NCBI GenBank assembly: GCA_958295715.1 | Contig: OY282371.1 | Span: 1-64,000 of the forward strand | DNA length: 64,000 nucleotides | Reading direction: 5' to 3' | DNA from: an uncultured Dehalococcoidia bacterium | GTDB taxonomy: Bacteria > Chloroflexota > Dehalococcoidia > Lucifugimonadales > GCA-2712585 | In this document: positions 1-64,000 of the stretch, piece after piece | Numbering within the stretch: the first letter of the stretch is position 1 | Layout of the letters: every line of letters begins with the position of its first letter | Translations under genes and position numbers: made by a program | Notes under the pieces: generated by a model | What the model was told of the DNA's origin: nothing | Databases searched by the model: none | The model's input: the letters and a program-made list of their open reading frames with translations, nothing else

Positions 1-97
1 CCCCCCAACCTCATTTCAACGACGCTACCCAACACGGCCAATCGTTGCCATTTAAGCGGCTCCGTGCTACCCTCCAAGCCTCAAGAGGCCACCGCCC

Positions 98-772
98 ATG
101 TACGACTTTCACACCCATACCTTCCTGAGCGACGGCGTCCTATCCCCCATCGAGCTCATTCGCCGCGCCCACGCCCAGGGCTACCGGGTCATCGCCATCA
201 CCGACCACGTGGGTTTCGGAAACATCGAGTACGTGGTGAAAACCCTGAAGCGGGACTGCCGCATAGCCTCTCATCGGTGGGACATTTTGGCCATCCCCGG
301 CGTCGAGATAACCCACGTTCCCAAGGAGGACATAGACTTGGCGGCCCGGGAGGCGAAGGCCATGGGCGCGCAGCTTGTGAACGTTCACGGGGAGACCGTC
401 GTGGAGCCGGTGGAGCCGGGGACCAACTGGGCCGCCCTCAACTCCCCGTCGGTGGACATCCTGGCGCATCCCGGCCTCCTGACGCCCGACGAGGCCCGCG
501 TGGCCCGCGAAAGGGGAGCCTTCTTGGAGATATCCGCCCGGAGGGGGCACAGCCTCACCAACGGGCACGTGGCCAAGACGGCCCTGGCCCAAGACGCCCT
601 GATGGTCCTGGACTCCGACGCTCACCGGCCCGAGGACCTGCTGCGGCAGGACCTGGCCGGGAAGGTGGCGCGGGGCGCCGGGCTGAACGATGAGCAGGCC
701 CACGCCCTTCTTCACACCAACCCCCTGCGTCTGCTCGACAGGCTGGGCCTGTCGGCCCCCCTCCACGGCTGA
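98..772 (+). CDS. PHP-domain phosphoesterase (histidinol-phosphatase-like)
   Basis: A 224-residue PHP-domain protein. The N-terminus has the metal-binding HTH motif (His5, His7) followed by SDG, then an AITDH motif near residue 36, a PGVEI motif near 66, an ILAHPGL motif near 120 and a DSDAH motif near 173, the usual metal-ligand series of the PHP superfamily. The family contains histidinol phosphatases, polymerase-associated phosphoesterases and related metal-dependent phosphatases, and the substrate cannot be read from sequence. The gene stands alone: the 3' side is a repeat-filled intergenic region and dnaA is convergent. The start is the first ATG before the HTH motif; no strong ribosome site precedes it. 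Confidence 0.85.
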   Translation: MYDFHTHTFLSDGVLSPIELIRRAHAQGYRVIAITDHVGFGNIEYVVKTLKRDCRIASHRWDILAIPGVEITHVPKEDIDLAAREAKAMGAQLVNVHGETVVEPVEPGTNWAALNSPSVDILAHPGLLTPDEARVARERGAFLEISARRGHSLTNGHVAKTALAQDALMVLDSDAHRPEDLLRQDLAGKVARGAGLNDEQAHALLHTNPLRLLDRLGLSAPLHG

Positions 773-860
773 GCCGCGGGGCGCCTCTATCCCGGCGCAT
801 CTTTTGCGGAACCGTCGTTGCCGCACTTTCCCCCGCTTTCCCCCGCCCTCCCATTCCGTC

Positions 861-1183
861 ATTCCCGCGCAGGCGGGAATCCATCTTCTCCCCTCTGTTA
901 CGCCAGGGGAACCGCGCAACGGCGCGAATCGCCGGTAAGAGCCGGTCGTGTACGGTCAGCGCCCACACATAAAGGACGCCCCTACGGCTTGACGCTGGGG
1001 TTTCAGGCGTTGGTCTTGGGGATGTAGGGTTCCGTCATTCCCGTTTTCACGGGAATGACGAATAGGAGGGCAGGAATCCAGAAGCGCCCAATGCAGGACC
1101 AACGCTCTTCAAAACAAAGTGGGCGCGCGCGCCCTTCCCGCCTGCGCGGGAATGACGGATAGGGGGGCGAGCGGGAATGACGG
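861..1183. repeat. dRS3-like palindrome cluster 1
   Basis: The 773-1254 gap holds no gene. It carries 20-bp palindromes ATTCCC-N8-GGGAAT at 861-880 and 1037-1056 and a CTTCCC variant at 1134-1153, plus a half copy near 1171. Between them lie inner modules shared with other clusters: 994-1033 resembles 28908-28946 and 45415-45448, and 1091-1153 resembles 29027-29091. This is a mosaic of short repeats, not a random GC-rich spacer. Confidence 0.85.
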
Positions 1184-1254
1184 TGGGAGAGCAGGGTAAG
1201 GAGGGATGGAGGGTGGGCAATGGTGGGCCCGGCGGTTGAGAGAGGGAGAGCGGC

Positions 1255-2634
1255 TTAGGGCAGGTGGCTGGTCAGTTCCTCCTTGACCGCGGCCATCTTG
1301 TCCTTCAGGGGGCCGTTGTCGTGCAGTTCAAAGGTTATGCGCTTAATGCCGTGAACGACGGTGGCGTGGTTCTTCCCTCCCAAGATGGCCCCAATCCGGG
1401 CCACGGGCAGCTTCAGACGCTTCCTCAGCAGGTACATGGCCGCCTGCCGGGCCAGCACGAACTCCCGCTTGCGCCTGGACCCCGTCATGTCGGCCTGGTC
1501 CACCTTGAAGATGCGCTGGACGGCCTTGATAACCTGGTCGGGGGAGAGGATGGACAGGTCCTCGGCGCCGTCCATCTCCTGAAGGACCCGCCGCGCCAGG
1601 GCCGGGGTGATGGGGGCCTTCTCCATCTGGGCGGTGGCCACCACGCGGTTGAACTTGCCCTCCAGATCTCTAACGCTGCCGTAGGACTGGTCGGCGACGC
1701 AGGTTAGGGACTCGTTGTCCGCGCGCACGCCCATCTCCTGGGCCTTGGCCTGCAAAATGGCGACCCGCGTCTCCAGAGGCGGGCGTTGAATGTCCGTAAT
1801 CAGGCCCCAGGAGAAGCGGGACCTGAAGCGGTCGTCCAGGTAGGGCATGGCGCTGGGGGACTTGTCGGAGGTTATGACCACCTGCCGGTTGGCGTTGTGC
1901 AGGTCGTTGAAGGTGTGGAAAAATCCCTCCAGGGTCTGCTCCTTGCCATTCATAAACTGGATGTCATCCATCAGCAGGACGTCCACGCTGCGGTACTTGC
2001 AGCGAAAGTCCTCGGTGGTCCTCTGCCTGATGGCGGTGATGAACTCGTTGGTGAATCCCTCCGAAGTGACGTATGAGTAGTTTATCCTGCGCTCGATGCA
2101 CTTGTGGGCGATGGCGTTGAGCAGGTGGGTCTTCCCCAGCCCGACGCCGGAGTAGATGAAGAGGGGGTTGTAGTAGCGGCCAAAGGAGGCCGCCACCGCC
2201 TGAGCCGCGTTGTAGGACAGGCTGTTGCAGGGGCTGACGACGAAGGACTCGAAGCTGTACCGGTGGTTGGGCACGTGTCCGTTGGAAGCGGGGGCGTCTT
2301 GGGCCGGGCGGCGTGGCGCGGCGATGGGCGGGCCGGGCTCCGCAGTCCTCTCTATAATGAAGGAAACTTCCGTTGGCGCGTTGGCGATTCTCGACGCGGC
2401 GCCCCGCACCATCTGGTACACGCGCTTTTCCAGCCACTCGCCGGCGAAGGCGTCGGGGACGCTTACGGTCAGGGTTCCATCCTCAATGGATATCCCGGCG
2501 GTGTTTTTTAGCCACGTGTCAAAGGCGGAGCGCGGCAGCTGCATTTGAAGCTGACCGAGGGCCGCTGCCCAAACCTTCTTTGCGGCGGTGACTTCCCTTC
2601 TTCTTAACCCCATACCCCTGTTGTGTGTAGCCAA
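1255..2634 (-). CDS. dnaA: Chromosomal replication initiator DnaA
   Basis: DnaA, 459 residues if started at TTG 2634 or 452 from ATG 2613. It is the AAA+ ATPase that opens oriC. The N-terminal domain is followed by a short Pro/Ala linker (about 97-122), Walker A GVGLGKTH at 163-170, Walker B LLMDDIQF at 220-227, and a domain IV DNA-binding helix-turn-helix with GGKNHATVVHG at 419-429. Neither start has an ideally spaced ribosome site: AGGGG sits almost directly against the ATG, and the TTG has none, so the N-terminus is uncertain by seven residues. Neighbours are fmt (divergent) and a repeat region, with no dnaN nearby. Identity is certain. Confidence 0.97.
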   Translation of the reverse strand: MATHNRGMGLRRREVTAAKKVWAAALGQLQMQLPRSAFDTWLKNTAGISIEDGTLTVSVPDAFAGEWLEKRVYQMVRGAASRIANAPTEVSFIIERTAEPGPPIAAPRRPAQDAPASNGHVPNHRYSFESFVVSPCNSLSYNAAQAVAASFGRYYNPLFIYSGVGLGKTHLLNAIAHKCIERRINYSYVTSEGFTNEFITAIRQRTTEDFRCKYRSVDVLLMDDIQFMNGKEQTLEGFFHTFNDLHNANRQVVITSDKSPSAMPYLDDRFRSRFSWGLITDIQRPPLETRVAILQAKAQEMGVRADNESLTCVADQSYGSVRDLEGKFNRVVATAQMEKAPITPALARRVLQEMDGAEDLSILSPDQVIKAVQRIFKVDQADMTGSRRKREFVLARQAAMYLLRKRLKLPVARIGAILGGKNHATVVHGIKRITFELHDNGPLKDKMAAVKEELTSHLP

Positions 2635-2658
2635 TAATAGGAGAGAATTACTCTATGG

Positions 2659-2687
2659 ACTTTATCAGTGAGCAGGGGTGATTTCAA
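2659..2687 (-). promoter_or_regulatory. Putative dnaA promoter
   Basis: On the minus strand TTGAAA (2687-2682) and TAAAGT (2664-2659) are separated by 17 nt, about 25-45 nt upstream of the possible dnaA starts. Sigma-70-like by spacing; the -10 is imperfect. Confidence 0.45.
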
Positions 2688-2906
2688 GGGCGAATTGAGG
2701 AAATAGTGTGCTAGACTTGTAATTTCTACGATTTAAGACTCCGCATAGAATAAATTTAATCTTTACTCTAGTACACCCGTCTTTAATGAACATAAATCGT
2801 CGTGGCCACTGTAAGGGGGCTGTCCATTTCATTATGTTTACCAGCAATAGACGCGGCATATCCACCATATCCGCCCCTTATGGTCGGTATGGCGTTATCG
2901 GGGCTG

Positions 2907-2935
2907 TTGTGCGCCTTTATTACGATTTCTATAAT
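2907..2935 (+). promoter_or_regulatory. Putative fmt promoter (near-leaderless)
   Basis: TTGTGC (2907-2912), 17-nt spacer, TATAAT (2930-2935). The expected transcription start (about 2941-2943) falls directly at the fmt ATG at 2944, so the mRNA would be leaderless or nearly so. There is no Shine-Dalgarno sequence before the ATG, which fits. Confidence 0.5.
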
Positions 2936-2943
2936 GGCTCGGT

Positions 2944-3876
2944 ATGAGGGTTGTATTTATGGGAACGCCGGCCTGCGCCGCGCCGGCGCTGAATTCGTTG
3001 CTTCGTTCGGGGGAGACGGTGGTGGGGGTCTACACCGCGCCGGACCGTCCCAAGGGAAGGGGCCGGCTTGAGGGATTCTCCCCGGTGAAGGAGCTTGCCT
3101 TGGAGCGGGGCCTGCCCCTGTTCCAGCCGTCCTCCCTGCGGAGCGCCGAGGCCCGGCGGGAGTTTTCAGCCCTGGCCCCGGACGTGGCGGTGGTGGCCGC
3201 CTACGGATACATCATACCGCCGGGGATGTTGAGGGTCCCGCCCCTCGGATTCGTGAACGTTCACCCGTCGCTGCTGCCCAGGTATCGCGGCCCCTCGCCG
3301 GTGGTGACGGCCCTGTTGGACGGCGTTGATGAGACGGGGGTCACGCTGATTTTGTTGGATGAGGGGTTGGACAGCGGCCCCATCCTGGCCCGCAGGAGCG
3401 CCCGCGTGGCCCCCGGCGAGACGGCGCCGGCCCTGACTATGCGGCTCTTTGAACTGGGCGCGGACCTGCTGGCCGGCACCCTGCCAAGGTGGAGGGACGG
3501 CCAACTCGCCGCGGAGGCCCAGGATGATTCCCTGGCCACCTTCACTCGCAAGATAGTGAAGACGGACGGCCTGGTGGACTGGACGGAGGACGCGGAGACG
3601 CTGTGCCGGCGATACAGGGCCTTCACGCCGTGGCCGGGGTTCTTCACTCAATGGCGAGGCGAGACGCTGAAGCTCCTAGACGTGTCGCCCGCGCCATCGG
3701 GGGCGGGGGGAACCCCTGGCCGGGTGGTGGACCTGGGCGATGGCGTGGGGGTGGTGGCCGGCGACGGCCGTCCGTTGGCCGTTGGAAGGCTGCAGATGGA
3801 AGGCCGCCGCGTCCAGAAGGCCGAGGAGTTCCGGCGGGGCTATCCTCAGTTTGTGGGTTCCCTGCTCCCAAGCTAG
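2944..3876 (+). CDS. fmt: Methionyl-tRNA formyltransferase
   Basis: A 310-residue Fmt that transfers the formyl group from 10-formyl-tetrahydrofolate to initiator Met-tRNA. The formyltransferase domain starts VVFMGTP; the catalytic triad is visible as Asn105 and His107 (in HPSLLPRYRG, 107-116) and Asp143 (GLDSGPI). A C-terminal OB-like tRNA-binding domain follows from about residue 205. Length is normal for the family. The start ATG gives the standard N-terminus and seems to be used without a ribosome-binding site. It is monocistronic: a repeat cluster follows. Usually fmt sits with def or priA, and neither is present here. Confidence 0.95.
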   Translation: MRVVFMGTPACAAPALNSLLRSGETVVGVYTAPDRPKGRGRLEGFSPVKELALERGLPLFQPSSLRSAEARREFSALAPDVAVVAAYGYIIPPGMLRVPPLGFVNVHPSLLPRYRGPSPVVTALLDGVDETGVTLILLDEGLDSGPILARRSARVAPGETAPALTMRLFELGADLLAGTLPRWRDGQLAAEAQDDSLATFTRKIVKTDGLVDWTEDAETLCRRYRAFTPWPGFFTQWRGETLKLLDVSPAPSGAGGTPGRVVDLGDGVGVVAGDGRPLAVGRLQMEGRRVQKAEEFRRGYPQFVGSLLPS

Positions 3877-3896
3877 GAGCGGCCCTCCCTTCCGTC

Positions 3897-4280
3897 ATTC
3901 CCGCGCAGGCGGGAATCCATCTTTCTTACCACAGTTGGGACGGGGCAACGGCGCATCGGCGCGCCAAGGGGCGGGGGATGCAGCTCAGCCGTGGACGTGG
4001 ACCGACAGACCCAATCCGTCATTCCCGTGAAAACGGGAATCCAGAAACCCTTCGCCTCAGACCCCCCCCCCGAGCCACCCACAGGACGCGCCCTCACGCG
4101 GGTCTGGCCGCAACGGGACTGGCCTTTACCGACGCCTTTACCCTGTCGCAACGGGGAAAGAAGGATGGATTCCCGCCTGCGCGGGAATGACGGATGGGGT
4201 GGCGCGCGAATGGCGGGCGCCGGGGTTTGTGGCGCTGGTCTTGCGATGAAGGCTTCCTGGATTCCCGCCTTCGCGGGAAT
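3897..4280. repeat. dRS3-like palindrome cluster 2
   Basis: The 3877-4418 gap has palindromes ATTCCC-N8-GGGAAT at 3897-3916, 4021-4040, 4169-4188 and 4261-4280. Inner module copies lie at about 4041-4100 (inverted) and 4227-4259. Apparent ORFs in this stretch are produced by the repeats. Confidence 0.85.
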
Positions 4281-4418
4281 GACGAGAGGGGGCGCGGGAA
4301 TGACGGCAGGGGGAGCGGGATGGCGCAAAGCCCCCCCCCCTTGGCCAACCCTTATTGCGCTGGCCCATATTGTGCTAGGATAGACGCAGGCCGTTCACGA
4401 CGGGTCAGGAGGTTGAAC

Positions 4419-4883
4419 ATGGAATGTCCGCGTTGCCGGGGCAGCAAGTTGGTTTTGCAGGACCACCTGGGCATTGAGGTCGACGCCTGTCCCCAGTGCC
4501 GCGGCATGTGGCTCGACTACCACGAGATGGACCAGTTGGAGGACACGGTGATGGACCAGGACCATCTCAAGGGCAGCATGATGTACGCGGAGCGGCCCAG
4601 CGACATCCGGTGCCCCAAGTGCGCCCAACCCATGACCACCTTCAACTATCGCGCCTACGACCTGCCCATCGACTTCTGCGACGGCGGCCACGGCTTTTGG
4701 CTGGACGCCGGGGAGGAGAAGCGGGTGCTGGAGCTCATGGAGAAGCGGCTCCGCGACCTGAAGCGCACCGCCTCGGCTGAGGGCGAATGGGTCGGCTTCC
4801 TCAAGGGTATAAGCGGCAGGAAACCGCCGCGCCCCGGCAGCTTTATGAACAGGGTCAAGGGGTGGTTTACCGGCAGGCGTTAG
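4419..4883 (+). CDS. Two-zinc-ribbon (TFIIB-type) protein
   Basis: A 154-residue protein with two treble/ribbon-type modules: CPRC and CPQC near residues 3-6 and 28-31, each followed by a GxWLD-type sequence, and CPKC near 66-69 followed by FCDGGHGFWLDAGE near 88-101. This matches the zf-TFIIB family of small bacterial proteins of unknown function. The start is chosen because AGGAGG lies 6 nt before ATG 4419; the longer open frame upstream consists of repeat sequence. The C-terminus is basic (ending in WFTGRR). Its last 19 codons are duplicated downstream at about 5020-5076. It is convergent with the uracil-DNA glycosylase gene. Confidence 0.85.
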   Translation: MECPRCRGSKLVLQDHLGIEVDACPQCRGMWLDYHEMDQLEDTVMDQDHLKGSMMYAERPSDIRCPKCAQPMTTFNYRAYDLPIDFCDGGHGFWLDAGEEKRVLELMEKRLRDLKRTASAEGEWVGFLKGISGRKPPRPGSFMNRVKGWFTGRR

Positions 4884-5018
4884 CCCTCCGATAGAAGCCC
4901 GCGCACCGTCTCAAACACGCCGTCGAACATCTCCCTGGTTAGGCGTCCCGTCTGGGCGCTCTGCTGGCTGGGGTGGTAGGACGCCACCAAGGTTTTCCCG
5001 TCGTCCAACCCGTAAACT
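4880..5018 (-). pseudogene. 3' fragment of uracil-DNA glycosylase gene (duplicate)
   Basis: Read on the minus strand, this segment encodes the C-terminal end of the family-5 glycosylase again, including a second HPSQQ motif, and ends in TAA at 4882-4880. Compared with the intact gene it has a few conservative replacements (Asn-Thr to Ser-Ala after HPSQQ, Ile to Leu near the end) among mostly silent changes. It has no N-terminal part, so it is a remnant and not a gene. Confidence 0.85.
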
Positions 5019-5019
5019 G

Positions 5020-5076
5020 CCGCGCCCCGGGAGCTTTATGAACAGGGTGAAGGGGTGGTTTACCGGCAGGCGTTAG
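5020..5076 (+). pseudogene. 3' fragment of zinc-ribbon gene (duplicate)
   Basis: The plus strand repeats the last 18 or 19 codons of the zinc-ribbon gene with only silent substitutions (same FMNRVKGWFTGRR end and TAG at 5074-5076). It lacks any upstream coding part. Confidence 0.85.
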
Positions 5077-5792
5077 CCCTCCGACAGGATCCCGCGAACC
5101 GTCTCAAACACGCCGTCGAACATCTCCCTGGTCAGGCGTCCCGTCTGGGTGTTCTGCTGGCTGGGATGGTAGGACGCCACCAAGGTTTTCCCGTCGTCCA
5201 AACTGTAAACCGCCCCGTGCCCGAACCGGGGTCTCGGCGATGGCAGGGGGAATCCCCGGTCTCTGTGCACGCCCAGATAGGCGTCAAAGGCTATCTTGCC
5301 CAGGGCCACCACCACGCTGACCCGGTCCAGGAGGTCCAACTCCCGCATGAGATACGGCTTGCAGTTGGCCAACTCCTCGCGCAGGGGCTTGTTCAGGGGC
5401 GGGGCGCACCGCAGGGCGGCGGTGATGAAGGCGTCACGGAGGGCCTGGCCGTCGTCCCGGCGGGTGGAGGTGGGCAGGGCGGCGAACCCGAACCGGTGGA
5501 GGGCGCCGTAGAGCCAGTCGCCGCTGCGGTCTCCCGTAAACATGCGCCCCGTGCGGTTGCCGCCGTGAGCCGCCGGAGCTAAGCCCAGGATAAGTACCCG
5601 GGCGCCGGGGTCTCCAAAGGCCGGCAGGGGCCTTCCCCAGTAGTCCCAGCCGGCGTACATTGGCCGCTTCTTCAGCGCGACGCCCTCCCGGTGGGCCACC
5701 AGCCGGGGGCACTTGGCGCAGGCGATGACGGTCTGCTGGAGCCTCTCCAATTTGGTCACCGGTTCCTCAGCTTGCGGGTGGAAACGCGGCAT
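5073..5792 (-). CDS. Family 5 uracil-DNA glycosylase (UDGb type)
   Basis: A 239-residue Fe-S uracil-DNA glycosylase that excises uracil and other deaminated bases from DNA. Four cysteines (25, 28, 129, 144) have the spacing of the Fe4S4 ligands of family 4/5 enzymes. Motif A is GLAPAAHGGNRTGR at 70-83; Ala-Pro-Ala-Ala with no acidic residue in this position is characteristic of family 5, and motif B is HPSQQNT at 209-215. It is the last gene of a minus-strand run: transporter, dehydrogenase, glycosylase, with 8 nt separating it from the dehydrogenase. Its 3' end is involved in the 193-bp tandem duplication but the gene itself is intact. Confidence 0.9.
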   Translation of the reverse strand: MPRFHPQAEEPVTKLERLQQTVIACAKCPRLVAHREGVALKKRPMYAGWDYWGRPLPAFGDPGARVLILGLAPAAHGGNRTGRMFTGDRSGDWLYGALHRFGFAALPTSTRRDDGQALRDAFITAALRCAPPLNKPLREELANCKPYLMRELDLLDRVSVVVALGKIAFDAYLGVHRDRGFPLPSPRPRFGHGAVYSLDDGKTLVASYHPSQQNTQTGRLTREMFDGVFETVRGILSEG

Positions 5793-5800
5793 GGCCGGCG

Positions 5801-6889
5801 CTAGGACGCGTCGAGGACGTCCACCACCGCGTCGCCCACCTCCTCGGTGGTGGATGTCCCGCCCAAGTCCGGCGTCAGGGTCTCGCCCTTCTGGATAACC
5901 GTGAAGACGGCCTCCTCCAGCCGCGAGGCCGGGGCCTCCTGGCCCAGATGTCGCAGCATCATGGCCGCCGAGAGGATGGCCGCCAGGGGATTGGCGACGC
6001 CCTTTCCAACTATGTCGGGCGCGCTGCCGTGGACCGGCTCGAACATGGACGGGAACCGCCTTTCCGGGTCGATGTTGCCACTGGCGGCCAGCCCCATGCT
6101 GCCCGTGATTATGGCGGCCACGTCGGTGAGAATGTCTCCGAATAGGTTGCTGGCCACCACCACGTCGAACTCCTCAGGCCGGCGTATGAAGTCCATGCAG
6201 GCGGCGTCGATGAGCAGGGACTCGGTGGCGATGCCGGGGAACTCCGCGGCGGCTTCCTGAAAAACCCTGTCCCAAAGGGTCATGCCGTAGCCCATGGCGT
6301 TGGACTTGGTGACGGAGGTCACCTTTTTCTTGAGGCCGCGCCTCTCGGCCAGTTGGAAGGCGTAACGCATGACTCGCATACAGCCGTGCCTGGTGAACAA
6401 CGCGGTCTGGACGGCCAACTCCTGGGGCAGACCCTGATAGTGGAACCCGCCCACGTCGGCGTACTCCCCCTCGGTGTTCTCCCTGACGACCACCATATCG
6501 ATGTCGCCGGCGTTTTTGCCCCACAGGGGGGATGTGATGCCGGGGTGGAGCTTGCTGGGCCGCAGGCAGACGTACTGGTCGAAGCCGCGGCGGATGGGCA
6601 GGAGGAGGTTGTTGAGGGTGACGTGGTCGGCCAAGTCAGGGTGGCCCACGGCCCCGAAGTAGATGGCGTCGTAGGCGCGGAGGGTATCAAGGCCGTCCCT
6701 CGGCATCATCTCCCCGCGGCTGAAGTAGTAGTCGGAGCCCCAAGGGTAGGTCGTGAACTCCCAGGCGACGCCGAACCGGTCGCCCAGCCGCCGGAGGGTC
6801 TTTAGTCCCTGCTCGATAACCTCAACGCCGATGCCGTCGCCGGGAATGACGGCTATCTTGAAGGATGGGGGTTTGCGCTGCTGTGACAG
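5801..6889 (-). CDS. Tartrate/D-malate-type decarboxylating dehydrogenase (probable CTG start)
   Basis: NAD-dependent beta-decarboxylating dehydrogenase of the isocitrate/isopropylmalate superfamily. IAVIPGDGIG near the N-terminus, a PWGSDYY segment and the FEPVHGSAPDIVGKG motif near the C-terminus resemble the tartrate dehydrogenase/D-malate dehydrogenase (TtuC/DmlA) branch more than LeuB, and a bona fide leuB is at 15882. The first ATG (6709) would delete the beta-strand and dinucleotide-binding start, which is plainly encoded upstream in frame. After the in-frame stop at 6910-6908 the only plausible initiation codon is CTG at 6889, preceded by GGGGA; this gives 362 residues, the family norm. 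The 18-nt gap from the transporter gene suggests cotranscription. Confidence 0.8.
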   Translation of the reverse strand: MSQQRKPPSFKIAVIPGDGIGVEVIEQGLKTLRRLGDRFGVAWEFTTYPWGSDYYFSRGEMMPRDGLDTLRAYDAIYFGAVGHPDLADHVTLNNLLLPIRRGFDQYVCLRPSKLHPGITSPLWGKNAGDIDMVVVRENTEGEYADVGGFHYQGLPQELAVQTALFTRHGCMRVMRYAFQLAERRGLKKKVTSVTKSNAMGYGMTLWDRVFQEAAAEFPGIATESLLIDAACMDFIRRPEEFDVVVASNLFGDILTDVAAIITGSMGLAASGNIDPERRFPSMFEPVHGSAPDIVGKGVANPLAAILSAAMMLRHLGQEAPASRLEEAVFTVIQKGETLTPDLGGTSTTEEVGDAVVDVLDAS

Positions 6890-6907
6890 GGTGTCGCCTG
6901 TTCCCCG

Positions 6908-7660
6908 CTAGACTCTGGCGGACTCGGCGGCGTTGACGCTGTCCTCGTTGCCGCTCCCGAATATGCCGAAGGGGTTGAGGGACCGGGCCTTGTCGTAGAC
7001 GTCCATCTTGTCGGTGCGCTTCAGCCACCCGACCACCAGGTAGGTCAACGGGGTCATGGCGGCTTCGTAGACCGTTTTCGCCAGCCAGGCCAGTATCATG
7101 GCGCGGAACACGTCGCTGTAAGGCCACAGCCCCGACAGTCCGAAGGCTATTATGTAGAATATGATGGAGTCTATGCCCTGTCCCACAAAGGTGGATGAGA
7201 TGGTGCGGAGCCAGAGGTGGCGGCCCCGGGTGCGGTTCTTCAGGACGGCCATCACCATGGCGTTGGAGAATTCGCCCACCATGTAGGCGACGAATCCGCC
7301 CATCAGGAGCCAGCCGGTGGAACCCAGTATGGCCTGGTAAGCGTCCTGGGAATCCCAGAAACCGGCCCCCGGTATGAGACCGCCAATCCAGAAGAAGAAG
7401 ACCATGAGCAGATTGCAGGCGAAGCCCAGCCAGATGACCCCGCGCGCGGTGTGAAAGCCATACACCTCGGTGAGAACGTCGCTGATGATGTAGCTAATGG
7501 GAAAGCATATCACCGAGACGGAGACCACGAAGCTAGGGCTGCCCATGAAGTTGAAGGGAAGGTCAAAGAAGTCCAGGGGCTTTATGGCTATGATGTTGCT
7601 CACCAGCAACACGGTCACCGACACGGCGATGATGATGACCAGCTTGCCTGAAAAGCGCAT
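6908..7660 (-). CDS. Queuosine precursor transporter (YhhQ/DUF165 family)
   Basis: A 250-residue integral membrane protein with about six hydrophobic helices. The hallmark SDVLTEVYG near residue 60 and the GQGIDSIIF segment near 160 identify the DUF165/YhhQ family, which imports preQ0/preQ1 for queuosine tRNA modification. Start ATG 7660 follows GGGAGG. The gene heads an operon with the dehydrogenase and glycosylase on the minus strand. Upstream is a TTGAAC-N18-TATAAT promoter, and the short leader contains GCCTCC, complementary to the ribosome site GGAGGC, which could fold back on it. No recognisable preQ1 aptamer was seen. Confidence 0.92.
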   Translation of the reverse strand: MRFSGKLVIIIAVSVTVLLVSNIIAIKPLDFFDLPFNFMGSPSFVVSVSVICFPISYIISDVLTEVYGFHTARGVIWLGFACNLLMVFFFWIGGLIPGAGFWDSQDAYQAILGSTGWLLMGGFVAYMVGEFSNAMVMAVLKNRTRGRHLWLRTISSTFVGQGIDSIIFYIIAFGLSGLWPYSDVFRAMILAWLAKTVYEAAMTPLTYLVVGWLKRTDKMDVYDKARSLNPFGIFGSGNEDSVNAAESARV

Positions 7661-7713
7661 TGCCGGGCCTCCCTTGGCTGGGATGGGCGGGCCTGTCTTG
7701 CCTGAACGGAGGC

Positions 7714-7743
7714 ATTATATTGGGAAGGCGGCCCTTGGTTCAA
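7714..7743 (-). promoter_or_regulatory. Promoter of transporter operon
   Basis: Minus strand TTGAAC (7743-7738), 18-nt spacer, consensus TATAAT (7719-7714). Expected start about 7707, leaving a leader of some 45 nt before ATG 7660. Confidence 0.65.
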
Positions 7744-8152
7744 GCCGCGCGCATGGTCACTCGCTGCCGCTCCTCCCTTCCGTCATTCCCGTGAAAACGG
7801 GAATCCATCCCCTCTGCCCCGCGATTCGCTGGGCAACGGCGCGGCGGTGCGCGCCCCTCTTCCTTCCGCCATTCCCGCCCCTCTCCTTTCCGTCATTCCC
7901 GTGAAAACGGGAATCCAGGAACCCTACACAGCAGAACCAACGCCCCAAACCCCGGAGCCACCCGTAGGCTCTTATCTAACGCGGGTGTGGACGTGATGGG
8001 TCCGGCTCTTACCGGCGTGGGGCGCTGTGCCCTCTGTCGCAGTGGAGGTAAGAAAGATGGATTCCCGCCTGCGCGGGAATGACGGAGGGAGGGAGGCGGG
8101 AATGACGGGAGCCTGTAAGGGGGAATGACGGAGGGCGGGGGGAAGAGGACGG

Positions 8153-8389
8153 CTACAGGAACTTGATGGCGGCAATCATGGCGCCGACCAGCAGAGGAGC
8201 GCCTATCGCCAACATGCGGTTCATGGTTGTGAAGCTACCCTGCAACCTGGCGATGTCTTCCTTGAAAACGCCTTGCATCTTGGCCATGTTTTCCTCAAAG
8301 CTACCCTGCAACCTGGCTATGTCTTCCTTGGTGGCGAGGTGAGGTATCACCGCTTCGATTCTGCTGACACGTTCCTCAAGGCTGACCAT
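8153..8389 (-). CDS. Small tail-anchored coiled-coil protein, three 11-residue repeats
   Basis: A 78-residue protein with a head ending in PHLATKED, then three hendecads of the pattern AxxQGxFxExx, and a hydrophobic C-terminal helix of about 20 residues (from MNRMLAIGAP) ending in KFL. It is a short paralog of the 155-residue protein at 45511-45978: head and tail are nearly identical and the length difference is exactly 7 x 11. Hendecads favour a right-handed or nearly straight coiled coil, and the C-terminal helix suggests tail anchoring in the membrane. The ATKED-plus-TM plan faintly recalls DUF1640-type proteins, but I cannot confirm it. Ribosome site AAGGAG precedes ATG 8389. Function unknown. 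Confidence 0.75.
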   Translation of the reverse strand: MVSLEERVSRIEAVIPHLATKEDIARLQGSFEENMAKMQGVFKEDIARLQGSFTTMNRMLAIGAPLLVGAMIAAIKFL

Positions 8390-8421
8390 GCTAACTCCTT
8401 GTTACCAATCCGTGTAACGTC

Positions 8422-8451
8422 ATATTACCAGAAAGCCGTGAGGCGATTCAA
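8422..8451 (-). promoter_or_regulatory. Promoter of short coiled-coil gene
   Basis: Minus strand TTGAAT (8451-8446), 18-nt spacer, TAATAT (8427-8422) with an upstream TGG. The same promoter, with the same spacing, precedes the 155-residue paralog at 46011-46040, so it is conserved with the gene. Confidence 0.65.
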
Positions 8452-8540
8452 CGGCGGTAAGGAAGATGGATTCCCGCCTGCGCGGGAATGACGGAGGGGG
8501 GGAGGCGGGAATGACGAGACATGTAGGCCGCGTGGGGCGG

Positions 8541-9728
8541 TTAGGGGGTGGCGAGGGCCTTGCTGGCGGCGGCCACCCCGGCGCCGGCCGGGGCCTCGAA
8601 CCCTTCCTGGGGCAGTATCTCCTCCAGGGCTGAGAGGAACAGGAGAAGGTTGCCGGCGGCGCTGGCCTCTCCCATCAAGCCGATGCGCCAGATCTTCCCG
8701 GCGAACTGCCCCAACCCGCGGGATATCTCTATACCGTAATCGGCGGCCAGCCTTGCCCGCACCCTGGCGTCGTCCACCCCGTCGGGGATGGCCACCGGGG
8801 TAATCTGGGGCAGGCGGTGGTCCTTGTGGGAGATAACGGTCAGGCCGAGGGCCTCCAGGCCGGCCCTGAGGGCGGCGGCGTTGCGCCGGTGCCTCGCGAA
8901 CCTCGGCTCCAGGCCCTCCTCCAGCACAATCCGGAGACCCTCGTAGAGGGCGTAGAGGCTGCTTGTCGGGGGGGTGTGATGATAGGCGCGGTCGCCGCCC
9001 CAGTAGTTGGCGATGAGGGACAGGTCCATGTAAAAGGTGGCCGGGGGACTGCTGCGGCCGTTCATCGCGTTGAGGGCCTTGGGGCTCAGGGCCAAGGGAG
9101 CCAGGCCCGGCGGGCAGCTTAGGCACTTCTGGGAGCCGCTGGATATGTAGTCGATGCCCCACCGGTCGACGGCTATCTCGCTGCCGCCCAAAGAGGTGAC
9201 GGCGTCGACTAGGAATAGGGCGTCGTGCTCCTTGGCCATACGGGAGGCGTCCTCCAGGGGCTGGCTTATCCCCGTGGAGGTCTCGGCGTGGACCATGGCC
9301 ACCAGCTTCACCGACTTGTGCTTCTTCAGTTCGTCGGCGAGGGCCTGTGGGTCCAGGGGCCGCGCCCACTCGCCCTTGACGGTGACCACGTTGGCCCCCA
9401 GACGCCGGGCGGTCTCGGCCATGCGCTCGCAGAAGAAGCCGTAGGAGCCGATGACCGCGGTGTCGCCGGGTTCCAGGAGGCTGGCCAGCCCCGCCTCGAC
9501 GCCTGCGGACCCCGTGGCTGACAGGGCCATTGTCCTGCTTTCCCGGGTCTGAAACACCTCCGCCAGCATGGAGGAGATCCCGTCTATGACCGGGAAAAAG
9601 GCCGCCTCAGCGTAGCCGATTACGGGCGTTTGCATGGCCTTGTAGACCCTGGGATGAACGTTTGTGGGGCCGGTGCTCAGAAGCACGCGGGCGGGCAGGT
9701 TTAGCTCCGGGTATTCGTGGCGGGCCAT
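8541..9728 (-). CDS. Class V aminotransferase (alanine-glyoxylate / serine-glyoxylate type)
   Basis: A 395-residue PLP-dependent class V aminotransferase. The N-terminus LLSTGPTNVHPRV is the substrate-binding start of the alanine:glyoxylate and serine:glyoxylate aminotransferase group; SATGSAGVEAG binds the cofactor phosphate, DAVTSLGG holds the PLP-ring aspartate, and SGSQKCLSCPPG contains the Schiff-base lysine. ATG 9728 is chosen because GGAGAG lies just upstream and it gives the family N-terminus; the open frame continues about 31 codons further without support. Likely role: glyoxylate or serine/alanine metabolism, possibly linked to the ureide-type catabolism genes at 26-28 kb (inference). 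Confidence 0.88.
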   Translation of the reverse strand: MARHEYPELNLPARVLLSTGPTNVHPRVYKAMQTPVIGYAEAAFFPVIDGISSMLAEVFQTRESRTMALSATGSAGVEAGLASLLEPGDTAVIGSYGFFCERMAETARRLGANVVTVKGEWARPLDPQALADELKKHKSVKLVAMVHAETSTGISQPLEDASRMAKEHDALFLVDAVTSLGGSEIAVDRWGIDYISSGSQKCLSCPPGLAPLALSPKALNAMNGRSSPPATFYMDLSLIANYWGGDRAYHHTPPTSSLYALYEGLRIVLEEGLEPRFARHRRNAAALRAGLEALGLTVISHKDHRLPQITPVAIPDGVDDARVRARLAADYGIEISRGLGQFAGKIWRIGLMGEASAAGNLLLFLSALEEILPQEGFEAPAGAGVAAASKALATP

Positions 9729-9849
9729 ATGCTCTCCGTTGTCGTTGGTTCCCCCGCGGGCCTCGGGGCGTGGGGTATGGGCAACAACGGGTAGGCTATC
9801 AGCGAGGTTCATGGGTGTCAAGGCGGCGCGGCCGCCCGCTAATTACGGG

Positions 9850-9940
9850 GTTGGCCCCGGGGCCGGCCTAGTTCAGCGCCCGCACACGCGGGGCTCCATT
9901 GAAGTGATAGCGTTGGCCCCGGGGCCGGCCTAGTTCAGCG
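9850..9940. repeat. 29-bp direct repeat at the 3' end of the lipoprotein gene
   Basis: A 29-bp sequence with a GGCCCCGGGGCC core occurs at 9850-9878 and 9912-9940 (offset 62). The second copy contains the stop codon and last codons of the lipoprotein gene, and the first repeats the end (Leu-Asn-stop) outside it. The core palindrome could act as a weak terminator hairpin, but no T-run follows. Confidence 0.8.
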
Positions 9941-10868
9941 TTTCCAGGAGGGCGGCCTCCAACTCCGAGGATGTGGTGTAAGCCTCAAACCTGGCGGTGA
10001 CCCGCCCGTCCCTGTCAATGACGAAGACCCACGACTCGTTGGTCCAGTCGGGTATGTTGGTGAGACCCCACTCCTCCATGATGGGAGAGGTGCGGGCCCT
10101 GGTCAGGTCGCCCTGCACCTCGTGGGGGTTCTCGTAGATCTCCACGTGAATAAAGGTGGCTTCGTCCGGGCGCTTCGCTCGCAGGCCGCTCACCGTCTCC
10201 ACCTGTGGGCCGCAGGTGGCGGTGGTGCAGAAGGCGGGGGTGGCGAACACCACCATGGTGGGTTTCCCCATCATCAGGGCGTCGGCTATGACGGTGGAGT
10301 AGAGGTCGGGGTCGGGGTCGTAGGAAGAGGTGAGGCGGTCGATACCCGTCGCATCCGAAAGGACCCTGTTCATGCTGGCGGGGGCCTGAGAGCCGACGTC
10401 CACGACGCCGAAGCCGTCGGTTACGTCCACCTCAATGCGCGCCTTGCTGACGGAGCCGTCGTCGGCGTCCACCTCCATCTCCAGCGTCCAGAGGCCGGGG
10501 CGGTCGAAGGACAGGTCCGTGGTGTAGCTGCCCCTGGTGCCGTAGGGCCACAGGTTGAAGGTGGCCGTGGCCGTCTCCACAGAGGCGGAGCCGGCGCCGA
10601 AGAAGGTTGAGACCCGGGCCTCCGGCGCGGTGATGAGGGCCGTTGAACTGGTGAGGAGGAAGGACACCCGTTGGCTCCCGGGCCGAAGCACCGTGGTGCC
10701 CATGATGGCCTCCAAGTCCGTGTCCGGGGCCGCTTCAGCCGTGGGGCTGGGCGTGGGCGTTGGGATTTGGGTTGGCGCGGTCGTAGGCGCCGGCTCCCCG
10801 CAGGCCGAGGCCAGCAGGGCCAAGGCCGTTGCCAGGGTTGCTAGGACTGTAAGCGGCAGGAGTTTCAT
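9930..10868 (-). CDS. Thioredoxin-fold lipoprotein
   Basis: A 312-residue exported lipoprotein. The signal peptide ends in a lipobox LLASAC (Cys23), followed by a Thr/Pro linker of about 20 residues typical of surface lipoproteins in this type of bacterium. Residues 50-155 look like a beta-sandwich (WTLEMEVDADD), and the C-terminal half has a thioredoxin-like fold with MVVFATPAFCTTATCGP, where two cysteines are separated by four residues (not the CxxC of a classical thioredoxin). A redox or copper-delivery role of SCO1 type is possible but not shown. It is transcribed alone from a TATAAT promoter at 10914. Confidence 0.75.
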   Translation of the reverse strand: MKLLPLTVLATLATALALLASACGEPAPTTAPTQIPTPTPSPTAEAAPDTDLEAIMGTTVLRPGSQRVSFLLTSSTALITAPEARVSTFFGAGSASVETATATFNLWPYGTRGSYTTDLSFDRPGLWTLEMEVDADDGSVSKARIEVDVTDGFGVVDVGSQAPASMNRVLSDATGIDRLTSSYDPDPDLYSTVIADALMMGKPTMVVFATPAFCTTATCGPQVETVSGLRAKRPDEATFIHVEIYENPHEVQGDLTRARTSPIMEEWGLTNIPDWTNESWVFVIDRDGRVTARFEAYTTSSELEAALLETLN

Positions 10869-10913
10869 ACCTTATAACTACGCCGGAAGTTCAGCTAAGG
10901 ATTTCATGCCGCC

Positions 10914-10944
10914 ATTATACCGCCCTTACGGTATCATAAGGCAA
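10914..10944 (-). promoter_or_regulatory. Promoter of lipoprotein gene
   Basis: Minus strand TTGCCT (10944-10939), 19-nt spacer, consensus TATAAT (10919-10914). The start is expected about 40 nt before ATG 10868. The spacer is slightly long. Confidence 0.5.
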
Positions 10945-10982
10945 GGGCGCCCCGTTTCCCCCTGGCGCGGGGCGAACCGTTA

Positions 10983-11011
10983 TTGACAAGGCTATGAGCA
11001 GGCGTGATAAC
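10983..11011 (+). promoter_or_regulatory. leu operon promoter
   Basis: Consensus TTGACA (10983-10988), 17-nt spacer, GATAAC (11006-11011). It would give a leader of about 215 nt before leuA, long enough for cis regulation. Confidence 0.7.
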
Positions 11012-11084
11012 ATCAGCGATTATCTGAGGAATGGCCGGGGCGCCTTGCCGTCGCGGTATCCTCAGAGCGGCAGGGAGAGGGACA

Positions 11085-11177
11085 ATGGAGGCAAAGCGCG
11101 TAGATCGCCCCCGTGTCGGAGCGTGGCCAACGCTCCGTCGGGCGGTCTGCGTTCCCCTTACGCGGTCTTTGGTTTAG
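11085..11177 (+). CDS. Possible leader peptide upstream of leuA
   Basis: A 30-codon ORF in the leu leader, ATG 11085 preceded by GGGAGAGGG with good spacing, ending TAG 11175. Its last ten codons are rich in Val and Leu (VCVPLTRSLV). Nucleotides 11150-11159 inside the ORF are complementary to the leuA ribosome site (11222-11232), and a strong hairpin (GGAGCGT/ACGCTCC, about 11117-11136) lies within it. Ribosomes on this ORF could therefore control folding. There is no Leu run as in classical attenuators, so coding is uncertain. Confidence 0.3.
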   Translation: MEAKRVDRPRVGAWPTLRRAVCVPLTRSLV

Positions 11178-11234
11178 GGACCAACCAACAGGCGGCTGAA
11201 TCAACCAACTAGAGACACGGAAAGGGGAAACGAA

Positions 11235-12794
11235 ATGATACAGGAACGAGTTAAAATCTTCGACACGACCCTCCGCGACGGCGAACAGGCCGCGGGGGCC
11301 GGGATGACCACGCCGGAGAAGCTGGAGATCGCCAGGCAGCTGGAGCGGCTGGGCGTGGACGTTATAGAGGCCGGGTTCGCGGCCAGCTCCCCGGGGGACT
11401 TCGAGGCCGTGGCCACCGTGGCCCGCGAGATACGAGGTTCGACCATCGCCTCCCTGTCCCGCGCCCATCCGACGGACGTTGACCGGGCATGGGAGGCCAT
11501 CAAAGGGGCGGCCCAGCCCCGCATCCACGTTTTCCTCTCAAGCTCCGACATTCACCTCATGCACCAGCTCCGGAAGAACCGGGAAGAGGTGATGGACATG
11601 GCCGTTAGCATGGTGGCCCGCGCCAAGGGCTACTGCGAGGACGTGGAGTTTTCCCCCATGGACGCCTCCCGCACCGAGCCGGAATACCTCTATACCATGC
11701 TGAGGGCGGTCATCGACGCGGGGGCCACCACCATTAACATACCGGACACGGTGGGCTATTCCATACCGGAGGAGTTCGCCCGGCTGCTCAAAGACATTCA
11801 GAGCAACGTGCCCAACATTCACAAGGCGGTTCTCAGCGTCCACTGCCACAACGACCTGGGCCTTGGCGTGGCCAACAGCATGGCGGCCATCCAGATGGGC
11901 GCGCGCCAGGTGGAGGGCTGCATAAACGGCCTTGGCGAGCGGGCGGGCAACGCGGCCCTCGAAGAGATAATCATGAGCATCGAGACCCGCAAGGACTATC
12001 TGGGCGTGACCACCAACATCGACACCACCCAGATATACCGCACCAGCCGGCTGGTGAGCGACATTACCGGCTTCCCCATTCAGCCCAACAAGGCGGTGGT
12101 GGGACTGAACGCCTTTCGCCACGCCTCCGGCATCCACCAGGACGGCATACTGAAGGAGCGGTCCACCTACGAGATAATGGAGCCGGCCTCTATAGGATGG
12201 CCGGGAAACGCCCTGGTGCTGGGCAAGCTGAGCGGCCGGGCCGGGCTGCGGTCTAGGCTGGAGGAGTTGGGATACCACCTTAACCCCGAGGACCTGGCCC
12301 AGGCCTTTGAAGGGTTCAAGGCCCTGGCCGACAAGAAGCGGGAGGTCACCGACCGGGACTTGGAAGCCCTCATGTCTAACCAGCGCAGGGCCATCACCGA
12401 GGCCCCCACCTATACGATGGAACACGTGCAGGTGTCCTGCGGCAGCCACGAGATACCCACGGCCACGGTGCGGCTGCGGGGTCCCGACGACTCCCTGACC
12501 ACCGACGCCGCCACGGGCACCGGCCCCGTTGACGCCATCTACAAGGCCATAAACCGCATCGTCGAGGTGCCCAACACCCTGTCGGAGTACACCGTGAAGT
12601 CGGTGACGGAGGGCATCGACGCCATCGGCGAGGTGACCATCCGCATCCAGAAGAACGAAGGGGTCTACGTGGGCCGGGGCGCCGACACGGACATCCTGGT
12701 GGCCAGCGCCAAGGCGTACCTGAACGCCCTCAACCGGCTCTTGTCCATGGAAGAGGCCAAGAAGGAGTCCGCGACGGGATCCCCCAACCCGTAG
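11235..12794 (+). CDS. leuA: 2-isopropylmalate synthase
   Basis: A 519-residue LeuA, the first committed step of leucine synthesis: acetyl-CoA plus 2-oxoisovalerate to 2-isopropylmalate. The TIM-barrel metal-binding motif DTTLRDGEQ (10-18) and the HCHNDLGLG motif near 200 are intact, and ASGIHQDG near 296 matches LeuA/CimA family signatures. The C-terminal LeuA dimer/allosteric domain (about 390-505) is present, so leucine feedback is likely. Homocitrate or citramalate synthase are alternatives, but the leuCDB context decides. ATG 11235 follows AAGGGGA by 6 nt. First gene of the operon; the DUF4268 gene follows 78 nt later. Confidence 0.95.
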   Translation: MIQERVKIFDTTLRDGEQAAGAGMTTPEKLEIARQLERLGVDVIEAGFAASSPGDFEAVATVAREIRGSTIASLSRAHPTDVDRAWEAIKGAAQPRIHVFLSSSDIHLMHQLRKNREEVMDMAVSMVARAKGYCEDVEFSPMDASRTEPEYLYTMLRAVIDAGATTINIPDTVGYSIPEEFARLLKDIQSNVPNIHKAVLSVHCHNDLGLGVANSMAAIQMGARQVEGCINGLGERAGNAALEEIIMSIETRKDYLGVTTNIDTTQIYRTSRLVSDITGFPIQPNKAVVGLNAFRHASGIHQDGILKERSTYEIMEPASIGWPGNALVLGKLSGRAGLRSRLEELGYHLNPEDLAQAFEGFKALADKKREVTDRDLEALMSNQRRAITEAPTYTMEHVQVSCGSHEIPTATVRLRGPDDSLTTDAATGTGPVDAIYKAINRIVEVPNTLSEYTVKSVTEGIDAIGEVTIRIQKNEGVYVGRGADTDILVASAKAYLNALNRLLSMEEAKKESATGSPNP

Positions 12795-12872
12795 CCGCGG
12801 GCTGGGGCCTCCCACCGCTGCGGATGGGGCGGCTGAAGGGTCCCGGAGGGGCCGGCGCGAAGGAGGACGAAC

Positions 12873-13775
12873 ATGGAACTTGGCAGACTTGAGTCGGTAG
12901 ACCCGCGCGAGGCGTGGCCCCACGAGGCCCACGACTTCACGCCCTGGCTGGCGGAGAACCTGGACCTGCTTGAAGAGGCGACAGGGCTGAGGCTGGAACT
13001 GGTTAAGGTCGAGGCCCCGGTGGAGGGGTTTTCGGTGGACATCCTGGCCCGCGACCAGGAGGATGTCCCCGTGGTCATTGAGAACCAGTTGGAGGCCAGC
13101 GACCACAATCACTTGGGGCAGATTATGACCTATCTGGCGGGGCTGGAAGCCCGCCGGGTGATATGGATAGCCAAAGACTTTCATGAGGCTCACCTCTCCG
13201 CTGTCCGGTGGCTGAACCGGAACACCGGCGACGACTTCGCCTTCTTCGCCGTGCGTCTGAAGGTGGCGCGCATCGGCGACTCTCCCCTAGCCCCGGTCTT
13301 TGAACTGGTGGAACACCCCGATGAGTGGGAGCGGCGCCTTCGCGCCCAGGCGGCCCCTGGGCTCAGCGAGCGTGGCCGCTTCCGCAAGGAGTTCTGGGAA
13401 TACTATTCCCAACGTTACCCCGGCGATGGCGTCCCTCCAGGCCGGGCGGCGGTCTTCGTACAGCATAAGACAGGAAACCCCGAACTGCGGATTAACCAAT
13501 TTCTGGCGCAGGACAGGGTTGGGCTGAGCGTGTACGGACGCCGGGGCGTGTCTATTGAAGAGACGGCTGAAGAGTTGGAACGGTACACGCAGGTTCTGCT
13601 GGACAGATTTGACATAGAGTTGGGCGAACTCACCACCGGGGGGCTATACAGCCTTGGTTTCTTGAAAGTCGACACCCAAAACCGCGACAACTGGCCGCAG
13701 GCAACCGAATGGCTTCACGAGCGGCTCCACGAACTGCGCCCCGTCTTCACCGACCCGGAGAACGGCCAGCCCTAA
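12873..13775 (+). CDS. DUF4268 protein with PD-(D/E)xK nuclease-like domain
   Basis: A 300-residue protein. The N-terminal 110 residues look like a restriction-endonuclease-like fold: Asp56 (FSVDILA), Glu70 and Gln72 (VIENQ) form a D-x13-E-x-Q core, followed by QxxxY at 83-87 (GQIMTY), a helical motif seen in several PD-(D/E)xK families. The C-terminal half matches DUF4268, with FWEYY near 175 and a basic/aromatic region. The ribosome site AAGGAGG is well placed before ATG 12873. It lies in the leu operon between leuA and leuC in the same orientation; no methyltransferase or other restriction component is adjacent. DNA cleavage is inferred from fold only. Confidence 0.8.
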   Translation: MELGRLESVDPREAWPHEAHDFTPWLAENLDLLEEATGLRLELVKVEAPVEGFSVDILARDQEDVPVVIENQLEASDHNHLGQIMTYLAGLEARRVIWIAKDFHEAHLSAVRWLNRNTGDDFAFFAVRLKVARIGDSPLAPVFELVEHPDEWERRLRAQAAPGLSERGRFRKEFWEYYSQRYPGDGVPPGRAAVFVQHKTGNPELRINQFLAQDRVGLSVYGRRGVSIEETAEELERYTQVLLDRFDIELGELTTGGLYSLGFLKVDTQNRDNWPQATEWLHERLHELRPVFTDPENGQP

Positions 13776-13807
13776 TCGCAGCCCCAATCGTATCCTGAGG
13801 AGAAGCG

Positions 13808-15214
13808 ATGTCTCCAAGAACGATGTTCGACAAGATATGGGACTCTCACGTGGTGCACCGGGAGCCTGGGAAGCCTGACCTCCTCTACGTAGACCTGCAT
13901 CTGGTCCACGAAGTCACCTCGCCCCAGGCCTTCGACGGGCTGCGCGCGGCGGGTCGCAGAGTGCGCCGCCCGGAGTTGACCGTCGCTACCGTGGACCACG
14001 ACGTGCCCACCTCGGACAGGAGCCTGCCCATTGAGGACGCCCTGGCCCGCAGGCAGATAGAGGCGCTGGAGAGGAACACGCGGGAGTTCGGCATAACCTA
14101 CTACGATATGCACAGCCCGGGCCAGGGCATCGTTCACGTCATCGGCCCGGAGCAGGGCTACACCCAGCCCGGCAAGACCATCGTGTGCGGCGACAGCCAC
14201 ACCTCCACCCACGGGGCCTTTGGCGCCCTGGCCCTGGCCATCGGCACAACCCAGGTGGAGCAGACCCTGGCCACCCAGTGCCTCGTCCAGACCAGGTTGA
14301 AGCCCATGGAGGTCAGGGTCAACGGCTCCCTGCCCTACGGGGTCACCGCCAAGGACCTGATACTAGGCGTAATCGGCCGGATAGGGGTGGATGGAGGCGT
14401 CGGCCACGCCATTGAGTACACCGGCGAGGCGGTGCGCTCCCTTTCCATGGCGGGCCGTATGACGGTGTGCAACATGACCATCGAGGCGGGGGCCAGGGCC
14501 GGCATGATTGCCCCCGACGACGTGACCTTTGAATACGTGCGAGGGAAACCCCACGCGCCTCAGGGCGAGGCCTTTGACGCCGCCGTGGAGCGTTGGCGGT
14601 CGCTGCCCACGGACCCCGGCACGGTCTACGACAAGGTGGTGGAGATTGACGCGTCGGGGCTGTCGCCCTTCGTGACGTGGGGAACCAACCCCGGCATGTC
14701 GGCCCCGGCCACGGGAAGCGTCCCCAGCCCGGCGTCCTTCGCCACGGCCTCGGAGCGGGAGGCCGCCGAGCGGGCCTTGCAGTACATGGGGTTGGAGGCC
14801 GGGACGGCCATAACCGATATCGCCATCGACCGGGTCTTCATCGGCTCCTGCACCAACGCCCGGATGGAAGACCTGCGCGCCGCGGCGTCCGTGGCCCAAG
14901 GGCGCAGGGTTCATCCCAAGGTGCACGCCATGGTGGTGCCCGGCTCCACCGCCATCAAGCGGCAGGCCGAGGCCGAGGGCCTGGACGTCACCCTCAAGGA
15001 CGCCGGGTTCGACTGGCGCGAGGCGGGATGTTCCATGTGCCTGGGAATGAACCCCGACATCCTCCAGCCGGGGGAGAGGTGCGCCTCCACATCCAACCGG
15101 AACTTTGAGGGGCGGCAGGGCAAAGGCGGCCGGACCCATCTGGTAAGCCCGGAGATGGCGGCGGCGGCGGCCATAGCCGGCCACTTCGTGGACATACGCG
15201 AGTGGGGGAGTTAG
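13808..15214 (+). CDS. leuC: 3-isopropylmalate dehydratase large subunit
   Basis: A 468-residue LeuC, which with LeuD isomerises 2- to 3-isopropylmalate using an Fe4S4 cluster. The cluster ligands are visible: [11 protein letters not shown] (first Cys) and the [10 protein letters not shown] pair. [14 protein letters not shown] near residue 137 is the aconitase-family substrate motif. It is full length. A GAGGAG ribosome site precedes ATG 13808, 32 nt after the DUF4268 gene, and leuD follows after 30 nt. Confidence 0.96.
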
Positions 15215-15244
15215 CGGAGCCGCACGCTTGACGAGGAGAGTCCC

Positions 15245-15859
15245 ATGGAACCTTTTACCAGGCTGACGGGTGTGGCCGCGCCGCTGGACCGCGTCAACGT
15301 CGACACCGACCAGATTATCCCCGCCGTTCACCTGAAACGCATTGAGCGCGCCGGCTTCGGGCAGTTCCTGTTCGCCTCCTGGCGGTTCCTCCCCAACGGC
15401 CAGCCAAACCCGGACTTCTTCCTCAACGACCCTAACTATAAGGACGCATCCATCCTCATAGCCGGCCGCAACTTCGGCTGCGGTTCGTCGCGGGAGCACG
15501 CGCCTTGGGCCCTGCTGGACTACGGCTTCCGCGTGATAGTGGCCCCCAGCTTTGCGGAGATATTTCATAAGAACTGCTTCGACAACGGCATCGTCCCCGC
15601 CCACCTCCCGGAGGAGGACGTTCGCAGGCTCCAGCAGAATGCCCTAGAGAGGCCCGGACACCGGCTGACCGTCGACCTGGAGCGTTGCCTGCTTGAGGAT
15701 GAGGCGGGACTGTCCGCGTCCTTCACGGTGCACCCGGACCCGGAAGTCCACGAATTCCGCCGGGACTGCCTGCTCAAGGGCCTCGACGACATCGGCTTGA
15801 CCCTGCTCCACGAGGACAAGATTGACGCTTACGAACGCCGCGTGGGGTTGGTGAGTTGA
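15245..15859 (+). CDS. leuD: 3-isopropylmalate dehydratase small subunit
   Basis: A 204-residue LeuD, the swivel-domain partner of LeuC. It begins with the DRVNVDTDQIIPA motif and has the FGCGSSREHAPWAL substrate-binding loop near 78 and an APSFAEIFHKNCFDNG segment near 100. Length is typical. A GAGGAGAG ribosome site precedes ATG 15245. It lies directly between leuC and leuB. Confidence 0.96.
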   Translation: MEPFTRLTGVAAPLDRVNVDTDQIIPAVHLKRIERAGFGQFLFASWRFLPNGQPNPDFFLNDPNYKDASILIAGRNFGCGSSREHAPWALLDYGFRVIVAPSFAEIFHKNCFDNGIVPAHLPEEDVRRLQQNALERPGHRLTVDLERCLLEDEAGLSASFTVHPDPEVHEFRRDCLLKGLDDIGLTLLHEDKIDAYERRVGLVS

Positions 15860-15881
15860 CGCCTAAAAGCGGGGTTGGCCC

Positions 15882-16988
15882 GTGAAGCTATCCGTCGCGG
15901 TCCTCCCGGGGGATGGGGTGGGGCCGGAGGTGACGGCTCAAGGCGTGAAGGTCCTGAAGGCAGTGGCGGAAGGACGCGGCCACGTCCTCAAGCTGAGCCG
16001 TGGCCTTGTGGGAGGAACGGCCATAGACCATTGCGGCGACCCCCTTCCTCAGGAGACCTTGGCCCTCTGCATGAGGAGCGACGCGGCCCTTCTCGGGGCC
16101 GTGGGAGGGCCTAAGTGGGACAACCTCGGGTCCGGGGTGAAGCCCGAGGACGGGCTTTTGGCCCTCCGCAAGGAACTCAAACTATTTGCCAACCTTAGGC
16201 CGGTGAAACTGCATCCCGCCCTCATAGACGCCAGCCCCCTCAAGCCGGAGGCCCTGCGTGGCGTCGACCTGATGGTGGTGAGGGAGCTTACCGGCGGCCT
16301 CTATTTTGGCCGTCCCAAGCGGCGGTGGACATCCTCCAAGGGCAGGTCGGCGGTGGACACCATGCGTTACAGCGAGCATGAGGCGCGCCGGATTATCCGG
16401 GTGGGGTTCCAACTGGCCGTGAAGCGCCGCAACCGCTTGACGTCGGTGGACAAGGCCAATGTGTTGGAGACGTCGCGCCTCTGGCGGCAGGTGGCCGGCG
16501 AGGTGGCCCCGGAGTATCCCGGCGTCGCCCTCGACCACATGCTTGTGGACAACGCCGCCATGCAGCTTATACGCAACCCGGCCGGCTTCGACGTTATCGT
16601 CACGGAGAACACCTTTGGCGACATCCTGACGGACGAGGCGTCGATGCTGTGCGGTTCCATGGGAATGCTGCCGTCGGCCAGCCTGGCCCGCGAGCCGGGA
16701 AACGGCCAGGCGGGGGAGACGCGCTTCGGGCTTTACGAACCCATCCACGGCAGCGCCCCCGACATAGCGGGCCGCGGCGTCGCCAATCCGGTGGCCGCCA
16801 TCCTCAGCGTCGCCATGATGCTGCGCCTCTCCTTTGGCCTCGAAGCGGAGGCGCGAGAAGTCGAGGATGCCGTGGGGAAGGCCCTGTCCTCCGGTCGCAG
16901 GACGGCGGATATCGCCGCCGGCGCCGACTCCCTGAGCTGCGACGAGATGGGGGACGCCATCGTGAGCTTCCTTCCCAAAGGTTCTTGA
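15882..16988 (+). CDS. leuB: 3-isopropylmalate dehydrogenase
   Basis: A 368-residue NAD-dependent 3-isopropylmalate dehydrogenase. The N-terminus VAVLPGDGVGPEV, the substrate loop VRELTGGLYFGRP near 129-141, ENTFGDILTDEASM near 244-257 and YEPIHGSAPDIAGRG near 285-299 are LeuB signatures; the loop separates it from the tartrate-type relative at 5801-6889. GTG 15882 is the start, 22 nt after leuD; the ribosome site is a weak GGGGTTGG. It completes a leuA-leuC-leuD-leuB set. Confidence 0.95.
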   Translation: MKLSVAVLPGDGVGPEVTAQGVKVLKAVAEGRGHVLKLSRGLVGGTAIDHCGDPLPQETLALCMRSDAALLGAVGGPKWDNLGSGVKPEDGLLALRKELKLFANLRPVKLHPALIDASPLKPEALRGVDLMVVRELTGGLYFGRPKRRWTSSKGRSAVDTMRYSEHEARRIIRVGFQLAVKRRNRLTSVDKANVLETSRLWRQVAGEVAPEYPGVALDHMLVDNAAMQLIRNPAGFDVIVTENTFGDILTDEASMLCGSMGMLPSASLAREPGNGQAGETRFGLYEPIHGSAPDIAGRGVANPVAAILSVAMMLRLSFGLEAEAREVEDAVGKALSSGRRTADIAAGADSLSCDEMGDAIVSFLPKGS

Positions 16989-16999
16989 CGCCGGTTCCT

Positions 17000-17686
17000 A
17001 TGGAAGGCCATGTCAAGAGCGGCGGCTTGCCGCGAGTCCAGGAAGTTAAGGGGATTGTTCTCGACTTCGACGGGGTGATTCTGGAGTCCAACCACGTCAA
17101 GGCCGAGTCCTTCCGGCTGCTATTCAGCAAGCACCCCCAACACGGCGACAGGATTGTGCAGCTGCACAGGGACCACGGCGGGATGCCCCGGTTCCAGAAG
17201 CTGCGGATCATTTGCCGGGACATTATCGGCGATCCGGTGGACGACGCCGGCATAGCCGAACTGAGCCGGGAGTTCGGCAAGCTGGCCGAGAAGCGGCTGC
17301 TGTCCTGCCCCTACACGCCGGGGGCCTTGGAGTTCTTGAAGGCCTACTCCGCCGGCTGGGACCTGTTCATCGCCTCGGGCACCCCTGAGGATGAGATGCA
17401 AGACCTCACCGCGCGGCTGGGGATATCCGGGTTCTTCAAGGGCGTGTACGGCTCCCCCAGAGACAAGGGGGAGATTCTGCGCGACGTGCTGGCCGTGAAC
17501 CGGTGGGAGCCGCGGCAGCTTGTGTTCGTTGGCGACTCCGCTGACGACTTCAAAGGCGCGGAAGAGACCTCCGTGCCGTTTATAGCCAGGGTGGGGTCTG
17601 GGCAGAGGAACTCCTTTGACGAAAAGAAGGTCGCCTTGATGGTGTCGGACCTGGGAGACCTGGCCCGCCGGTGGCGCGGCGGCTGA
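17000..17686 (+). CDS. HAD-superfamily phosphatase
   Basis: A 228-residue HAD hydrolase. Motif I is LDFDGVILES (nucleophile Asp22, acid Asp24), motif II is the FIASGTP serine/threonine motif near 125, and motif IV is VFVGDSADDF near 178-187. The helical cap between motifs I and II resembles beta-phosphoglucomutase/phosphoglycolate phosphatase types. It starts 11 nt after leuB and is probably cotranscribed. Substrate unknown; it might clear phosphorylated metabolites. The ATG at 17000 gives the expected N-terminus. The frame continues upstream only as a shadow of leuB. Confidence 0.85.
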   Translation: MEGHVKSGGLPRVQEVKGIVLDFDGVILESNHVKAESFRLLFSKHPQHGDRIVQLHRDHGGMPRFQKLRIICRDIIGDPVDDAGIAELSREFGKLAEKRLLSCPYTPGALEFLKAYSAGWDLFIASGTPEDEMQDLTARLGISGFFKGVYGSPRDKGEILRDVLAVNRWEPRQLVFVGDSADDFKGAEETSVPFIARVGSGQRNSFDEKKVALMVSDLGDLARRWRGG

Positions 17687-17748
17687 GGGTTACTGAACAG
17701 GCTCGCCCGGCGCGAACAGAACCCTCCTTCAGGGATACCGCGCCGGCT

Positions 17749-18873
17749 CTACTCGATTCCAAACACCCGGGCGCAGTTGCCCCCGGCTATGAGCCGCTTT
17801 TCCCCCTCCGGTACGCCCTCTAGTATCCTATCGACAATCTCCCTAGACCTGGGGAAGGTGGACTCGGCGTGGGGGTAGTCGTTGCCCCACATGAGGGTCT
17901 CGACGCCCAGGTAGTCCCGCATCCGGATGCCGAGATGGTCCTCCTGGAAGCTGATGAACATGTTGCGCCGGAACAGGTCGCTGGGCAGAAGCCCCCCTGA
18001 GAACCGCCTGCCGCCGAACCGTTCGGGGCGGCGTATCTCCCGGTAGGCCACGTCCATCCGGTGCAGGAGGTAGGGCGCCCAAGAGATCTCGTACTCCACC
18101 AGGCCGACCTTCAGGCGCGGGTGGCGTTCGAAGACGCCGGAGAAGATCATGGCCACCACGTTGTCCCGCATGTCGTACTCCTGGTTGATGAACTCCACCA
18201 TGCCCCGGCTGTTGCCGAAGACGGCGGGGGCGTTGGGAGTCCAGCGCGAGGCGCCGCTGTGGATGGTCAGGGGCATGGCCAACTCCTCCGCCAGTGTCCA
18301 CAGAGGCTCGTACATGGGGCCGTCGTACCGCCCAAATAGGGGGCGTTGGGGTATCGTGGCGCCGGCGAGGCCCAAGCCGGCCCCGCGCCGCAGCTCGGCT
18401 GTGGCGTCTGCGACGACGTCCACGTTTATCATGGCCATCCCTTTGATGCGGTTGGAATGGGGGGCGCAGAAGTCGGCCAGCCACCGGTTGTAGGCCCTGA
18501 AGACGGCGGATAGCAGGTCGGTGGAGGGGATGAGCCACGTTTCCAGCCCTATGGACGGGTAGACCACGTCGGCGGCCACGCCGTCAATGTCCATGTCCTT
18601 AACGTGCTCGTGGGGGTCGTAACCGCCGGGCCGGACGTTTTCGTAGCTGCCGTCGATGTTGATGGTCTCCGGGGCGTCGAACCGGCGTCCGGCCTGGGTG
18701 TCGGAGCCGACGATGCCGAACTTCACGTCGCCGTCGGCGTACCACTGGTCGAAGGCCCCTTCGCGGACGACTCGCGGCGCCCTGTGCCTGTACCGGGGTT
18801 CAATATAGTTCTGCCACAGGTCCGGCGGCTCCACCACGTGGGAGTCCGACGATATCAGCTTGTAGAGGGCCAT
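17749..18873 (-). CDS. Amidohydrolase family 2 (ACMSD-like TIM-barrel hydrolase)
   Basis: A 374-residue metal-dependent hydrolase of the amidohydro_2/ACMSD type. SSDSHVVEP near residues 8-16 is the first metal motif, LTIHSG near 220 a metal-ligand His, and MWGNDYPHAES near 335 the C-terminal Asp motif. Members decarboxylate or hydrolyse aromatic or carboxylic substrates; the substrate here is not predictable. Start ATG 18873 follows GGAGGTG; the frame upstream of it has no support. An extended -10 TGCTAGAAT lies at 18916-18908. Confidence 0.85.
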   Translation of the reverse strand: MALYKLISSDSHVVEPPDLWQNYIEPRYRHRAPRVVREGAFDQWYADGDVKFGIVGSDTQAGRRFDAPETINIDGSYENVRPGGYDPHEHVKDMDIDGVAADVVYPSIGLETWLIPSTDLLSAVFRAYNRWLADFCAPHSNRIKGMAMINVDVVADATAELRRGAGLGLAGATIPQRPLFGRYDGPMYEPLWTLAEELAMPLTIHSGASRWTPNAPAVFGNSRGMVEFINQEYDMRDNVVAMIFSGVFERHPRLKVGLVEYEISWAPYLLHRMDVAYREIRRPERFGGRRFSGGLLPSDLFRRNMFISFQEDHLGIRMRDYLGVETLMWGNDYPHAESTFPRSREIVDRILEGVPEGEKRLIAGGNCARVFGIE

Positions 18874-18907
18874 GTTCACCTCCCTAAGGCGGGCCTGCCC
18901 CAAGGGG

Positions 18908-18916
18908 ATTCTAGCA
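18908..18916 (-). promoter_or_regulatory. Extended -10 element upstream of amidohydrolase
   Basis: Minus strand TGCTAGAAT, an extended -10, about 35 nt before the ATG. No clear -35. The same TGCTAGAAT occurs upstream of the aldolase gene near 49951. Confidence 0.4.
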
Positions 18917-19018
18917 CAACCCAAGGTTCCCCATGAAACGCGCGGGTGGACAGAGGGCCGGCGGTTCAATAGAATCCCTACCAGACGGGCCGGCCCCACG
19001 GCCTGAGGAGGTTGGAAG

Positions 19019-22000
19019 ATGAGCACGATGAGTCCTGCGCTTTTTAACGACATGGAGTGGCGCTGCATCGGCCCCCACCGGGGCGGTCGTGTGGTGGCCG
19101 TGGCGGGTGACCCGTCGGACCCCATGACCTTCTACTTCGGCGCCTGCGCCGGCGGCCTTTGGAAGAGCGACGACGGCGGGACCTACTGGCGCAACGTCTC
19201 CGACGGCTACTTCAATACGTCATCGGTGGGAGCCGTGGCCGTGGCCGACTCCGACCCCAACGTCGTGTACGTGGGGATGGGCGAGGCCTGCATCCGCGCC
19301 AACGTCTGCCACGGGGACGGCGTCTACCGCTCCACCGACGGGGGCGGCAGTTGGACGCATTTGGGCTTGGAGGACACCCATCACGTGGCCAGGGTTCGGG
19401 TCCATCCCCAAGACCCTGACCTGGTGTACGCGGCGGCCCTGGGTCACGCCTACGGGAGCAACGATGAGCGGGGGGTGTTCCGGTCTAAGAACGGCGGCAG
19501 GTCGTGGGAGAAGGTGCTGTTCAAGAGTTCGCAGGCCGGGGCCATAGACCTATCCATGGACCCCAAGAACCCCCGCGTCCTGTACGCCGCCATCTACCAG
19601 GCCCGGCGCTACCCGTGGACCTTCGTAAGCGGCGGCCCCGACAGCGGCTTGCACCGCTCCACCGACGGGGGCGACACCTGGGTGGATTTGACGGAGAACC
19701 CGGGTATGCCCGGCGGGTTGAAGGGCCGCATAGGCGTGGCGGCGTCCCCGGCCAAGCCGGGAAGGGTGTGGGCCATCGTCGAAGCCGAGGAGGGCGGAGT
19801 TTTCCGGTCCGATGACGACGGCGAGACGTGGGAGCGGCTCAGCGACGACGCGGACGTGCGCGGCAGGCCCTGGTACTACAGCCACATCTTCGCCGACCCC
19901 CAAGACCCGGAGACGGTCTACGTGCTGGAAGGAAAGACCTTCAAGTCCATCGACGGGGGCCGCGTCTTCTCCACCGTGCAGATGCCCCACGGCGACAACC
20001 ACGACCTGTGGATAGACCCCCGCAATCCTAAGCGGATGATTGAAGGAAACGACGGCGGGGCCTGCGTTTCCTTCAACGGGGGCGCCTCCTGGTCCACCAT
20101 ATACAATCAGCCCACGGCCCAGTTCTACCACGTGACCACCGACAACCGGTTCCCCTACAGGGTCTACGGGGCGCAGCAGGACAACACCACTATCAGCCTG
20201 CCCAGCCGCTCCTACGCCGGGGCCATCACCCAGGCCGACTGGCACGTTGTGGGCGGCGGCGAGAGCGGCTACATTGCCGTGAAGCCCGACGACCCCGACG
20301 TGGTGTTCGCCGGCAACCACTCCAACGGGTACGTGAGCAGCTACAACCACCGGACGGGACAGACGCGAAACGTCATGGTGTGGCCGGAGCCTTCGTCGGC
20401 CTCGGGGGCCAGGGACGTTAAGCACCGGTTCCAGTGGACGTTCCCCATCATGGTGTCGCCCCACGACCCCAACGTGTTGTACGTGACCGGGAACCGCGTC
20501 TTCCGATCTACCGACGAAGGGTCCAGTTGGGAGCCCATCAGCCCCGACCTGACCCGCGACGACGTGACGAAGATGGAGCCTTCGGGCGGCCCCATATCGT
20601 TGGACGGCACCAACGCCGAGTTCTATTGCACCGTGTTCGCCTTGGCGGAGTCGCCTCGCAGGCCGGGGGTTCTGTGGGCCGGCTCCGACGACGGACTGGT
20701 TCACGTGTCCATCGACAACGGCGAGAACTGGGAGAACGTGACGCCGCCGGACCTGCCCGAATGGGCGTTGATTAGCGTGATTGAGGCCTCGCCCCACGAT
20801 GAGGCGACCGCCTACGTCGCCGCCACGCGTTACAAGCTGGACGACCCGGCCCCCTACCTGTACAGGACCGGCGACTACGGCAAGACGTGGCAGAAGATAG
20901 TCGCGGGCATACCGGACAGGGACTTCACGCGGGTCATCCGGGAGGACCCGGAGCGTCGGGGGCTTCTGTACGCGGGAACGGAGTACGGCGCCTACGTCTC
21001 CTTTGACGACGGCGTGAACTGGCAGCCGTTGACCCTGAATCTGCCGGTGGTTCCCATCCACGACCTGGCCGTTAAGAACGGCGACCTTGTCGCGGCCACC
21101 CACGGCCGGTCCTTTTGGATACTTGACGACCTGACCCCCCTGCGCCAGGCCACGGAGCAGGTCGCCGGGAGTCCCGCCCATCTCTTCAAGCCTCGCGCCG
21201 CGTACAGGCACACGCCGCCGGAACGTTTCGGCATCCCATCCACCAGCCGCCACGGTTACGAGAGGACGGGAACCCTGGTGGTCGCCTACGACCAGCGTAA
21301 GGACGACCGGGGCCGGCTGGTCCGTTCCTACCGGGACGGCGGTAGCAGCCCGCCGGAGGGGGCGGCCATCGCCTACTACCTGCGGGAGAAGCCGGAGGCT
21401 GAGATTACGTTGACCATCTCCGACGCGAGGGGGAACCGGGTTGTGGAGCGCAGCAGCCAGGCGGCCAAGGGGCCGCGGCTCCCCGCCCACGCGGGAATGA
21501 ACCGGTTTGTCTGGAACATGCGATATCCACAAGCCGCCGGGCTTCCCGGCGACCCCCTGACGGAGCAGTTGCACGACCCGTCCCTGAGCGGCCCCGTGGC
21601 CCTGCCGGGGATCTACCGGGTGGAACTCCGCGTGGATGGCGAGGCGATGTCCGAGTCCCTCGAGATAAGGAAAGACCCCAGGATTTCGGCGACTCAGGAG
21701 GACTTGGAGGCTCAGTTCGCCTTCCTGATGGAACTCCGCGACAAGCTGTCGGAGACCCACAACGCGATAACACGGCTCCGCGGCGTGCGGGGGCAGGTCG
21801 ACGAGTGGGCGCGCCGCGCCGCGGGGCAGGCCGCCGGAGAGCCTGTGGCGGCGGCGGCAGCCCGCGTCAATGAGAAGCTGGCGGCCATTGAGGGGGAGTT
21901 GGCCCAGGTCCGCGCCCGGTCTCAGATTGACCGGCTGAAGTACCCGGCAAAGTTGAACGGCAAGCTGTTCGGACTCCTGTCCTGGGTGACCAGCGTGGAC

Positions 22001-22174
22001 GAAAGGCCCACCGAGCAGTCGCGCCAGGTCTTCAGCCTCCTCGCCCAGCAGGTGGACGCCCAGTTGGAGGCCCTGCGAGAGGCGCTGGATAGGGACGTGG
22101 AGGAGTTCAACGCCCTGATTGCCGAGCTTGACGTGGCGCCCCTAGCCCTGCCCTCCACCCTCCGAGGCGGCTGA
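19019..22174 (+). CDS. Sortilin/VPS10-like BNR-repeat beta-propeller protein
   Basis: A 1051-residue protein. Residues 1-720 contain at least ten Asp-box (BNR) repeats of the form SxDGGxxW (WKSDDGGTYW, YRSTDGGGSW, HRSTDGGDTW, FRSTDEGSSW, YRTGDYGKTW and others), enough for two propellers. Residues 780-900 look like a beta-sandwich (MNRFVWNMRYP), and the last 150 residues are helical and charged. Bacterial homologs are often annotated as VPS10-domain or glycosyl hydrolase without proven activity and are usually exported; here no signal peptide is visible. A GAGGAGG ribosome site precedes ATG 19019. Monocistronic, with a hairpin downstream at 22258-22273. Confidence 0.85.
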   Translation: MSTMSPALFNDMEWRCIGPHRGGRVVAVAGDPSDPMTFYFGACAGGLWKSDDGGTYWRNVSDGYFNTSSVGAVAVADSDPNVVYVGMGEACIRANVCHGDGVYRSTDGGGSWTHLGLEDTHHVARVRVHPQDPDLVYAAALGHAYGSNDERGVFRSKNGGRSWEKVLFKSSQAGAIDLSMDPKNPRVLYAAIYQARRYPWTFVSGGPDSGLHRSTDGGDTWVDLTENPGMPGGLKGRIGVAASPAKPGRVWAIVEAEEGGVFRSDDDGETWERLSDDADVRGRPWYYSHIFADPQDPETVYVLEGKTFKSIDGGRVFSTVQMPHGDNHDLWIDPRNPKRMIEGNDGGACVSFNGGASWSTIYNQPTAQFYHVTTDNRFPYRVYGAQQDNTTISLPSRSYAGAITQADWHVVGGGESGYIAVKPDDPDVVFAGNHSNGYVSSYNHRTGQTRNVMVWPEPSSASGARDVKHRFQWTFPIMVSPHDPNVLYVTGNRVFRSTDEGSSWEPISPDLTRDDVTKMEPSGGPISLDGTNAEFYCTVFALAESPRRPGVLWAGSDDGLVHVSIDNGENWENVTPPDLPEWALISVIEASPHDEATAYVAATRYKLDDPAPYLYRTGDYGKTWQKIVAGIPDRDFTRVIREDPERRGLLYAGTEYGAYVSFDDGVNWQPLTLNLPVVPIHDLAVKNGDLVAATHGRSFWILDDLTPLRQATEQVAGSPAHLFKPRAAYRHTPPERFGIPSTSRHGYERTGTLVVAYDQRKDDRGRLVRSYRDGGSSPPEGAAIAYYLREKPEAEITLTISDARGNRVVERSSQAAKGPRLPAHAGMNRFVWNMRYPQAAGLPGDPLTEQLHDPSLSGPVALPGIYRVELRVDGEAMSESLEIRKDPRISATQEDLEAQFAFLMELRDKLSETHNAITRLRGVRGQVDEWARRAAGQAAGEPVAAAAARVNEKLAAIEGELAQVRARSQIDRLKYPAKLNGKLFGLLSWVTSVDERPTEQSRQVFSLLAQQVDAQLEALREALDRDVEEFNALIAELDVAPLALPSTLRGG

Positions 22175-22257
22175 GGCCCGCGGCGTCCGGCGTGCCGCCC
22201 AGGCGGATAGGGAGGCTCGGCTAGAGGCGTTCCCCCAGCGATAGGAGACCTTGCGAA

Positions 22258-22273
22258 TCCCCCCGTCGGGGGA
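22258..22273. terminator. Possible bidirectional terminator hairpin
   Basis: TCCCCC and GGGGGA form a 6-bp stem with a CGTC tetraloop between two convergent genes. There is no T-run on either side, so efficiency is doubtful. Confidence 0.35.
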
Positions 22274-22326
22274 GCGGTCAAGGCCGCCGTGGAAGGGCTG
22301 GGTTCCCGGCCGGTTGGAGCAAAGGC

Positions 22327-23343
22327 TCAGGCGGTGAGAAGGGAGGGCGACCGCAGGGGCGCCGCTATCTGGTCCTCCCGCAGCCGCTCAACGTCTTTGC
22401 GGTATATCTGCACCCGGAAGGAGCCGTAGTCCGGAACGTACATGAACCCCTGGTCGTCTACCCGGACGGACCGGGGGCTGCGGAATAGCTTCTGCTCGTC
22501 TATGACCGCCATGTCGCGCAGGCGCAGGAACATGGGGTTGGCCAGCATGTAGGCGCGGGCGGACTTGGACAGGGTGGCGTCTCCCAGGAACTTCTGCACG
22601 TAGCGCCCCTCGTGGTTGAACAGCTGGACCCGGTTGTTGCCCGTGTCCGCCACGTAGACGTCGCCGTCCCTGTCCACCGTCACCCCGGCGGGGCGATGGA
22701 ACTCCGACTCACCGCTCCCCGACCGGCCGAACTTGAAGATGAACCTTCCGCCGCCGGTGAACTTCTGGATGCGGTCGTTGCGCCAGTCGGCCACGTAAAC
22801 GTCGCCCAATTCGTCCACGGCAACGCCCCAGGGCATGTTGAACTGGCCGTCTCCGGCTCCGTGGCTTCCCCACTTGGCGAGGAACCCGCCGTCTTTGGTG
22901 AACAGTTGGATGCGGTGGTTAAGGGCATCGGCGACGTAGATATTCTCATCCTTATCAAAGGCGATGCCCGACGGGGCGTTCAACTCCCCGTCCCCGGCTC
23001 CGTGGCTGCCCCACTTGCCCAGGAACTCTCCTTGGGGGCTGAACTTTGAGATGCGGTGGAGGGCCTCGTCGGAAACGAACAGGTTCCCTTCCCGGTCGGC
23101 GATTATGGAGACGGGCCAACGCAGCTGCCCGTCTCCGACGCCCAGGGAGCCGAAGGAACCCAGGTCCTCATCCTCCCCCGTCAGCCTCCTGACCATGGCC
23201 CCCTCCTCGTTGCGGCAGAGGATGTGGAGGACGCCCTCCTTCCCAATGGCCAAGTCCACGGGGAAGTTAACGGTCATCCGCCGCATTCCCACCGTCTTAA
23301 CGTAGGGGAATCCCGCTCGCAGCATTGCGTAAGGTCTGCCCAT
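22327..23343 (-). CDS. NHL-repeat beta-propeller protein
   Basis: A 338-residue protein with about six NHL repeats: GVAVDELGDVYVADWRNDRI, GVTVDRDGDVYVADTGNNRV and similar units, with KWGSHGAGDG linkers between blades. It forms a six-bladed propeller, commonly a protein- or carbohydrate-binding scaffold, and is not an enzyme by itself. No signal peptide is seen. It is the last gene of a minus-strand operon with DUF1800 and DUF1501 genes (36-nt gap to the latter), so it probably serves with them. Start ATG 23343; the ribosome site is weak. Confidence 0.85.
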   Translation of the reverse strand: MGRPYAMLRAGFPYVKTVGMRRMTVNFPVDLAIGKEGVLHILCRNEEGAMVRRLTGEDEDLGSFGSLGVGDGQLRWPVSIIADREGNLFVSDEALHRISKFSPQGEFLGKWGSHGAGDGELNAPSGIAFDKDENIYVADALNHRIQLFTKDGGFLAKWGSHGAGDGQFNMPWGVAVDELGDVYVADWRNDRIQKFTGGGRFIFKFGRSGSGESEFHRPAGVTVDRDGDVYVADTGNNRVQLFNHEGRYVQKFLGDATLSKSARAYMLANPMFLRLRDMAVIDEQKLFRSPRSVRVDDQGFMYVPDYGSFRVQIYRKDVERLREDQIAAPLRSPSLLTA

Positions 23344-23379
23344 CCGTCACCTACCCGTACAAGGATTCAAACAGGTTGC

Positions 23380-24513
23380 CTAGCTGAAGGGGCGTATCTG
23401 CTCGAAGGCCCCGCCGACTATGGGAACCGGGTCCAAGCCCATCCACTGCTCCAACATGGTGGAGTATACGCCCCTGAAGTCGATGGAGTGCCGGAGGTCT
23501 TCGCCGTTGAGCCACCGGGACGGGGCCAGGGGCGGGTACTCGGCGTACAGCCCGCCCTTCACTCCGGGGCCGATGATGAAGGCGCCGCCGCCGGAGCCGT
23601 GGTCGGTGCCGCTGCCGTTGTCCCGAATCCGCCGGCCGAACTCGGTGAACACCAGCATGGCCACGTTGTCCCCGGCGCCGTGTTCCTCCAGGTCCTGGTA
23701 GAAGTCCATAATGGCGCCGGACAGTTCGCCAAGGAGCCTCTGGTGGGTTGGAAGCTCGTTGGCGTGGGTGTCGTAGCCCCCGTGCTGAGTGTAGAAAATA
23801 CGCGTTCCCAGGTCTGCCAGGTGGACCCTGGCCACGTCGCGCAGGCCTTTGGCTATGGGGTTGGCGGCGTACTCCACGTTGGACCGGTAGGTCTCCGGGG
23901 CCGTTTTCAGGAGGTCGATTCCTCGGAGAACGTCCAACCCGGTCTGGGACAGACGCTCCATGGCCGGCTCAGGGCCGGTAGAGGCGGGGGTGTACATGCG
24001 CTTGAAGACGTCCAAAGCCTCCCCCCGCTCCTCCTCCGCGACGTCCGTCATAACGCCGTACCGTTCCAGGTCGCCCAGGGAGGTGACGGGGACGCCGGGG
24101 GCCGCCACGGCCCGGGGCAGGCCCTTGCCGAAGCTGACGCAGGCGAGGACGTTCTCGCCATGGGGGTCAAGCTCCCGGACGGCCCTGGCCACCCAGCCCT
24201 CGGTTCCAACCTTATCGGGCTCGCAGGTGTGCCAAATGTCCATGGCGCGAAAGTGGGAGCGGTTGGAGTTGGGATACCCGATGCCCTGGACCACGGCCAC
24301 CTTGCCGAGGTCGTAAAGCTCCTTGAGAGGCGCGGCGTTGGGGTGAAACCCAAGGGCGTCGTTTATGGGCAGTACCTCGCCGGCGTCTATGGATACGGTG
24401 GGGCGGGCGTCGTAGTAGTGGCCGCTGGCGTAGGGAACCAGGGTGTTCATAAAATCGTTGCCGCCGCTCAACTGCGTCACCACCAAGACCGGCTCTTTGC
24501 CCTTTCGCTTCAT
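23380..24513 (-). CDS. DUF1501 protein (sulfatase-like fold)
   Basis: A 377-residue DUF1501 protein, a family related to alkaline phosphatases/sulfatases. LSGGNDFMNTLVP near residue 15 and SHFRAMDIWHT near 86, TQHGGYDTHANE near 242 and TEFGRRIRDNGSGTDHG near 288 are the conserved metal-site segments. Usually these proteins have a Tat signal and pair with a DUF1800 protein; here the partner gene is 17 nt upstream but the N-terminus starts directly with the catalytic strand, so it seems cytoplasmic. Molecular function is not known. Confidence 0.88.
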   Translation of the reverse strand: MKRKGKEPVLVVTQLSGGNDFMNTLVPYASGHYYDARPTVSIDAGEVLPINDALGFHPNAAPLKELYDLGKVAVVQGIGYPNSNRSHFRAMDIWHTCEPDKVGTEGWVARAVRELDPHGENVLACVSFGKGLPRAVAAPGVPVTSLGDLERYGVMTDVAEEERGEALDVFKRMYTPASTGPEPAMERLSQTGLDVLRGIDLLKTAPETYRSNVEYAANPIAKGLRDVARVHLADLGTRIFYTQHGGYDTHANELPTHQRLLGELSGAIMDFYQDLEEHGAGDNVAMLVFTEFGRRIRDNGSGTDHGSGGGAFIIGPGVKGGLYAEYPPLAPSRWLNGEDLRHSIDFRGVYSTMLEQWMGLDPVPIVGGAFEQIRPFS

Positions 24514-24530
24514 CTCGTCCCTCCTGCGCC

Positions 24531-25931
24531 CTATGCGAACTGGTACTCTCTGGAAGCCACGATGAGTTGGAGCATACGAAGGACCCGGCCCTCGCCCGCC
24601 TCACGCTGGGCGTCCGCGTTCAGGTCCAGGTCTCCCCCGGCGGAGGCGTGCCGCAGCAGGGCGTCCCGGGTCTCTTCGCCCACGGTCAGAGGCCCAACCA
24701 GGTCCAGGCACCGGTCTAAGAACTCCTTGGGGGAAAGGGGGGCGCCCTCCCGCGCCAGCCGGTCGATGATGGCCTTCACGCCCGGACTGGCCGCGTCCTG
24801 CGCCTGCCCGACGGCGAAGTTGACGCGCTCGTTCAGGGTCCCGCCGTCGATCCACTCCATGCCGGTGTGCCACCCCTCCACCGTGGGAGGGTTCAAAAGC
24901 TGCTGGCCCATCGCCGCGGTGGCGTCGGCGTAGTCCAGCGCGCGGGTGTCGGGAAACCGGTTGGCTCCCGTCAGCTTCATTACGCCCGCCACCAACTCCG
25001 CGGGGCTTTTAATCCGCTTGAACCGGGACTCCTTGAAGAAATCTGAGTTGAACAGGACCCGCATGACGGAGCGCATCTCGCCGCCCGAATCGAAATAGGC
25101 TTGGACAAGGGCGTCGATGGCCTCCGGGTCCCGGGGCGGCGCTACGCTCCACGCGGGGACCTGTGGCTCGTCGGCGACGAAGAAGTTATAGAGATGCCTG
25201 GCGATGAACCGGGCCGTGGCCGGCTGCCCGGCGATAATGTCTATGACGTCATGGCCGTTGAGGTTCCCCTCGCTGCCCAAGAAGGTCTTGACGCCGTCGT
25301 CATGGTCTTCTTCCCGGTACACGAACCTGGACGGGTAGAAGCCGTAGGGGTATAGACCCAGGGGTTGGGCGAAGGTCCAGCCGGTGAAGGCGCGGGCCGC
25401 CATCTTGACGTCCGTTTCGCTGTAGTTCCCCACGCCCATGGAGAAGAGCTCCAGCAGTTCGCGGCCGTAGTTCTCGTTGGGCGCGCCCTTGCGGTTCTCG
25501 TTGTTGTCCAGCCAAAAGACCATGGCCGGGTCCCTGGAAAGCTCCAGCAGTATCTCCCGCAGGCTCGATAGACCCACCCGGCGGAAGGTCTTTATCTGTT
25601 GGATGGAGGAGGGCGGGTGGTCGCTTTTGGACACCCCGGTGGCGAACACGTGATGCCAGAAGAGGGCCATCTTCTCTTCCAGGGGTCGTTGGGAGTTGAC
25701 CATGCGATATATCCACACGGCGGCCCACACTTGCCCCTGGACACCCTCCAGCCAGCCGTAGTACCGCTCCAACACGTCCTCCTCCACCTCGGGGAACCGT
25801 TCGGGGTTGACCAAGTCTTCCACCAGGTCCGCGTAGCCCCTGGCGGCGTGGGCCTCAAGCTCGCCGCGGGTGGAACCGAAGCCTGCCCGGCGCATGAGGT
25901 GAGCGGTGAGAGCTAGGTTGTCGCTGGCCAT
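24531..25931 (-). CDS. DUF1800 protein
   Basis: A 466-residue DUF1800 protein. It begins HLMRRAGFGST, has EKMALFWHHVFATG near 106, ENYGRELLELFSMGVGNYSE near 164 and AARAFTGW near 190, and ends with a LIVASREYQFA segment, all typical of the family. Start ATG 25931 follows GGAGGG; the longer frame upstream is unsupported. First gene of a three-gene operon with DUF1501 and the NHL protein. The DUF1800/DUF1501 pair is widespread in aquatic bacteria and often proposed to act on polysaccharide or sulfated material, but no activity is established. No signal peptide is visible. Confidence 0.88.
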   Translation of the reverse strand: MASDNLALTAHLMRRAGFGSTRGELEAHAARGYADLVEDLVNPERFPEVEEDVLERYYGWLEGVQGQVWAAVWIYRMVNSQRPLEEKMALFWHHVFATGVSKSDHPPSSIQQIKTFRRVGLSSLREILLELSRDPAMVFWLDNNENRKGAPNENYGRELLELFSMGVGNYSETDVKMAARAFTGWTFAQPLGLYPYGFYPSRFVYREEDHDDGVKTFLGSEGNLNGHDVIDIIAGQPATARFIARHLYNFFVADEPQVPAWSVAPPRDPEAIDALVQAYFDSGGEMRSVMRVLFNSDFFKESRFKRIKSPAELVAGVMKLTGANRFPDTRALDYADATAAMGQQLLNPPTVEGWHTGMEWIDGGTLNERVNFAVGQAQDAASPGVKAIIDRLAREGAPLSPKEFLDRCLDLVGPLTVGEETRDALLRHASAGGDLDLNADAQREAGEGRVLRMLQLIVASREYQFA

Positions 25932-26000
25932 AATCCCTCCAAAACCCGCCCCGAGGCTTGAACGCACGGCCGGGGCTTGGGCGTCATGGGAGATGCCCGT

Positions 26001-26006
26001 ATTATA
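26001..26006 (-). promoter_or_regulatory. -10 element of DUF1800 operon
   Basis: Minus strand TATAAT at 26006-26001, about 70 nt before ATG 25931. The -35 region (TGTGAA, 16 nt upstream) is poor. Confidence 0.4.
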
Positions 26007-26082
26007 CCACGACCAAGGCCGCTTCACAGGCGCGCCGAGGGGAGCGGGAAGGAAGCGACTCTGCCCTAAGGCGCGGCGGCGG

Positions 26083-27018
26083 TTATCGCGCTCCACCCGT
26101 CCGGCCCGCCTCTTCCGCCTGCGCGAACCGGTCAACGATGTCGGAACCGGTGGCGGCCCACACCCCGCCGCCGCTCATCACGTGGGCCAGGGCGTCCTCC
26201 AGATACCCGATGCGAAAGGGCTGGCCGATGAGCCACGGGTGCAGATTAAGGACCAGGACCCGGCCCTGGGGGCGTCCGTCCCGCAGCAGGACGTCAAAGC
26301 TCTCCTTGATGAGTTCCGAGTACCGCTCCACGTCCATATGCCGCTCCCAAAGGGCGTTCACGTCGTCCAACTCCAAAGAGATGGGGAGGGCGTAGAGGCG
26401 TCCGTCAGGGGTCGTCATGGGGTAGGGCTGCTCGTCGTTGGGCCAGTCGCAGACGAACCGGAGGCCGGCCTCGGCCAGGAGCCGCGGCGTGCGGGCCGAC
26501 TCGCCGTACTCCGGCCCCAACCAGCCCCGGGGCGCAACGCCGGTGGCCCGTTCCAGCCCCGCCAGCGACTCCCGTATGTACTCCCGTTCCTCCGCCTCAG
26601 ACATGCGGCCGGTTATCATGCGGCTGACGGACTGGCCGTGGGCGATTATCTCGCAGCCCCGGTCGATGCAGTGGCGCACTAGGTAGGGATAGTTCTGGGC
26701 GGTGAGCAGGTCCATGGCCACGGTGGGCGCGACGTTGTTGGCCTGCAATGCGTCGAGGACGCGGAATATCCCCACCCGGTGGCCGTACTCCCTATGGGAT
26801 TTGCGGGTGTAGTCGGGGAAGGGCCGGTTTCCGAAACCGCCGGCCAACTCCGCCCTCTGGTAACTGCCCTGGGGCGGGACCCACTCCATGTGCTCAAGGT
26901 TGACGATTACGCAGAGGGCGACCCTTGCGCCGCCGGGCCATGACAGAGGCCCCCTGGCCGGCATAGGCGACCAGTCGTAATGCTCGTGGTCCATGCCGCG
27001 CCGGCGTTCAGCAGGCAT
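26083..27018 (-). CDS. Polysaccharide deacetylase family protein (PuuE/allantoinase-like) A
   Basis: A 311-residue protein of the NodB-type deacetylase superfamily, close in plan to cofactor-independent allantoinase PuuE: WPGGARVALCVIVNLEHME at the start, YGHRVGIFRVLDAL near 76, IIAHGQSVSRM near 122 and LNLHPWLIGQPFR near 258. The usual HxxxH metal pair is altered, as in PuuE-like members. It is the third gene of a minus-strand run with a close paralog (27049-27969) and an AllA-like gene. ATG 27018 is supported by GGGAG; ATG 26994 is an alternative. Amide or ureide hydrolysis is inferred. Confidence 0.8.
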   Translation of the reverse strand: MPAERRRGMDHEHYDWSPMPARGPLSWPGGARVALCVIVNLEHMEWVPPQGSYQRAELAGGFGNRPFPDYTRKSHREYGHRVGIFRVLDALQANNVAPTVAMDLLTAQNYPYLVRHCIDRGCEIIAHGQSVSRMITGRMSEAEEREYIRESLAGLERATGVAPRGWLGPEYGESARTPRLLAEAGLRFVCDWPNDEQPYPMTTPDGRLYALPISLELDDVNALWERHMDVERYSELIKESFDVLLRDGRPQGRVLVLNLHPWLIGQPFRIGYLEDALAHVMSGGGVWAATGSDIVDRFAQAEEAGRTGGAR

Positions 27019-27048
27019 CCCGGCTCCCTGGGCGGCGGGGGCGGGCGC

Positions 27049-27969
27049 TCAAGACGGGCGCTCCTCGTTCATCGCCTCAATGTGGGACAGCATACGGTCG
27101 TAGTGGTTGGCGATGTAGTATTCGGCTATCTCGTCGGGGGTGGCCAGCCACACCCGGTCGTGGGACAGGACGTAGCTCAGGATGTCGTCCAGATACTTTA
27201 TGCGGTGGGGCTGGCCGATGAGGTGGGGATGCAAGGCGATGCACATGGACCGCCCGCTCTCGGCCCCCTCGGCGTACAGGCGTCGGAACTGGGCCTTGCA
27301 TATCTTGGCGAAGTAGTCGCCCTCAAAGTGCTTGTTGAATAGGGATGAGTCGTTCAACTCGATGGAGTAGGGAACGGATACGAGCTTGCCGGACTTCACC
27401 CTGATGGGTACGGGCTGGTCGTCGTGCATCCAGTCGGAGTGGTAGATGAGGCCGGCCTCGGCCATGAGGTCCGGCGTGCGGGCGGTGTTGGACATGGCCG
27501 GCCCCAGCATCCCCTTAAGCTGCTTGCCGGTGTGCCGGCGGAGGGTTGCGATGCAATCTGCGTAAAACTCCCGCTCCTGGGCCTCGGTGTAGGTCTCAAT
27601 GTAGCGGGTGTTGTAGATGCCGTGGCTCATGAAGTCCCAGTCCCGCTGGACCATGGCCTCGGCAATCTCCGGGTAATGCTCAAGGACAGCCATGTTCAGG
27701 GACACGCCGCACTTCACCTTATGCTTGTCCAGGACCTCCAGCATCCGCCAGAAACCCACCCGGTTGCCGTAGTCGCGGTTGGAGTACTGCTGTACGTCGG
27801 GGTAGGGGACGCGGGGCCAGGGGTCCCGGAGGCCGTCGAAGTCGGGCAGGTACTCGTAGTGCTCAATGTTGGGGGCTATCCAGAGGGCCACCCGGGCGTC
27901 GCCGGGCCATCTGAGCGGGGGCCGCTCGATGATTGGACTGTAGTCTACCCTATAGGGAGGCAGCGGCAA
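27049..27969 (-). CDS. Polysaccharide deacetylase family protein (PuuE/allantoinase-like) B
   Basis: A 306-residue paralog of the preceding gene with the same layout: WPGDARVALWIAPNIEHYEY near 21, YGNRVGFWRMLEVLDKHK near 67, FMSHGIYNTRYIE near 113, and LHPHLIGQPHRIKYLDD near 250. The pair shares the SYVLS/AHVMS-GG-VW ending segment. Two adjacent paralogs imply related but distinct substrates or a heteromer. It lies 12 nt downstream of the AllA-like gene. Ribosome site not obvious; ATG 27969 gives the family N-terminus. Confidence 0.8.
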   Translation of the reverse strand: MPLPPYRVDYSPIIERPPLRWPGDARVALWIAPNIEHYEYLPDFDGLRDPWPRVPYPDVQQYSNRDYGNRVGFWRMLEVLDKHKVKCGVSLNMAVLEHYPEIAEAMVQRDWDFMSHGIYNTRYIETYTEAQEREFYADCIATLRRHTGKQLKGMLGPAMSNTARTPDLMAEAGLIYHSDWMHDDQPVPIRVKSGKLVSVPYSIELNDSSLFNKHFEGDYFAKICKAQFRRLYAEGAESGRSMCIALHPHLIGQPHRIKYLDDILSYVLSHDRVWLATPDEIAEYYIANHYDRMLSHIEAMNEERPS

Positions 27970-27981
27970 TGCGGTTCCTCC

Positions 27982-28542
27982 CTATAGGCCTATCTCAAAG
28001 ACCGTGTTGTACCTTCCGGTTAGGTTTATGAGGGTGGGGGTCTCGCTGGAGCCCAGGTTCTTGTACATGAGCGTGTGGCTCTGCTCGTAGTTGACTATCT
28101 GGGTGGGGTTGGGTTCGGAGTTCAGGATGGCGAAGGTTGCGCCCGGGGGGGCGAGGATGAACCGGTTGAGGGAGTGCCACGTGCCCCGGTTCAGCATGTA
28201 GCCCTTGGTGTGGTCTATGAGGAAGGCGCGCACGTCCTCCGGGTCCGGCGTGGCCAAGGGGTCGTCCATGTCGGTGGCCTCGGCCACGGCCACCACTGCC
28301 GGGGAGCCGGACATTTGGATGAAGCTCTGGGTGACGCCGAAGTGGCGCTCCAACCGCCGGAAGGTCAACCCCAGGTAGGGCTGCCAGATGACCCCAAGGG
28401 TGCCCTTGCCGTCGACCTCAAAGGGCAGGGAGGATATCACCCGGTGGTCGGCGGGGTGGTCCTTGTAGTCCACTATCCTGCCGTAAGGCTCAAAGGACTC
28501 CTCCGTCATCGGCTCAATTATGAGTTTGTGGACCTTGGTCAT
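27982..28542 (-). CDS. Ureidoglycolate lyase family protein (AllA-like)
   Basis: A 186-residue AllA-family cupin. AllA releases urea from ureidoglycolate to give glyoxylate in allantoin breakdown. Features: IIEPMTEESFEPYGRIVD at the start, LERHFGVTQSFIQMSG near 74-89 and a GTWHSLNRFIL segment near 127-137, where the cupin metal/substrate residues lie. Start ATG 28542 follows AAGGAG by 7 nt. First gene of an operon with the two PuuE-like genes, which supports ureide catabolism, although classical allantoicase or urease genes are absent in the window. Glyoxylate made here could feed the aminotransferase at 8541 (inference). Confidence 0.8.
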   Translation of the reverse strand: MTKVHKLIIEPMTEESFEPYGRIVDYKDHPADHRVISSLPFEVDGKGTLGVIWQPYLGLTFRRLERHFGVTQSFIQMSGSPAVVAVAEATDMDDPLATPDPEDVRAFLIDHTKGYMLNRGTWHSLNRFILAPPGATFAILNSEPNPTQIVNYEQSHTLMYKNLGSSETPTLINLTGRYNTVFEIGL

Positions 28543-28736
28543 GGCGGTCTCCTTAGCTGGCGGTTGGGACTGGTGGTGGGTGGCGCGGCGGCCAAGGCGA
28601 TTATAGGTTAGGGTTGAGGGGAGGTCAACGCGGTTGGGGGGGGTGAGGTTGGCGGGGAAACGCCTCGGCGCGGTGGAGCAAGAAGGATGGATTCCCGCCC
28701 CCTCCATTCCGGCATTCCCGCTCCCCCCAATCCGTC

Positions 28737-29091
28737 ATTCCCGCGTAGGCGGGAATCCATCCCTCGCCTGCCGTTGCGCCGAGCCAACCGCGCAACGACG
28801 CACGCGCCAGCCCCCTCCCGTCATTCCCGCGTAGGCGGGAATCCATCTTTCCCCCTCGGCAAGGACAGGTAGCGTCCGTACATAGAGGGCGTCCCCACGA
28901 GTGACGCCGGGGTTTCGGGCTTTGGTCCTGCTGTGTAAGGTTCCTGGATTCCCGCCTGCGCGGGAATGACGGGAAGGGGGGAGAGCGGGAATGACGGGAG
29001 GGGGCTGGCTGCAAGCCGAAGCCTCCAACGCAGAACCAGCCCTCCTCAAAACAAAAATGGGCGCACGCGCCCTTCCCGCCTGCGCGGGAAT
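28737..29091. repeat. dRS3-like palindrome cluster 4
   Basis: The 28543-29142 gap has no gene. Palindromes are at 28737-28756, 28823-28842 and 28948-28967 plus a CTTCCC variant at 29072-29091. Inner module copies at 28908-28946 and 29027-29091 match those of cluster 1 in the same order, so the two loci carry the same composite. Confidence 0.85.
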
Positions 29092-29142
29092 GACGGAATG
29101 GTGAGGATAGAGAGAGGAATGCCGGTGAGTGGGAAAGGAAAA

Positions 29143-29220
29143 TGGCGACCCGGAGCGGATTCGAACCGCCGATCTCCGCCTTGACAGGGCGGTGTGTTAG
29201 GCCAGCTACACCACCGGGCC
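29143..29220 (-). tRNA. tRNA-Asp (GTC)
   Basis: Full cloverleaf on the minus strand: acceptor GGCCCGG paired with CCGGGTC (one G-T pair), anticodon stem CCGCC/GGCGG with loop CTGTCAA giving anticodon GTC, T arm with GGTTCGAATCC-type loop, discriminator G, and CCA encoded at 29145-29143. A consensus promoter TTGACA-N17-TACTAT lies just upstream. Confidence 0.95.
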
Positions 29221-29239
29221 GCGGCGTGAAGCCTTATTG

Positions 29240-29268
29240 ATAGTAGAGATACGGTTGCGCCGTGTCAA
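29240..29268 (-). promoter_or_regulatory. tRNA-Asp promoter
   Basis: Minus strand TTGACA (29268-29263), 17-nt spacer, TACTAT (29245-29240). Starts transcription about 12 nt before the mature 5' end. Confidence 0.7.
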
Positions 29269-29370
29269 CGGTCTTGGGGGGCGCCGCCGACGGGTTTCAA
29301 CGGCGTTTGGAGGGTTTGGCGCGTCCGGGCGGGGGGATGGGGCCGAGCCAACGGCTCGGGGCTAGAAGCT

Positions 29371-29601
29371 TCAAGCAATGCCGTTGAAGCCCACCGTCAC
29401 CTTGTCGCCCTGGACGATGACGGGCGTTATCCGTTCCCCGCCCGAAAGCCGCTCAAGCTCCGGTATGGCCTCCGGGCGCTCCGAAATATCTATCTCCGTG
29501 TACTTGATGCCCCTGTTGTCGTAGTCGATTTTCACCGCCGTGGAGTAGCCGCAGTCGGGGTGGGTGTAGACGACAATAGGAAGGGTGTCGGCGTCGGGCA
29601 A
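29371..29601 (-). CDS. Glutaredoxin-like protein (CGYS)
   Basis: A 76-residue thioredoxin-fold protein with VVYTHPDCGYST near residues 10-21: a single Cys in a CGYS motif like that of monothiol glutaredoxins (CGFS), then TPVIVQG with the cis-proline and a GFNGI end. The start is TTG 29601, with GGAGGT about 8 nt upstream. It follows copA and the YHS gene in the same direction, 76 nt after the latter, suggesting a role in metal or thiol homeostasis with the copper pump. Substrate unknown. Confidence 0.8.
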   Translation of the reverse strand: MPDADTLPIVVYTHPDCGYSTAVKIDYDNRGIKYTEIDISERPEAIPELERLSGGERITPVIVQGDKVTVGFNGIA

Positions 29602-29677
29602 TGGGGGTTACCTCCGTTGAAGGCTTGGGACGGTCATCCTCTATTGTAGTAAAAGGGCTGGCGAGATTCAAACCCGG

Positions 29678-29893
29678 TTAGGGCTTGGTTGGAGGGATCT
29701 GGTCCACGTACCGCTCCGGTTCCTGGTCGAAGACCCGCTTGCAGCCGGGGGCGCAGAAGTAGTAGGTGACTTCCTGGTAGGTGGAGGTTCCCCCGCTGGG
29801 GTTGGACTTGTCCACCTCCATCAGGCAGATGGGGTCGATGGCCGTGGGGGAACCCCGGTTGAATCCCAGGAGCTTCATCAGTTTTCCAATCAT
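29678..29893 (-). CDS. YHS-domain metal-binding protein
   Basis: A 71-residue YHS-domain protein. DPICLMEVDKSNP near 20-32 and TYYFCAPGCKRVFDQEP near 43-59 give the conserved cysteines (Cys23, Cys47, Cys51) and aromatic residues of the domain. ATG 29893 lies 2 nt after the copA stop, so translation is coupled. YHS domains are commonly fused to or encoded beside copper P-type ATPases and probably bind copper or another soft metal. Confidence 0.88.
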   Translation of the reverse strand: MIGKLMKLLGFNRGSPTAIDPICLMEVDKSNPSGGTSTYQEVTYYFCAPGCKRVFDQEPERYVDQIPPTKP

Positions 29894-29895
29894 AA

Positions 29896-32421
29896 TCAGG
29901 TCAACCTCAACCTTCGTAGTCTCAGGGAGTTGCTCACCACGCTTACGGAGCTAAAGGCCATGGCGAAGGCGGCCAGCACGGGGTTGAGCAACCCGATCTC
30001 TCCAAAAAAGAACCCCAGGCCGCTGGGCACGCCGCCGGCGCTTTGGAATAGGGGATAGAGGGCGCCCATGGCCACGGGCACGAGGGCGGCGTTGTAGAAG
30101 AAGGCCCAGAACAGGTTCTGCTTGATGACCCTGATGACGCTGCGGCTAAGGGTGAAAACCGCCGGCAGCGCCTTCAGGTCGCCGCGCATGAGGACCACGT
30201 CTGAGGAGTCCATGGCCACGTCGGCCCCTGCCCCCATGGCGATGCTTACGTCGGCCTGGGATAGGGCCGGGGCGTCGTTTATGCCGTCGCCGACCATGGC
30301 CACCGACTTCCCCTCGGACTGTAGGGCCTTGACTTGGGCTACCTTTTGGGCGGGAAGGACCTGGGCCACCACCCTATCCACGCCCAACTCCGCGGCGGCG
30401 GCCCGGGCGGCCCGGTGGGTGTCGCCGGTGAGCATGACGACCTCGTAGCCCGCCTTTTGAAGGAGGCCCACCGCTTCGGCGGCCTCGGGCTTGAGGGTGT
30501 CGGCCACGGCGATGAGCCCGGAGAGGCGGCCGTCGTCGGCGACGAACATGGCCGTCTTCCCTTCGCCGGCCAGTTGTTCGGCCCGGCGGCCCAGGCCGTT
30601 GGGGGACAGGCCGTTGGCCTCCATGAACTCGCGGTTGCCGAGGAGGACGCGCCGCCCCGCGACCCGCGCTTCGATGCCCTTGCCCGGCGTCGTTTGGAAG
30701 TCGGCGGCCTCCAAGAGGGTTAGGCCCTCCTCCCGCGACCGTCTCAAAACGGCCTCGGCCAGGGGGTGCTCGGACCCCACCTCGGCGGAGGCGACCACCC
30801 GGAGCAACTCCCTGGGTTCCACGCCGGCGGGTATGACGTCGGTGACCACGGGTTGGCCCCTGGTGAGGGTTCCCGTCTTGTCTAGGACCACGGCGTCCAC
30901 GGTGTGGGCCTTTTCCAGGGCCACGGCGTTGCGAATGAGGACGCCCCTTTCGGCCCCCTTTCCCACGCCCACCATCAGGGCGGTGGGGGCGGCCAGGCCC
31001 AGGGCGCAGGGGCAGGCGATGATGAGGACGGCTACAAAGACCAGCAGGGCGTAGGTGAGGGCAGGGGAAGGCCCGGCGATGAGCCAGAAGAGGGCGGCGG
31101 CGGTGGCTAGGGCGATGATTGTCGGGACAAAGTAGGCCGCCATCACGTCGGCCAGGCGCTGGATGGGGGCCTTGGCGCCCTGGGCCTCTTCCACCAGGCG
31201 GATTATCTGGGCGAGGGTGGTGTCGTCGCCCACCCGGAGGGCGCGCAGCTTGATGAACCCGGTCTTGTTCATGGTGGCGCCGTGAAGCTGAGATTGGGGC
31301 GCCTTCTCCACGGGCATCCCCTCGCCGGTGAGCATGGACTCGTCGACCCACGTGCGCCCTTCGATGAGGAGTCCGTCCACGGGTATCCTTTCGCCGGGGC
31401 GGGCCAAGACTGTGTCGCCGACCTGGACCTGTTCCACCGGTATCCGCTCCTCCTCCTGGCCCCTCAGCACGGTGGCGGTGTGGGGTTTGAGGTCCATGAG
31501 GCGGCGGATGGCGGCGGTGGTCTGGCCCCGCGCCCGCGCCTCCAGGAACCGGCCTAGAAGGGCAAGGGCGATGATGATTATGGCCGTATCGAAGTAGAGG
31601 GACCTCCCGGCGCCCTGGACGGTTAGGGCGTTGGAACCCGCGGCTTGCAGGATGACGGCCGCCGCGCTGAAGAGGTAGGCGGCGGTGGAGCCGAGGGCTA
31701 TGAGGGTGTGCATGTTGGCGGCGCCGCGACGGATGGCCGGGAGGCCGGAGCGGTAGAAGGTGAGGCCCGCCCAGAACTGGGCCGGCGTCGCCACGGCCCA
31801 CAGAATGAAGGGGTAGTAGGACAGGTCCTTGAGCCGCGCCGCCCAGGGGAACCCCTCGAAGCTGCCCAGGAATAGGAGCAGGCCCGCGGCGGCGGCGAAG
31901 ATGAACTTGCCGCGCAGCTCGCGGATCTCGGCGGTCTTGGCCAGGCGGTCGATTTCGGCGTCGCGGTCATGGGGGGAGTCCAGGGAGACGGTGGCGGTGT
32001 AGCCCGCGGCCTGAACGGACCGCGCCAAGGCTTCGGGGGAGACCAGCCCCGGCAGGGTTTCAACGGTCCCGCGCTCGGCGGCCAGGTTGACCGACGCGGA
32101 TAGCACGCCGTCCACGCGCCGCAGGGCCGATTCCACGTGCCCGACGCAGGCGGCGCAGGTCATGCCGCCCACCTTGAGCACAACCCGTTCGGGGGGAACG
32201 GAGTAGCCCGCGTCGGTAACGGCCTTGGCCAGTTGACCCAGAGGCGGCCTGTCGGCGTCCAACTCCACGGCGGCCCGCTCGGCGGCCAGGTTCACCGACA
32301 CGCCGGCCACGCCGGCCACCCTGCCGATGGCCCCTTCCACGGCGCTTACGCAGGCGGCGCAGGTCATCCCCGCGATGGGGAGGGTGATTTTCTTGGTGGC
32401 GGTTCCTGTGCCGGGTTCCAA
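29896..32421 (-). CDS. copA: Copper-exporting P1B-type ATPase
   Basis: An 841-residue Cu+ ATPase. Two N-terminal heavy-metal domains (GMTCAAC at 18-24 and 86-92), eight membrane helices, actuator loop with LTGEG at 364-368 (usually LTGES), transmembrane CPC at 470-472, phosphorylation motif DKTGT at 514-518, and the MVGDGINDAPAL hinge near 725. The CPC motif fits Cu+ or Ag+. TTG 32421 is the likely start, with a weak GGTGA ribosome site. It heads copA-YHS-glutaredoxin. No CsoR or CueR regulator is adjacent. The Gly replacing Ser in the TGES motif is mildly unusual; Glu, the key residue, is kept. Confidence 0.93.
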   Translation of the reverse strand: MEPGTGTATKKITLPIAGMTCAACVSAVEGAIGRVAGVAGVSVNLAAERAAVELDADRPPLGQLAKAVTDAGYSVPPERVVLKVGGMTCAACVGHVESALRRVDGVLSASVNLAAERGTVETLPGLVSPEALARSVQAAGYTATVSLDSPHDRDAEIDRLAKTAEIRELRGKFIFAAAAGLLLFLGSFEGFPWAARLKDLSYYPFILWAVATPAQFWAGLTFYRSGLPAIRRGAANMHTLIALGSTAAYLFSAAAVILQAAGSNALTVQGAGRSLYFDTAIIIIALALLGRFLEARARGQTTAAIRRLMDLKPHTATVLRGQEEERIPVEQVQVGDTVLARPGERIPVDGLLIEGRTWVDESMLTGEGMPVEKAPQSQLHGATMNKTGFIKLRALRVGDDTTLAQIIRLVEEAQGAKAPIQRLADVMAAYFVPTIIALATAAALFWLIAGPSPALTYALLVFVAVLIIACPCALGLAAPTALMVGVGKGAERGVLIRNAVALEKAHTVDAVVLDKTGTLTRGQPVVTDVIPAGVEPRELLRVVASAEVGSEHPLAEAVLRRSREEGLTLLEAADFQTTPGKGIEARVAGRRVLLGNREFMEANGLSPNGLGRRAEQLAGEGKTAMFVADDGRLSGLIAVADTLKPEAAEAVGLLQKAGYEVVMLTGDTHRAARAAAAELGVDRVVAQVLPAQKVAQVKALQSEGKSVAMVGDGINDAPALSQADVSIAMGAGADVAMDSSDVVLMRGDLKALPAVFTLSRSVIRVIKQNLFWAFFYNAALVPVAMGALYPLFQSAGGVPSGLGFFFGEIGLLNPVLAAFAMAFSSVSVVSNSLRLRRLRLT

Positions 32422-32768
32422 GGTCGGTTCACCAGACGGGTTCGGTTGAGGGCTGCCTATGGGTTAAGTATGGCGGCGGCGGCGTGATAACGCAAGACGA
32501 GGGGAAATCCGCGCGCCCCGTCGTTGGGCGAAGAACCCCCTTTATGGTAGCCCGGTCATGCCCAGGCATGATATAATCACAGGTTGAAGTCGCCGCGAAA
32601 TTGCCGCGCAAAAGGTATTGACAACGAGCGATTTTGTGATATGTTGTATATTGCTCGCCTTGCCTTTCTTTAAGTATAACCGCTTTTCACACTGCTCGTC
32701 AGCCTTTCCGCATACCTTGTCGTCTTCCATTCGGTTACCCCTCATTACAGCCTGAGGAGGAACGGAAT
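32422..32768. other. copA-rpoB divergent intergenic region
   Basis: AT-richer spacer of 347 bp with no gene. It holds the rpoB promoter at 32618-32645 and a 14-bp inverted repeat CATGCC-CA-GGCATG at 32557-32570 directly before an ATATAATC stretch (TATAAT 32572-32577), which might be an operator for one of the divergent genes. Confidence 0.5.
32618..32645 (+). promoter_or_regulatory. rpoBC promoter
   Basis: Consensus TTGACA (32618-32623), 16-nt spacer, TATGTT (32640-32645). It gives a leader of about 115 nt before rpoB. No rplJL gene lies upstream, so rpoBC has its own promoter here. Confidence 0.6.
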
Positions 32769-36653
<3,885 letters not shown>

Positions 36654-36683
36654 GCATCTCAAGTTAGCGTACTGAGAGGGTAA

Positions 36684-39600
36684 ATGGTAAGCATAGCGGA
36701 TAGAAGTGAGATTCACTCGGTCAGCTTCAATGCCATACGGATATCCATCGCTTCTCCCGAACAGATAAGAAGCTGGTCCCATGGCCGGGTCTCCAAGCCG
36801 GAGACCATAAACTACCGCACCCTGCGCCCGGAGAAGGACGGCCTCTTCTGCGAGCGGATTTTCGGCCCCACCAAGGACTGGGAGTGCTTCTGCGGCAAGT
36901 ACAAGCGGATACGCTACCGGGGCGTCATATGCGACCGCTGCGGCGTGGAGGTGACCCGTTCGCGGGTGCGCCGTGAGCGGATGGGCCACATTGAGTTGGC
37001 CGCCCCCGTCGCCCACATCTGGTTCAGCAAGGGTACGCCCAGCCGCCTGGGTCTGCTGCTGGACCTGTCGCCCCGCAACCTCGAGCGGGTGCTCTACTTC
37101 GCCCGGCACCTCATCATCTCCGTGGATGACGACGCCCGCGCCGACCTCAAAGAGGCGCGACGGGAGGAGCAGGAAGCCGTCTTGGAGGAGAAGCGGCAGC
37201 CGGCGGCGGAGCGTGTCGGCCAAATCCTTGGCCGCGACGTCACGCCGGATGAGGTCCTGGACGAGGACGGCCGGGTGGACATGGACCGCATCCGCCAACT
37301 CGTGAAGGCCGACGACGTCATAGACGCGGCCTTGGAAGACGCCGCCGCCACGGAACAGGAGGACGCCGCCGCGGCGCCGGAGGGGGAACCCGCGACCGCG
37401 GCGTCTCCATCCAATGAGCGGGCCGATGAGCGGGCCGATGAGCGGACGCGGCAGCTGGAGGAGTTTAAGGAGTCCCACGATAAGGACTTAACCCAGTTTG
37501 AGTTGGAATACGAGACCTGGGTTGACGACCTGGACGCCCTGCGCGCTCTGGACCTGGTCACCGAGAGGAAGTTCCGGGAGCTTAGGGACCGGTACGGCGA
37601 CGTGTTCGAGGCCGGGATGGGCGCCGAGGCGGCCCTGGAAATCCTGCGGCGCCTCGACTTGGAGACCCTCCGGGAGCGCCTGCTTGAGGAGATGCAGTCC
37701 ACCTCGGGGCAGCGGCACAAGAAGGCCATCAAGCGGCTTCGGGTCGTTGAGGCCTTCCGGAAGAGCGGCAACCGGGTTGAGTGGCTCATCCTGAAGGTGC
37801 TGCCGGTGCTTCCCCCGGAACTCCGGCCCATGGTGCAGCTGGACGGCGGCCGGTTCGCCACCAGCGACCTTAACGACCTCTACCGGCGGGTCATCAACCG
37901 CAACAACCGTCTCAAGAGGCTCATGGACCTGGGCGCGCCGGAGATTATCGTTCGCAACGAAAAGCGTATGCTCCAGGAGGCCGTCGACGCCCTCATAGAC
38001 AACGGACGGCGGGGAAGGCCCATCCGTGGGAGCCACAACCACCAGTTGAAATCCCTCTCCGACCTCCTGAAGGGCAAGCAGGGCCGGTTCCGGCAGAACC
38101 TCTTGGGCAAGCGGGTGGACTACTCCGGCCGGTCGGTGATAGTCGCCGGCCCCGATCTGGAGCTTCACCAGTGCGGCCTGCCCAAGCGGATGGCTCTGGA
38201 ACTGTTCAAGCCCTTCGTAATGCACCGGCTGGCGTTGCTGGGCATAGTCCCCAACATCAAGAGCGCCAAGCGCATGGTTGAGCGGGCCCGGGGCGAGGTG
38301 TGGGACATTCTGGAGGAGGTCATCAAGGAGCGTCCCGTGCTCATAAACCGGGCGCCCACCCTCCACCGGCTGGGCATACAGGCCTTTATGCCGGTGCTCA
38401 TAGAGGGAAGCGCCATTCAGATTCATCCCCTGGTGTGCCCGGCCTTCAACGCGGACTTCGACGGCGACCAGATGGCGGTGCACGTGCCCCTGTCCCGCAT
38501 GGCCGTCATGGAGGCCAAGGAGACGATGATTAGCGTGCACAACATGCTGTCGCCGGCCTCCGGTGAGCCGCTGGTGGCCCCGACCCTCGACATGGTGCTG
38601 GGATGCTTCTACCTAACGGACATCCGCGAGCGGGTCAAGGGCTCCGGCCAGAGGTTCCGCGACTTTGAGGAGGCCACCATGGCCTTCGACTCCGGCCTGG
38701 TGGACATTCAGGCCGAGGTCAAGATCTGGCGGCCGGAGGAGCCGGAGGGCTGGCTCTCCACCTCCGTGGGCAGGATTATATTCAACGACGTTCTCCCCCC
38801 CGAGGTGGGCTTCAAGAACCAGGTCATGGACAGGGGAGCGCTGAAGGACCTCACCAGCGAGTGCTACCGGGTCCTGGGCAACCGGGCGACGGCAAAGGTC
38901 CTCGACCGGGTGAAGACGTTGGGGTTCCACTACGCCACCGTGTCCGGCATAACCATCGGCATCAACGACATCCACGTGTCCCCCCGCAAGGAGAAGATAA
39001 TCGAGGCCGCCGACCGGCAGGTGAAGACCTACGAAAACGACTACATGCAGGGCCTGATGACGGAGGATGAGCGGTACGAACACACCATCAGCGCCTGGAC
39101 CGCAGCCAGCGACGAGATGGAACAGATAGTGAAGGACGAGATGGACAGCTACGGCGGCATCGCCGTCATGGCCCGCTCCGGGGCCAAGGGTAACATAGCC
39201 CAGATAAAGCAGATGGCGGGTATGCGGGGCCTTATGAGCAACCCCAAGGGCCGCATCATCGACCTGCCCATCAAGTCCAGCTTCCGGGAGGGCCTCACCG
39301 CCCTGGAGTACTTCATCTCCACCCACGGGGCCAGGAAGGGGCTGGCGGACACGGCCCTCCGCACGGCGGACTCCGGCTACCTGACCCGGCGGCTTACCGA
39401 CGTGTGCCAGGACGTTATCATCCTCGAGGATGACTGTGGCGTTGAGGAGGGGATTTGGCTGGAACCCGACCAGGGCGACCCGCTGGTCGCCTCCCAGAAG
39501 GAGCGGGCCTTGGGCCGGATGGCCGCCGCGCCGGTGGCCGACCCCAAGACGGGCGAGATACTGGTGGACCGTAACCAGGAGATAGACGAACAGGCCATGG

Positions 39601-41033
39601 AGGCCATAAAGGAAGCCGGCGTTGAGCGTCTGCACATCCGCTCCCCCCTCACCTGCCAGGCCCAGCGGGGCCTGTGCCAACTGTGCTACGGCCGCAGCCC
39701 GGCCACCGGCCGCATCGTGCAGAAGGGGGAGGCGGTGGGGATTATAGCCGCCCAGAGCATTGGGGAGCCGGGCACCCAGCTTACCATGAGGACCTTCCAC
39801 ACCGGCGGCGTCGTCGGACTGGACATAACCAGCGGCCTCCCCAAGGTGGTGGAGCTTTTTGAAGCCCGCAGACCCAAGATGCCCGCCATCATGACGGACA
39901 TAGATGGCGTTGCGGAGATACAGGAGGACTCCGACGGCCGGCGGGTCCGTATCATCAGCAAAGAGGAGTACCGGGAGGACTACGAGTTGCCCCCCAAGGC
40001 GGAGATGTTGGTGGAGGACGGCCAAGAGGTGGCGGCGGGAAGCGTCCTGGCCGCGCCCAAGGCCAAGGGTAAGAAGAAGGAGCCGGAGGAAGGGCAGAAG
40101 GTGGTGGCCAACGTGGGCGGTGTCGTGGAAATTCAGCCCACAGGCCTATCCATCACCTGGACCGACGAGGAGGTGCGGGAGTACGCGGCGTCGGCGTCGG
40201 CCCTGCTGCTGGTGAAGGATGGCGACGAGGTTAAGACCGGCGCCGCCCTCACGGCCGGCCCCCTTGACCCCCACGAGATACTGCGCATTAGGGGGAAGGA
40301 AGACCTGCAACTTTACCTGATTGACGAGGTGCAGAGGGTCTACCGCTCCCAGGGCGTGTCCATTCACAACAAGCATATCGAGGTGGTGGTGCGGCAGATG
40401 CTCCGGCGGGTGCAGGTGGACTCGGCCGGCGACGCCGAGTACATCCCGGGCCAGTCCATAGACCTCTTCGACTTCCAGCAGAAGAACACCGAGGTGCTGG
40501 CGGAGGGCGGAGAGCCCGCCACGGCGAAGACGGCCCTGCTGGGCGTGACCCGTTCCTCCCTGCTCACCGACAGCTTCCTGGCGGCGGCCTCCTTCCAGGA
40601 GACGGCCCGGGTGCTGACGGAGGCTTCGGCCAGCGGCGCGGTGGACCGCCTCCGCGGGCTGAAGGAGAACGTCATCATCGGCAGGCTCATCCCGGCGCGG
40701 GTGGACATAGACCTGCCCCCCATGGAGGAGCAGTTCATGCTGGGCGACGAGTTGGGCATCGAAGGCCCCGACGACGCGGCCTTTGCCGCGGCCCTCATCC
40801 GCGACGTCACCGAGGACCCACCCTTCACCAACGGCCACGAGGAGATGGAGAACGGCCTCGGCGAGGGTGGAATTGAGGGTGAGGCTGTGATTGAGGTGGA
40901 GGGCGAGCCTCCGGAGGACGCGCTGGCCGAGGTCGAGCGGCAGGACGCCGGCGACGCCCTGGAGGCGCGGGAGCGCAAGCAGGAGGAGTTCCGCGCGACA
41001 GCCGAGGTCGAGGAACAGCCCGCCGACGACTAA
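36684..41033 (+). CDS. rpoC: RNA polymerase beta' subunit
   Basis: A 1449-residue RpoC. The N-terminal zinc site is Cys68, Cys70, Cys83, Cys86; the catalytic Mg-binding motif NADFDGDQ is at 589-596; the second zinc site (ending CQLCYG) is near 990-1002. Between about residues 150 and 265 the clamp region is expanded by a charged, Ala/Glu-rich stretch with an ADERADER repeat (12-bp DNA unit at about 37420-37450). The C-terminus adds about 80 acidic residues (many Glu) beyond the usual end. ATG 36684 follows GAGAGG. Cotranscribed with rpoB. Confidence 0.97.
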
Positions 41034-41062
41034 GACCCCCCGGCCCGCCCTCAACTGCGCCC

Positions 41063-41092
41063 TTGACTATGATTGAAGAGGCTGGCTAAACT
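41063..41092 (+). promoter_or_regulatory. tRNA-Val promoter
   Basis: TTGACT (41063-41068), 18-nt spacer, TAAACT (41087-41092), placing the start a few nt before the tRNA at 41102. Read-through from rpoC is also possible. Confidence 0.5.
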
Positions 41093-41101
41093 GGCCGACA
41101 C

Positions 41102-41175
41102 GGGCGGTTAGCTCAGATGGTTAGAGTACTGCGTTGACATCGCAGAGGTCAGTGGTTCAAGTCCACTACCGCCCA
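41102..41175 (+). tRNA. tRNA-Val (GAC)
   Basis: Acceptor GGGCGGT pairs with ACCGCCC, anticodon stem CTGCG/CGCAG with loop TTGACAT gives anticodon GAC, T arm GTGG-TTCAAGT-CCAC, discriminator A. CCA is not encoded. An AT-rich island with a DUF2335 gene starts immediately downstream. Confidence 0.95.
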
Positions 41176-41179
41176 CTTA

Positions 41180-41220
41180 CCCCCCAACGCGTTGCAGGCT
41201 AGAACCCTTAGGTTGGGGGG
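41180..41220 (+). terminator. Rho-independent terminator after tRNA-Val
   Basis: CCCCCCAAC (41180-41188) and GTTGGGGGG (41212-41220) form a perfect 9-bp stem with a 23-nt loop, followed by TTGTTATT. The right arm doubles as the last codons and stop region of the convergent DUF2335 gene (41208-41666). Confidence 0.65.
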
Positions 41221-41666
41221 TTGTTATTCCCTTCCGATGTTCTGCGGGTTTTCGAGCCATAGACAAACACGCCGGCTAGGCTAGCTACGTTGATGCCTAT
41301 CATAGACACTCCTGCCCATGCATAACCATTGGCAATGACATAGACACTTCCAACGATGATCATTGCCGATAGAAGAAACGCTGCTGTAAGTCCAAGCAGA
41401 CCCATCTTGGAATCACTGTCTACAATTGTCTTCTCCAAATTCATACGATGTTCGCTCTGCCGCTCGGCCATTTTGAGGATTCTGGTTGCGGCCCCGGGAA
41501 TGATATCCTCATATCCTTTGAGAATATCCGGTGGTGGGAGAGGCCCTGACAGCATTTCCATTTTGGTGGCTGTAACTACCACGTCAGGTTGGGATGAAAA
41601 TTCAGCCTGCGGTGCGGCAGGCTGCTCTTCCGGCAAACTTTGATTTGCCTCTTCTGTGTTACTCAT
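41208..41666 (-). CDS. DUF2335 membrane protein
   Basis: A 152-residue DUF2335 protein. The core GPLPPPDILKGYEDIIPGAA (41-60) followed by RILKMAERQSEHRMNLE is the family signature; two hydrophobic helices follow (about 89-110 and 116-135), so the N-terminus is a cytoplasmic amphipathic segment and the C-terminus is membrane embedded. It lies 4 nt after a small gene, in an AT-rich segment beside tRNA-Val whose base composition differs from the chromosome, which suggests acquisition. DUF2335 function is not established. Confidence 0.85.
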   Translation of the reverse strand: MSNTEEANQSLPEEQPAAPQAEFSSQPDVVVTATKMEMLSGPLPPPDILKGYEDIIPGAATRILKMAERQSEHRMNLEKTIVDSDSKMGLLGLTAAFLLSAMIIVGSVYVIANGYAWAGVSMIGINVASLAGVFVYGSKTRRTSEGNNNPPT

Positions 41667-41670
41667 GGGT

Positions 41671-41913
41671 TTATCCGACTGGCGCGAGGCGTTCCTTCTC
41701 CTCTGCCTCGAATTCCCTAATAGCCTCGCGAATGTCTTGGCCTACCATTTCCCAGTCTATCCGAAGAGCAAAGGAATCGGCATCCTGTACAGTGGGGAAT
41801 CTAGGATAAGCGCTCATCGTGTTGCCAAGATCCAGTATCCGCGCCATTCCTGAGAGGAGAGATGGTCTTACGCGATAGGAAAAAACCATTTTCCTTCTTG
41901 TCTTGCCTATCAT
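41671..41913 (-). CDS. Small hypothetical protein upstream of DUF2335
   Basis: An 80-residue protein I do not recognise. The middle has a PRFPTVQDADSFALRIDWEMVG segment and the C-terminal third is a charged helix (REAIREFEAEEKERL). AGAGGT lies upstream of ATG 41913. Its stop lies just before the DUF2335 start (4-nt gap), so the two are a translationally linked pair. Composition is AT-rich like its partner. It may be a regulator or partner of DUF2335, which is inference from linkage only. Confidence 0.6.
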   Translation of the reverse strand: MIGKTRRKMVFSYRVRPSLLSGMARILDLGNTMSAYPRFPTVQDADSFALRIDWEMVGQDIREAIREFEAEEKERLAPVG

Positions 41914-42232
41914 AGATGCTTACCTCTTTTTCTCTATGTGGACAGGCGCATCAGTCAAACATCAACAATCAATGTGTAGGTCATGACAATGTAACATACA
42001 GTCGTATTTATCTCAACTAAAATGCGTCCCACTGTTTAACGAGTGCAACATAATTTTGTTGCAACAAAGGCCAATGCTCGTTCTTCAGGATGTTTCAGAA
42101 ATCTCGTCTAGCATGACATTTGAGGAAGACTATGCGAGCAACATCGCTACAATCTCCCGTATCGTCTCGGTCTCAGATTGGGCAGACGATACGCTTGACG
42201 TAAGTCTCCGGCGCCACAGCCCCTCCCCCCGC
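41914..42232. other. AT-rich spacer with a possible gene fragment
   Basis: Low-GC spacer between the small gene and aroF. It includes a TTGTTGCAACAA palindrome at about 42056-42067, possibly an operator. From about 42074 to 42200 the plus strand is open and encodes a hydrophilic peptide with codon use unlike its surroundings, but it then runs into the antisense of aroF. I regard it as a truncated remnant or chance ORF. Confidence 0.4.
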
Positions 42233-43249
42233 TCACTCGGCGGGGCGGCTTATGGCCTCGGACACGGCTTTTATCTGCACGGAGAGGGCGTTGAACTTGT
42301 CGAAGCTGAGGGCCTGGGCGCCGTCGCACTTGGCCACCGCCGGGTTGGGGTGCACGTCGACGATGACGCCGTGGGCCCCCGCCGCGATGGCCGCCAGGGA
42401 GATGGGGGTCACCAACTCCCATGAGCCGGTGCTGTGGCTGGGGTCGACTATTATGGGCAGGTGGCTCAGCTTCTTTATCACCGGCACGGCGGCCAGGTCC
42501 ACGGTGAACCGGGTGTAGGGTTCAAAGGTCCGGATGCCGCGCTCGCAGAGGATGACCCGTCCGTTTCCTCCCGACAGGACGTACTCGGCGGCCAGCAGCC
42601 ACTCCTCATAGGAGGAGGAGAAGCCTCGCTTGAGGAGGACTGGCTTGTCTACCTTTCCCACCTCGTCCAGCAGGTTGAAGTTCTGGGAGTTGCGGGCGCC
42701 TATCTGGAGCACGTCGGCGTAGGATGCCACCATGCCCACGTCCTCGGGGGACATGACCTCGGTGACCACGGGCAGGCCGTACTTCTTGCCGGCCTCGGCC
42801 AGCAGCTTGAGGCCCTGAACGCCGAGGCCTCGGAAGCTGTAGGGGGATGTTCTGGGCTTGAAGGCCCCGCCGCGCAGGAGCTTGGCCCCGTGCCGCTTCA
42901 CCTCCCGGGCGGTGGAGTCCAGCAGCTCCTCGTTCTCCACGGCGCAGGGGCCGGCAATGATGACCGGCTGGCCGCCGCCCACCTCCACGCCATCCACCAC
43001 CACGGTGGTGTCGGTCTCCTTGAACTCCCGGGTAGAGAGCTTGAAGGGCTTGGAGATGCGGACCACCTCTGCGACGCCCGGTAACCGCTCTATCTCGGCT
43101 TGGAGGCCGGAGAATATCTGGCCCACAACGCCGATGACCGTGCGCTCGGCTCCCTCAGACAGGTGCCCCTGGAGACCGTGGTTTTCAATGCGGTTCTGAA
43201 CGGCCCGTATGTCGTCCTCCGGGCACCCGGCCTTCATAACGACAATCAT
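42233..43249 (-). CDS. aroF: DAHP synthase (3-deoxy-7-phosphoheptulonate synthase, type I-beta)
   Basis: A 338-residue type I-beta DAHP synthase, which condenses PEP and erythrose-4-phosphate to open the shikimate pathway. Residues 1-70 are an ACT/ferredoxin-like regulatory domain (MIVVMKAGCPEDD), and the TIM barrel carries the IIAGPCAVEN motif near 97, the LLRGGAFKPRTSPYSF motif near 123, the QIGARNSQNF segment near 180 and the DPSHSTG motif near 277. The regulatory domain implies feedback by aromatic amino acids. It is the last gene of trpA-aroH-aroF on the minus strand, 48 nt after aroH. Confidence 0.94.
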   Translation of the reverse strand: MIVVMKAGCPEDDIRAVQNRIENHGLQGHLSEGAERTVIGVVGQIFSGLQAEIERLPGVAEVVRISKPFKLSTREFKETDTTVVVDGVEVGGGQPVIIAGPCAVENEELLDSTAREVKRHGAKLLRGGAFKPRTSPYSFRGLGVQGLKLLAEAGKKYGLPVVTEVMSPEDVGMVASYADVLQIGARNSQNFNLLDEVGKVDKPVLLKRGFSSSYEEWLLAAEYVLSGGNGRVILCERGIRTFEPYTRFTVDLAAVPVIKKLSHLPIIVDPSHSTGSWELVTPISLAAIAAGAHGVIVDVHPNPAVAKCDGAQALSFDKFNALSVQIKAVSEAISRPAE

Positions 43250-43297
43250 AGGGCGGCTATTCCAAGCATAGTTTCCATAACCCTTCCGAGCAGAAAA

Positions 43298-43666
43298 TCA
43301 ACCGTCCAAGCCCTGAGTCCTCAGACCCTTGGCCCCCTTCAGATAAACGTATCGCATTTCATCGGGGCCCTTGTCGGTGTTAACGAGTATAAGCGCCCTA
43401 ATGCATTGGGGCAAGCCGTTGGGAACCAGCATCTCGTGGGCGCATAGGAGGGCCACGTTGGTCCAGCCCAGCCGCCGGGCCGCCAGGGCGGGATACTCGG
43501 CGTTCAGGTCGCTGGTGGTGGTGAACCATACGGCGGCTATCCGGGACGTGTCCAAGTCGTTCTCTTCGACGATGCGCTGCAAAAGCTCCGTGGTTGCCGA
43601 CAGGATGGACTCCCGGCTGTTCTCCGACACGGTGGTCGCGCCCCGGATTCCCCAGCAGCCCCCCAT
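43298..43666 (-). CDS. aroH: Chorismate mutase, AroH class
   Basis: A 122-residue monofunctional AroH-type chorismate mutase, which converts chorismate to prephenate on the Tyr/Phe branch. WGIRGATTVSEN at the start carries the catalytic Arg, RIVEENDL and AAVWFTTTSDLNAEYPA near 44-61 follow, and PNGLPQCIRALILVNTD near 82 carries the second Arg. The ATG overlaps the trpA stop by one base (TAATG), so it is translationally coupled. Unusual partner order: trpA, aroH and aroF with no trpB or pheA here. Confidence 0.93.
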   Translation of the reverse strand: MGGCWGIRGATTVSENSRESILSATTELLQRIVEENDLDTSRIAAVWFTTTSDLNAEYPALAARRLGWTNVALLCAHEMLVPNGLPQCIRALILVNTDKGPDEMRYVYLKGAKGLRTQGLDG

Positions 43667-44487
43667 TAGGAACCACCCCTGAGGGGCAGCGGGGCGCCCT
43701 GGCTCATCTCCCTGACGAACCGCGACGCCCTGGCGACCACCTCTGAGGGAGGCGACTCCTGGATGACGCGGGTTAGGGCGCTGCCGATGATGACGCCGTC
43801 GGCCACCCGGCCCACGGCCTCCACGTGCTCCCGGGTGGAGACGCCGAAGCCCACGGCAATGGGCAGGTCGGTGTGGCGGCTCACGCGGCCGGCGAGGCTG
43901 AAGGCCTGGGAGTTGAGGCTGTCCCTGGCCCCGGTGACGCCGGTGACGCTGACGCAGTAGATGAATCCCGACGCCTTTGAGCAGACCTTCTTGACGCGCT
44001 CATCGGAGCTTGTGGGAGCCAACATGTGAATCAGATGAAGGCCGCGCTTCCTCCCCTCCTTCGAAAGGGGGCCGGCCTCCTCGACGGGTAGGTCGGGAAC
44101 TATGAGCCCGTCCACGGAGGCCGCCGCCGCTTCCCGGCAGAAGTCTTCCAGCCCCATGTTGAAGATGGGGTTGTAGTAGCCCATGAGCAGCAGTGGGGTA
44201 TCGGGCGCGCGGGGCCTCAGCCGCCGCGTCAGGGCGACGCAGTCCCGCAGGGTGACTCCCTGCCGGAGGGCGTGGAACCCGGCGGCCTGGACGGTTGCGC
44301 CATCGGCCAGGGGGTCGCTGAAGGGAACGCCAATCTCAATGCCGTCGGCCCCCGCCTCCACCAGGGCCGGGACCAACTCCTCGGTGAGCTCCATGGTGGG
44401 GAAGCCGGCGGTTACGTAGAGTATCAACCCGGTCTTGCCCCGGCTCTTCAGGTCGGCGAACTTGTCTCTTATTCTGTCGGTGGTCAC
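43666..44487 (-). CDS. trpA: Tryptophan synthase alpha chain
   Basis: A 273-residue TrpA, which cleaves indole-3-glycerol phosphate to indole and G3P. The catalytic Glu and Asp are in GIEIGVPFSDPLADG near residues 42-56; MGYYNPIF near 108 and PVEEAG near 141 and GVTGARDSL near 186 are family segments. GTG 44487 is chosen with GAAGGG about 9 nt upstream; the frame starts nine codons earlier with TTG, a weaker choice. It heads the trpA-aroH-aroF operon. trpB and the other trp genes are outside the window. Confidence 0.93.
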   Translation of the reverse strand: MTTDRIRDKFADLKSRGKTGLILYVTAGFPTMELTEELVPALVEAGADGIEIGVPFSDPLADGATVQAAGFHALRQGVTLRDCVALTRRLRPRAPDTPLLLMGYYNPIFNMGLEDFCREAAAASVDGLIVPDLPVEEAGPLSKEGRKRGLHLIHMLAPTSSDERVKKVCSKASGFIYCVSVTGVTGARDSLNSQAFSLAGRVSRHTDLPIAVGFGVSTREHVEAVGRVADGVIIGSALTRVIQESPPSEVVARASRFVREMSQGAPLPLRGGS

Positions 44488-44550
44488 TGCGGCTATCCCT
44501 TCAACAAGAAGCAAGAATATAACAGAAGCGGGCTGTGGTAAAGCGGGGGG

Positions 44551-45321
44551 TCAGCTTGCGATTGCCAGCGTCGCGGCGAAGGCGACGCCGTTTTGCATGG
44601 CGTGGACCAGAACGCTGGCTCGCAGCGACCCGGTGCGGATGTAGAGCCAGGACAGCAGCGCGCCCGCGACGAAGGCGGGAATCAGCAGGGCCCAGCTTCC
44701 GTGGGCAAGGCTGAACATCAGGGAGCTTGCCGCCACTCCCGCCGCCAGGCCCCACCGCCGAGCCAGGGCGCCGAGGACAAACCCGCGGAAGAACACCTCC
44801 TCGGCGAAGGGGGCGATGAGGATTATTAGTAGGCCCGTGAAGGCCAGAGGGATGGCCTCGTAGCTGGCGAAGGGGACCTCCGGCGGCTGGAGGGCCTCCC
44901 ACCCCAGGGCCGTGACGACAAGGCCGTAGACGGCGTTGAACCCCAGCACGGCGACCAAGACCCCCAGGGGAAGCAGCAGTTGGGAGGGGGCCGAGTCGCA
45001 GGGGCGTCTCAGCCCCAGGGCCGCGACGGAGACGCCGCGCCGGGCGGGGCCGAAGAACCACGCGGTCAGGAGCAGCAGGGCGGAGACAAGGGCCAGGCTG
45101 ACGTTGACGAACAGGGCGGAGTTCGCGTCGACGTTGTCAATGGCGAGGGCAAGGATGATTAGGATGCCAAGGACGCCTACTATCAGCGCCAACGCTGCGG
45201 CCGCCACGTCCAGAACCCGCCACGGGACCGGCGGCAGGTTGCCTACCCTTGAGGGTTCTTCCTCGGGGCTGGAGTAGCCTTCGGGGGGCGTTAGGATGTC
45301 TTCAAGATTTTCCGCGTCCAT
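44551..45321 (-). CDS. CPBP-family intramembrane metalloprotease
   Basis: A 256-residue membrane protein with about seven helices and the CPBP (Abi/CAAX) motifs in order: EEVFFRGFVLG near 173, FSLAHG near 206 and a C-terminal VHAMQN near 244 containing the metal-binding His and Asn. The N-terminal 30 residues are acidic and cytosolic. The family includes prenyl-protein proteases and immunity proteins; no substrate is implied by the neighbours. Monocistronic on the minus strand upstream of trpA. Confidence 0.85.
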   Translation of the reverse strand: MDAENLEDILTPPEGYSSPEEEPSRVGNLPPVPWRVLDVAAAALALIVGVLGILIILALAIDNVDANSALFVNVSLALVSALLLLTAWFFGPARRGVSVAALGLRRPCDSAPSQLLLPLGVLVAVLGFNAVYGLVVTALGWEALQPPEVPFASYEAIPLAFTGLLIILIAPFAEEVFFRGFVLGALARRWGLAAGVAASSLMFSLAHGSWALLIPAFVAGALLSWLYIRTGSLRASVLVHAMQNGVAFAATLAIAS

Positions 45322-45510
45322 AATCGTTGCGTCAAACCCTAGCGCTCTTGGGCTTGGGGGGCAAGGGAGGGGGAGGACGCCCGCGTGGGATGCGGCTACG
45401 GGTCGGCCCGGAGTTCGGGGCGTTGGCTTTGGGATGTAGGGTTGCCGGGTTCCCGCCTGCGCGAGAATGACGAAAGGGGGGCGCGAGAATGACGGGTCAG
45501 GAGAGGGCGG

Positions 45511-45978
45511 CTATAGGAACTTGATGGCGGCTATCATGGCGCCGACCAGCAGAGGAGCGCCTATGGCCAACATGCGGTTCATGGTTGCGAAGCTGCCCTT
45601 TAACCCAGCGATTTCTTCCATGAATTTGCCTTGCGATCTGGCGTTGTCTTCCTTGAATTCACCCCGCGATCTGGCGTTGTCTTCCTTGAAGTCGCCTCGC
45701 ATCTTGGCCATGTCTTCCTTGAATTCGCCCCGCAATCTGGCGATGTCTTCCTTGAATTCGCCCCGCATCTTGGCCATGTTTTCCTCGAAGCTGCCCTGTA
45801 TCTTGGCCATGTTTTCCTCAAAGCTGCCCTGCATCTTGGCCATGTTTTCCTCAAGGCTGCCCCGCATCTGGGCCATGTTTTCCTCAAGGCTGCCCTGCAA
45901 CCTCGCCATGTCTTCCTTGGTGGCCAGGTGAGGTATTACCGCTTCCAGTCTGCCGACCCGTTCCTCAAGGGTGACCAT
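45511..45978 (-). CDS. Tail-anchored coiled-coil protein, ten 11-residue repeats
   Basis: A 155-residue paralog of the 78-residue protein at 8153-8389. After a 24-residue head ending LATKED come ten consecutive hendecads of the form MARLQGSLEEN / MAKMRGEFKED, then the same hydrophobic tail (MNRMLAIGAP to KFL). The unit is 33 bp in the DNA, and codons vary between units, so this is not a simple recent slippage product. Seven repeats more than the short form. The hendecad phase predicts a long parallel coiled coil standing off a membrane anchor. GAGGAG precedes ATG 45978 and the promoter is conserved with the paralog. Function unknown. Confidence 0.75.
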   Translation of the reverse strand: MVTLEERVGRLEAVIPHLATKEDMARLQGSLEENMAQMRGSLEENMAKMQGSFEENMAKIQGSFEENMAKMRGEFKEDIARLRGEFKEDMAKMRGDFKEDNARSRGEFKEDNARSQGKFMEEIAGLKGSFATMNRMLAIGAPLLVGAMIAAIKFL

Positions 45979-46010
45979 GCTAACTCCTCGCTGCCAGTCC
46001 GTGTAACGTC

Positions 46011-46040
46011 ATATTACCAGAAAGCCGCGGGGCGATTCAA
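46011..46040 (-). promoter_or_regulatory. Promoter of long coiled-coil gene
   Basis: Minus strand TTGAAT (46040-46035), 18-nt spacer, TAATAT (46016-46011), identical in hexamers and spacing to the promoter of the short paralog at 8422-8451. Confidence 0.65.
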
Positions 46041-46203
46041 CGGCGGGGGCTGGCTAGAGGGGAAAGATGGATTCCCGCCTGCGCGGGAATGACGGAACGG
46101 AGAGGAGTGGTGGGAGTGACGGGATGCGTTCTCCCCCCGGCGCGTGGAAGGGGGGCTGAGGTGGTAGAATCTATGCAGACCATCGGAAAGGCGGAGGGGC
46201 CGC

Positions 46204-47535
46204 GTGAGCGCTACGGATATGTTCAAGGAGCGGGGACGGCGGCGGCAGGACGATGGCGCGCCTCTGGCCGCCAGGGTGCGCCCCCGCTCCCTGGACGAGT
46301 TCATAGGCCAGGAGCACGTCATCGGGCCGGGCAGGGCCCTGCGCCGCGCCATAGAGTCGGACCAGACGCCGTCCCTCATCCTGTGGGGGCCGCCGGGCAG
46401 CGGCAAGACCACCTTGGCCCACCTGATAGCCGGCCTCACCCGGTCCTACTTCGAAGCGGTCAGCGCCGTGGCCTCCGGGGTGGCCCAGTTGCGCCGCGCC
46501 GTCGAGGCGGCCAGGGAGCGGCTGTCCCTCCACAACCGGCGCACCATCCTGTTCATCGACGAGATTCACCGGTTCAACAAGGCGCAGCAGGACGTTATTC
46601 TGCCCCACGTGGAGGAGGGGGTGGTCACTCTCATAGGCGCGACCACGGAGAACCCGTCCTTCGAGGTCATCGCGCCCCTTCTGTCGCGCTCGCGGGTGTT
46701 CACCCTCAAGCAGCTAACCGAGGAGCAGGTGCGAACACTGGTGGAGAGGGCGGCGACGGACCGGGAGCGGGGCTTGGGCTCCATGGAGTTGCGGTTCGAG
46801 GCGCCGGCGTTGGAGTTCCTGGTGAGGATGGCCAACGGCGACGCCCGCGTCGCCCTCAACACCCTCGAGTTGACGGCCCGCGCCACGGCGCCCGGCGAAG
46901 ACGGCGTCCGGCGGGTGACCCTGGCCACGGTGGAGGACGCCCTGCAACGGCGCTCGTTGCTGTACGACAAGGACGGCGACCATCACTACGACACCATATC
47001 GGCCTTCATAAAGTCGGTGCGAGGGTCGGACCCCGACGCGTCCCTCTACTGGCTGGCCCGCATGATAGAGGCGGGAGAGGACCCCATGTTCATCGCCAGG
47101 AGGTTGATTATCCTGGCGGCGGAGGACGTGGGGTTGGCGGACCCTTCCGCCCTGTCCGTGGCCGTGGCGGCTCAACAGGCGGTCCACTTCATCGGTATGC
47201 CCGAGGGCCGCATACCCCTTGCCGAGGCCACGGTTTATCTCGCCGCCTGCCCCAAGAGCAACTCAGCCTACGCCGGGCTGAACAAGGCGGTGGAGGAGGT
47301 GCGGAAAACGGGGCATAGGCCGGTGCCCCTTCACCTCCGCAACGCCTCGACTCCCCTCATGCGGAGGGAGGGCTACGGCAAGGGATACCGGTACGCCCAC
47401 GACTACCCCGGCCACTTTGTGAGCCAGGACTTCCTGCCCGAAGGCCTCCGGGGACGCCGCTACTATGAGCCTACGGAGGAGGGGGCTGAGAGGGAGTTGG
47501 GGGAACGGGTGAAGCGGCGCCGCGGGGCTGGGTGA
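46204..47535 (+). CDS. rarA: Replication-associated recombination protein A (MgsA/RarA AAA+ ATPase)
   Basis: A 443-residue AAA+ protein acting at stalled replication forks. Walker A GPPGSGKT at 62-69, Walker B FIDEIHRF at 117-124, sensor motif GATTENPSF near 144, and the C-terminal tetramer domain with SLYWLARMIEAGEDP near 280 and SNSAYAGL near 352. GTG 46204 is the start and gives the family N-terminus; the ribosome site is modest (AAAGGCGGAGG upstream). It stands alone next to the repeat cassette. Confidence 0.94.
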   Translation: MSATDMFKERGRRRQDDGAPLAARVRPRSLDEFIGQEHVIGPGRALRRAIESDQTPSLILWGPPGSGKTTLAHLIAGLTRSYFEAVSAVASGVAQLRRAVEAARERLSLHNRRTILFIDEIHRFNKAQQDVILPHVEEGVVTLIGATTENPSFEVIAPLLSRSRVFTLKQLTEEQVRTLVERAATDRERGLGSMELRFEAPALEFLVRMANGDARVALNTLELTARATAPGEDGVRRVTLATVEDALQRRSLLYDKDGDHHYDTISAFIKSVRGSDPDASLYWLARMIEAGEDPMFIARRLIILAAEDVGLADPSALSVAVAAQQAVHFIGMPEGRIPLAEATVYLAACPKSNSAYAGLNKAVEEVRKTGHRPVPLHLRNASTPLMRREGYGKGYRYAHDYPGHFVSQDFLPEGLRGRRYYEPTEEGAERELGERVKRRRGAG

Positions 47536-47663
47536 CGCTTAGCTCTGCGCCAAGGCCGCCGGGTTGAAGAACGGGATGCGCCGAGCCGTTTTCCTACAGG
47601 CGGCGACGGCCTTCGCCGCTGAGCGCGTCGTTCCCCCCTTTGCGGTTGTCGCGATGGGCGGGG

Positions 47664-48857
47664 CTAGTCCCCCGGACTCCACCGCTTGCCGTCCTTAACC
47701 GTAAGAGCGTGGGCAAAGCGGAGGTTGGTCTTGACCTCGTCGCCGAGCATGTCGGGGTAGGTGAAGTTTCCCTCCTCAAGCGTAAGAACCGCCGCGTCTC
47801 CCACCGCGCCAACCCGCAGGGAGCCAAGCTCCCCCTTATCAATAACCGAGGCAATAACGGAGGCGGGGTTGGCCGTGACGCCGCGTATCACCTCCTCAAG
47901 GGGCATGCCCATTCCCAAGAATATGGACATGACCTCCAGCAGGTTGTAGTTCTTGGGCGGATGGGGGGCGCAGTACTTCAGCAGGGACGGCGCCGGGGGG
48001 CAGTCGCCCACCCTGTCGGTGCTGATGGTGTGGGGAAGCAGCCCTTCATCTATGGCCGTTCTGCATATGGGAATGGAGAAGTGCTTGGCGAAGCAGGCCG
48101 TGTCGAAGATGACGCCGTTGTTGTAGGCGTCCCAGGAGTCGCGGCTTATGCGGCCCTTTTCGTTCAGGACGTTGTGCGTGTCGCCATGGAAGACGTGGGT
48201 GACCACGTCGCCGGGCCGCAGATACTCGTAGACCTGGGGCAGAGGGATGGGCGACTCCATTACGTGAACCATGACGCGGGTTGACGTTCTGTCTGCGATG
48301 CCGCGGGCCATCTCCAGGGCCGGGACTGCGTTCTTCAAGGTGGTCCCGTTGGGGGTCAGCCGGACCTTCACGCCTAGAAGCGTGTCCCGGTTCTGCTCAA
48401 TGCACTCCTGGGCCTCCTCAGCCCTGGCGTAGCGAAAGTCCTCCAGGTCCGGTATCTGTATGGAGCCGGGGACGGTGCCAATGGATGAGAGGTGCAGGAA
48501 GGCCAGCAGGCGCGTGGCGACCCGGTCGATTACGTAGCTCTTGAAGCCTGGGAAGGTCATCCATCCCGTGCTGCCGGCGTCAACGGCGGTGGTGACTCCG
48601 ATGGCCAGGTTGGTGGGGTCCGGGTCTGCCCTGTAGGGGGATATCCGGTAGGCGAAGTGGCCGTGGAGGTCTATGAGGCCCGGGGTCAGGAGCTTGCCGG
48701 AGACGTCCACCGTCTCATCCGCCTGCCCCGTGGATATGTTCTCCGCCACCGCCGCGACCTTGCCCTTGGCGAAGGCCACGTCCCGCCGCGCGCGCAGGCC
48801 CTCCGACGGGTCCAAGACCTCGGCGCCCTTGACCAATAACTCGTACTGTTTTGTCAT
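47664..48857 (-). CDS. Amidohydrolase/deacetylase-family metallohydrolase
   Basis: A 397-residue protein of the dihydroorotase-like amidohydrolase superfamily. GLIDLHGH near 60-67 is the HxH metal motif; VHVMES near 196, HGDTHNV near 222 and the catalytic Asp in STDRVG near 282 follow. The family includes N-acyl amino-acid deacetylases and selenocysteine-metabolism-linked hydrolases. It overlaps the aldolase gene by 4 nt (ATGA) and is therefore translationally coupled, implying a joint role in amino-acid-derived substrates. Activity on a specific amide is unproven. Confidence 0.85.
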   Translation of the reverse strand: MTKQYELLVKGAEVLDPSEGLRARRDVAFAKGKVAAVAENISTGQADETVDVSGKLLTPGLIDLHGHFAYRISPYRADPDPTNLAIGVTTAVDAGSTGWMTFPGFKSYVIDRVATRLLAFLHLSSIGTVPGSIQIPDLEDFRYARAEEAQECIEQNRDTLLGVKVRLTPNGTTLKNAVPALEMARGIADRTSTRVMVHVMESPIPLPQVYEYLRPGDVVTHVFHGDTHNVLNEKGRISRDSWDAYNNGVIFDTACFAKHFSIPICRTAIDEGLLPHTISTDRVGDCPPAPSLLKYCAPHPPKNYNLLEVMSIFLGMGMPLEEVIRGVTANPASVIASVIDKGELGSLRVGAVGDAAVLTLEEGNFTYPDMLGDEVKTNLRFAHALTVKDGKRWSPGD

Positions 48858-49924
48858 GAACCGGCGCCTCCTGCTTCCCGCCGCATCTCCTTGACCGTCT
48901 CCGAGGCCGCCAGGAGGGCCGCGTCCACGGCGGCGGCGTCCACGTGCCGGTGGACCACCATCCTGATGCGATCCTCGGAGGGTTTGACCTTGACCCCCCT
49001 ATCCGCCAGCCTGCGGGTGAACTGCGAGGCCGTTCCCACCGCGGGGTCCACCCTGAAGAATAGGATGTTGGTCTGCACCTCGCTGGGGTCGTGGAGCAGG
49101 CCGGGGATGTCGGCCAGCCCCTCGGAGAGGCGGCGGGCGTTGGCGTGGTCCTGGGCTAGCCGCTCAATCATTGTCTCAAGGGCGACAATCCCCGCGGCGG
49201 CGATGACGCCGGCCTGCCGCATACCGCCGCCCACCATCTTGCGCCACCGCCGGGCCTCGGCGATGAACTCCCCGGAGCCGCAGAGCATGGAACCCACCGG
49301 GGCGCTTAGGCCCTTGGACAGGCAGAAGGTCACGTCGTCCACGTCGCGAACAAGCTCGCGGGCCGGGGTCTCCAGATACACGGCGGCGTTGAATATGCGG
49401 GCGCCGTCGAGGTGCACGGGCACGCCGTGGTCGTGGGCCACCCGGCACACCGCCGCCGTCTCGTCCACCGTCACCACCCCGCCGTTGCGCCGGTTCTGGG
49501 TGTTCTCCAGACACACCAAGGCCGTCGGCGGGTAGTGGACGTCGTTCTTCGGCCGTATGGCCGCCTCCACGTCGACGGGGTCGAGGGCGCCCTGGGACTG
49601 GTTGGGGACCAGGCGCATCTGCACGCCGCCCAGGGCCGATATCCCCGCCGACTCGTTCCAAAAGAGATGGGCGTCGGCCCCGGCGATTATCTCGTCACCG
49701 CTGCGGCAGTTGGCCAATGCCCCCAAGAGGTTGCCCTGGGTGCCGCTGCTCACCAAGAGGGCCGCCTCCTTGCCCATCACGTGGGCGGCAAGGTCCTCCA
49801 GGCGGTTCACCGTGGGGTCTTCGCCGGAAACGTCGTCACCCACCTCCGCTTCATACATGGCCTTGCGCATGGCCTGGGTGGGATGGGTCACAACGTCGCT
49901 TCTCAGGTCTACCAAGTTGGTCAC
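48854..49924 (-). CDS. ltaE: Low-specificity threonine aldolase
   Basis: A 356-residue PLP-dependent beta-eliminating aldolase that cleaves threonine or allo-threonine to glycine and acetaldehyde. VDLRSDVVTHPT at the start, GKEAALLVSSGTQGNL near 52, HLDGARIFNA near 170 and the LSKGLSAPVGS lysine motif near 200 define the family. GTG 49924 is the start because GGAGG lies 6 nt upstream; TTG at 49930 lies within that site. It precedes the amidohydrolase gene with a 4-nt overlap. A TGCTAGAAT extended -10 lies upstream near 49951. Confidence 0.88.
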   Translation of the reverse strand: MTNLVDLRSDVVTHPTQAMRKAMYEAEVGDDVSGEDPTVNRLEDLAAHVMGKEAALLVSSGTQGNLLGALANCRSGDEIIAGADAHLFWNESAGISALGGVQMRLVPNQSQGALDPVDVEAAIRPKNDVHYPPTALVCLENTQNRRNGGVVTVDETAAVCRVAHDHGVPVHLDGARIFNAAVYLETPARELVRDVDDVTFCLSKGLSAPVGSMLCGSGEFIAEARRWRKMVGGGMRQAGVIAAAGIVALETMIERLAQDHANARRLSEGLADIPGLLHDPSEVQTNILFFRVDPAVGTASQFTRRLADRGVKVKPSEDRIRMVVHRHVDAAAVDAALLAASETVKEMRREAGGAGS

Positions 49925-50006
49925 AAGCAACCTCCGCCCAAAGGTGAGGCTATTCTAGCAGTCCAACTTGTCAAAGGCCAAGAGAGACGCCTAATATGGA
50001 TAGGTC

Positions 50007-50654
50007 ATGGAGTCACAGCGCAACACAGGGGTCCTTTTCAAGAGTGGGAAGCTACTGTTGGAAGGGGTCGTGTCGTCGCCCCTGGATGGCGGCGGCGGCT
50101 CCTCTCCCGGCGTGGTGGTGTGCCATCCCCATCCCCGCATGGGCGGCGACATGGACAACCCGGTGGTGACGTCGATAGCCCGCGCCCTGACGGACGAGGG
50201 GATTCACGCCCTGCGCTTCAACTTCCGAGGCGTGGGCGAAAGCCAGGGGAGTCACGACGGCGGCCGCGGGGAGTCGGATGACCTGAAGGCCGCGGTGGAC
50301 TTCCTGTCCCACTGGCCCGGGGTGGACAGGAGGAGCATGGGCGCGGCGGGATACTCCTTTGGCGCACAGGTCACGCTGTCATGGCTGGGACGCAGGGGCA
50401 AGGCGCGCGCCTTCGCCTTGGTGTCGCCGCCGGGGGATTCGCCGGACGCGGCATTGCGTCTGCGCCGGGGCGTCCGCGCCCTGTTCCTGGTGGGCGCGAG
50501 GGACCCGGCCGCCAAGTCTTTGCGGGAGCGGGTGGGCCATCTAAACGGGGCGGTCCAAACCCTCGCCATTGACGGGGCCGACCACTTCTGGCGAGGGCGG
50601 GAGGTCGAGGCGGCGCGGGCCGTGTCCCGGTTCTTCAGCGAGGTCCTGGTCTGA
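50007..50654 (+). CDS. Alpha/beta hydrolase
   Basis: A 215-residue serine hydrolase-like protein related to the KANL3/dienelactone-type branch: CHPHPRMGGDMDNPVV near 39, FNFRGVGESQG near 70, nucleophile elbow GYSFGAQ near 111, and GADHFW near 192 with the catalytic His. ATG 50007 has no strong ribosome site. It ends 8 nt before lspA and is the first gene of a run hydrolase-lspA-rluA-gltX. Substrate unknown. Confidence 0.83.
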   Translation: MESQRNTGVLFKSGKLLLEGVVSSPLDGGGGSSPGVVVCHPHPRMGGDMDNPVVTSIARALTDEGIHALRFNFRGVGESQGSHDGGRGESDDLKAAVDFLSHWPGVDRRSMGAAGYSFGAQVTLSWLGRRGKARAFALVSPPGDSPDAALRLRRGVRALFLVGARDPAAKSLRERVGHLNGAVQTLAIDGADHFWRGREVEAARAVSRFFSEVLV

Positions 50655-50662
50655 GGCCCGAC

Positions 50663-51238
50663 GTGGAGACCGGGGGCGGCCCTTCCAGCAAGCGGATACC
50701 CTTCTACAGGGACTGGCTCCTCATACCCATTGTCGGGGTGGTGTACGCCCTTGACCAGCTCACCAAGTATTGGATTGAGCAGATGGTCTGCTATGCCCGC
50801 TCCATACCCAGAGAGGGGCCTTTTCAGCTTACCTGCTCCTTCAACACGGGCACGGCCTTCGGCCTCTTTCCCGACCAGACGACCCTTCTGATACTGGCCT
50901 CTTTTGTTGGCGTCGGAGTACTGCTATTCGTGTACCGGAGCCACCCCGCCCAGGGGCCATTGCTTCGCATAAGCCTTGGCCTCCAGCTGGGGGGCGCCAT
51001 CGGAAACCTGACGGACCGCCTCCGCTTTGGGCAGGTGACCGACTTCGTAAAGCTGGGGCCGTGGCCGGTGTTCAACCTCGCCGACGCCTGCATCGTGGTG
51101 GGCATCCTGATTCTGATATGGCTGTTCCTCTTTTCCGGCCGGTCCCAGCGGGCCGGGCCGGCGGCGGAGGGCCCGGCTGAGGGTTTGGAAGCGGCCCCCG
51201 GCGACCGCGGCCCCACGGAGGAGCGGGATGAAGACTAG
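50663..51238 (+). CDS. lspA: Lipoprotein signal peptidase
   Basis: A 191-residue prolipoprotein signal peptidase with four helices. The family segments LDQLTKYWIE near 30, FNTGTAFGLF near 60, GNLTDRLRFGQVTDFV near 113-128 (catalytic Asp) and FNLADACIV near 137 (second Asp) are present. The C-terminal tail of about 30 residues is Ala/Gly/Glu-rich. GTG 50663 is the start. It overlaps the pseudouridine synthase gene by 11 nt. The lipoprotein at 9930 would be a substrate. Confidence 0.93.
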   Translation: METGGGPSSKRIPFYRDWLLIPIVGVVYALDQLTKYWIEQMVCYARSIPREGPFQLTCSFNTGTAFGLFPDQTTLLILASFVGVGVLLFVYRSHPAQGPLLRISLGLQLGGAIGNLTDRLRFGQVTDFVKLGPWPVFNLADACIVVGILILIWLFLFSGRSQRAGPAAEGPAEGLEAAPGDRGPTEERDED

Positions 51239-52145
51239 GGAGTTGGAGGTGGCGCAGGACTCGAAGCGGCTGGACCTGTATCTGGCCTGCCAGGGCTTGG
51301 GGCTGAGCCGCGCCCGGCTCCAACGGCTGATACGGGAGGGTTGGGCCCTTGTCAACGGGAAGCCCGCCAAGGCCGCCAGCGGCGTCAAGACCGGCGACCG
51401 GGTGGCCGTGACCATCCCCCCGCCCAAGCCCTTGGACCTGGTTCCCCAAGCAATACCGTTGAGCGTGGTCTACCAGGACGCGGAGCTTATGGTGGTGGAC
51501 AAGCCGGCGGGCCTCACGGCGCACCCGGCTCCGGGCCATCCCTCCAACACCCTGGTCAACGCGATACTGGCCATGGGGATAGACCTGCCGGGGATAGGCG
51601 GGACCCGGCGGCCCGGCATAGTTCACCGCCTGGATAAGGACACCTCCGGCCTGATGATGGTGGCCAAGACGGACAAGGCCCACGGCGGGCTGTCGCGGCA
51701 GATTAAGGAACGTCGCATTCGCAAGGGCTACCTGGCCCTGGCCCTCGGCAAGCTGACGCCGGACCGGGGAGTTCTTGACGGGCCCATCGGCCGGGACATC
51801 AGGAACCGCAAGCGTATGGCCGTGGCGACGGGGGGGCGGGACGCCAGAACGCGATATCAGGTCTCCCGGCGGTTCGCCGGGCACACCCTGGCAGAGGTCT
51901 ACCCTGAGACGGGACGCACCCACCAGATACGGGTGCACCTGGCAACCTTGGGGCATCCGCTCATGGGCGACGCCCTCTACGGCGGTAGGAGTCCGCTGCT
52001 TGACGGCCAGTTCCTCCACGCCCACCTCCTGGGCTTTCGCCACCCCGTCACCGGGGAGTGGATGGAGTTCCGTTCCCCCCTGCCGGAGAGGCTGGCTGAC
52101 GTCCTGGCGTCCCTGACCGGGAAAGATGGGGAGGGCGCGCTATGA
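51228..52145 (+). CDS. RluA/RluD-family 23S rRNA pseudouridine synthase
   Basis: A 305-residue pseudouridine synthase. N-terminal S4 domain (residues about 12-60), then the catalytic domain with VVDKPAGLTAHP near 89-100 and HRLDKDTSG at 133-141, in which Asp136 is the nucleophile; ETGRTHQIRVHLA near 226 binds RNA. The context next to lspA is typical for RluD-type enzymes that modify helix 69, but paralog assignment needs a tree. It overlaps gltX by 4 nt (ATGA). Confidence 0.9.
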   Translation: MKTRELEVAQDSKRLDLYLACQGLGLSRARLQRLIREGWALVNGKPAKAASGVKTGDRVAVTIPPPKPLDLVPQAIPLSVVYQDAELMVVDKPAGLTAHPAPGHPSNTLVNAILAMGIDLPGIGGTRRPGIVHRLDKDTSGLMMVAKTDKAHGGLSRQIKERRIRKGYLALALGKLTPDRGVLDGPIGRDIRNRKRMAVATGGRDARTRYQVSRRFAGHTLAEVYPETGRTHQIRVHLATLGHPLMGDALYGGRSPLLDGQFLHAHLLGFRHPVTGEWMEFRSPLPERLADVLASLTGKDGEGAL

Positions 52146-53641
52146 ACGGTCCCGTGAGAGTTAGGTACGCCCCCAGCCCCACGGGTCTTCCCCACGTCGG
52201 CAATCTGAGGACGGCCCTGTTCAACTGGCTGTTCGCCCGGAGCCGCGGCGGGCAGTTCATAGTCCGCATCGAGGACACCGACCGGACACGCCTGGCTCAA
52301 GGGGCCGTTGAGGGGATTTTGAGCGGTCTGCGGTGGCTGGGCATAGACTGGGACGAGGGGCCGGAGGTGGGCGGCCCCCACGCCCCCTACTTCCAGTCGG
52401 AGCGGCTGGAAATCTACCAGGAGGCCGCCCAAAGGCTGGTAGAGGCGGGCCGGGCGTACCGGTGCTACTGCTCGCCGGAGCGGCTGCGGGAGATGCGCCG
52501 TCAGCAGGCCAGGGAGAAGCTGAGCCCGGGATACGACCGTCGATGCCTCAACATCACCCCCAAGGAGCTTGAGGAGCGCAGGCGCGAGGGGCGGGAGCCG
52601 GTGGTGCGCTTCAGGATGCCCGATTCGGGGGAGATAACGGTCGACGACATCATCCGTGGGGAGGTGACTTGGCGCAGCGAACTGCTGGACGACTTCGTTA
52701 TCCTCAAGTCCGACGGCTTCCCCACCTACCACCTGGCCAACGTCCTTGACGACCATCACATGGAGATAACCCACGTGCTGCGGGCGGAGGAGTGGCTCTC
52801 CAGTTCCCCCCGCCATCTGGCCCTCTACGACGCCTTGGGGCTGGCGCCGCCTCGCTTCGGCCACCTGCCCATGATACTTGGCCCCGACCGCTCCAAGCTG
52901 TCCAAGCGGCACGGGGCCACCTCGACCTTGGAGTACAAGGAGATGGGCTACCTGCCGGAGGCCCTTGTCAACTTCATGGCCCTACTGGGCTGGTCCCTGG
53001 ACGACCGCACCGAGATAATGAACCGCGATATGCTGGTGGAGAGCTTTTCCTTGGAGCGGGTGGTCAAGGCCGGCGCGGTGTTCAACCTGGATAAGCTGGA
53101 GTGGATGAACGGGGTTTACATCCGCGCCATGAGCCACGAGGAGCTGGCCGGTAGGGTTCTCGCCTACTGGCGGGAGTACCCGCCCGCCGAGCCGCCCCAG
53201 CCGGTGGACCCGGCCTACCTGCTGAGCATAATCCCTCTGGCCCAGGAGCGGCTCAAGACGCTGGAGGACGCCGCGGAGCGGTCCGCCTTCTTCTTCCGGT
53301 CTGAGCTTGAGTATGAACCCAAAGGGCTGGCCCTCAAGGGCGCTGACGCCGCGACGACGGCCGCCGCCCTGGAGCGCGTTCTGTCGATTGTGGAGGGACG
53401 TCCGGTCTTCAACGCCGAGGCATTGGAGCAGGACCTCCGACGCCTGGGGGCCGAGCTTGGCCTCTCCGGGCGGCAGCTGTTCGGGCTGGTGAGGGTGGCC
53501 GTCACCGGCGGGAAGGTGTCGCCGCCCCTCTTTCAGACCATGGAGGTCCTGGGCCGGGAGCGGTGCCGCCGCCGGATACGCGGGGCCATTCAGGCCCTCA
53601 CCGGGGCGAGCGGCGGCGCGGAGCCGGCCTCGGCCCCTTAG
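52142..53641 (+). CDS. gltX: Glutamyl-tRNA synthetase
   Basis: A 499-residue class I aminoacyl-tRNA synthetase. The HIGH-equivalent is PSPTGLPHVGN (12-22) and the KMSKS-equivalent is KLSKR (252-256). The anticodon-binding helical domain follows. Several class I features, such as IEDTDRTR near 43, mark GluRS rather than GlnRS. Whether it is discriminating or also charges tRNA-Gln cannot be said without gatCAB data. It starts inside the previous stop, and its stop overlaps the stop of convergent pfk by 3 nt (TTAG). Confidence 0.95.
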   Translation: MNGPVRVRYAPSPTGLPHVGNLRTALFNWLFARSRGGQFIVRIEDTDRTRLAQGAVEGILSGLRWLGIDWDEGPEVGGPHAPYFQSERLEIYQEAAQRLVEAGRAYRCYCSPERLREMRRQQAREKLSPGYDRRCLNITPKELEERRREGREPVVRFRMPDSGEITVDDIIRGEVTWRSELLDDFVILKSDGFPTYHLANVLDDHHMEITHVLRAEEWLSSSPRHLALYDALGLAPPRFGHLPMILGPDRSKLSKRHGATSTLEYKEMGYLPEALVNFMALLGWSLDDRTEIMNRDMLVESFSLERVVKAGAVFNLDKLEWMNGVYIRAMSHEELAGRVLAYWREYPPAEPPQPVDPAYLLSIIPLAQERLKTLEDAAERSAFFFRSELEYEPKGLALKGADAATTAAALERVLSIVEGRPVFNAEALEQDLRRLGAELGLSGRQLFGLVRVAVTGGKVSPPLFQTMEVLGRERCRRRIRGAIQALTGASGGAEPASAP

Positions 53642-54663
53642 TAGAAGAGGTCCACCAGGTCGTACAGGTCCTTGTCCACCGGGTGGTCGCTGCCCAGCCC
53701 CTCCTCCAAGGAGGTGGCCACTATCTGCTTCCCCCTGAGTCCGACCATCACGCCGAACCGTCCGGCCTTTATCATCTCCACGGCGGCGACGCCTAAACGG
53801 GTGGCCAGCACCCTGTCGAAGGCGGAGGGGCCGCCGCCACGCTGGAGGTGTCCGAGAATGACCACCCGCGTCTCGTAGCCGGTGTTGGCCTCTATCTGTG
53901 GCGCCAGGGTGTGGGCCGCGCCGCCCAGTTGGACGTGGCCGAACTCGTCAAGCCGTTTGCTGCTGGTCACGGGGCCGTCGATGTCCAACTGGGCGCCCTC
54001 GGCCACCACGACGATGCTGAAGAGCTTGCCGAACTCCTGGTGCCGTTTCCTGATGCGGGCGTATAGGGCCTCCATGCTGAAAGGCTCCTCGGGGATAAGC
54101 ACGGCGTCGGCCCCGCCGGCCAGCCCGCCCACGGTGGCGATCCACCCGGCGTTGCGGCCCATCACCTCCACCAGCATAACCCGGTGGTGGGCCTCCGCGG
54201 TGGGGTGGAGCTTGTCGAGGGAGTCCATCACCACCTCGACGGCGGTGTCGAACCCTATAGAGTAGTCGGTGCCGTAGAGGTCGTTGTCGATGGTCTTGGG
54301 GATGCCCACCACCTTGACGCCCTCGTTGGAAAGCCGCCGCGCCACTCCCAACGTGTCCTCGCCGCCTATAGGAGCCATGGCGTCCACGCCCAACTCCTTC
54401 AGGTTCGCGCGGATGGTCTCCGGCCCGTCATCGCGGTTGTAGGGATTGGTGCGGGAGCTTCCCAGGATGGTTCCCCCCCTGTACAGGATGCCCGACACCG
54501 CGTTCATGCCCAGGGGCACGAAATTCTTGTCGAGAACGCCGAGCCACCCGTTGCGGAAGCCGATGACCTCCATGCCCTCGGCCAGGGCCTTTCTGGTGAC
54601 GGCGCGAATGGCGGCGTTAAGCCCTGGCGCGTCTCCGCCACCCGTCAGAATGCCTATGCGCAT
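53638..54663 (-). CDS. pfkA: 6-phosphofructokinase, group III (PPi-dependent or mixed)
   Basis: A 341-residue phosphofructokinase-family enzyme phosphorylating fructose-6-phosphate. The donor-site motif is GGEDT at 100-104, where ATP enzymes typically have GGDGS or GGEGT; PKTIDND at 122-128 has Lys where ATP enzymes have Gly. Both changes are associated with pyrophosphate as phosphoryl donor in characterised PFK members. GRNAGWIA near 169 and the FDRVLATRLG segment near 283 are also present. ATG 54663 follows GGAGGTGTCAC. It shares its stop region with gltX. Donor preference is inference from two residues. Confidence 0.9.
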   Translation of the reverse strand: MRIGILTGGGDAPGLNAAIRAVTRKALAEGMEVIGFRNGWLGVLDKNFVPLGMNAVSGILYRGGTILGSSRTNPYNRDDGPETIRANLKELGVDAMAPIGGEDTLGVARRLSNEGVKVVGIPKTIDNDLYGTDYSIGFDTAVEVVMDSLDKLHPTAEAHHRVMLVEVMGRNAGWIATVGGLAGGADAVLIPEEPFSMEALYARIRKRHQEFGKLFSIVVVAEGAQLDIDGPVTSSKRLDEFGHVQLGGAAHTLAPQIEANTGYETRVVILGHLQRGGGPSAFDRVLATRLGVAAVEMIKAGRFGVMVGLRGKQIVATSLEEGLGSDHPVDKDLYDLVDLFY

Positions 54664-54858
54664 GTGACACCTCCGGCTGTAAGCTGTGCGCCCCGCGCCG
54701 CCGCGATTCCAAGGGAGCCACGGGGCTAAGCGAGAGCCACTGGTATCATCATATCCCCTCGGGGCCGTTTACACATAGCGGCGGGAGCTTCTGAAAATCG
54801 TTGTTCCCGCGAAAAGGGCGGTTGGGTCGTGATGGGGGAGGACGTCGGCGCGCCGGCC

Positions 54859-55230
54859 TCACGCCTTAACAACGGGCTGCTTCCGCTTCCTGCCGCTCGT
54901 CTTCGCTCTGGCGGCGGCGGATTGGCGGGCGTCCGGAAGCTGGCCGAATGAAAGCCGGAATCCCAAGGCCCTGGCGATACGCAGCACTGGAGCGAAGCCG
55001 GGCCGGGCTTCGCCAGCGAAGGACTTGTACAACATCGTGCGGCTTATGCCCGCTTCCTTGGCCAAGTCGCTCATGTTGACGTTGCGAGAACGGGCGATGT
55101 CTCGCAGGGCAATCAGCACAAGGCGCCCGTCGCCGGCGTCCTCCTTGGCGCAGCCGTCCAGGTAAAGCCGTTCATCCTCCAGGTTGGGCAGATAGGGCTG
55201 CCATTGCGTAACCGTTTCTTCTTCGTTCAC
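54859..55230 (-). CDS. Orphan addiction-module antidote-like HTH protein
   Basis: A 123-residue XRE-type protein. The central IALRDIARSRNVNMSDLAKEAG and ISRTMLYKSF segments (helix-turn-helix at about 54-73) match putative addiction-module antidotes related to HigA. The last 25 residues are a basic tail (TSGRKRKQP). Start GTG 55230, ribosome site GGAGGGG. The usual partner, a RelE/HigB-type toxin, is not found within 300 nt on either side, so it is an orphan or a re-purposed regulator. AT-leaning upstream region with TTGCAA-N16-AATAAT. Confidence 0.75.
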   Translation of the reverse strand: MNEEETVTQWQPYLPNLEDERLYLDGCAKEDAGDGRLVLIALRDIARSRNVNMSDLAKEAGISRTMLYKSFAGEARPGFAPVLRIARALGFRLSFGQLPDARQSAAARAKTSGRKRKQPVVKA

Positions 55231-55392
55231 GCTACCCCTCCTGGGTGATATCCTGAATTGTGCATTATTGATGACAGTGTGTAAATTGCAGACAGGGGTG
55301 GGAACACGCCTCTCTCCCCTACCCCCGCCCGGGTTGTCATTCGGCGGCGGGCTACATATAATGAACCCACCAACCGAGGAGCGTCAGCAGTT

Positions 55393-55905
55393 ATGGAGCA
55401 TGGCCAAGCTGAAGCGGTGCTACACCCCCACGCCATCATTTCCCAGCTAAAGAAGAACGGCGTCACCCACGTTGTCTGGCTTCCGGACAGCGAGACCAAC
55501 TTCATGTACCAGCAGTTGATGGAAGACCCCGCCTTGGAACTGATACCGGTGGCGCGGGAGGGCGAGACCATGGCCATAGCCGCCGGGCTTTGGGTTGGGG
55601 GGAAGCGTCCGGTGGCCCTGATACAGAACACGGGTATCTTCGAGTCCGGCGACTCCATCAGAGGGCTGGGGCTGGACGTCAACCAGCCTCTGGTTATGCT
55701 GGTGGGCTACCGGGGTTGGGACCGCCACGGCGTCAGCCGCGACTCGGCGGCCAAGTTCACCGAGCACATCATCCACGCCTGGGGCATAAACTACTACCTT
55801 GTGGAAACCGACGAGGACGCCTCCCGCATCTCCCTAGCCGTTGAGGAGGCCGAGAGGACATCCAAGCCGGTGGCCGTCCTGGTGGGCACCGAGTTCGGCG
55901 CGTGA
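55393..55905 (+). CDS. TPP enzyme subunit, sulfopyruvate decarboxylase alpha-like
   Basis: A 170-residue PYR-domain protein of thiamine-diphosphate enzymes. VTHVVWLPDSETNFMYQ near 24-40, the REGETMAIAAGLWVGGKRP segment near 55-73 with the catalytic Glu, and QNTGIFESGDSIRGLG near 77 are features of the ComD / phosphonopyruvate decarboxylase type. Split N-terminal subunit: the TPP-binding half is encoded 15 nt downstream. Substrate could be sulfopyruvate, phosphonopyruvate or another 2-oxo acid. ATG 55393 with GGAG upstream. Confidence 0.82.
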   Translation: MEHGQAEAVLHPHAIISQLKKNGVTHVVWLPDSETNFMYQQLMEDPALELIPVAREGETMAIAAGLWVGGKRPVALIQNTGIFESGDSIRGLGLDVNQPLVMLVGYRGWDRHGVSRDSAAKFTEHIIHAWGINYYLVETDEDASRISLAVEEAERTSKPVAVLVGTEFGA

Positions 55906-55920
55906 GGAGGAAGGCCCGCC

Positions 55921-56508
55921 GTGATTAGCAATCTGGACGCCTGCCGGGTTATCGAGAAGAGCCGCGGCGACGCTCTAGTTGTGACCACCATGGGCGCGGG
56001 CAACCCGCGTTTCGGGTGGCCGGTGGTGAGCCAAAACCAGAGCCTAGACGTGCCGGTGGGCGGGGCCATGGGCAAGGCGTCGTCCTTCGCGTTGGGGCTG
56101 GCCCTGGCTCAACCCGGGCGCAGGGTCATAATCCTAGACGGTGACGGCAGCCTGGTGATGAACCTTGGGACGCTTACCACCATCAGCGAGCGTTCCCCTT
56201 CCAACCTGTACCACTTCGTCTTTGAAAACGGCTGCTACGCCGTGACGGGGGGGCAGCCCATTCCAGCCGAGGGCAAGGTGAACTTCAAGGAGATGGCCTC
56301 CGGCGCGGGCTACGCCGCCGCCTACGAGTTTGATGACCTTGAGGACCTGGCCTCCAACCTGGGGCGGATACTCGACGGCGATGGCCCGGCCCTAATCAAT
56401 TTGAAGATAACCCCCGAGATTGAGAACGTGCCCATTCACCTGCGGGAGCGGCCCAAGAGGACCACCCGCTCGGCCGTCCAGGAAGTCCGAAAAGCCCTGG
56501 CGGGTTAG
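55921..56508 (+). CDS. TPP enzyme subunit, sulfopyruvate decarboxylase beta-like
   Basis: A 195-residue PP-domain subunit. The TPP/Mg motif is GDGS at 74-77, then FENGCY near 101-106, standing in for the distal Asn of the motif. GGAMGKASSFALGLALAQP near 47-65 is the usual segment before it. The start is GTG 55921 after AGGAGGAAGG. Together with the previous gene it makes a full decarboxylase. It is followed by a small membrane gene and a diverged duplicate of itself. Confidence 0.85.
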   Translation: MISNLDACRVIEKSRGDALVVTTMGAGNPRFGWPVVSQNQSLDVPVGGAMGKASSFALGLALAQPGRRVIILDGDGSLVMNLGTLTTISERSPSNLYHFVFENGCYAVTGGQPIPAEGKVNFKEMASGAGYAAAYEFDDLEDLASNLGRILDGDGPALINLKITPEIENVPIHLRERPKRTTRSAVQEVRKALAG

Positions 56509-56552
56509 GGCCGCCGCCCTCCTTCTCCCTTGGACAAGGCCACCCACCGGTT

Positions 56553-56747
56553 ATGCTGAAACGGTTGCTATACTCCGCCCTGGCGCCCCTGTTGGGACTG
56601 GCCGTTCTCATGGGCGGCTTCTACCTGCTCTACCTGGCCTTCCTCCAGTCCAAGGCCCTGTGGGGCGTGGCGGGCGGCGGGCTTGTCCTCCTTGGCGCGT
56701 GGCTCGTCGCCAAGGCGCGAGAGACCAGGGCGGGCGCGGGGCCTTGA
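56553..56747 (+). CDS. Small two-helix membrane protein
   Basis: A 64-residue protein with two hydrophobic helices (about 5-30 and 36-53) and a basic C-terminus. No known family. Its stop overlaps the next start as TTGA, which argues that it is translated together with the degenerate TPP subunit. Conceivably it anchors or transports for the enzyme; no evidence beyond linkage. Confidence 0.6.
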   Translation: MLKRLLYSALAPLLGLAVLMGGFYLLYLAFLQSKALWGVAGGGLVLLGAWLVAKARETRAGAGP

Positions 56748-57316
56748 TACCCGCTTCGGAGGCCGCCAGGGTGATAAACCGCCACCGGCGGCAGGCCGTG
56801 GTGGTGTCTGCCTCAAGGCCTCTGCGGGAGTGGAGCGCGGTTTCCGGGCGGCGGGACTTGGACGTGGATATGCTGGACTGCCAGGACAAGGCCGCCGACG
56901 TGGCTTTAGGCATCGCGCTGGCGGCCCCCGACCGCAGGACGCTGGCCCTTGACAGCGACGCCGCCCTGCGCACGAACCCCGGGGCGTTGGCGACCATCGG
57001 CGCGGCTGCCCCCGCCAACCTGGTCCACTTTCTGTTTGAGGATGGCGGCCACGGCTCCACGGGAGGAACGCCGGTCGCGGGGCTGGGGGCCATGGACTTC
57101 GTATCCCTGGCCCGCGACTCAGGCTACGCCTTGGCTCTGCGCTTCGACGACCTGGAGGACTTGGCCATCTCCTTGGAGGAGGTCCTGGCGCGCCCTGGCC
57201 CCATCTTCATTGCCCTGCGGACCCTCCACGGCCCCGACCTGCCGCCCTACCCCGCCCGGACGATGGCTCAGTCCATGGCGCAGGCGCGGGCGGCGTTGGC
57301 GGCCACGTCCGCATAA
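56744..57316 (+). CDS. Degenerate TPP-enzyme subunit (paralog of 55921-56508)
   Basis: A 190-residue paralog of the TPP beta subunit: same order of segments (LGIALAAPDRRTLALD, then NLVHFLFEDGGHGSTGGTP, then RFDDLEDLAISLEEVL), but the TPP motif GDGS is replaced by DSDA at 70-73 and the equivalent Asn by Asp. It thus probably cannot bind TPP-Mg and may be regulatory or structural, or a decaying copy. It starts at TTG 56744 overlapping the membrane gene stop. Length and frame are intact, so it is not an obvious pseudogene. Confidence 0.75.
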   Translation: MIPASEAARVINRHRRQAVVVSASRPLREWSAVSGRRDLDVDMLDCQDKAADVALGIALAAPDRRTLALDSDAALRTNPGALATIGAAAPANLVHFLFEDGGHGSTGGTPVAGLGAMDFVSLARDSGYALALRFDDLEDLAISLEEVLARPGPIFIALRTLHGPDLPPYPARTMAQSMAQARAALAATSA

Positions 57317-57344
57317 TCCGGATCTCATTCCGGCGGTGAATAGG

Positions 57345-58082
57345 ATGTCCACGTCTTCAATAGAGGCTTTTATCGAACGCCGGTGGGCAGACGCTAAAGT
57401 GGAGCTAGAGAGGCTGGACCCTGACTTCGTCAGTAGACTTGTTTCAACAGACCGGATTGAAAAGATGGGGTTAATTCCACCCGCGTCTGTTGACCTGAGG
57501 CGCAGCCCTGCCCGTAGACTTTCCAAGAAGTGGCATCGTTTGTTGGAATCGTGCGACGAACTTAACATTGAAGAATCTGTTTTGTGGGTGTCGTCAGACT
57601 ATCTGAAGCCGGACGCCAACAGAGGCATATCGGAAGTTGAGGCGGGAAGGCGGGCAGACTATCACATCCGCTCCTGGTTCATTCACATAAACAACTTAAT
57701 CGAACGAGTCGGCGACGTGGTCCGCAAGACGGCGAATGTGTACGTGGCAGACGATAAAGAGCGCAAGGAGTTAGTTAGCCGGTACAAGGAACGCGTGGAA
57801 GAGATTGCGAGGGAAATAAGGCAGGAGAGAAATCAATACGCCCACGGAAGCGCTAGTAATGCAGCGAGAGAGATGACCGAGAAAGGGCTTTGGGAACTTG
57901 TAGTAGCGCTGGGGGATATTCCCATCAAATATCACGTGGAGGGAGTTTACCCGTACTTAGCACACCATCTGATGTCCGGCATGTATGCTGGCTCTCTGGG
58001 CAAAATAACTGAGAAAATGTGTGAAGACCTTGGGGCTATTCTTCTAGAATTAGAGGCGGATGTCCGTAAGCTCTCCTCCTAG
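57345..58082 (+). CDS. HEPN-like hypothetical protein
   Basis: A 245-residue largely helical protein without a family I recognise. Residues 105-170 form long helices ending in RNQYAH at 162-167, an R-x4-H motif as in the RNase site of HEPN domains, after a charged helix (KERVEEIAREIRQE). Codon use and base composition are more AT-rich than its neighbours, suggesting transfer. No MNT nucleotidyltransferase or other partner gene is adjacent. ATG 57345 has only a weak ribosome site. Possible roles: toxin, abortive-infection effector, or RNA-binding protein. Confidence 0.65.
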   Translation: MSTSSIEAFIERRWADAKVELERLDPDFVSRLVSTDRIEKMGLIPPASVDLRRSPARRLSKKWHRLLESCDELNIEESVLWVSSDYLKPDANRGISEVEAGRRADYHIRSWFIHINNLIERVGDVVRKTANVYVADDKERKELVSRYKERVEEIAREIRQERNQYAHGSASNAAREMTEKGLWELVVALGDIPIKYHVEGVYPYLAHHLMSGMYAGSLGKITEKMCEDLGAILLELEADVRKLSS

Positions 58083-58214
58083 CCCAACACGGGGCCTTTG
58101 CGCAACTCCTCGTGAAAGACGATATGGGGGGAGAGGGATTCAGTCCACGTTAAGCTAAATTCCGGGGGGATGGATTCCCGCCCCCTTTCGCCCTTCCCGC
58201 TCCCCCTTTCCGCC

Positions 58215-58366
58215 CTTCCCGCGCAGGCGGGAATCCATCTTTCCCGATTCGCTTCCAACGCCACCCCGCTCACTTGACAGAGCGGCAGATTGGCGCGAGG
58301 GCATGATGAGCGACACACTCGCCGTTTAGGGTCGGGGTCTTCCTGGATTCCCGCCTGCGCGGGAAT
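58215..58366. repeat. dRS3-like palindrome cluster 6
   Basis: The 58083-58456 gap has no gene. It holds a CTTCCC-variant palindrome at 58215-58234 and a perfect one at 58347-58366, plus half copies near 58170. A truncated inner module precedes the second. Confidence 0.8.
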
Positions 58367-58456
58367 GACGGATGGGGGGCGCGGGTGGTCTTAGCAGCCC
58401 AAGAGGGCATGTTCTGGCCTCACGACGACCATGGCCCAGGCGCTGGCGGTTGAGGG

Positions 58457-58912
58457 CTAGGGCGCAGGCTCCACGGCCACGGGATCTTCCACTCGGAGGC
58501 TGCCGCCCCGGACTACCCTGGTCAGCACGCCCCTTTTGCCGTCAAGGGTCTCCCGCAACCCCGGCCGTAGCTCGTCCATGCGGGAGCACGGCTCGCACAA
58601 CTCCGTAACCTCCAGAATCACCTCCGCGCCGGCGCGTATCCGCTGCCCGGCGGTCAGGTGGTGAATGGGCAGGCCCGAAATGGTCACGTTCTCCCGAATG
58701 GAGCCGGGCTTTAGGCCCAGGGAGTCCAGTATCTCCTTCTCCATGACGAGGACCTGGCGGTGGCTTCGCGGGTTGGCGTGGCGGTCACCCTCCAGACCCA
58801 CGTCCGTCAGGGCCGTGACCGTCTGCCGCGAGTCCATGGGGCTGCGGTGTCCGACGCACAGGTACAGCGACTCGACTCTTCCATTAGATTTCTTGGTGGA
58901 TTCCTTGGGCAT
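58457..58912 (-). CDS. MOSC-domain protein
   Basis: A 151-residue stand-alone MOSC domain. GLEGDRHANPRSHRQVLVME near 39-58 and ENVTISGLPIHHLTAGQRIRAG near 74-95 and ELCEPCSRM near 103-111 are typical; the conserved Cys for molybdenum-cofactor or sulfur transfer is in the CEPC segment. MOSC proteins bind or carry sulfur to metal cofactors. ATG 58912; 11 nt separate it from the EF-G-like gene upstream on the same strand, so the two may be cotranscribed. Confidence 0.88.
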   Translation of the reverse strand: MPKESTKKSNGRVESLYLCVGHRSPMDSRQTVTALTDVGLEGDRHANPRSHRQVLVMEKEILDSLGLKPGSIRENVTISGLPIHHLTAGQRIRAGAEVILEVTELCEPCSRMDELRPGLRETLDGKRGVLTRVVRGGSLRVEDPVAVEPAP

Positions 58913-58923
58913 GGCGACCTCCT

Positions 58924-60975
58924 CTAAGCCTTGGCCTCTTCCCGTTCCCGCCTAGTCTCCTCTATCACCTTCTGCCCCACCACCGGAGGGACGCCCTCGT
59001 AGTGGCTGAACTCCATGGTGAAGGCGGCCCGCCCCTGGGTGAGGGAGCGGAGGTCCGTGGAGTAGCGCAGCGTCTCGGCCTGGGGCACGTCGGCCTCTAT
59101 AACCGTTGAGCTGCCCAGGGGAATCATGCCGATAATGCGGCCCCGGCGTCCGTTGAGGTCGCCGATGACGTCCCCCGTAAAGCTGTCCGGCGCCGTGATG
59201 GCCAGCTTCATAATGGGTTCCAAAAGCATGGGCCTGCCGTCGCTCATTCCCTTGCGGAAGGCGTAGGAGCTTGCTATCTCGAAGGAGATGCCGGAGGAGT
59301 CTACGTCGTGATAGCTGCCATCGTAGAGGACGGCCCTCACGTCGACCACCGGGTATCCGGCCAAGGCGCCCTGGCTCATGGCCTTGACGACGCCCTTCTC
59401 AACGGAGGAGATGTACTCCCTGGGCACCGAGCCGCCCACCACCTCGCTGCCGAACTCAAAGCCGGAGTCCCGGTCCCGCGGCTCAAGGCGAAGGAGCACG
59501 TGGCCGTACTGCCCGTGTCCCCCCGTTTGCTTCTTGTGCTTGTATTCGGCCCGGGAGACGGCGGTTATGGTCTCTCGGTAGGGCACCTTGGGGAGTTGCA
59601 GCGTGAGTTCAGCGCCGAACTTGCGCTTGATTTTGCTTATGGTGGTCTCTAGGTGAACGTCGCCCATGCCCGCCAGAAGGGTCTCGTTGGTGGAAGGTTC
59701 CCTGGACAGCTTCAGGCTCGGGTCCTCCTCTACGATGCGCGTTAGGGAGGAGGACATCTTGTCCAGGTCGGCCTTTGACTTGGGCGAGACGGCCATGACG
59801 TAGTGGCCCACGGGGTAGGCGATGGGGTCCAGAAGGATGGGGTTGTCGCGGTGGCACAGGGTGTCGCCGGTGGTGGCGGCGCTGAGCTTGGCCACGGCCC
59901 CCATGTCTCCCGGCCCCACCTCGGCGGTGGCCTCCTGGTTCTTCCCACAGAGGAAGTAGACCTGGCCGATGCGCTCCGACTGCTCCTGATTGGCGTCCCA
60001 GACCTCGGAGTTGGCCTTGAAGACGCCGCCGTAGACCCTGAACAGCGACAGCTTCCCCACGAAGGGGTCGGCGGCGGTCTTGAAGACGAGGGCCGCCAGG
60101 GGAGCGTCCGGCGACTGGGCCACCGGGGTCTTCTCCCCGCCGGCGGGGGCCGCGCCCATCACCTCCGGCGAGCTCAGGGGGGAGGGCAGGTAGCTGATTA
60201 CCGCCGACTGCAATTCGGCGACGCCCAGGTTGCCGGTGGAGGAGGCGGCCATGACGGGGGCTATCTCGCCGGCCAAGACCGCCTTCTTCAGGCTCCGTCG
60301 CATCTCCTCGGCGGTGAACTCCTCGCCCTCAAGGTACTTGGTGGCGAGGTCGTCGTCGCTTTCGGCTATGGACTCGATGAGCCGCTCCCGCGCCGCGGCG
60401 ACCTCCGCTTCCATCCCCGGCGGGGCCTCGGCTGAGAGGTCAAGCAGGTCGACGACGCCCTTGAACCCCTGGGCCTCGCCGATGGGCAGGTTGAGGGGGA
60501 CGCACCGGCGTCCAAAGGCCGACTGGATGCTGTCTAGGGTGCGCTGGAATTCGGCGTTCTCCCTATCCATCTTGTTGACGAGTATTATCCTGGGCAGATT
60601 CGCTTCCTCGCACGTGGCCCAGGACTGCTCCGTTCCCACCTCAACGCTGGCTATGGCGCTGACGAGGATGACCGCCCCTTCCACAACCCGCAGGGATGAT
60701 ATCGCCTCGCCGCGGAAGTCGTCGTATCCTGGGGTGTCAAGGAAGTTCACCTTGTGGCCGTCGGAGAGGCAGGGCGCGAGGGAGGTCTGAACGCTGGAGG
60801 CCCGCCGTATCTCCTCGGCCTCGTAGTCGGATGCGGTGTTGCCGTTCTCCACCGCGCCCATGCGGTTAATTACCTTGGCGTTGAACAGGAGGGCCTCCGT
60901 CAAGCTGGTCTTCCCGGAGCCGCTGTGGGAGAGGAGGGCCACGTTTCGGATTTTGCTAACGTCTATTGGGGCCAT
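58924..60975 (-). CDS. Elongation factor G-like GTPase
   Basis: A 683-residue translational GTPase with EF-G domain order. P-loop HSGSGKTS (17-24) instead of the GHxDAGKT of true EF-G, DTPGYDD (80-86) in G3, NKMD (134-137) in G4. Domain II starts near 290 and domains III-V follow, with GGHGQYGHV near 470-478 and GDVIGDLNGRRGRI near 600. The non-canonical P-loop is seen in EF-G-2-like proteins of unclear function. The main EF-G is expected elsewhere. Resistance or back-translocation roles are not indicated by the context. Confidence 0.9.
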   Translation of the reverse strand: MAPIDVSKIRNVALLSHSGSGKTSLTEALLFNAKVINRMGAVENGNTASDYEAEEIRRASSVQTSLAPCLSDGHKVNFLDTPGYDDFRGEAISSLRVVEGAVILVSAIASVEVGTEQSWATCEEANLPRIILVNKMDRENAEFQRTLDSIQSAFGRRCVPLNLPIGEAQGFKGVVDLLDLSAEAPPGMEAEVAAARERLIESIAESDDDLATKYLEGEEFTAEEMRRSLKKAVLAGEIAPVMAASSTGNLGVAELQSAVISYLPSPLSSPEVMGAAPAGGEKTPVAQSPDAPLAALVFKTAADPFVGKLSLFRVYGGVFKANSEVWDANQEQSERIGQVYFLCGKNQEATAEVGPGDMGAVAKLSAATTGDTLCHRDNPILLDPIAYPVGHYVMAVSPKSKADLDKMSSSLTRIVEEDPSLKLSREPSTNETLLAGMGDVHLETTISKIKRKFGAELTLQLPKVPYRETITAVSRAEYKHKKQTGGHGQYGHVLLRLEPRDRDSGFEFGSEVVGGSVPREYISSVEKGVVKAMSQGALAGYPVVDVRAVLYDGSYHDVDSSGISFEIASSYAFRKGMSDGRPMLLEPIMKLAITAPDSFTGDVIGDLNGRRGRIIGMIPLGSSTVIEADVPQAETLRYSTDLRSLTQGRAAFTMEFSHYEGVPPVVGQKVIEETRREREEAKA

Positions 60976-61132
60976 GTGAGCGTCACCTCAGATAATCGGT
61001 GATGGGGTTGAAAGCGGTAAAGGGCCATTGTATGCAAAAGGGGCGGCTCTCGCAACGGGCGCCCCGCGTTCCCGCGCTGTTCCACCCACGCCGTCAAAGG
61101 GTTAAAGTTAAGTTAAATCGTAGTAACGAGTA

Positions 61133-62347
61133 ATGAAGAGAACCATCCTCTCAGTCGTCCTAGCCCTGGCGGTCCTTGCCGCAAGCCAGGGCGGCTTCCA
61201 ACTGTCCTACCTGGAGGGCGCCGCGGCCCCCTACCGGTGGGGGCTGGTGGAGTGGGAGGTGGGAAATTTCCTCAATAAGTGGAGTTACCGGGTTAAGCAG
61301 GCCATGCCGTGGCACAGCCCGCCGGCGAGTGAGGATGGGCTGTTGGAAGGTTACTTCGACCTGAACCGCCGGGTTAACGAACTGGAATGGGAGGCCCTCC
61401 AGCAGGCAGGCGATCCGGGGGCCGGGGAGTCCGCGACGGCTGCGCGCCTTGCCGGCCTCCGGGATGAGCGTTCCCGCATAAAGCCCCAGGCCGAGGAGCG
61501 GCTGGAAGCGGAGATAAGCGCCGTTCTGGCCGAGGAGGGGTTCGTTTCCCGCTTTGGCCTCATCTGGCCCCCGGTGGACGCGGAGTTGGTGAAGCCGCCA
61601 TCGGTTCTGGCCCTGTCGCCCCGGGACGTCATAGAGCGGATTGAGGGCTTTACCCTGCGGCCGGGGTTGGAGCCGGAGGCGCGGGAATACTTGGAGGCGC
61701 GGATTCTGCGGGAAGGGGACCTGTCGGCCCTGGTGGTGGATATTGGCGGCATCGCCACCTATCCCAGCATCGTGACCACCAACGCCAACCTCCAGCAGAC
61801 CCTAGAGATAGCGGCCCACGAGTGGCTTCACCAGTTCTGGTTCTTCCGGCCCTTGGGCTGGAACTACGGGCGGGACGTGGAAATCACGGCTCTGAACGAG
61901 TCGGCGGCAGACCTGGCGGCCCATGAACTGGGCGGCCGGGCCTACGAAGCCATAACCGGGGAGGAGCCGTGGCGTCCGCCGGAGGCGGGGAGTGAGGAGG
62001 CCGCGCCGCCGCCGGCCTTCGACTTCGGCGATGAGATGCGCGAGATCCGGCTGGAAACTGACCGGCTTCTGGCTGAAGGCCGCGTGGATGCGGCTGAGGA
62101 GTACATGGAGGAGCGACGTCAACGGTTTTTGGACAACGGCTACTACATCCGGAAGCTCAACCAGGCCTACTTCGCCTTCTACGGGACCTACGCCGAGCAT
62201 CCCGCATCGGTTAGCCCGGTGAACGACGAGCTGAAGCGGTTCCGCGCCTCACTGCCCACCGTCGGGGCCTTCATTAGAGAGGTGGCCCGGTTCGGCAGCT
62301 ACCAGGAGTTTAAGGAGCATCTGCAAACCCTACCGGCTGACGGCTGA
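61133..62347 (+). CDS. Exported HExxH metallopeptidase
   Basis: A 404-residue protein with an N-terminal hydrophobic segment (about 4-19) that looks like a signal peptide or anchor. The catalytic zinc motif is AHEWLHQF with HEWLH at 229-233, and a downstream NESAAD at 255-260 supplies Glu256 as third ligand, giving a gluzincin-type site. Residues 75-125 are charged and helical, and an insert rich in Pro/Ala/Glu lies near 280-295. No named family recognised. ATG 61133 has no ribosome site of good spacing. Monocistronic between two unrelated genes. Confidence 0.7.
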   Translation: MKRTILSVVLALAVLAASQGGFQLSYLEGAAAPYRWGLVEWEVGNFLNKWSYRVKQAMPWHSPPASEDGLLEGYFDLNRRVNELEWEALQQAGDPGAGESATAARLAGLRDERSRIKPQAEERLEAEISAVLAEEGFVSRFGLIWPPVDAELVKPPSVLALSPRDVIERIEGFTLRPGLEPEAREYLEARILREGDLSALVVDIGGIATYPSIVTTNANLQQTLEIAAHEWLHQFWFFRPLGWNYGRDVEITALNESAADLAAHELGGRAYEAITGEEPWRPPEAGSEEAAPPPAFDFGDEMREIRLETDRLLAEGRVDAAEEYMEERRQRFLDNGYYIRKLNQAYFAFYGTYAEHPASVSPVNDELKRFRASLPTVGAFIREVARFGSYQEFKEHLQTLPADG

Positions 62348-62493
62348 ATGACTGGATAGTGGGACGCGCTCCCCTCCTGGCCCTCCTGTTAAATCCCCAA
62401 GGGAGCCGCTATTATAGAAACCGCAACCCGCTAGAGGCCGGACCCCGCGCCGTGGCGGGGGCGGTTCACACGGATGGAGGACAAGGGCGGCAA

Positions 62494-63420
62494 GTGAAGT
62501 ATCGCATCCTGCCACGAACGGACCTGGAGCTTTCCGAGGTGGGGTTTGACCTCTGGACCGTCGTCAACCGCAGGTTGGAGACGATGGATGAGCGGGATGG
62601 GGTTAGGCTCCTGCGCGAGGCCGTTGAGTTGGGCGTCACCTTTTTCGACACCGCCGACATAGACGGCAAGGGTTACGGCGAGGAGATTCTGGCCAAGGCC
62701 CTTGGCAAGGGGCGGCACGACGCGGTTATAGGCTCCAAGTTCGGCTACGACTTCTATGACGCGCCGCCGGGCCGGAGTTCCTGCCCCCAGAAATTCGATC
62801 CGCCCTTCATCCGGAGGGCCTGCGAGCAGAGCCTCCGCCGTCTGCGCGCCGACTACATAGACCTGTACCAGATTCACGACCCCGGCATGGATACCATTGA
62901 GCGTGACGAGGTCTTTGAGACCCTGGAGGCCCTGGTTAAGGAGGGGAAGATACGCTTCTACGCCATCGCCTTTGGGCCGGGCGCGGGTGGACTTGAAGCG
63001 GGCGAGGCCTCCATGCGCTACAGAGATGTGAAGGCCCTTCAGATACCCTACGGCATTGTGCGGCAGGAACCGGCCCAAAGCCTCTTTCCTATAGCCGCCG
63101 AGAAGGAGATAGGGGTGATAGCCAGGACGCCACGCCCGGTGGAGCCCGGCGGCCCTCCCGGTCTGAAAGCGCAGGCCCTTAGATTCCTGGCCGAGGAGAT
63201 GGGCGGCGGCGAGGCCCAGGGCGACGTAAAGTTTTGCCTGGCCCAGCCCTCCGTGGCTTCGGTTATTCCAATGGTCACGGGGTTGGAGACGCTGAGGGAG
63301 TGCGCCGCGGCGTCAGAGGCCCCGGGCATTTCCGTCGAGGCCCTGGGCAAGTTGGAGGAGCTTTGGCGGGAGGGGTTTGAGGCCACGGCGTCTAGAGGCG
63401 CGGCGACTGGAGGGGGCTAG
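62494..63420 (+). CDS. Aldo/keto reductase family protein
   Basis: A 308-residue AKR-type protein: LPRTDLELSEVGFDLWTVVN at the start, FFDTADIDGKGYGEEILAKAL near 51-71 with the catalytic Asp and Tyr, SKFGYD near 82, LGIDLYQIHDP-type segment (RADYIDLYQIHDP near 120) and a VASVIPMVTGLETL end. It reduces aldehydes or ketones with NADPH or acts as a dehydrogenase; the substrate is not predictable. GTG 62494 is chosen with GGGCGG before it; the earlier frame is unsupported. Confidence 0.87.
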   Translation: MKYRILPRTDLELSEVGFDLWTVVNRRLETMDERDGVRLLREAVELGVTFFDTADIDGKGYGEEILAKALGKGRHDAVIGSKFGYDFYDAPPGRSSCPQKFDPPFIRRACEQSLRRLRADYIDLYQIHDPGMDTIERDEVFETLEALVKEGKIRFYAIAFGPGAGGLEAGEASMRYRDVKALQIPYGIVRQEPAQSLFPIAAEKEIGVIARTPRPVEPGGPPGLKAQALRFLAEEMGGGEAQGDVKFCLAQPSVASVIPMVTGLETLRECAAASEAPGISVEALGKLEELWREGFEATASRGAATGGG

Positions 63421-63504
63421 TTCCCGCCGTAAAACCCAACTTCCGGCCAGTCAAAAGATGCGTCAGTATTGCGATTATCCCCCTTTACAGAGGTTGAAAC
63501 TCTA

Positions 63505-63534
63505 TTGACAACGGCTTTTTTCACGTGATACGAT
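63505..63534 (+). promoter_or_regulatory. Promoter upstream of right-end secreted protein
   Basis: Consensus TTGACA (63505-63510), 18-nt spacer, TACGAT (63529-63534). It would give a leader of about 160 nt before the ATG at 63703. Confidence 0.65.
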
Positions 63535-63587
63535 GCTTCAACTTACGCAGACGGGGCCGGATTTCGGAGATAAAGCAGAAAGCATCA

Positions 63588-63660
63588 CTAAAGGGCGCGG
63601 CCCAAGTCGGGGCCTCCGTGGAGAGAAAACTGAGGTTTCCACACATGAGCCGCGCTTTAG
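63588..63660 (+). promoter_or_regulatory. Structured leader RNA candidate
   Basis: Left arm 63588-63601 and right arm 63649-63660 (GCCGCGCTTTAG) pair over 12 bp with a two-base bulge, closing a 47-nt interior with a second hairpin (GTGG...AAAC-TGAG-GTTT-CCAC, about 63618-63641). It lies between promoter and ribosome site. The shape resembles a riboswitch-like element, but it fits no class I know. Confidence 0.4.
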
Positions 63661-63702
63661 GGACGAAAAACAGGTATTAAACGGTAGAGTGGAGGAGGTT
63701 AG

Positions 63703-64000
63703 ATGAGTCGCTTCCTGGGGTCTAGATTAACCTTGGTAGGTCTCCTTGTTTCAATCCTGGTTGTAGTCGTAGGCGTGTCTGTGGCAATGGGCGCCGGGGC
63801 CAGCGGTAGCAGTTCCTCCGCTCACGCGTCCAGGCCCTCCGTGCAGGCTAATCCCATAGCCGTCGTGGTGGAAGAGTGCATGGGCAACGCCGAGTTCGAC
63901 ATCTACGGCGCGGGTTGGAGGGCAGACGACATAGTGCTCCTCAGCCTCAACACCGGCGCGGGCCGCCTGTACGTCGGCGCGGGATTCCCCGGAGAGTCCA
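63703..64000 (+). CDS. Secreted protein, partial (runs off the window)
   Basis: The ATG at 63703 follows GGAGGAGG. The first 40 residues hold a signal peptide (hydrophobic VGLLVSILVVVVGVSVAMG, then AGASGSSSSAHA as a likely cleavage region). About 99 residues are seen, with an ECMGNAEFDIYGAGW segment suggesting a beta-rich, Ig-like extracellular domain. Nothing more can be identified. It has its own strong promoter and a structured leader. The gene continues beyond the window. Confidence 0.75.
   Translation, partial: MSRFLGSRLTLVGLLVSILVVVVGVSVAMGAGASGSSSSAHASRPSVQANPIAVVVEECMGNAEFDIYGAGWRADDIVLLSLNTGAGRLYVGAGFPGES

What the first reader, a model, noticed from the sequence alone, without database searches (positions are those of the whole stretch)
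8061..8489. Cassette-like coiled-coil gene with an 11-residue repeat, short form
The 78-aa gene at 8153-8389 is bounded by palindromes 8061-8080 and 8470-8489 in the same orientation, and its long paralog (45511-45978) is bounded the same way. Head, tail, promoter hexamers and spacer are conserved, while the middle differs by exactly 7 x 11 residues (3 versus 10 hendecads). A gene family spreading with repeat borders and varying its coiled-coil length in fixed units would be a new kind of mobile or phase-variable membrane protein. Length might tune distance from membrane.
Basis: partly seen in the sequence, partly recalled or inferred. Interest (0 to 1): 0.75.

Follow-up and report, generated by a model that had tools for sequence, protein, structure and literature searches.

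The report
Six coiled-coil genes with adjustable stalks
A bacterium, probably of the Chloroflexota class Dehalococcoidia, carries six near-identical small membrane-anchored coiled-coil genes near its replication gene dnaA; they differ almost only in how many 11-residue stalk units they have (1 to 10), which looks like a protein ruler lengthened by ordinary DNA tandem repeats rather than a new kind of mobile element.

Summary
The gene (minus strand, 8153-8389) has six intact copies in its genome, all within about 56 kb of dnaA if the contig is circular. Lengths are 60, 78, 78, 89, 122 and 155 aa; stalks hold 1, 3, 3, 4, 7 and 10 hendecads (33-bp in-frame units). Head, C-terminal membrane anchor and an ~85-bp promoter block are conserved, and divergence is mainly synonymous (pN 0.03, pS 0.24), so the copies look functional. 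The bordering palindromes are genome-wide CGTC-type REPs (357 exact copies, dRS3-like), not borders made for this gene. Yet all six copies have REPs within 200 bp on both sides, pointing the gene's way; 1 of 257 ordinary ORFs has REPs on both sides, in mixed direction. The protein has a head, beta-layer neck (LATKED), hendecad stalk and membrane anchor, like DUF1640/MCUR1 proteins, but scores below Pfam's cut-off. In a genome from another family of the order, seven relatives also differ by 11-residue steps within each neck class, in tandem clusters with almost no REPs, so the length steps do not depend on the repeats. Mobility and phase variation are untested.

The parts
8153..8389 (-). Short copy (c8), 78 aa: head MVSLEERVSRIEAVIPH, neck LATKED, 3 hendecads, C-terminal membrane anchor MNRMLAIGAPLLVGAMIAAIKFL
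   Evidence: protein identical to copy G000:C1:2305572-2305808, 4 synonymous codon differences
8390..8465 (-). Conserved promoter block upstream of c8 (TTGAAT-18-TAATAT; inverted repeat GTAAY-ATGAC-GTTAC over the -10)
   Evidence: the 26-bp core is found 6 times in the genome, always before this gene
8061..8080 (-). CGTC-type REP downstream of c8, same direction as gene
8470..8489 (-). CGTC-type REP upstream of c8, same direction as gene
7785..7914 (+). Two further REPs (7785-7804, 7895-7914) of the same repeat island, opposite direction
45511..45978 (-). Long copy (c45), 155 aa, 10 hendecads; AlphaFold helices 4-17 and 21-154
45608..45919 (-). 33-bp tandem repeat array encoding the hendecad stalk of c45
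   Evidence: period 33, 84-87% matches
45979..46052 (-). Conserved promoter block upstream of c45
45449..45468 (-). Degenerate REP (2 mismatches) downstream of c45
46071..46090 (-). REP upstream of c45

Best explanation
This is a lineage-specific family of six small membrane-anchored coiled-coil proteins. SHOWN by sequence: each copy has its own promoter block, a short helical head, a neck motif (LATKED, LVTKED in one copy) of the type that forms a beta-layer in solved coiled coils, a stalk of 1 to 10 hendecads with hydrophobic residues at positions 1, 4 and 8 of most units, and a near-invariant C-terminal hydrophobic segment. The unit is 33 bp of tandem DNA repeat, so gain or loss of a unit keeps both the reading frame and the coil register; head and anchor are under purifying selection. 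INFERRED: the protein is an oligomeric rod (probably a trimer) that holds its head at a set distance from the membrane, about 1 to 16 nm at 0.15 nm per residue. Units are added and lost by slippage or unequal recombination. The copies spread locally, around dnaA, as segments bounded by same-direction REPs, either by recombination between REPs (RecA-type, or by a REP-targeting recombinase such as the IS110 element in this genome) or by plain segmental duplication.
For: Six copies, 5 lengths, every stalk 9 modulo 11. 33-bp arrays. pN 0.033 against pS 0.237 over head and anchor; no amino-acid change in the last 32 residues among five copies despite 4-10 synonymous codon changes in all pairs but one (c8-c2305: 0). 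Promoter block 6 of 6 and nowhere else. Model of c45: helix 4-17, break at LAT, helix 21-154, mean pLDDT 82. Neck motif fits the published consensus [aliphatic]-A-T-K-[polar]-[DE] seen in DUF1640 (PMC4786415), and the best solved matches of the family profile are 5apz (a beta-layer construct) and 6h9l. Independent recurrence in G199: stalks 44, 55, 77; 40, 73; 50, 94, i.e. steps of 11, 22, 33 and 44 within each neck class. Local clustering: span 99.7 kb of 2.35 Mb, chance about 8e-7 if placed independently and the contig is circular. REPs on both sides, the nearest in the gene's direction, 6 of 6; only 1 of 257 ordinary ORFs has REPs on both sides, and there in mixed direction.
Against: Oligomeric state, topology and function are untested; the model is a single chain built from 5 sequences. 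Two units of c45 start NARS with polar core positions, so the rod may not be regular. Circularity of the contig, and hence one cluster rather than two end clusters, rests on dnaA at base 1255 and on the clustering itself; GC skew is weak and no sequence overlaps the join. The six copies share ancestry, so their REP arrangement may stem from few events, and the comparison ORFs were all 300 nt or longer. REP-mediated spread is inferred from arrangement only; one copy has its upstream REP at 191 bp.
Confidence: 0.62

Rival explanations
1. A true mobile cassette: the gene and its flanking same-direction REPs form a unit that is excised as a circle by REP x REP recombination and reinserted at other REPs, as suggested for dRS3 repeats and the Nf1 integrase in Neisseria. 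The stalk variation is a by-product.
For: All six copies sit in REP islands between same-direction REPs, against 1 of 257 ORFs with REPs on both sides. Outer flanks differ. The genome has four IS110 recombinase copies, all inserted at the same point inside this REP. The repeat matches the Nf1-targeted dRS3 subtype ATTCCCRCCTRCGCGGRAAK (PMC3898611).
Against: All copies lie in one ~100-kb region although REPs are genome-wide. No phage, plasmid or viral copy. In the known cases IS110 recombines its own donor site with a target, not REP with REP. Local duplication followed by rearrangement would look similar.
Confidence: 0.2
2. Ordinary local gene duplication: the copies arose by segmental duplication around the origin, and the REPs are incidental because they fill the long intergenic regions of this genome.
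For: REPs occur in islands throughout the sampled genome (about 0.34 per kb). Clustering near dnaA. The relatives at 1.37, 2.05 and 1.30 Mb exist or multiplied without REPs on both sides.
Against: Homology between copies is limited to about 85 bp upstream, the gene and about 15 bp downstream plus REPs. REP direction relative to the gene is the same in 12 of 12 nearest REPs, whereas upstream REPs of ordinary ORFs face the other way in 14 of 15.
Confidence: 0.35
3. A phase-variable surface or membrane protein whose stalk length switches frequently within a population.
For: 33-bp tandem units, some adjacent units only about 2 nt apart; five lengths in one genome.
Against: No alleles compared. Units within a copy are mostly diverged, with 84-87% matches overall, which suggests slow turnover. 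No signal sequence is evident at the N terminus.
Confidence: 0.08

Closest known systems
DUF1640 / MCUR1-CCDC90 family (Pfam PF07798, CCDC90-like), membrane-anchored coiled-coil proteins of prokaryotes and organelles
   Same: Short head, [aliphatic]-A-T-K-[polar]-[DE] beta-layer neck at the start of the stalk, coiled-coil stalk, C-terminal membrane anchor; PF07798 is the best or near-best sub-threshold Pfam match of several relatives
   Different: No member tested reaches the Pfam cut-off (21.4 bits for c45, best relative 32.3, cut-off 33.5); stalk is a tandem hendecad array of variable number; the head is a short sequence with no Pfam match
Beta-layer coiled coils such as Thermosinus Tcar0761 (PDB 5apz), and 6h9l
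   Same: ATK[DE]D neck element leading into a coiled coil; profile E 0.0011 and 0.011
   Different: Tcar0761 repeats the neck motif as nonads; here the neck occurs once and the repeat is a hendecad
CGTC-tagged REPs, family 1 (Neisseria dRS3)
   Same: ATTCCC-N8-GGGAAT core, CGTC tag, CCA tail, hundreds of copies, no RAYT transposase in this genome
   Different: Chloroflexi are named for GTAG but not for CGTC repeats in the passages of PMC3733652 read here; here a small gene family is consistently bracketed by them
dRS3-flanked genes of Neisseria (pilC1, pilS loci) and Nf1 integration at dRS3
   Same: Genes embedded in arrays of nearly the same repeat, with recombination between repeats proposed as cause (PMC3898611)
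   Different: Here one gene family in several copies, with variable hendecad number, and no demonstrated recombination

Membership tests
DUF1640 / MCUR1-CCDC90 (PF07798) | Score above the curated Pfam cut-off (33.5 bits) | tested here: not met
   c45 21.4 bits; c8 no match; best relative 32.3 bits
DUF1640 / MCUR1-CCDC90 (PF07798) | Beta-layer neck motif [aliphatic]-A-T-K-[polar]-[DE] at the start of the stalk | tested here: met
   LATKED in five copies, LVTKED in one; consensus from PMC4786415
DUF1640 / MCUR1-CCDC90 (PF07798) | Coiled-coil stalk followed by a C-terminal membrane anchor | tested here: met
   Sequence of all six copies; helix 21-154 in the model. Membrane insertion itself not tested
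DUF1640 / MCUR1-CCDC90 (PF07798) | Trimeric assembly | not testable with these tools
   No multimer prediction or experiment available
CGTC-tagged REP (dRS3-like) repeats | Palindrome ATTCCC-N8-GGGAAT, CGTC tag and CCA tail, many copies outside genes | tested here: met
   definition from PMC3733652
Transposon or MITE | Terminal inverted repeats and target duplication at the module ends, with a transposase | tested here: not met
   Inspection of the aligned flanks shows no terminal inverted repeat beyond the REPs; no RAYT; target duplications not tested systematically
Phase-variable gene | Different allele lengths within one population or species | not testable with these tools
   One genome of the species; the same-genus genomes lack the subfamily

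The most novel reading that the evidence does not exclude
REP repeats in this genome act as recombination sites that carry a small gene from island to island (possibly helped by the REP-targeting IS110 recombinase), so that the genome runs an integron-like dispersal of membrane rods whose length is set by the number of hendecad units.
Probability: 0.15. Interest if true: 0.7.

Novelty: new variant of a known kind. Interest (0 to 1): 0.45.

Why it matters
It offers a natural length series of one membrane-anchored rod (1, 3, 4, 7 and 10 units) within a single cell, with constant ends, which makes the question whether stalk length matters directly testable. The same stepwise variation is seen in another family of the order (G199), so hendecad number seems to be a repeatedly used dial in this poorly studied group. 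The consistent REP bracketing also gives a testable case of REPs helping to spread a gene.

Tried and rejected
A first search used the wrong strand by mistake and was repeated. Phage, plasmid and viral collections gave no relative. RAYT transposase as driver: absent. Synteny with the same-genus genome G002 to find empty sites or test circularity: flanking genes are scattered (1.71 Mb and 1.02 Mb) and could not be used. The idea that the palindromes are specific borders was dropped after counting 357 exact copies. The opposite idea, that they are wholly incidental, was weakened by the both-sides and direction test. NCBIfam and PHROGs gave mostly weak coiled-coil matches of no clear function. 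A proper gene call was not possible; a crude ORF filter was used.

Full report
WHAT IS THERE. The gene lies on the minus strand at 8153-8389 and encodes 78 aa; its paralog at 45511-45978 encodes 155 aa. A search of the same genome found six intact copies: window 8153-8389 (78 aa, 3 units), window 45511-45978 (155 aa, 10 units), and on contig C1 2295814-2295996 (60 aa, 1 unit, with a 4-residue insertion in the head), 2305572-2305808 (78 aa, 3 units, same protein as the first), 2318403-2318672 on the plus strand (89 aa, 4 units) and 2342109-2342477 (122 aa, 7 units). Counting residues from the end of TKED to the TMNRM start of the anchor gives 31, 108, 9, 31, 42 and 75, all equal to 9 modulo 11. 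A 19-residue fragment resembling the anchor lies at 2342824-2342886.

CONSERVED AND VARIABLE PARTS. Outside the stalk the copies are nearly identical as proteins. Over head and anchor the mean pairwise pS is 0.237 and pN 0.033; in the last 32 residues, five copies differ by 4-10 synonymous codons (0 in the pair c8-c2305) and by no amino acid. This pattern indicates selection on the protein. About 85 bp upstream are conserved, with a TTGAAT/TAATAT promoter-like pair and an inverted repeat over the -10; a 26-bp core of this block occurs six times in the genome, always in front of this gene. Downstream, clear conservation ends about 15 bp after the stop codon. The stalk is a 33-bp tandem repeat.

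PROTEIN. AlphaFold on the long copy gives helix 4-17, a break at LAT, and one helix 21-154, mean pLDDT 82. The neck LATKED fits the beta-layer consensus [aliphatic]-A-T-K-[polar]-[DE], reported at the start of the stalk of DUF1640 membrane proteins (PMC4786415); a profile of the family finds 5apz and 6h9l weakly in the PDB (E 0.0011 and 0.011). The hydrophobic residues fall at positions 1, 4 and 8 of the unit (spacing 3-4-4), the hendecad pattern. Pfam CCDC90-like (PF07798) is matched below its cut-off by the long copy (21.4 of 33.5 bits) and by relatives (up to 32.3). I therefore describe the architecture as DUF1640-like without claiming membership.

RELATIVES. A profile search of 250 genomes of the order found matches in 50. 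Same-genus genome G002 has one distant member and G001 none, so the six-copy subfamily is lineage-specific in what is held. In the own genome there are more distant relatives: three in tandem near 1.373 Mb, two near 2.052 Mb and one near 1.305 Mb. In genome G199, from another family of the order, seven paralogs in three clusters have stalks of 44, 55, 77; 40, 73; and 50, 94 residues between neck and anchor, that is, steps of 11, 22, 33 or 44 within each neck class. Other relatives vary by 7 or 4 as well, for instance in G011. So hendecad steps recur but are not the only way stalk length changes in the wider family.

THE PALINDROMES. ATTCCCGCCTGCGCGGGAAT has 357 exact matches in the genome, against none for the reversed control; the looser form ATTCCCGC-N4-GCGGGAAT has 530 places, against 16 in G002 and none in G001. 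With its CGTC tag and CCA tail it fits the CGTC-tagged REPs of PMC3733652, whose Neisseria members are dRS3, and it matches the dRS3 subtype targeted by phage Nf1 as printed in PMC3898611. It is therefore not a private border of this gene. Still, the arrangement around the six copies is unusual. The nearest REP on each side points the same way as the gene in 12 of 12 cases, 77-94 bp upstream of the start codon in five copies and 191 in one, and 36-83 bp downstream. In 19 sampled stretches (380 kb), 15 of 257 ORFs have a REP within 200 bp upstream (14 of 15 in the opposite direction), 18 downstream (all in the same direction) and 1 on both sides. The downstream direction is thus the genome's rule, while the upstream direction and the two-sided bracketing are special. 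The six copies are related by descent, so these are not six independent events, and the comparison ORFs are longer than most of the copies.

POSITION. An ORF recognisable as dnaA is at 1255-2634 of the window, which starts at base 1 of the contig. If C1 is circular, all six copies lie between -55.5 and +43.8 kb of dnaA, a span of 99.7 kb of 2.35 Mb. Circularity was not shown directly: the contig ends do not overlap and GC skew is weak.

HOW IT PROBABLY WORKS. The simplest reading is a set of membrane-anchored rods with constant ends and a stalk whose length is set by unit number, gained and lost by slippage or unequal recombination at 33-bp repeats. Spread within the region most likely involved recombination between REPs or plain segmental duplication; the REP direction favours a role for REPs but does not prove movement. 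A possible enzyme exists: four IS110-family elements in this genome are all inserted at the same point inside the REP, as IS621 does with REPs in E. coli (title of Choi et al. 2003, cited in PMC11208160). That IS110 moves this gene is conjecture.

VERDICT. Observation confirmed and extended; interpretation partly supported. The protein architecture, the REPs, in-frame tandem repeat variation and REP-targeting IS110 elements are each known kinds. The combination, a same-cell length series of hendecad rods bracketed by REPs around dnaA, is a new variant.

Noticed in passing
G000:C1 near 539465, 1474778, 2289273 and 1351543 (L128-L131): Four IS110-family elements, about 96-99.8% identical over about 1.2 kb, all inserted at the same point inside a CGTC-type REP (left CCGTCATT, right CCCGCG-N-AGGCGGGAATCCA); one is about 6 kb from a copy of the coiled-coil gene.
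   Followed up: partly
G199 (L106, L107, L108): Seven paralogs of the wider family in three tandem clusters with near-perfect RLEGKIDAMNE hendecad arrays of different number.
   Followed up: yes
L032 (G000:C1:1372500-1375000): Three tandem, more distant relatives in the own genome with short to medium stalks; REPs only after the cluster.
   Followed up: partly
G000:C1:2342824-2342886 (L031): Fragment resembling the anchor of the family in an ORF that appears to read through a tRNA-like sequence.
   Followed up: no
window 4821-5214: A 193-bp direct duplication (93% match) between the ends of two convergent genes.
   Followed up: no
sampled genome, L086-L104: REPs tend to have their CGTC tag facing the neighbouring gene: downstream REPs 18 of 18 in gene direction, upstream REPs 14 of 15 opposite.
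   Followed up: partly
L116 (G016:C1:605500-607800): ORFs with many repeated ATKDD/ATKSD beta-layer motifs followed by a hydrophobic segment, reminiscent of Tcar0761.
   Followed up: no

Follow-up and report, generated by a model that had tools for sequence, protein, structure and literature searches.

Six copies of a predicted tail-anchored coiled-coil gene with one to ten 11-residue units in a Dehalococcoidia genome

The window analysed here, the first 64,000 nucleotides of contig C1 (2,349,492 bases) of an uncultured Dehalococcoidia bacterium, contains a small gene built largely of diverged 33-bp repeats, together with a shorter paralog. What kind of gene is this, how were its repeats gained, and does their number matter to the cell? 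The initial annotation assigned the long form to positions 45449-46090, a span that encloses the gene but is too wide, reaching from one flanking palindrome to the other. The features of the two loci are as follows.

45511..45978, minus strand: long-form gene (n10), an open reading frame of 155 aa, stop codon included; family membership by homology
45979..46046, minus strand: 68-bp leader of the long form, common to all six copies of the family
45910..45978, minus strand: head and neck, residues 1-23 (MVTLEERVGRLEAVIPHLATKED)
45778..45909, minus strand: units 1-4, S.EEN type
45613..45777, minus strand: units 5-9, KED/MEE type, with 5-6 and 7-8 forming a 66-bp block duplication
45580..45612, minus strand: unit 10, the last unit, which groups with the last units of the five other copies (support 1.000)
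45514..45579, minus strand: predicted C-terminal membrane anchor, residues 134-155
45450..45472, plus strand: flanking palindromic interspersed repeat, one mismatch to the common form
46072..46094, plus strand: flanking palindromic interspersed repeat, exact common form
8153..8389, minus strand: short paralog (n3w), 78 aa, three units
8390..8457, minus strand: 68-bp leader before the short paralog, the same as that of the long form

The count of ten 33-bp units given in the initial annotation is confirmed: in the assembled sequence, residues 24-133 consist entirely of ten 11-residue units. Compared with itself at a lag of 33 bases, the DNA has an identity of 0.795, whereas 5000 codon shuffles averaged 0.306 and never exceeded 0.404, and lags of 32 and 34 give 0.34 and 0.30; the array was also found independently by Tandem Repeats Finder. 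Its division into two blocks of distinct subtypes likewise holds, with units 1-4 ending in EEN, units 5-8 in KED and unit 9 in MEE, followed by unit 10, which ends in ATM. Per 33 bases, units 1-4 differ among themselves at a mean of 4.2 positions and units 5-9 at 6.6, whereas comparisons across the two groups give 11.4; individual pairs of units in the array range from 2 to 21 mismatches.

The array is not star-like, in line with the blockwise growth that the initial annotation had proposed. Units are ordered by similarity, adjacent ones differing by 6.8 bases on average compared with 10.6 in shuffled order (p = 0.0009, 20000 shuffles). Block duplication is evident in one clear case, units 5-6 versus 7-8 (5/66 bases different), the next-best non-overlapping pair of dimers being units 1-2 and 3-4 (9/66). 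In a tree of all 28 units from the six genes of the family, n10 units 6, 8 and 9 group together (support 0.987), and, apart from that of the last units, many other branches have the low support to be expected of sequences 33 bases long. Over their last five codons the units separate cleanly by block, and over the first five they do not, so that the exchange points probably lie inside units. Within the ten-unit array, variation is almost equal across the three codon positions (150, 142 and 183), which suggests that most unit positions are loosely constrained.

Periodicity, hydropathy and structure modelling together present the array as a predicted hendecad coiled-coil stalk that links a head of 23 residues to a membrane anchor at the C-terminus. 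The hydrophobic period of the stalk is 3.68, that is, 11/3, with a power of 70.6 at 11/3 compared with 2.1 at 3.5, as befits a hendecad rather than a heptad-like repeat. Hydropathy peaks at 2.12 over residues 137-155, the best window of the protein, and does not exceed 0.45 in windows starting in residues 1-100. An AlphaFold2 model, computed from an alignment of only six near-identical rows and for one chain, so that it is silent on oligomers, consists of one helix spanning residues 21-154 (mean pLDDT 82.5, pTM 0.36). With Foldseek, this model matched 0 entries of the PDB, which is unsurprising for one long helix, and a phmmer search of the PDB returned nothing under E 0.1 (best E 0.13), that is, no solved relative above chance. 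Given that there is no signal sequence and that the hydrophobic helix sits at the extreme C-terminus, the N-terminus is probably cytoplasmic. At 1.5 angstrom per residue, the five stalk lengths of the family would correspond to a computed rise of 1.6, 4.9, 6.6, 11.5 and 16.5 nm. One feature would count against a stalk: units 8 and 9 (NARSRGEFKED and NARSQGKFMEE) carry polar N and S at two predicted core positions that are hydrophobic in the others.

Only one paralog had been recognised previously; four further copies outside the window, as well as the tail-anchored coiled-coil architecture, had been missed. When the long protein was compared with its own genome, 11 matching segments were obtained, representing six close loci and one distant locus. 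The six copies are located on contig C1 as follows.

45511-45978: 10 units
8153-8389: 3 units (n3w)
2295814-2295996: 1 unit
2305572-2305808: 3 units
2318403-2318672: 4 units
2342109-2342477: 7 units

The family keeps the head, the last unit and the anchor constant, whereas the number of 11-residue units varies (1, 3, 3, 4, 7 and 10). The 68-bp leader has full-length matches at exactly six places in the genome, each directly before a family gene; its only two other matches are 20-22 bases long, with E 0.5 and 0.9. The ribosome-binding site and the start are conserved in all six copies (the leader of the long form holds a ribosome-binding-site-like AAGGAG/GAGGAG), and homology among the copies fades ~15-20 bases past the stop. 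A TTGAAT-N18-TAATAT stretch in the leader, considered as a promoter, was rejected: it is absent from the consensus-scan list and is a weak match at best. In the anchor (22 codons plus stop), all 15 copy pairs show zero non-synonymous and 0-6 synonymous changes; with no amino-acid change in the anchor across copies, the protein is under selection. The two three-unit copies encode identical proteins and differ by 4 synonymous changes in the head. No conserved gene partner was found at the family copies examined. The kind of gene is known, a real, selected, length-variable coding array; what is unusual is that a single genome holds a length series of six copies whose ends stay constant.

The age and direction of the expansion can be gauged by comparing units with copies. 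Outside the units, the 206 bases of the long copy depart from those of the other five at 14-18 positions (7-9%), and the closest unit pairs in the long array differ at 2/33 bases (6%), with others differing far more. Given this similar divergence, the expansion is about as old as the spread of the copies. The initial annotation had called it old or selected rather than fresh slippage; it is indeed not the product of fresh slippage, but 'old' holds only in the relative sense of roughly the age of the copy spread. The tree of the unit-free parts, with support of only 0.785-0.864, does not fix the order of the copies. Of the two roles offered for the short paralog, a deletion or a founder form, 'founder' fits better, although unit distances alone do not fix the direction. 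Its three units (IARLQGSFEEN, MAKMQGVFKED and IARLQGSFTTM) represent an adjacent EEN-KED pair and the last unit, which are present in n3w, n3b, n4 and n7; because the long array shows the same order with the first two types multiplied, EEN-KED-last was probably the founder order.

We read the family, with a probability of about 0.6, as dispersed tail-anchored stalks of graded length that spread as a cassette, gained units in frame and act as scaffolds or spacers. On sequence and prediction, the protein comprises the 23-residue head, the hendecad coiled coil and a transmembrane helix. The pattern of the units points to gain and loss of complete 33-bp units, one at a time and in one clear case two together (66 bp), presumably by unequal recombination or slippage; such whole steps would keep both the reading frame and the coiled-coil register. 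The stalk would have lengthened in frame at about the time when the copies spread, leader and gene moving together as a cassette into intergenic sites near the contig ends, with a gene-free counterpart seen in relatives for the site of the long copy. The likely work is mechanical: oligomeric cytoplasmic stalks would hold the same head ~1.6 to 16.5 nm from the cytoplasmic membrane, in a putative role as membrane scaffold or spacer, with orientation, oligomeric state and partner all presumed.

The gene-free site is found in all three relatives compared (G001, G002 and G004), in which aroF, chorismate mutase, trpA, CAAX protease and rarA occur in the same order as here, the gene names at this site being a reading of translations. 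In the stretches examined in these genomes, a hendecad query at E 1e-3 detected no family gene between CAAX protease and rarA; the two open reading frames start 87 bases apart in G002, and the gap here is 882 bases. The long copy is thus either an insertion in this lineage or was lost in three relatives, insertion being the simpler account. At the site of the short paralog, the neighbouring gene chosen for comparison, which also has matches in G001 and G004, is not orthologous in G002. The site of the one-unit copy lies between phoR and pstS both here and in G002, and was rejected as an empty site because G002 has a different small gene there. This gene (L070, about 2300-2800; G002:C1 near 1403500) reads like a retropepsin-type protease, with a DTGAAYTTLP stretch, so the phoR-pstS site takes different small genes in the two genomes.

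The strongest rival, which we consider unlikely, is a selfish or neutral cassette, a mobile or recombination-spread small gene whose unit number drifts as in a minisatellite, with no benefit from length. The distribution of the family speaks for it. The six-copy burst is lineage-specific: the close family is absent from all six other genomes of the same taxonomic family that were searched, same-genus ones included (0/6), which argues that no essential function depends on it and so also weighs against our preferred reading. Among 60 genomes searched, its own included, four had a match, the three others being distant (best E 3.5e-6 to 9.8e-5). A 12-row profile matched 11/118 genomes of the class, its own included, so that occurrence in the class is patchy (10/117 other genomes). 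A search of the named collection found four loci, three in uncultured Dehalococcoidia and one in a Candidatus Binatia genome. The loose constraint on unit interiors also fits drift.

The copies, moreover, adjoin a 23-bp palindromic repeat (TTCCCGCCTGCGCGGGAATGACG) that has 771 copies in this genome at up to 2 mismatches; the two same-genus genomes have 24 and 0, and four more genomes of the same family have 0, so that the palindrome represents a lineage-specific explosion. It lies 10-65 bases from the low-coordinate edge in all six family copies and within 123 bases on the high-coordinate side in five of the six, the one-unit copy having none within 9 kb there (up to 3 mismatches). With 771 palindromes in the genome, including 15 sites in the window (for example, 857-879, 8471-8493 and 46072-46094), we regard this association as suggestive only. 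What speaks against a selfish or neutral cassette is the clear purifying selection on anchor and head in all copies and the fact that every array is in frame; nor was a transposase or target duplication noticed at the copies in an unsystematic look.

Returning to the stalk reading, a bolder version of it holds that one head and one anchor, carried by cassettes near the replication origin, come in five stalk lengths with length rather than sequence selected; we think this quite unlikely. C1 begins beside dnaA (window 1255-2634), and the distance from each of the six copies to the nearer contig end is 7 to 54 kb. If C1 is a circle opened beside dnaA, they fall within one 99-kb arc, and none of one million random draws was as tight. 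No overlap was found between the contig ends and no decisive origin position emerged from GC skew; thrB and dnaA are ~565 kb apart in G002, so this pair of genes does not prove that the ends meet. In Dehalococcoides genomes, two high plasticity regions near the origin have been described (PMC2764846). Were the length series real, the cell could build graded membrane spacers or mixed bundles from one protein design. Length change by whole coiled-coil turns lets evolution tune physical distance directly, and one genome with six versions of 1 to 10 units between constant ends is a natural experiment in stalk length. Under selection for length, the set could teach how membrane spacers are adjusted in a bacterium; otherwise it would exemplify cleanly how a small coding minisatellite spreads through intergenic DNA.

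It is very unlikely that these proteins are true CCDC90/DUF1640-type scaffolds (Pfam PF07798) that have lost or shortened the head and serve a membrane transport or metabolic complex. Members of PF07798 include MCUR1, CCDC90B, yeast Put6/Put7 and prokaryotic homologues. The resemblance lies in the layout, a coiled-coil stalk followed by a C-terminal transmembrane anchor, which hydropathy, periodicity and the helix model all point to here, along with an ATKED neck and the 11-residue period. PF07798 is among the best Pfam matches, and PDB 6h9l, which we take to be a prokaryotic CCDC90 relative, is a weak match in second row, with tandem ATKEDIEALR-like units. However, the scores (21.4 bits for the long form and 19.4 for the seven-unit copy) remain below the curated cut-off of 33.5, as does the best score in the whole genome (24.1 bits, at another place). 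Of the 175 positions of the profile, the first to be matched is 35 in the long form and 42 in the seven-unit copy, leaving the N-terminal head region unmatched, and other coiled-coil families score alike in the long form (PF01442, 25.6; PF16331, 21.5). With scores below the cut-off and generic families performing equally, we do not file the protein in PF07798, from which it also differs in having six length variants in one genome. Put6 and Put7 are described as DUF1640 proteins that combine a coiled coil with a transmembrane domain (PMC7519068). No NCBIfam model matched over its cut-off.

In its organisation, the family resembles the Bdr proteins of Borrelia, which have an 11-residue unit and a C-terminal anchor and are encoded by multi-copy paralogous genes with imperfect tandem repeats in variable number, as in the six copies with 1-10 units here. 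Bdr genes, unlike these, are plasmid and prophage borne and belong to a spirochaete; the likeness is one of layout taken from descriptions, and common descent is not claimed. One account of bdr genes gives imperfect direct repeats, an unknown function and, for bdrT, ~9 versus 6 repeats in two strains (PMC3303823). Two phage protein families of unknown function, PHROG 9415 (E 6.9e-10) and 736 (E 2.5e-4), match the long form in its head and first units. A phage or plasmid origin was rejected: with the four-unit protein as query, tblastn matched none of 50,697 phage records and none of 72,556 plasmid records, searches in which relatives may be masked by the low-complexity filter of BLAST. Of 106 stretches in viral contigs that fitted a peptide pattern, none was confirmed. 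Among the publications searched, none was recognised as treating this gene family.

It is extremely improbable that the array matters as a DNA-level element, for example as a non-coding repeat or an antisense ORF, and that selection is not on the protein: with 33 divisible by 3, other frames are open, including ORFs of 153-154 aa on the opposite strand, but the anchor changes are synonymous in this very frame, whose ribosome-binding site and start are kept in all copies and whose product has hydrophobic periodicity. An assembly error in unit number deserves almost no credence, given that units differing at 2 to 21 of 33 bases let reads be placed and that the other five copies show real gene-length variation.

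More distant homologues in the same class (for example, L020, L024 and L026) share the EERVSRLEG...HLATK head, a stalk of the 11-residue type and varying length and the C-terminal anchor, and also form paralogue sets of different lengths. They are distant in sequence, nine aligned rows from beyond the six-copy family sharing 30-44% identity with the short form, and, in G011, tandem rather than dispersed as here. In G011, a distant relative (L026, C1 near 661000; L020, C1 near 1998000), four tandem homologues differ in stalk length and a separate 244-residue open frame has a long, internally repeated stalk, which suggests that change of stalk length recurs in the class. In the genome studied here, two further diverged sets of small anchored proteins with a TKAD neck (L016, C1:1373100-1373906, and C1:2052228-2052636) form tandem arrays of three and two genes of differing lengths.

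Gene order near dnaA has also changed in this genome. The gene for ribosomal protein L25, a homologue of ORF 2944-3876 and dnaA (region 1255-3876 of the window) are close neighbours in 3/3 relatives; here L25 (C1:2306135-2306824; L058:16136-16825) is near the other contig end, beside a family copy and palindromes, so gene order is broken there. The window further contains a 193-bp tandem duplication at 4821-5214, in two copies with 93% matches.
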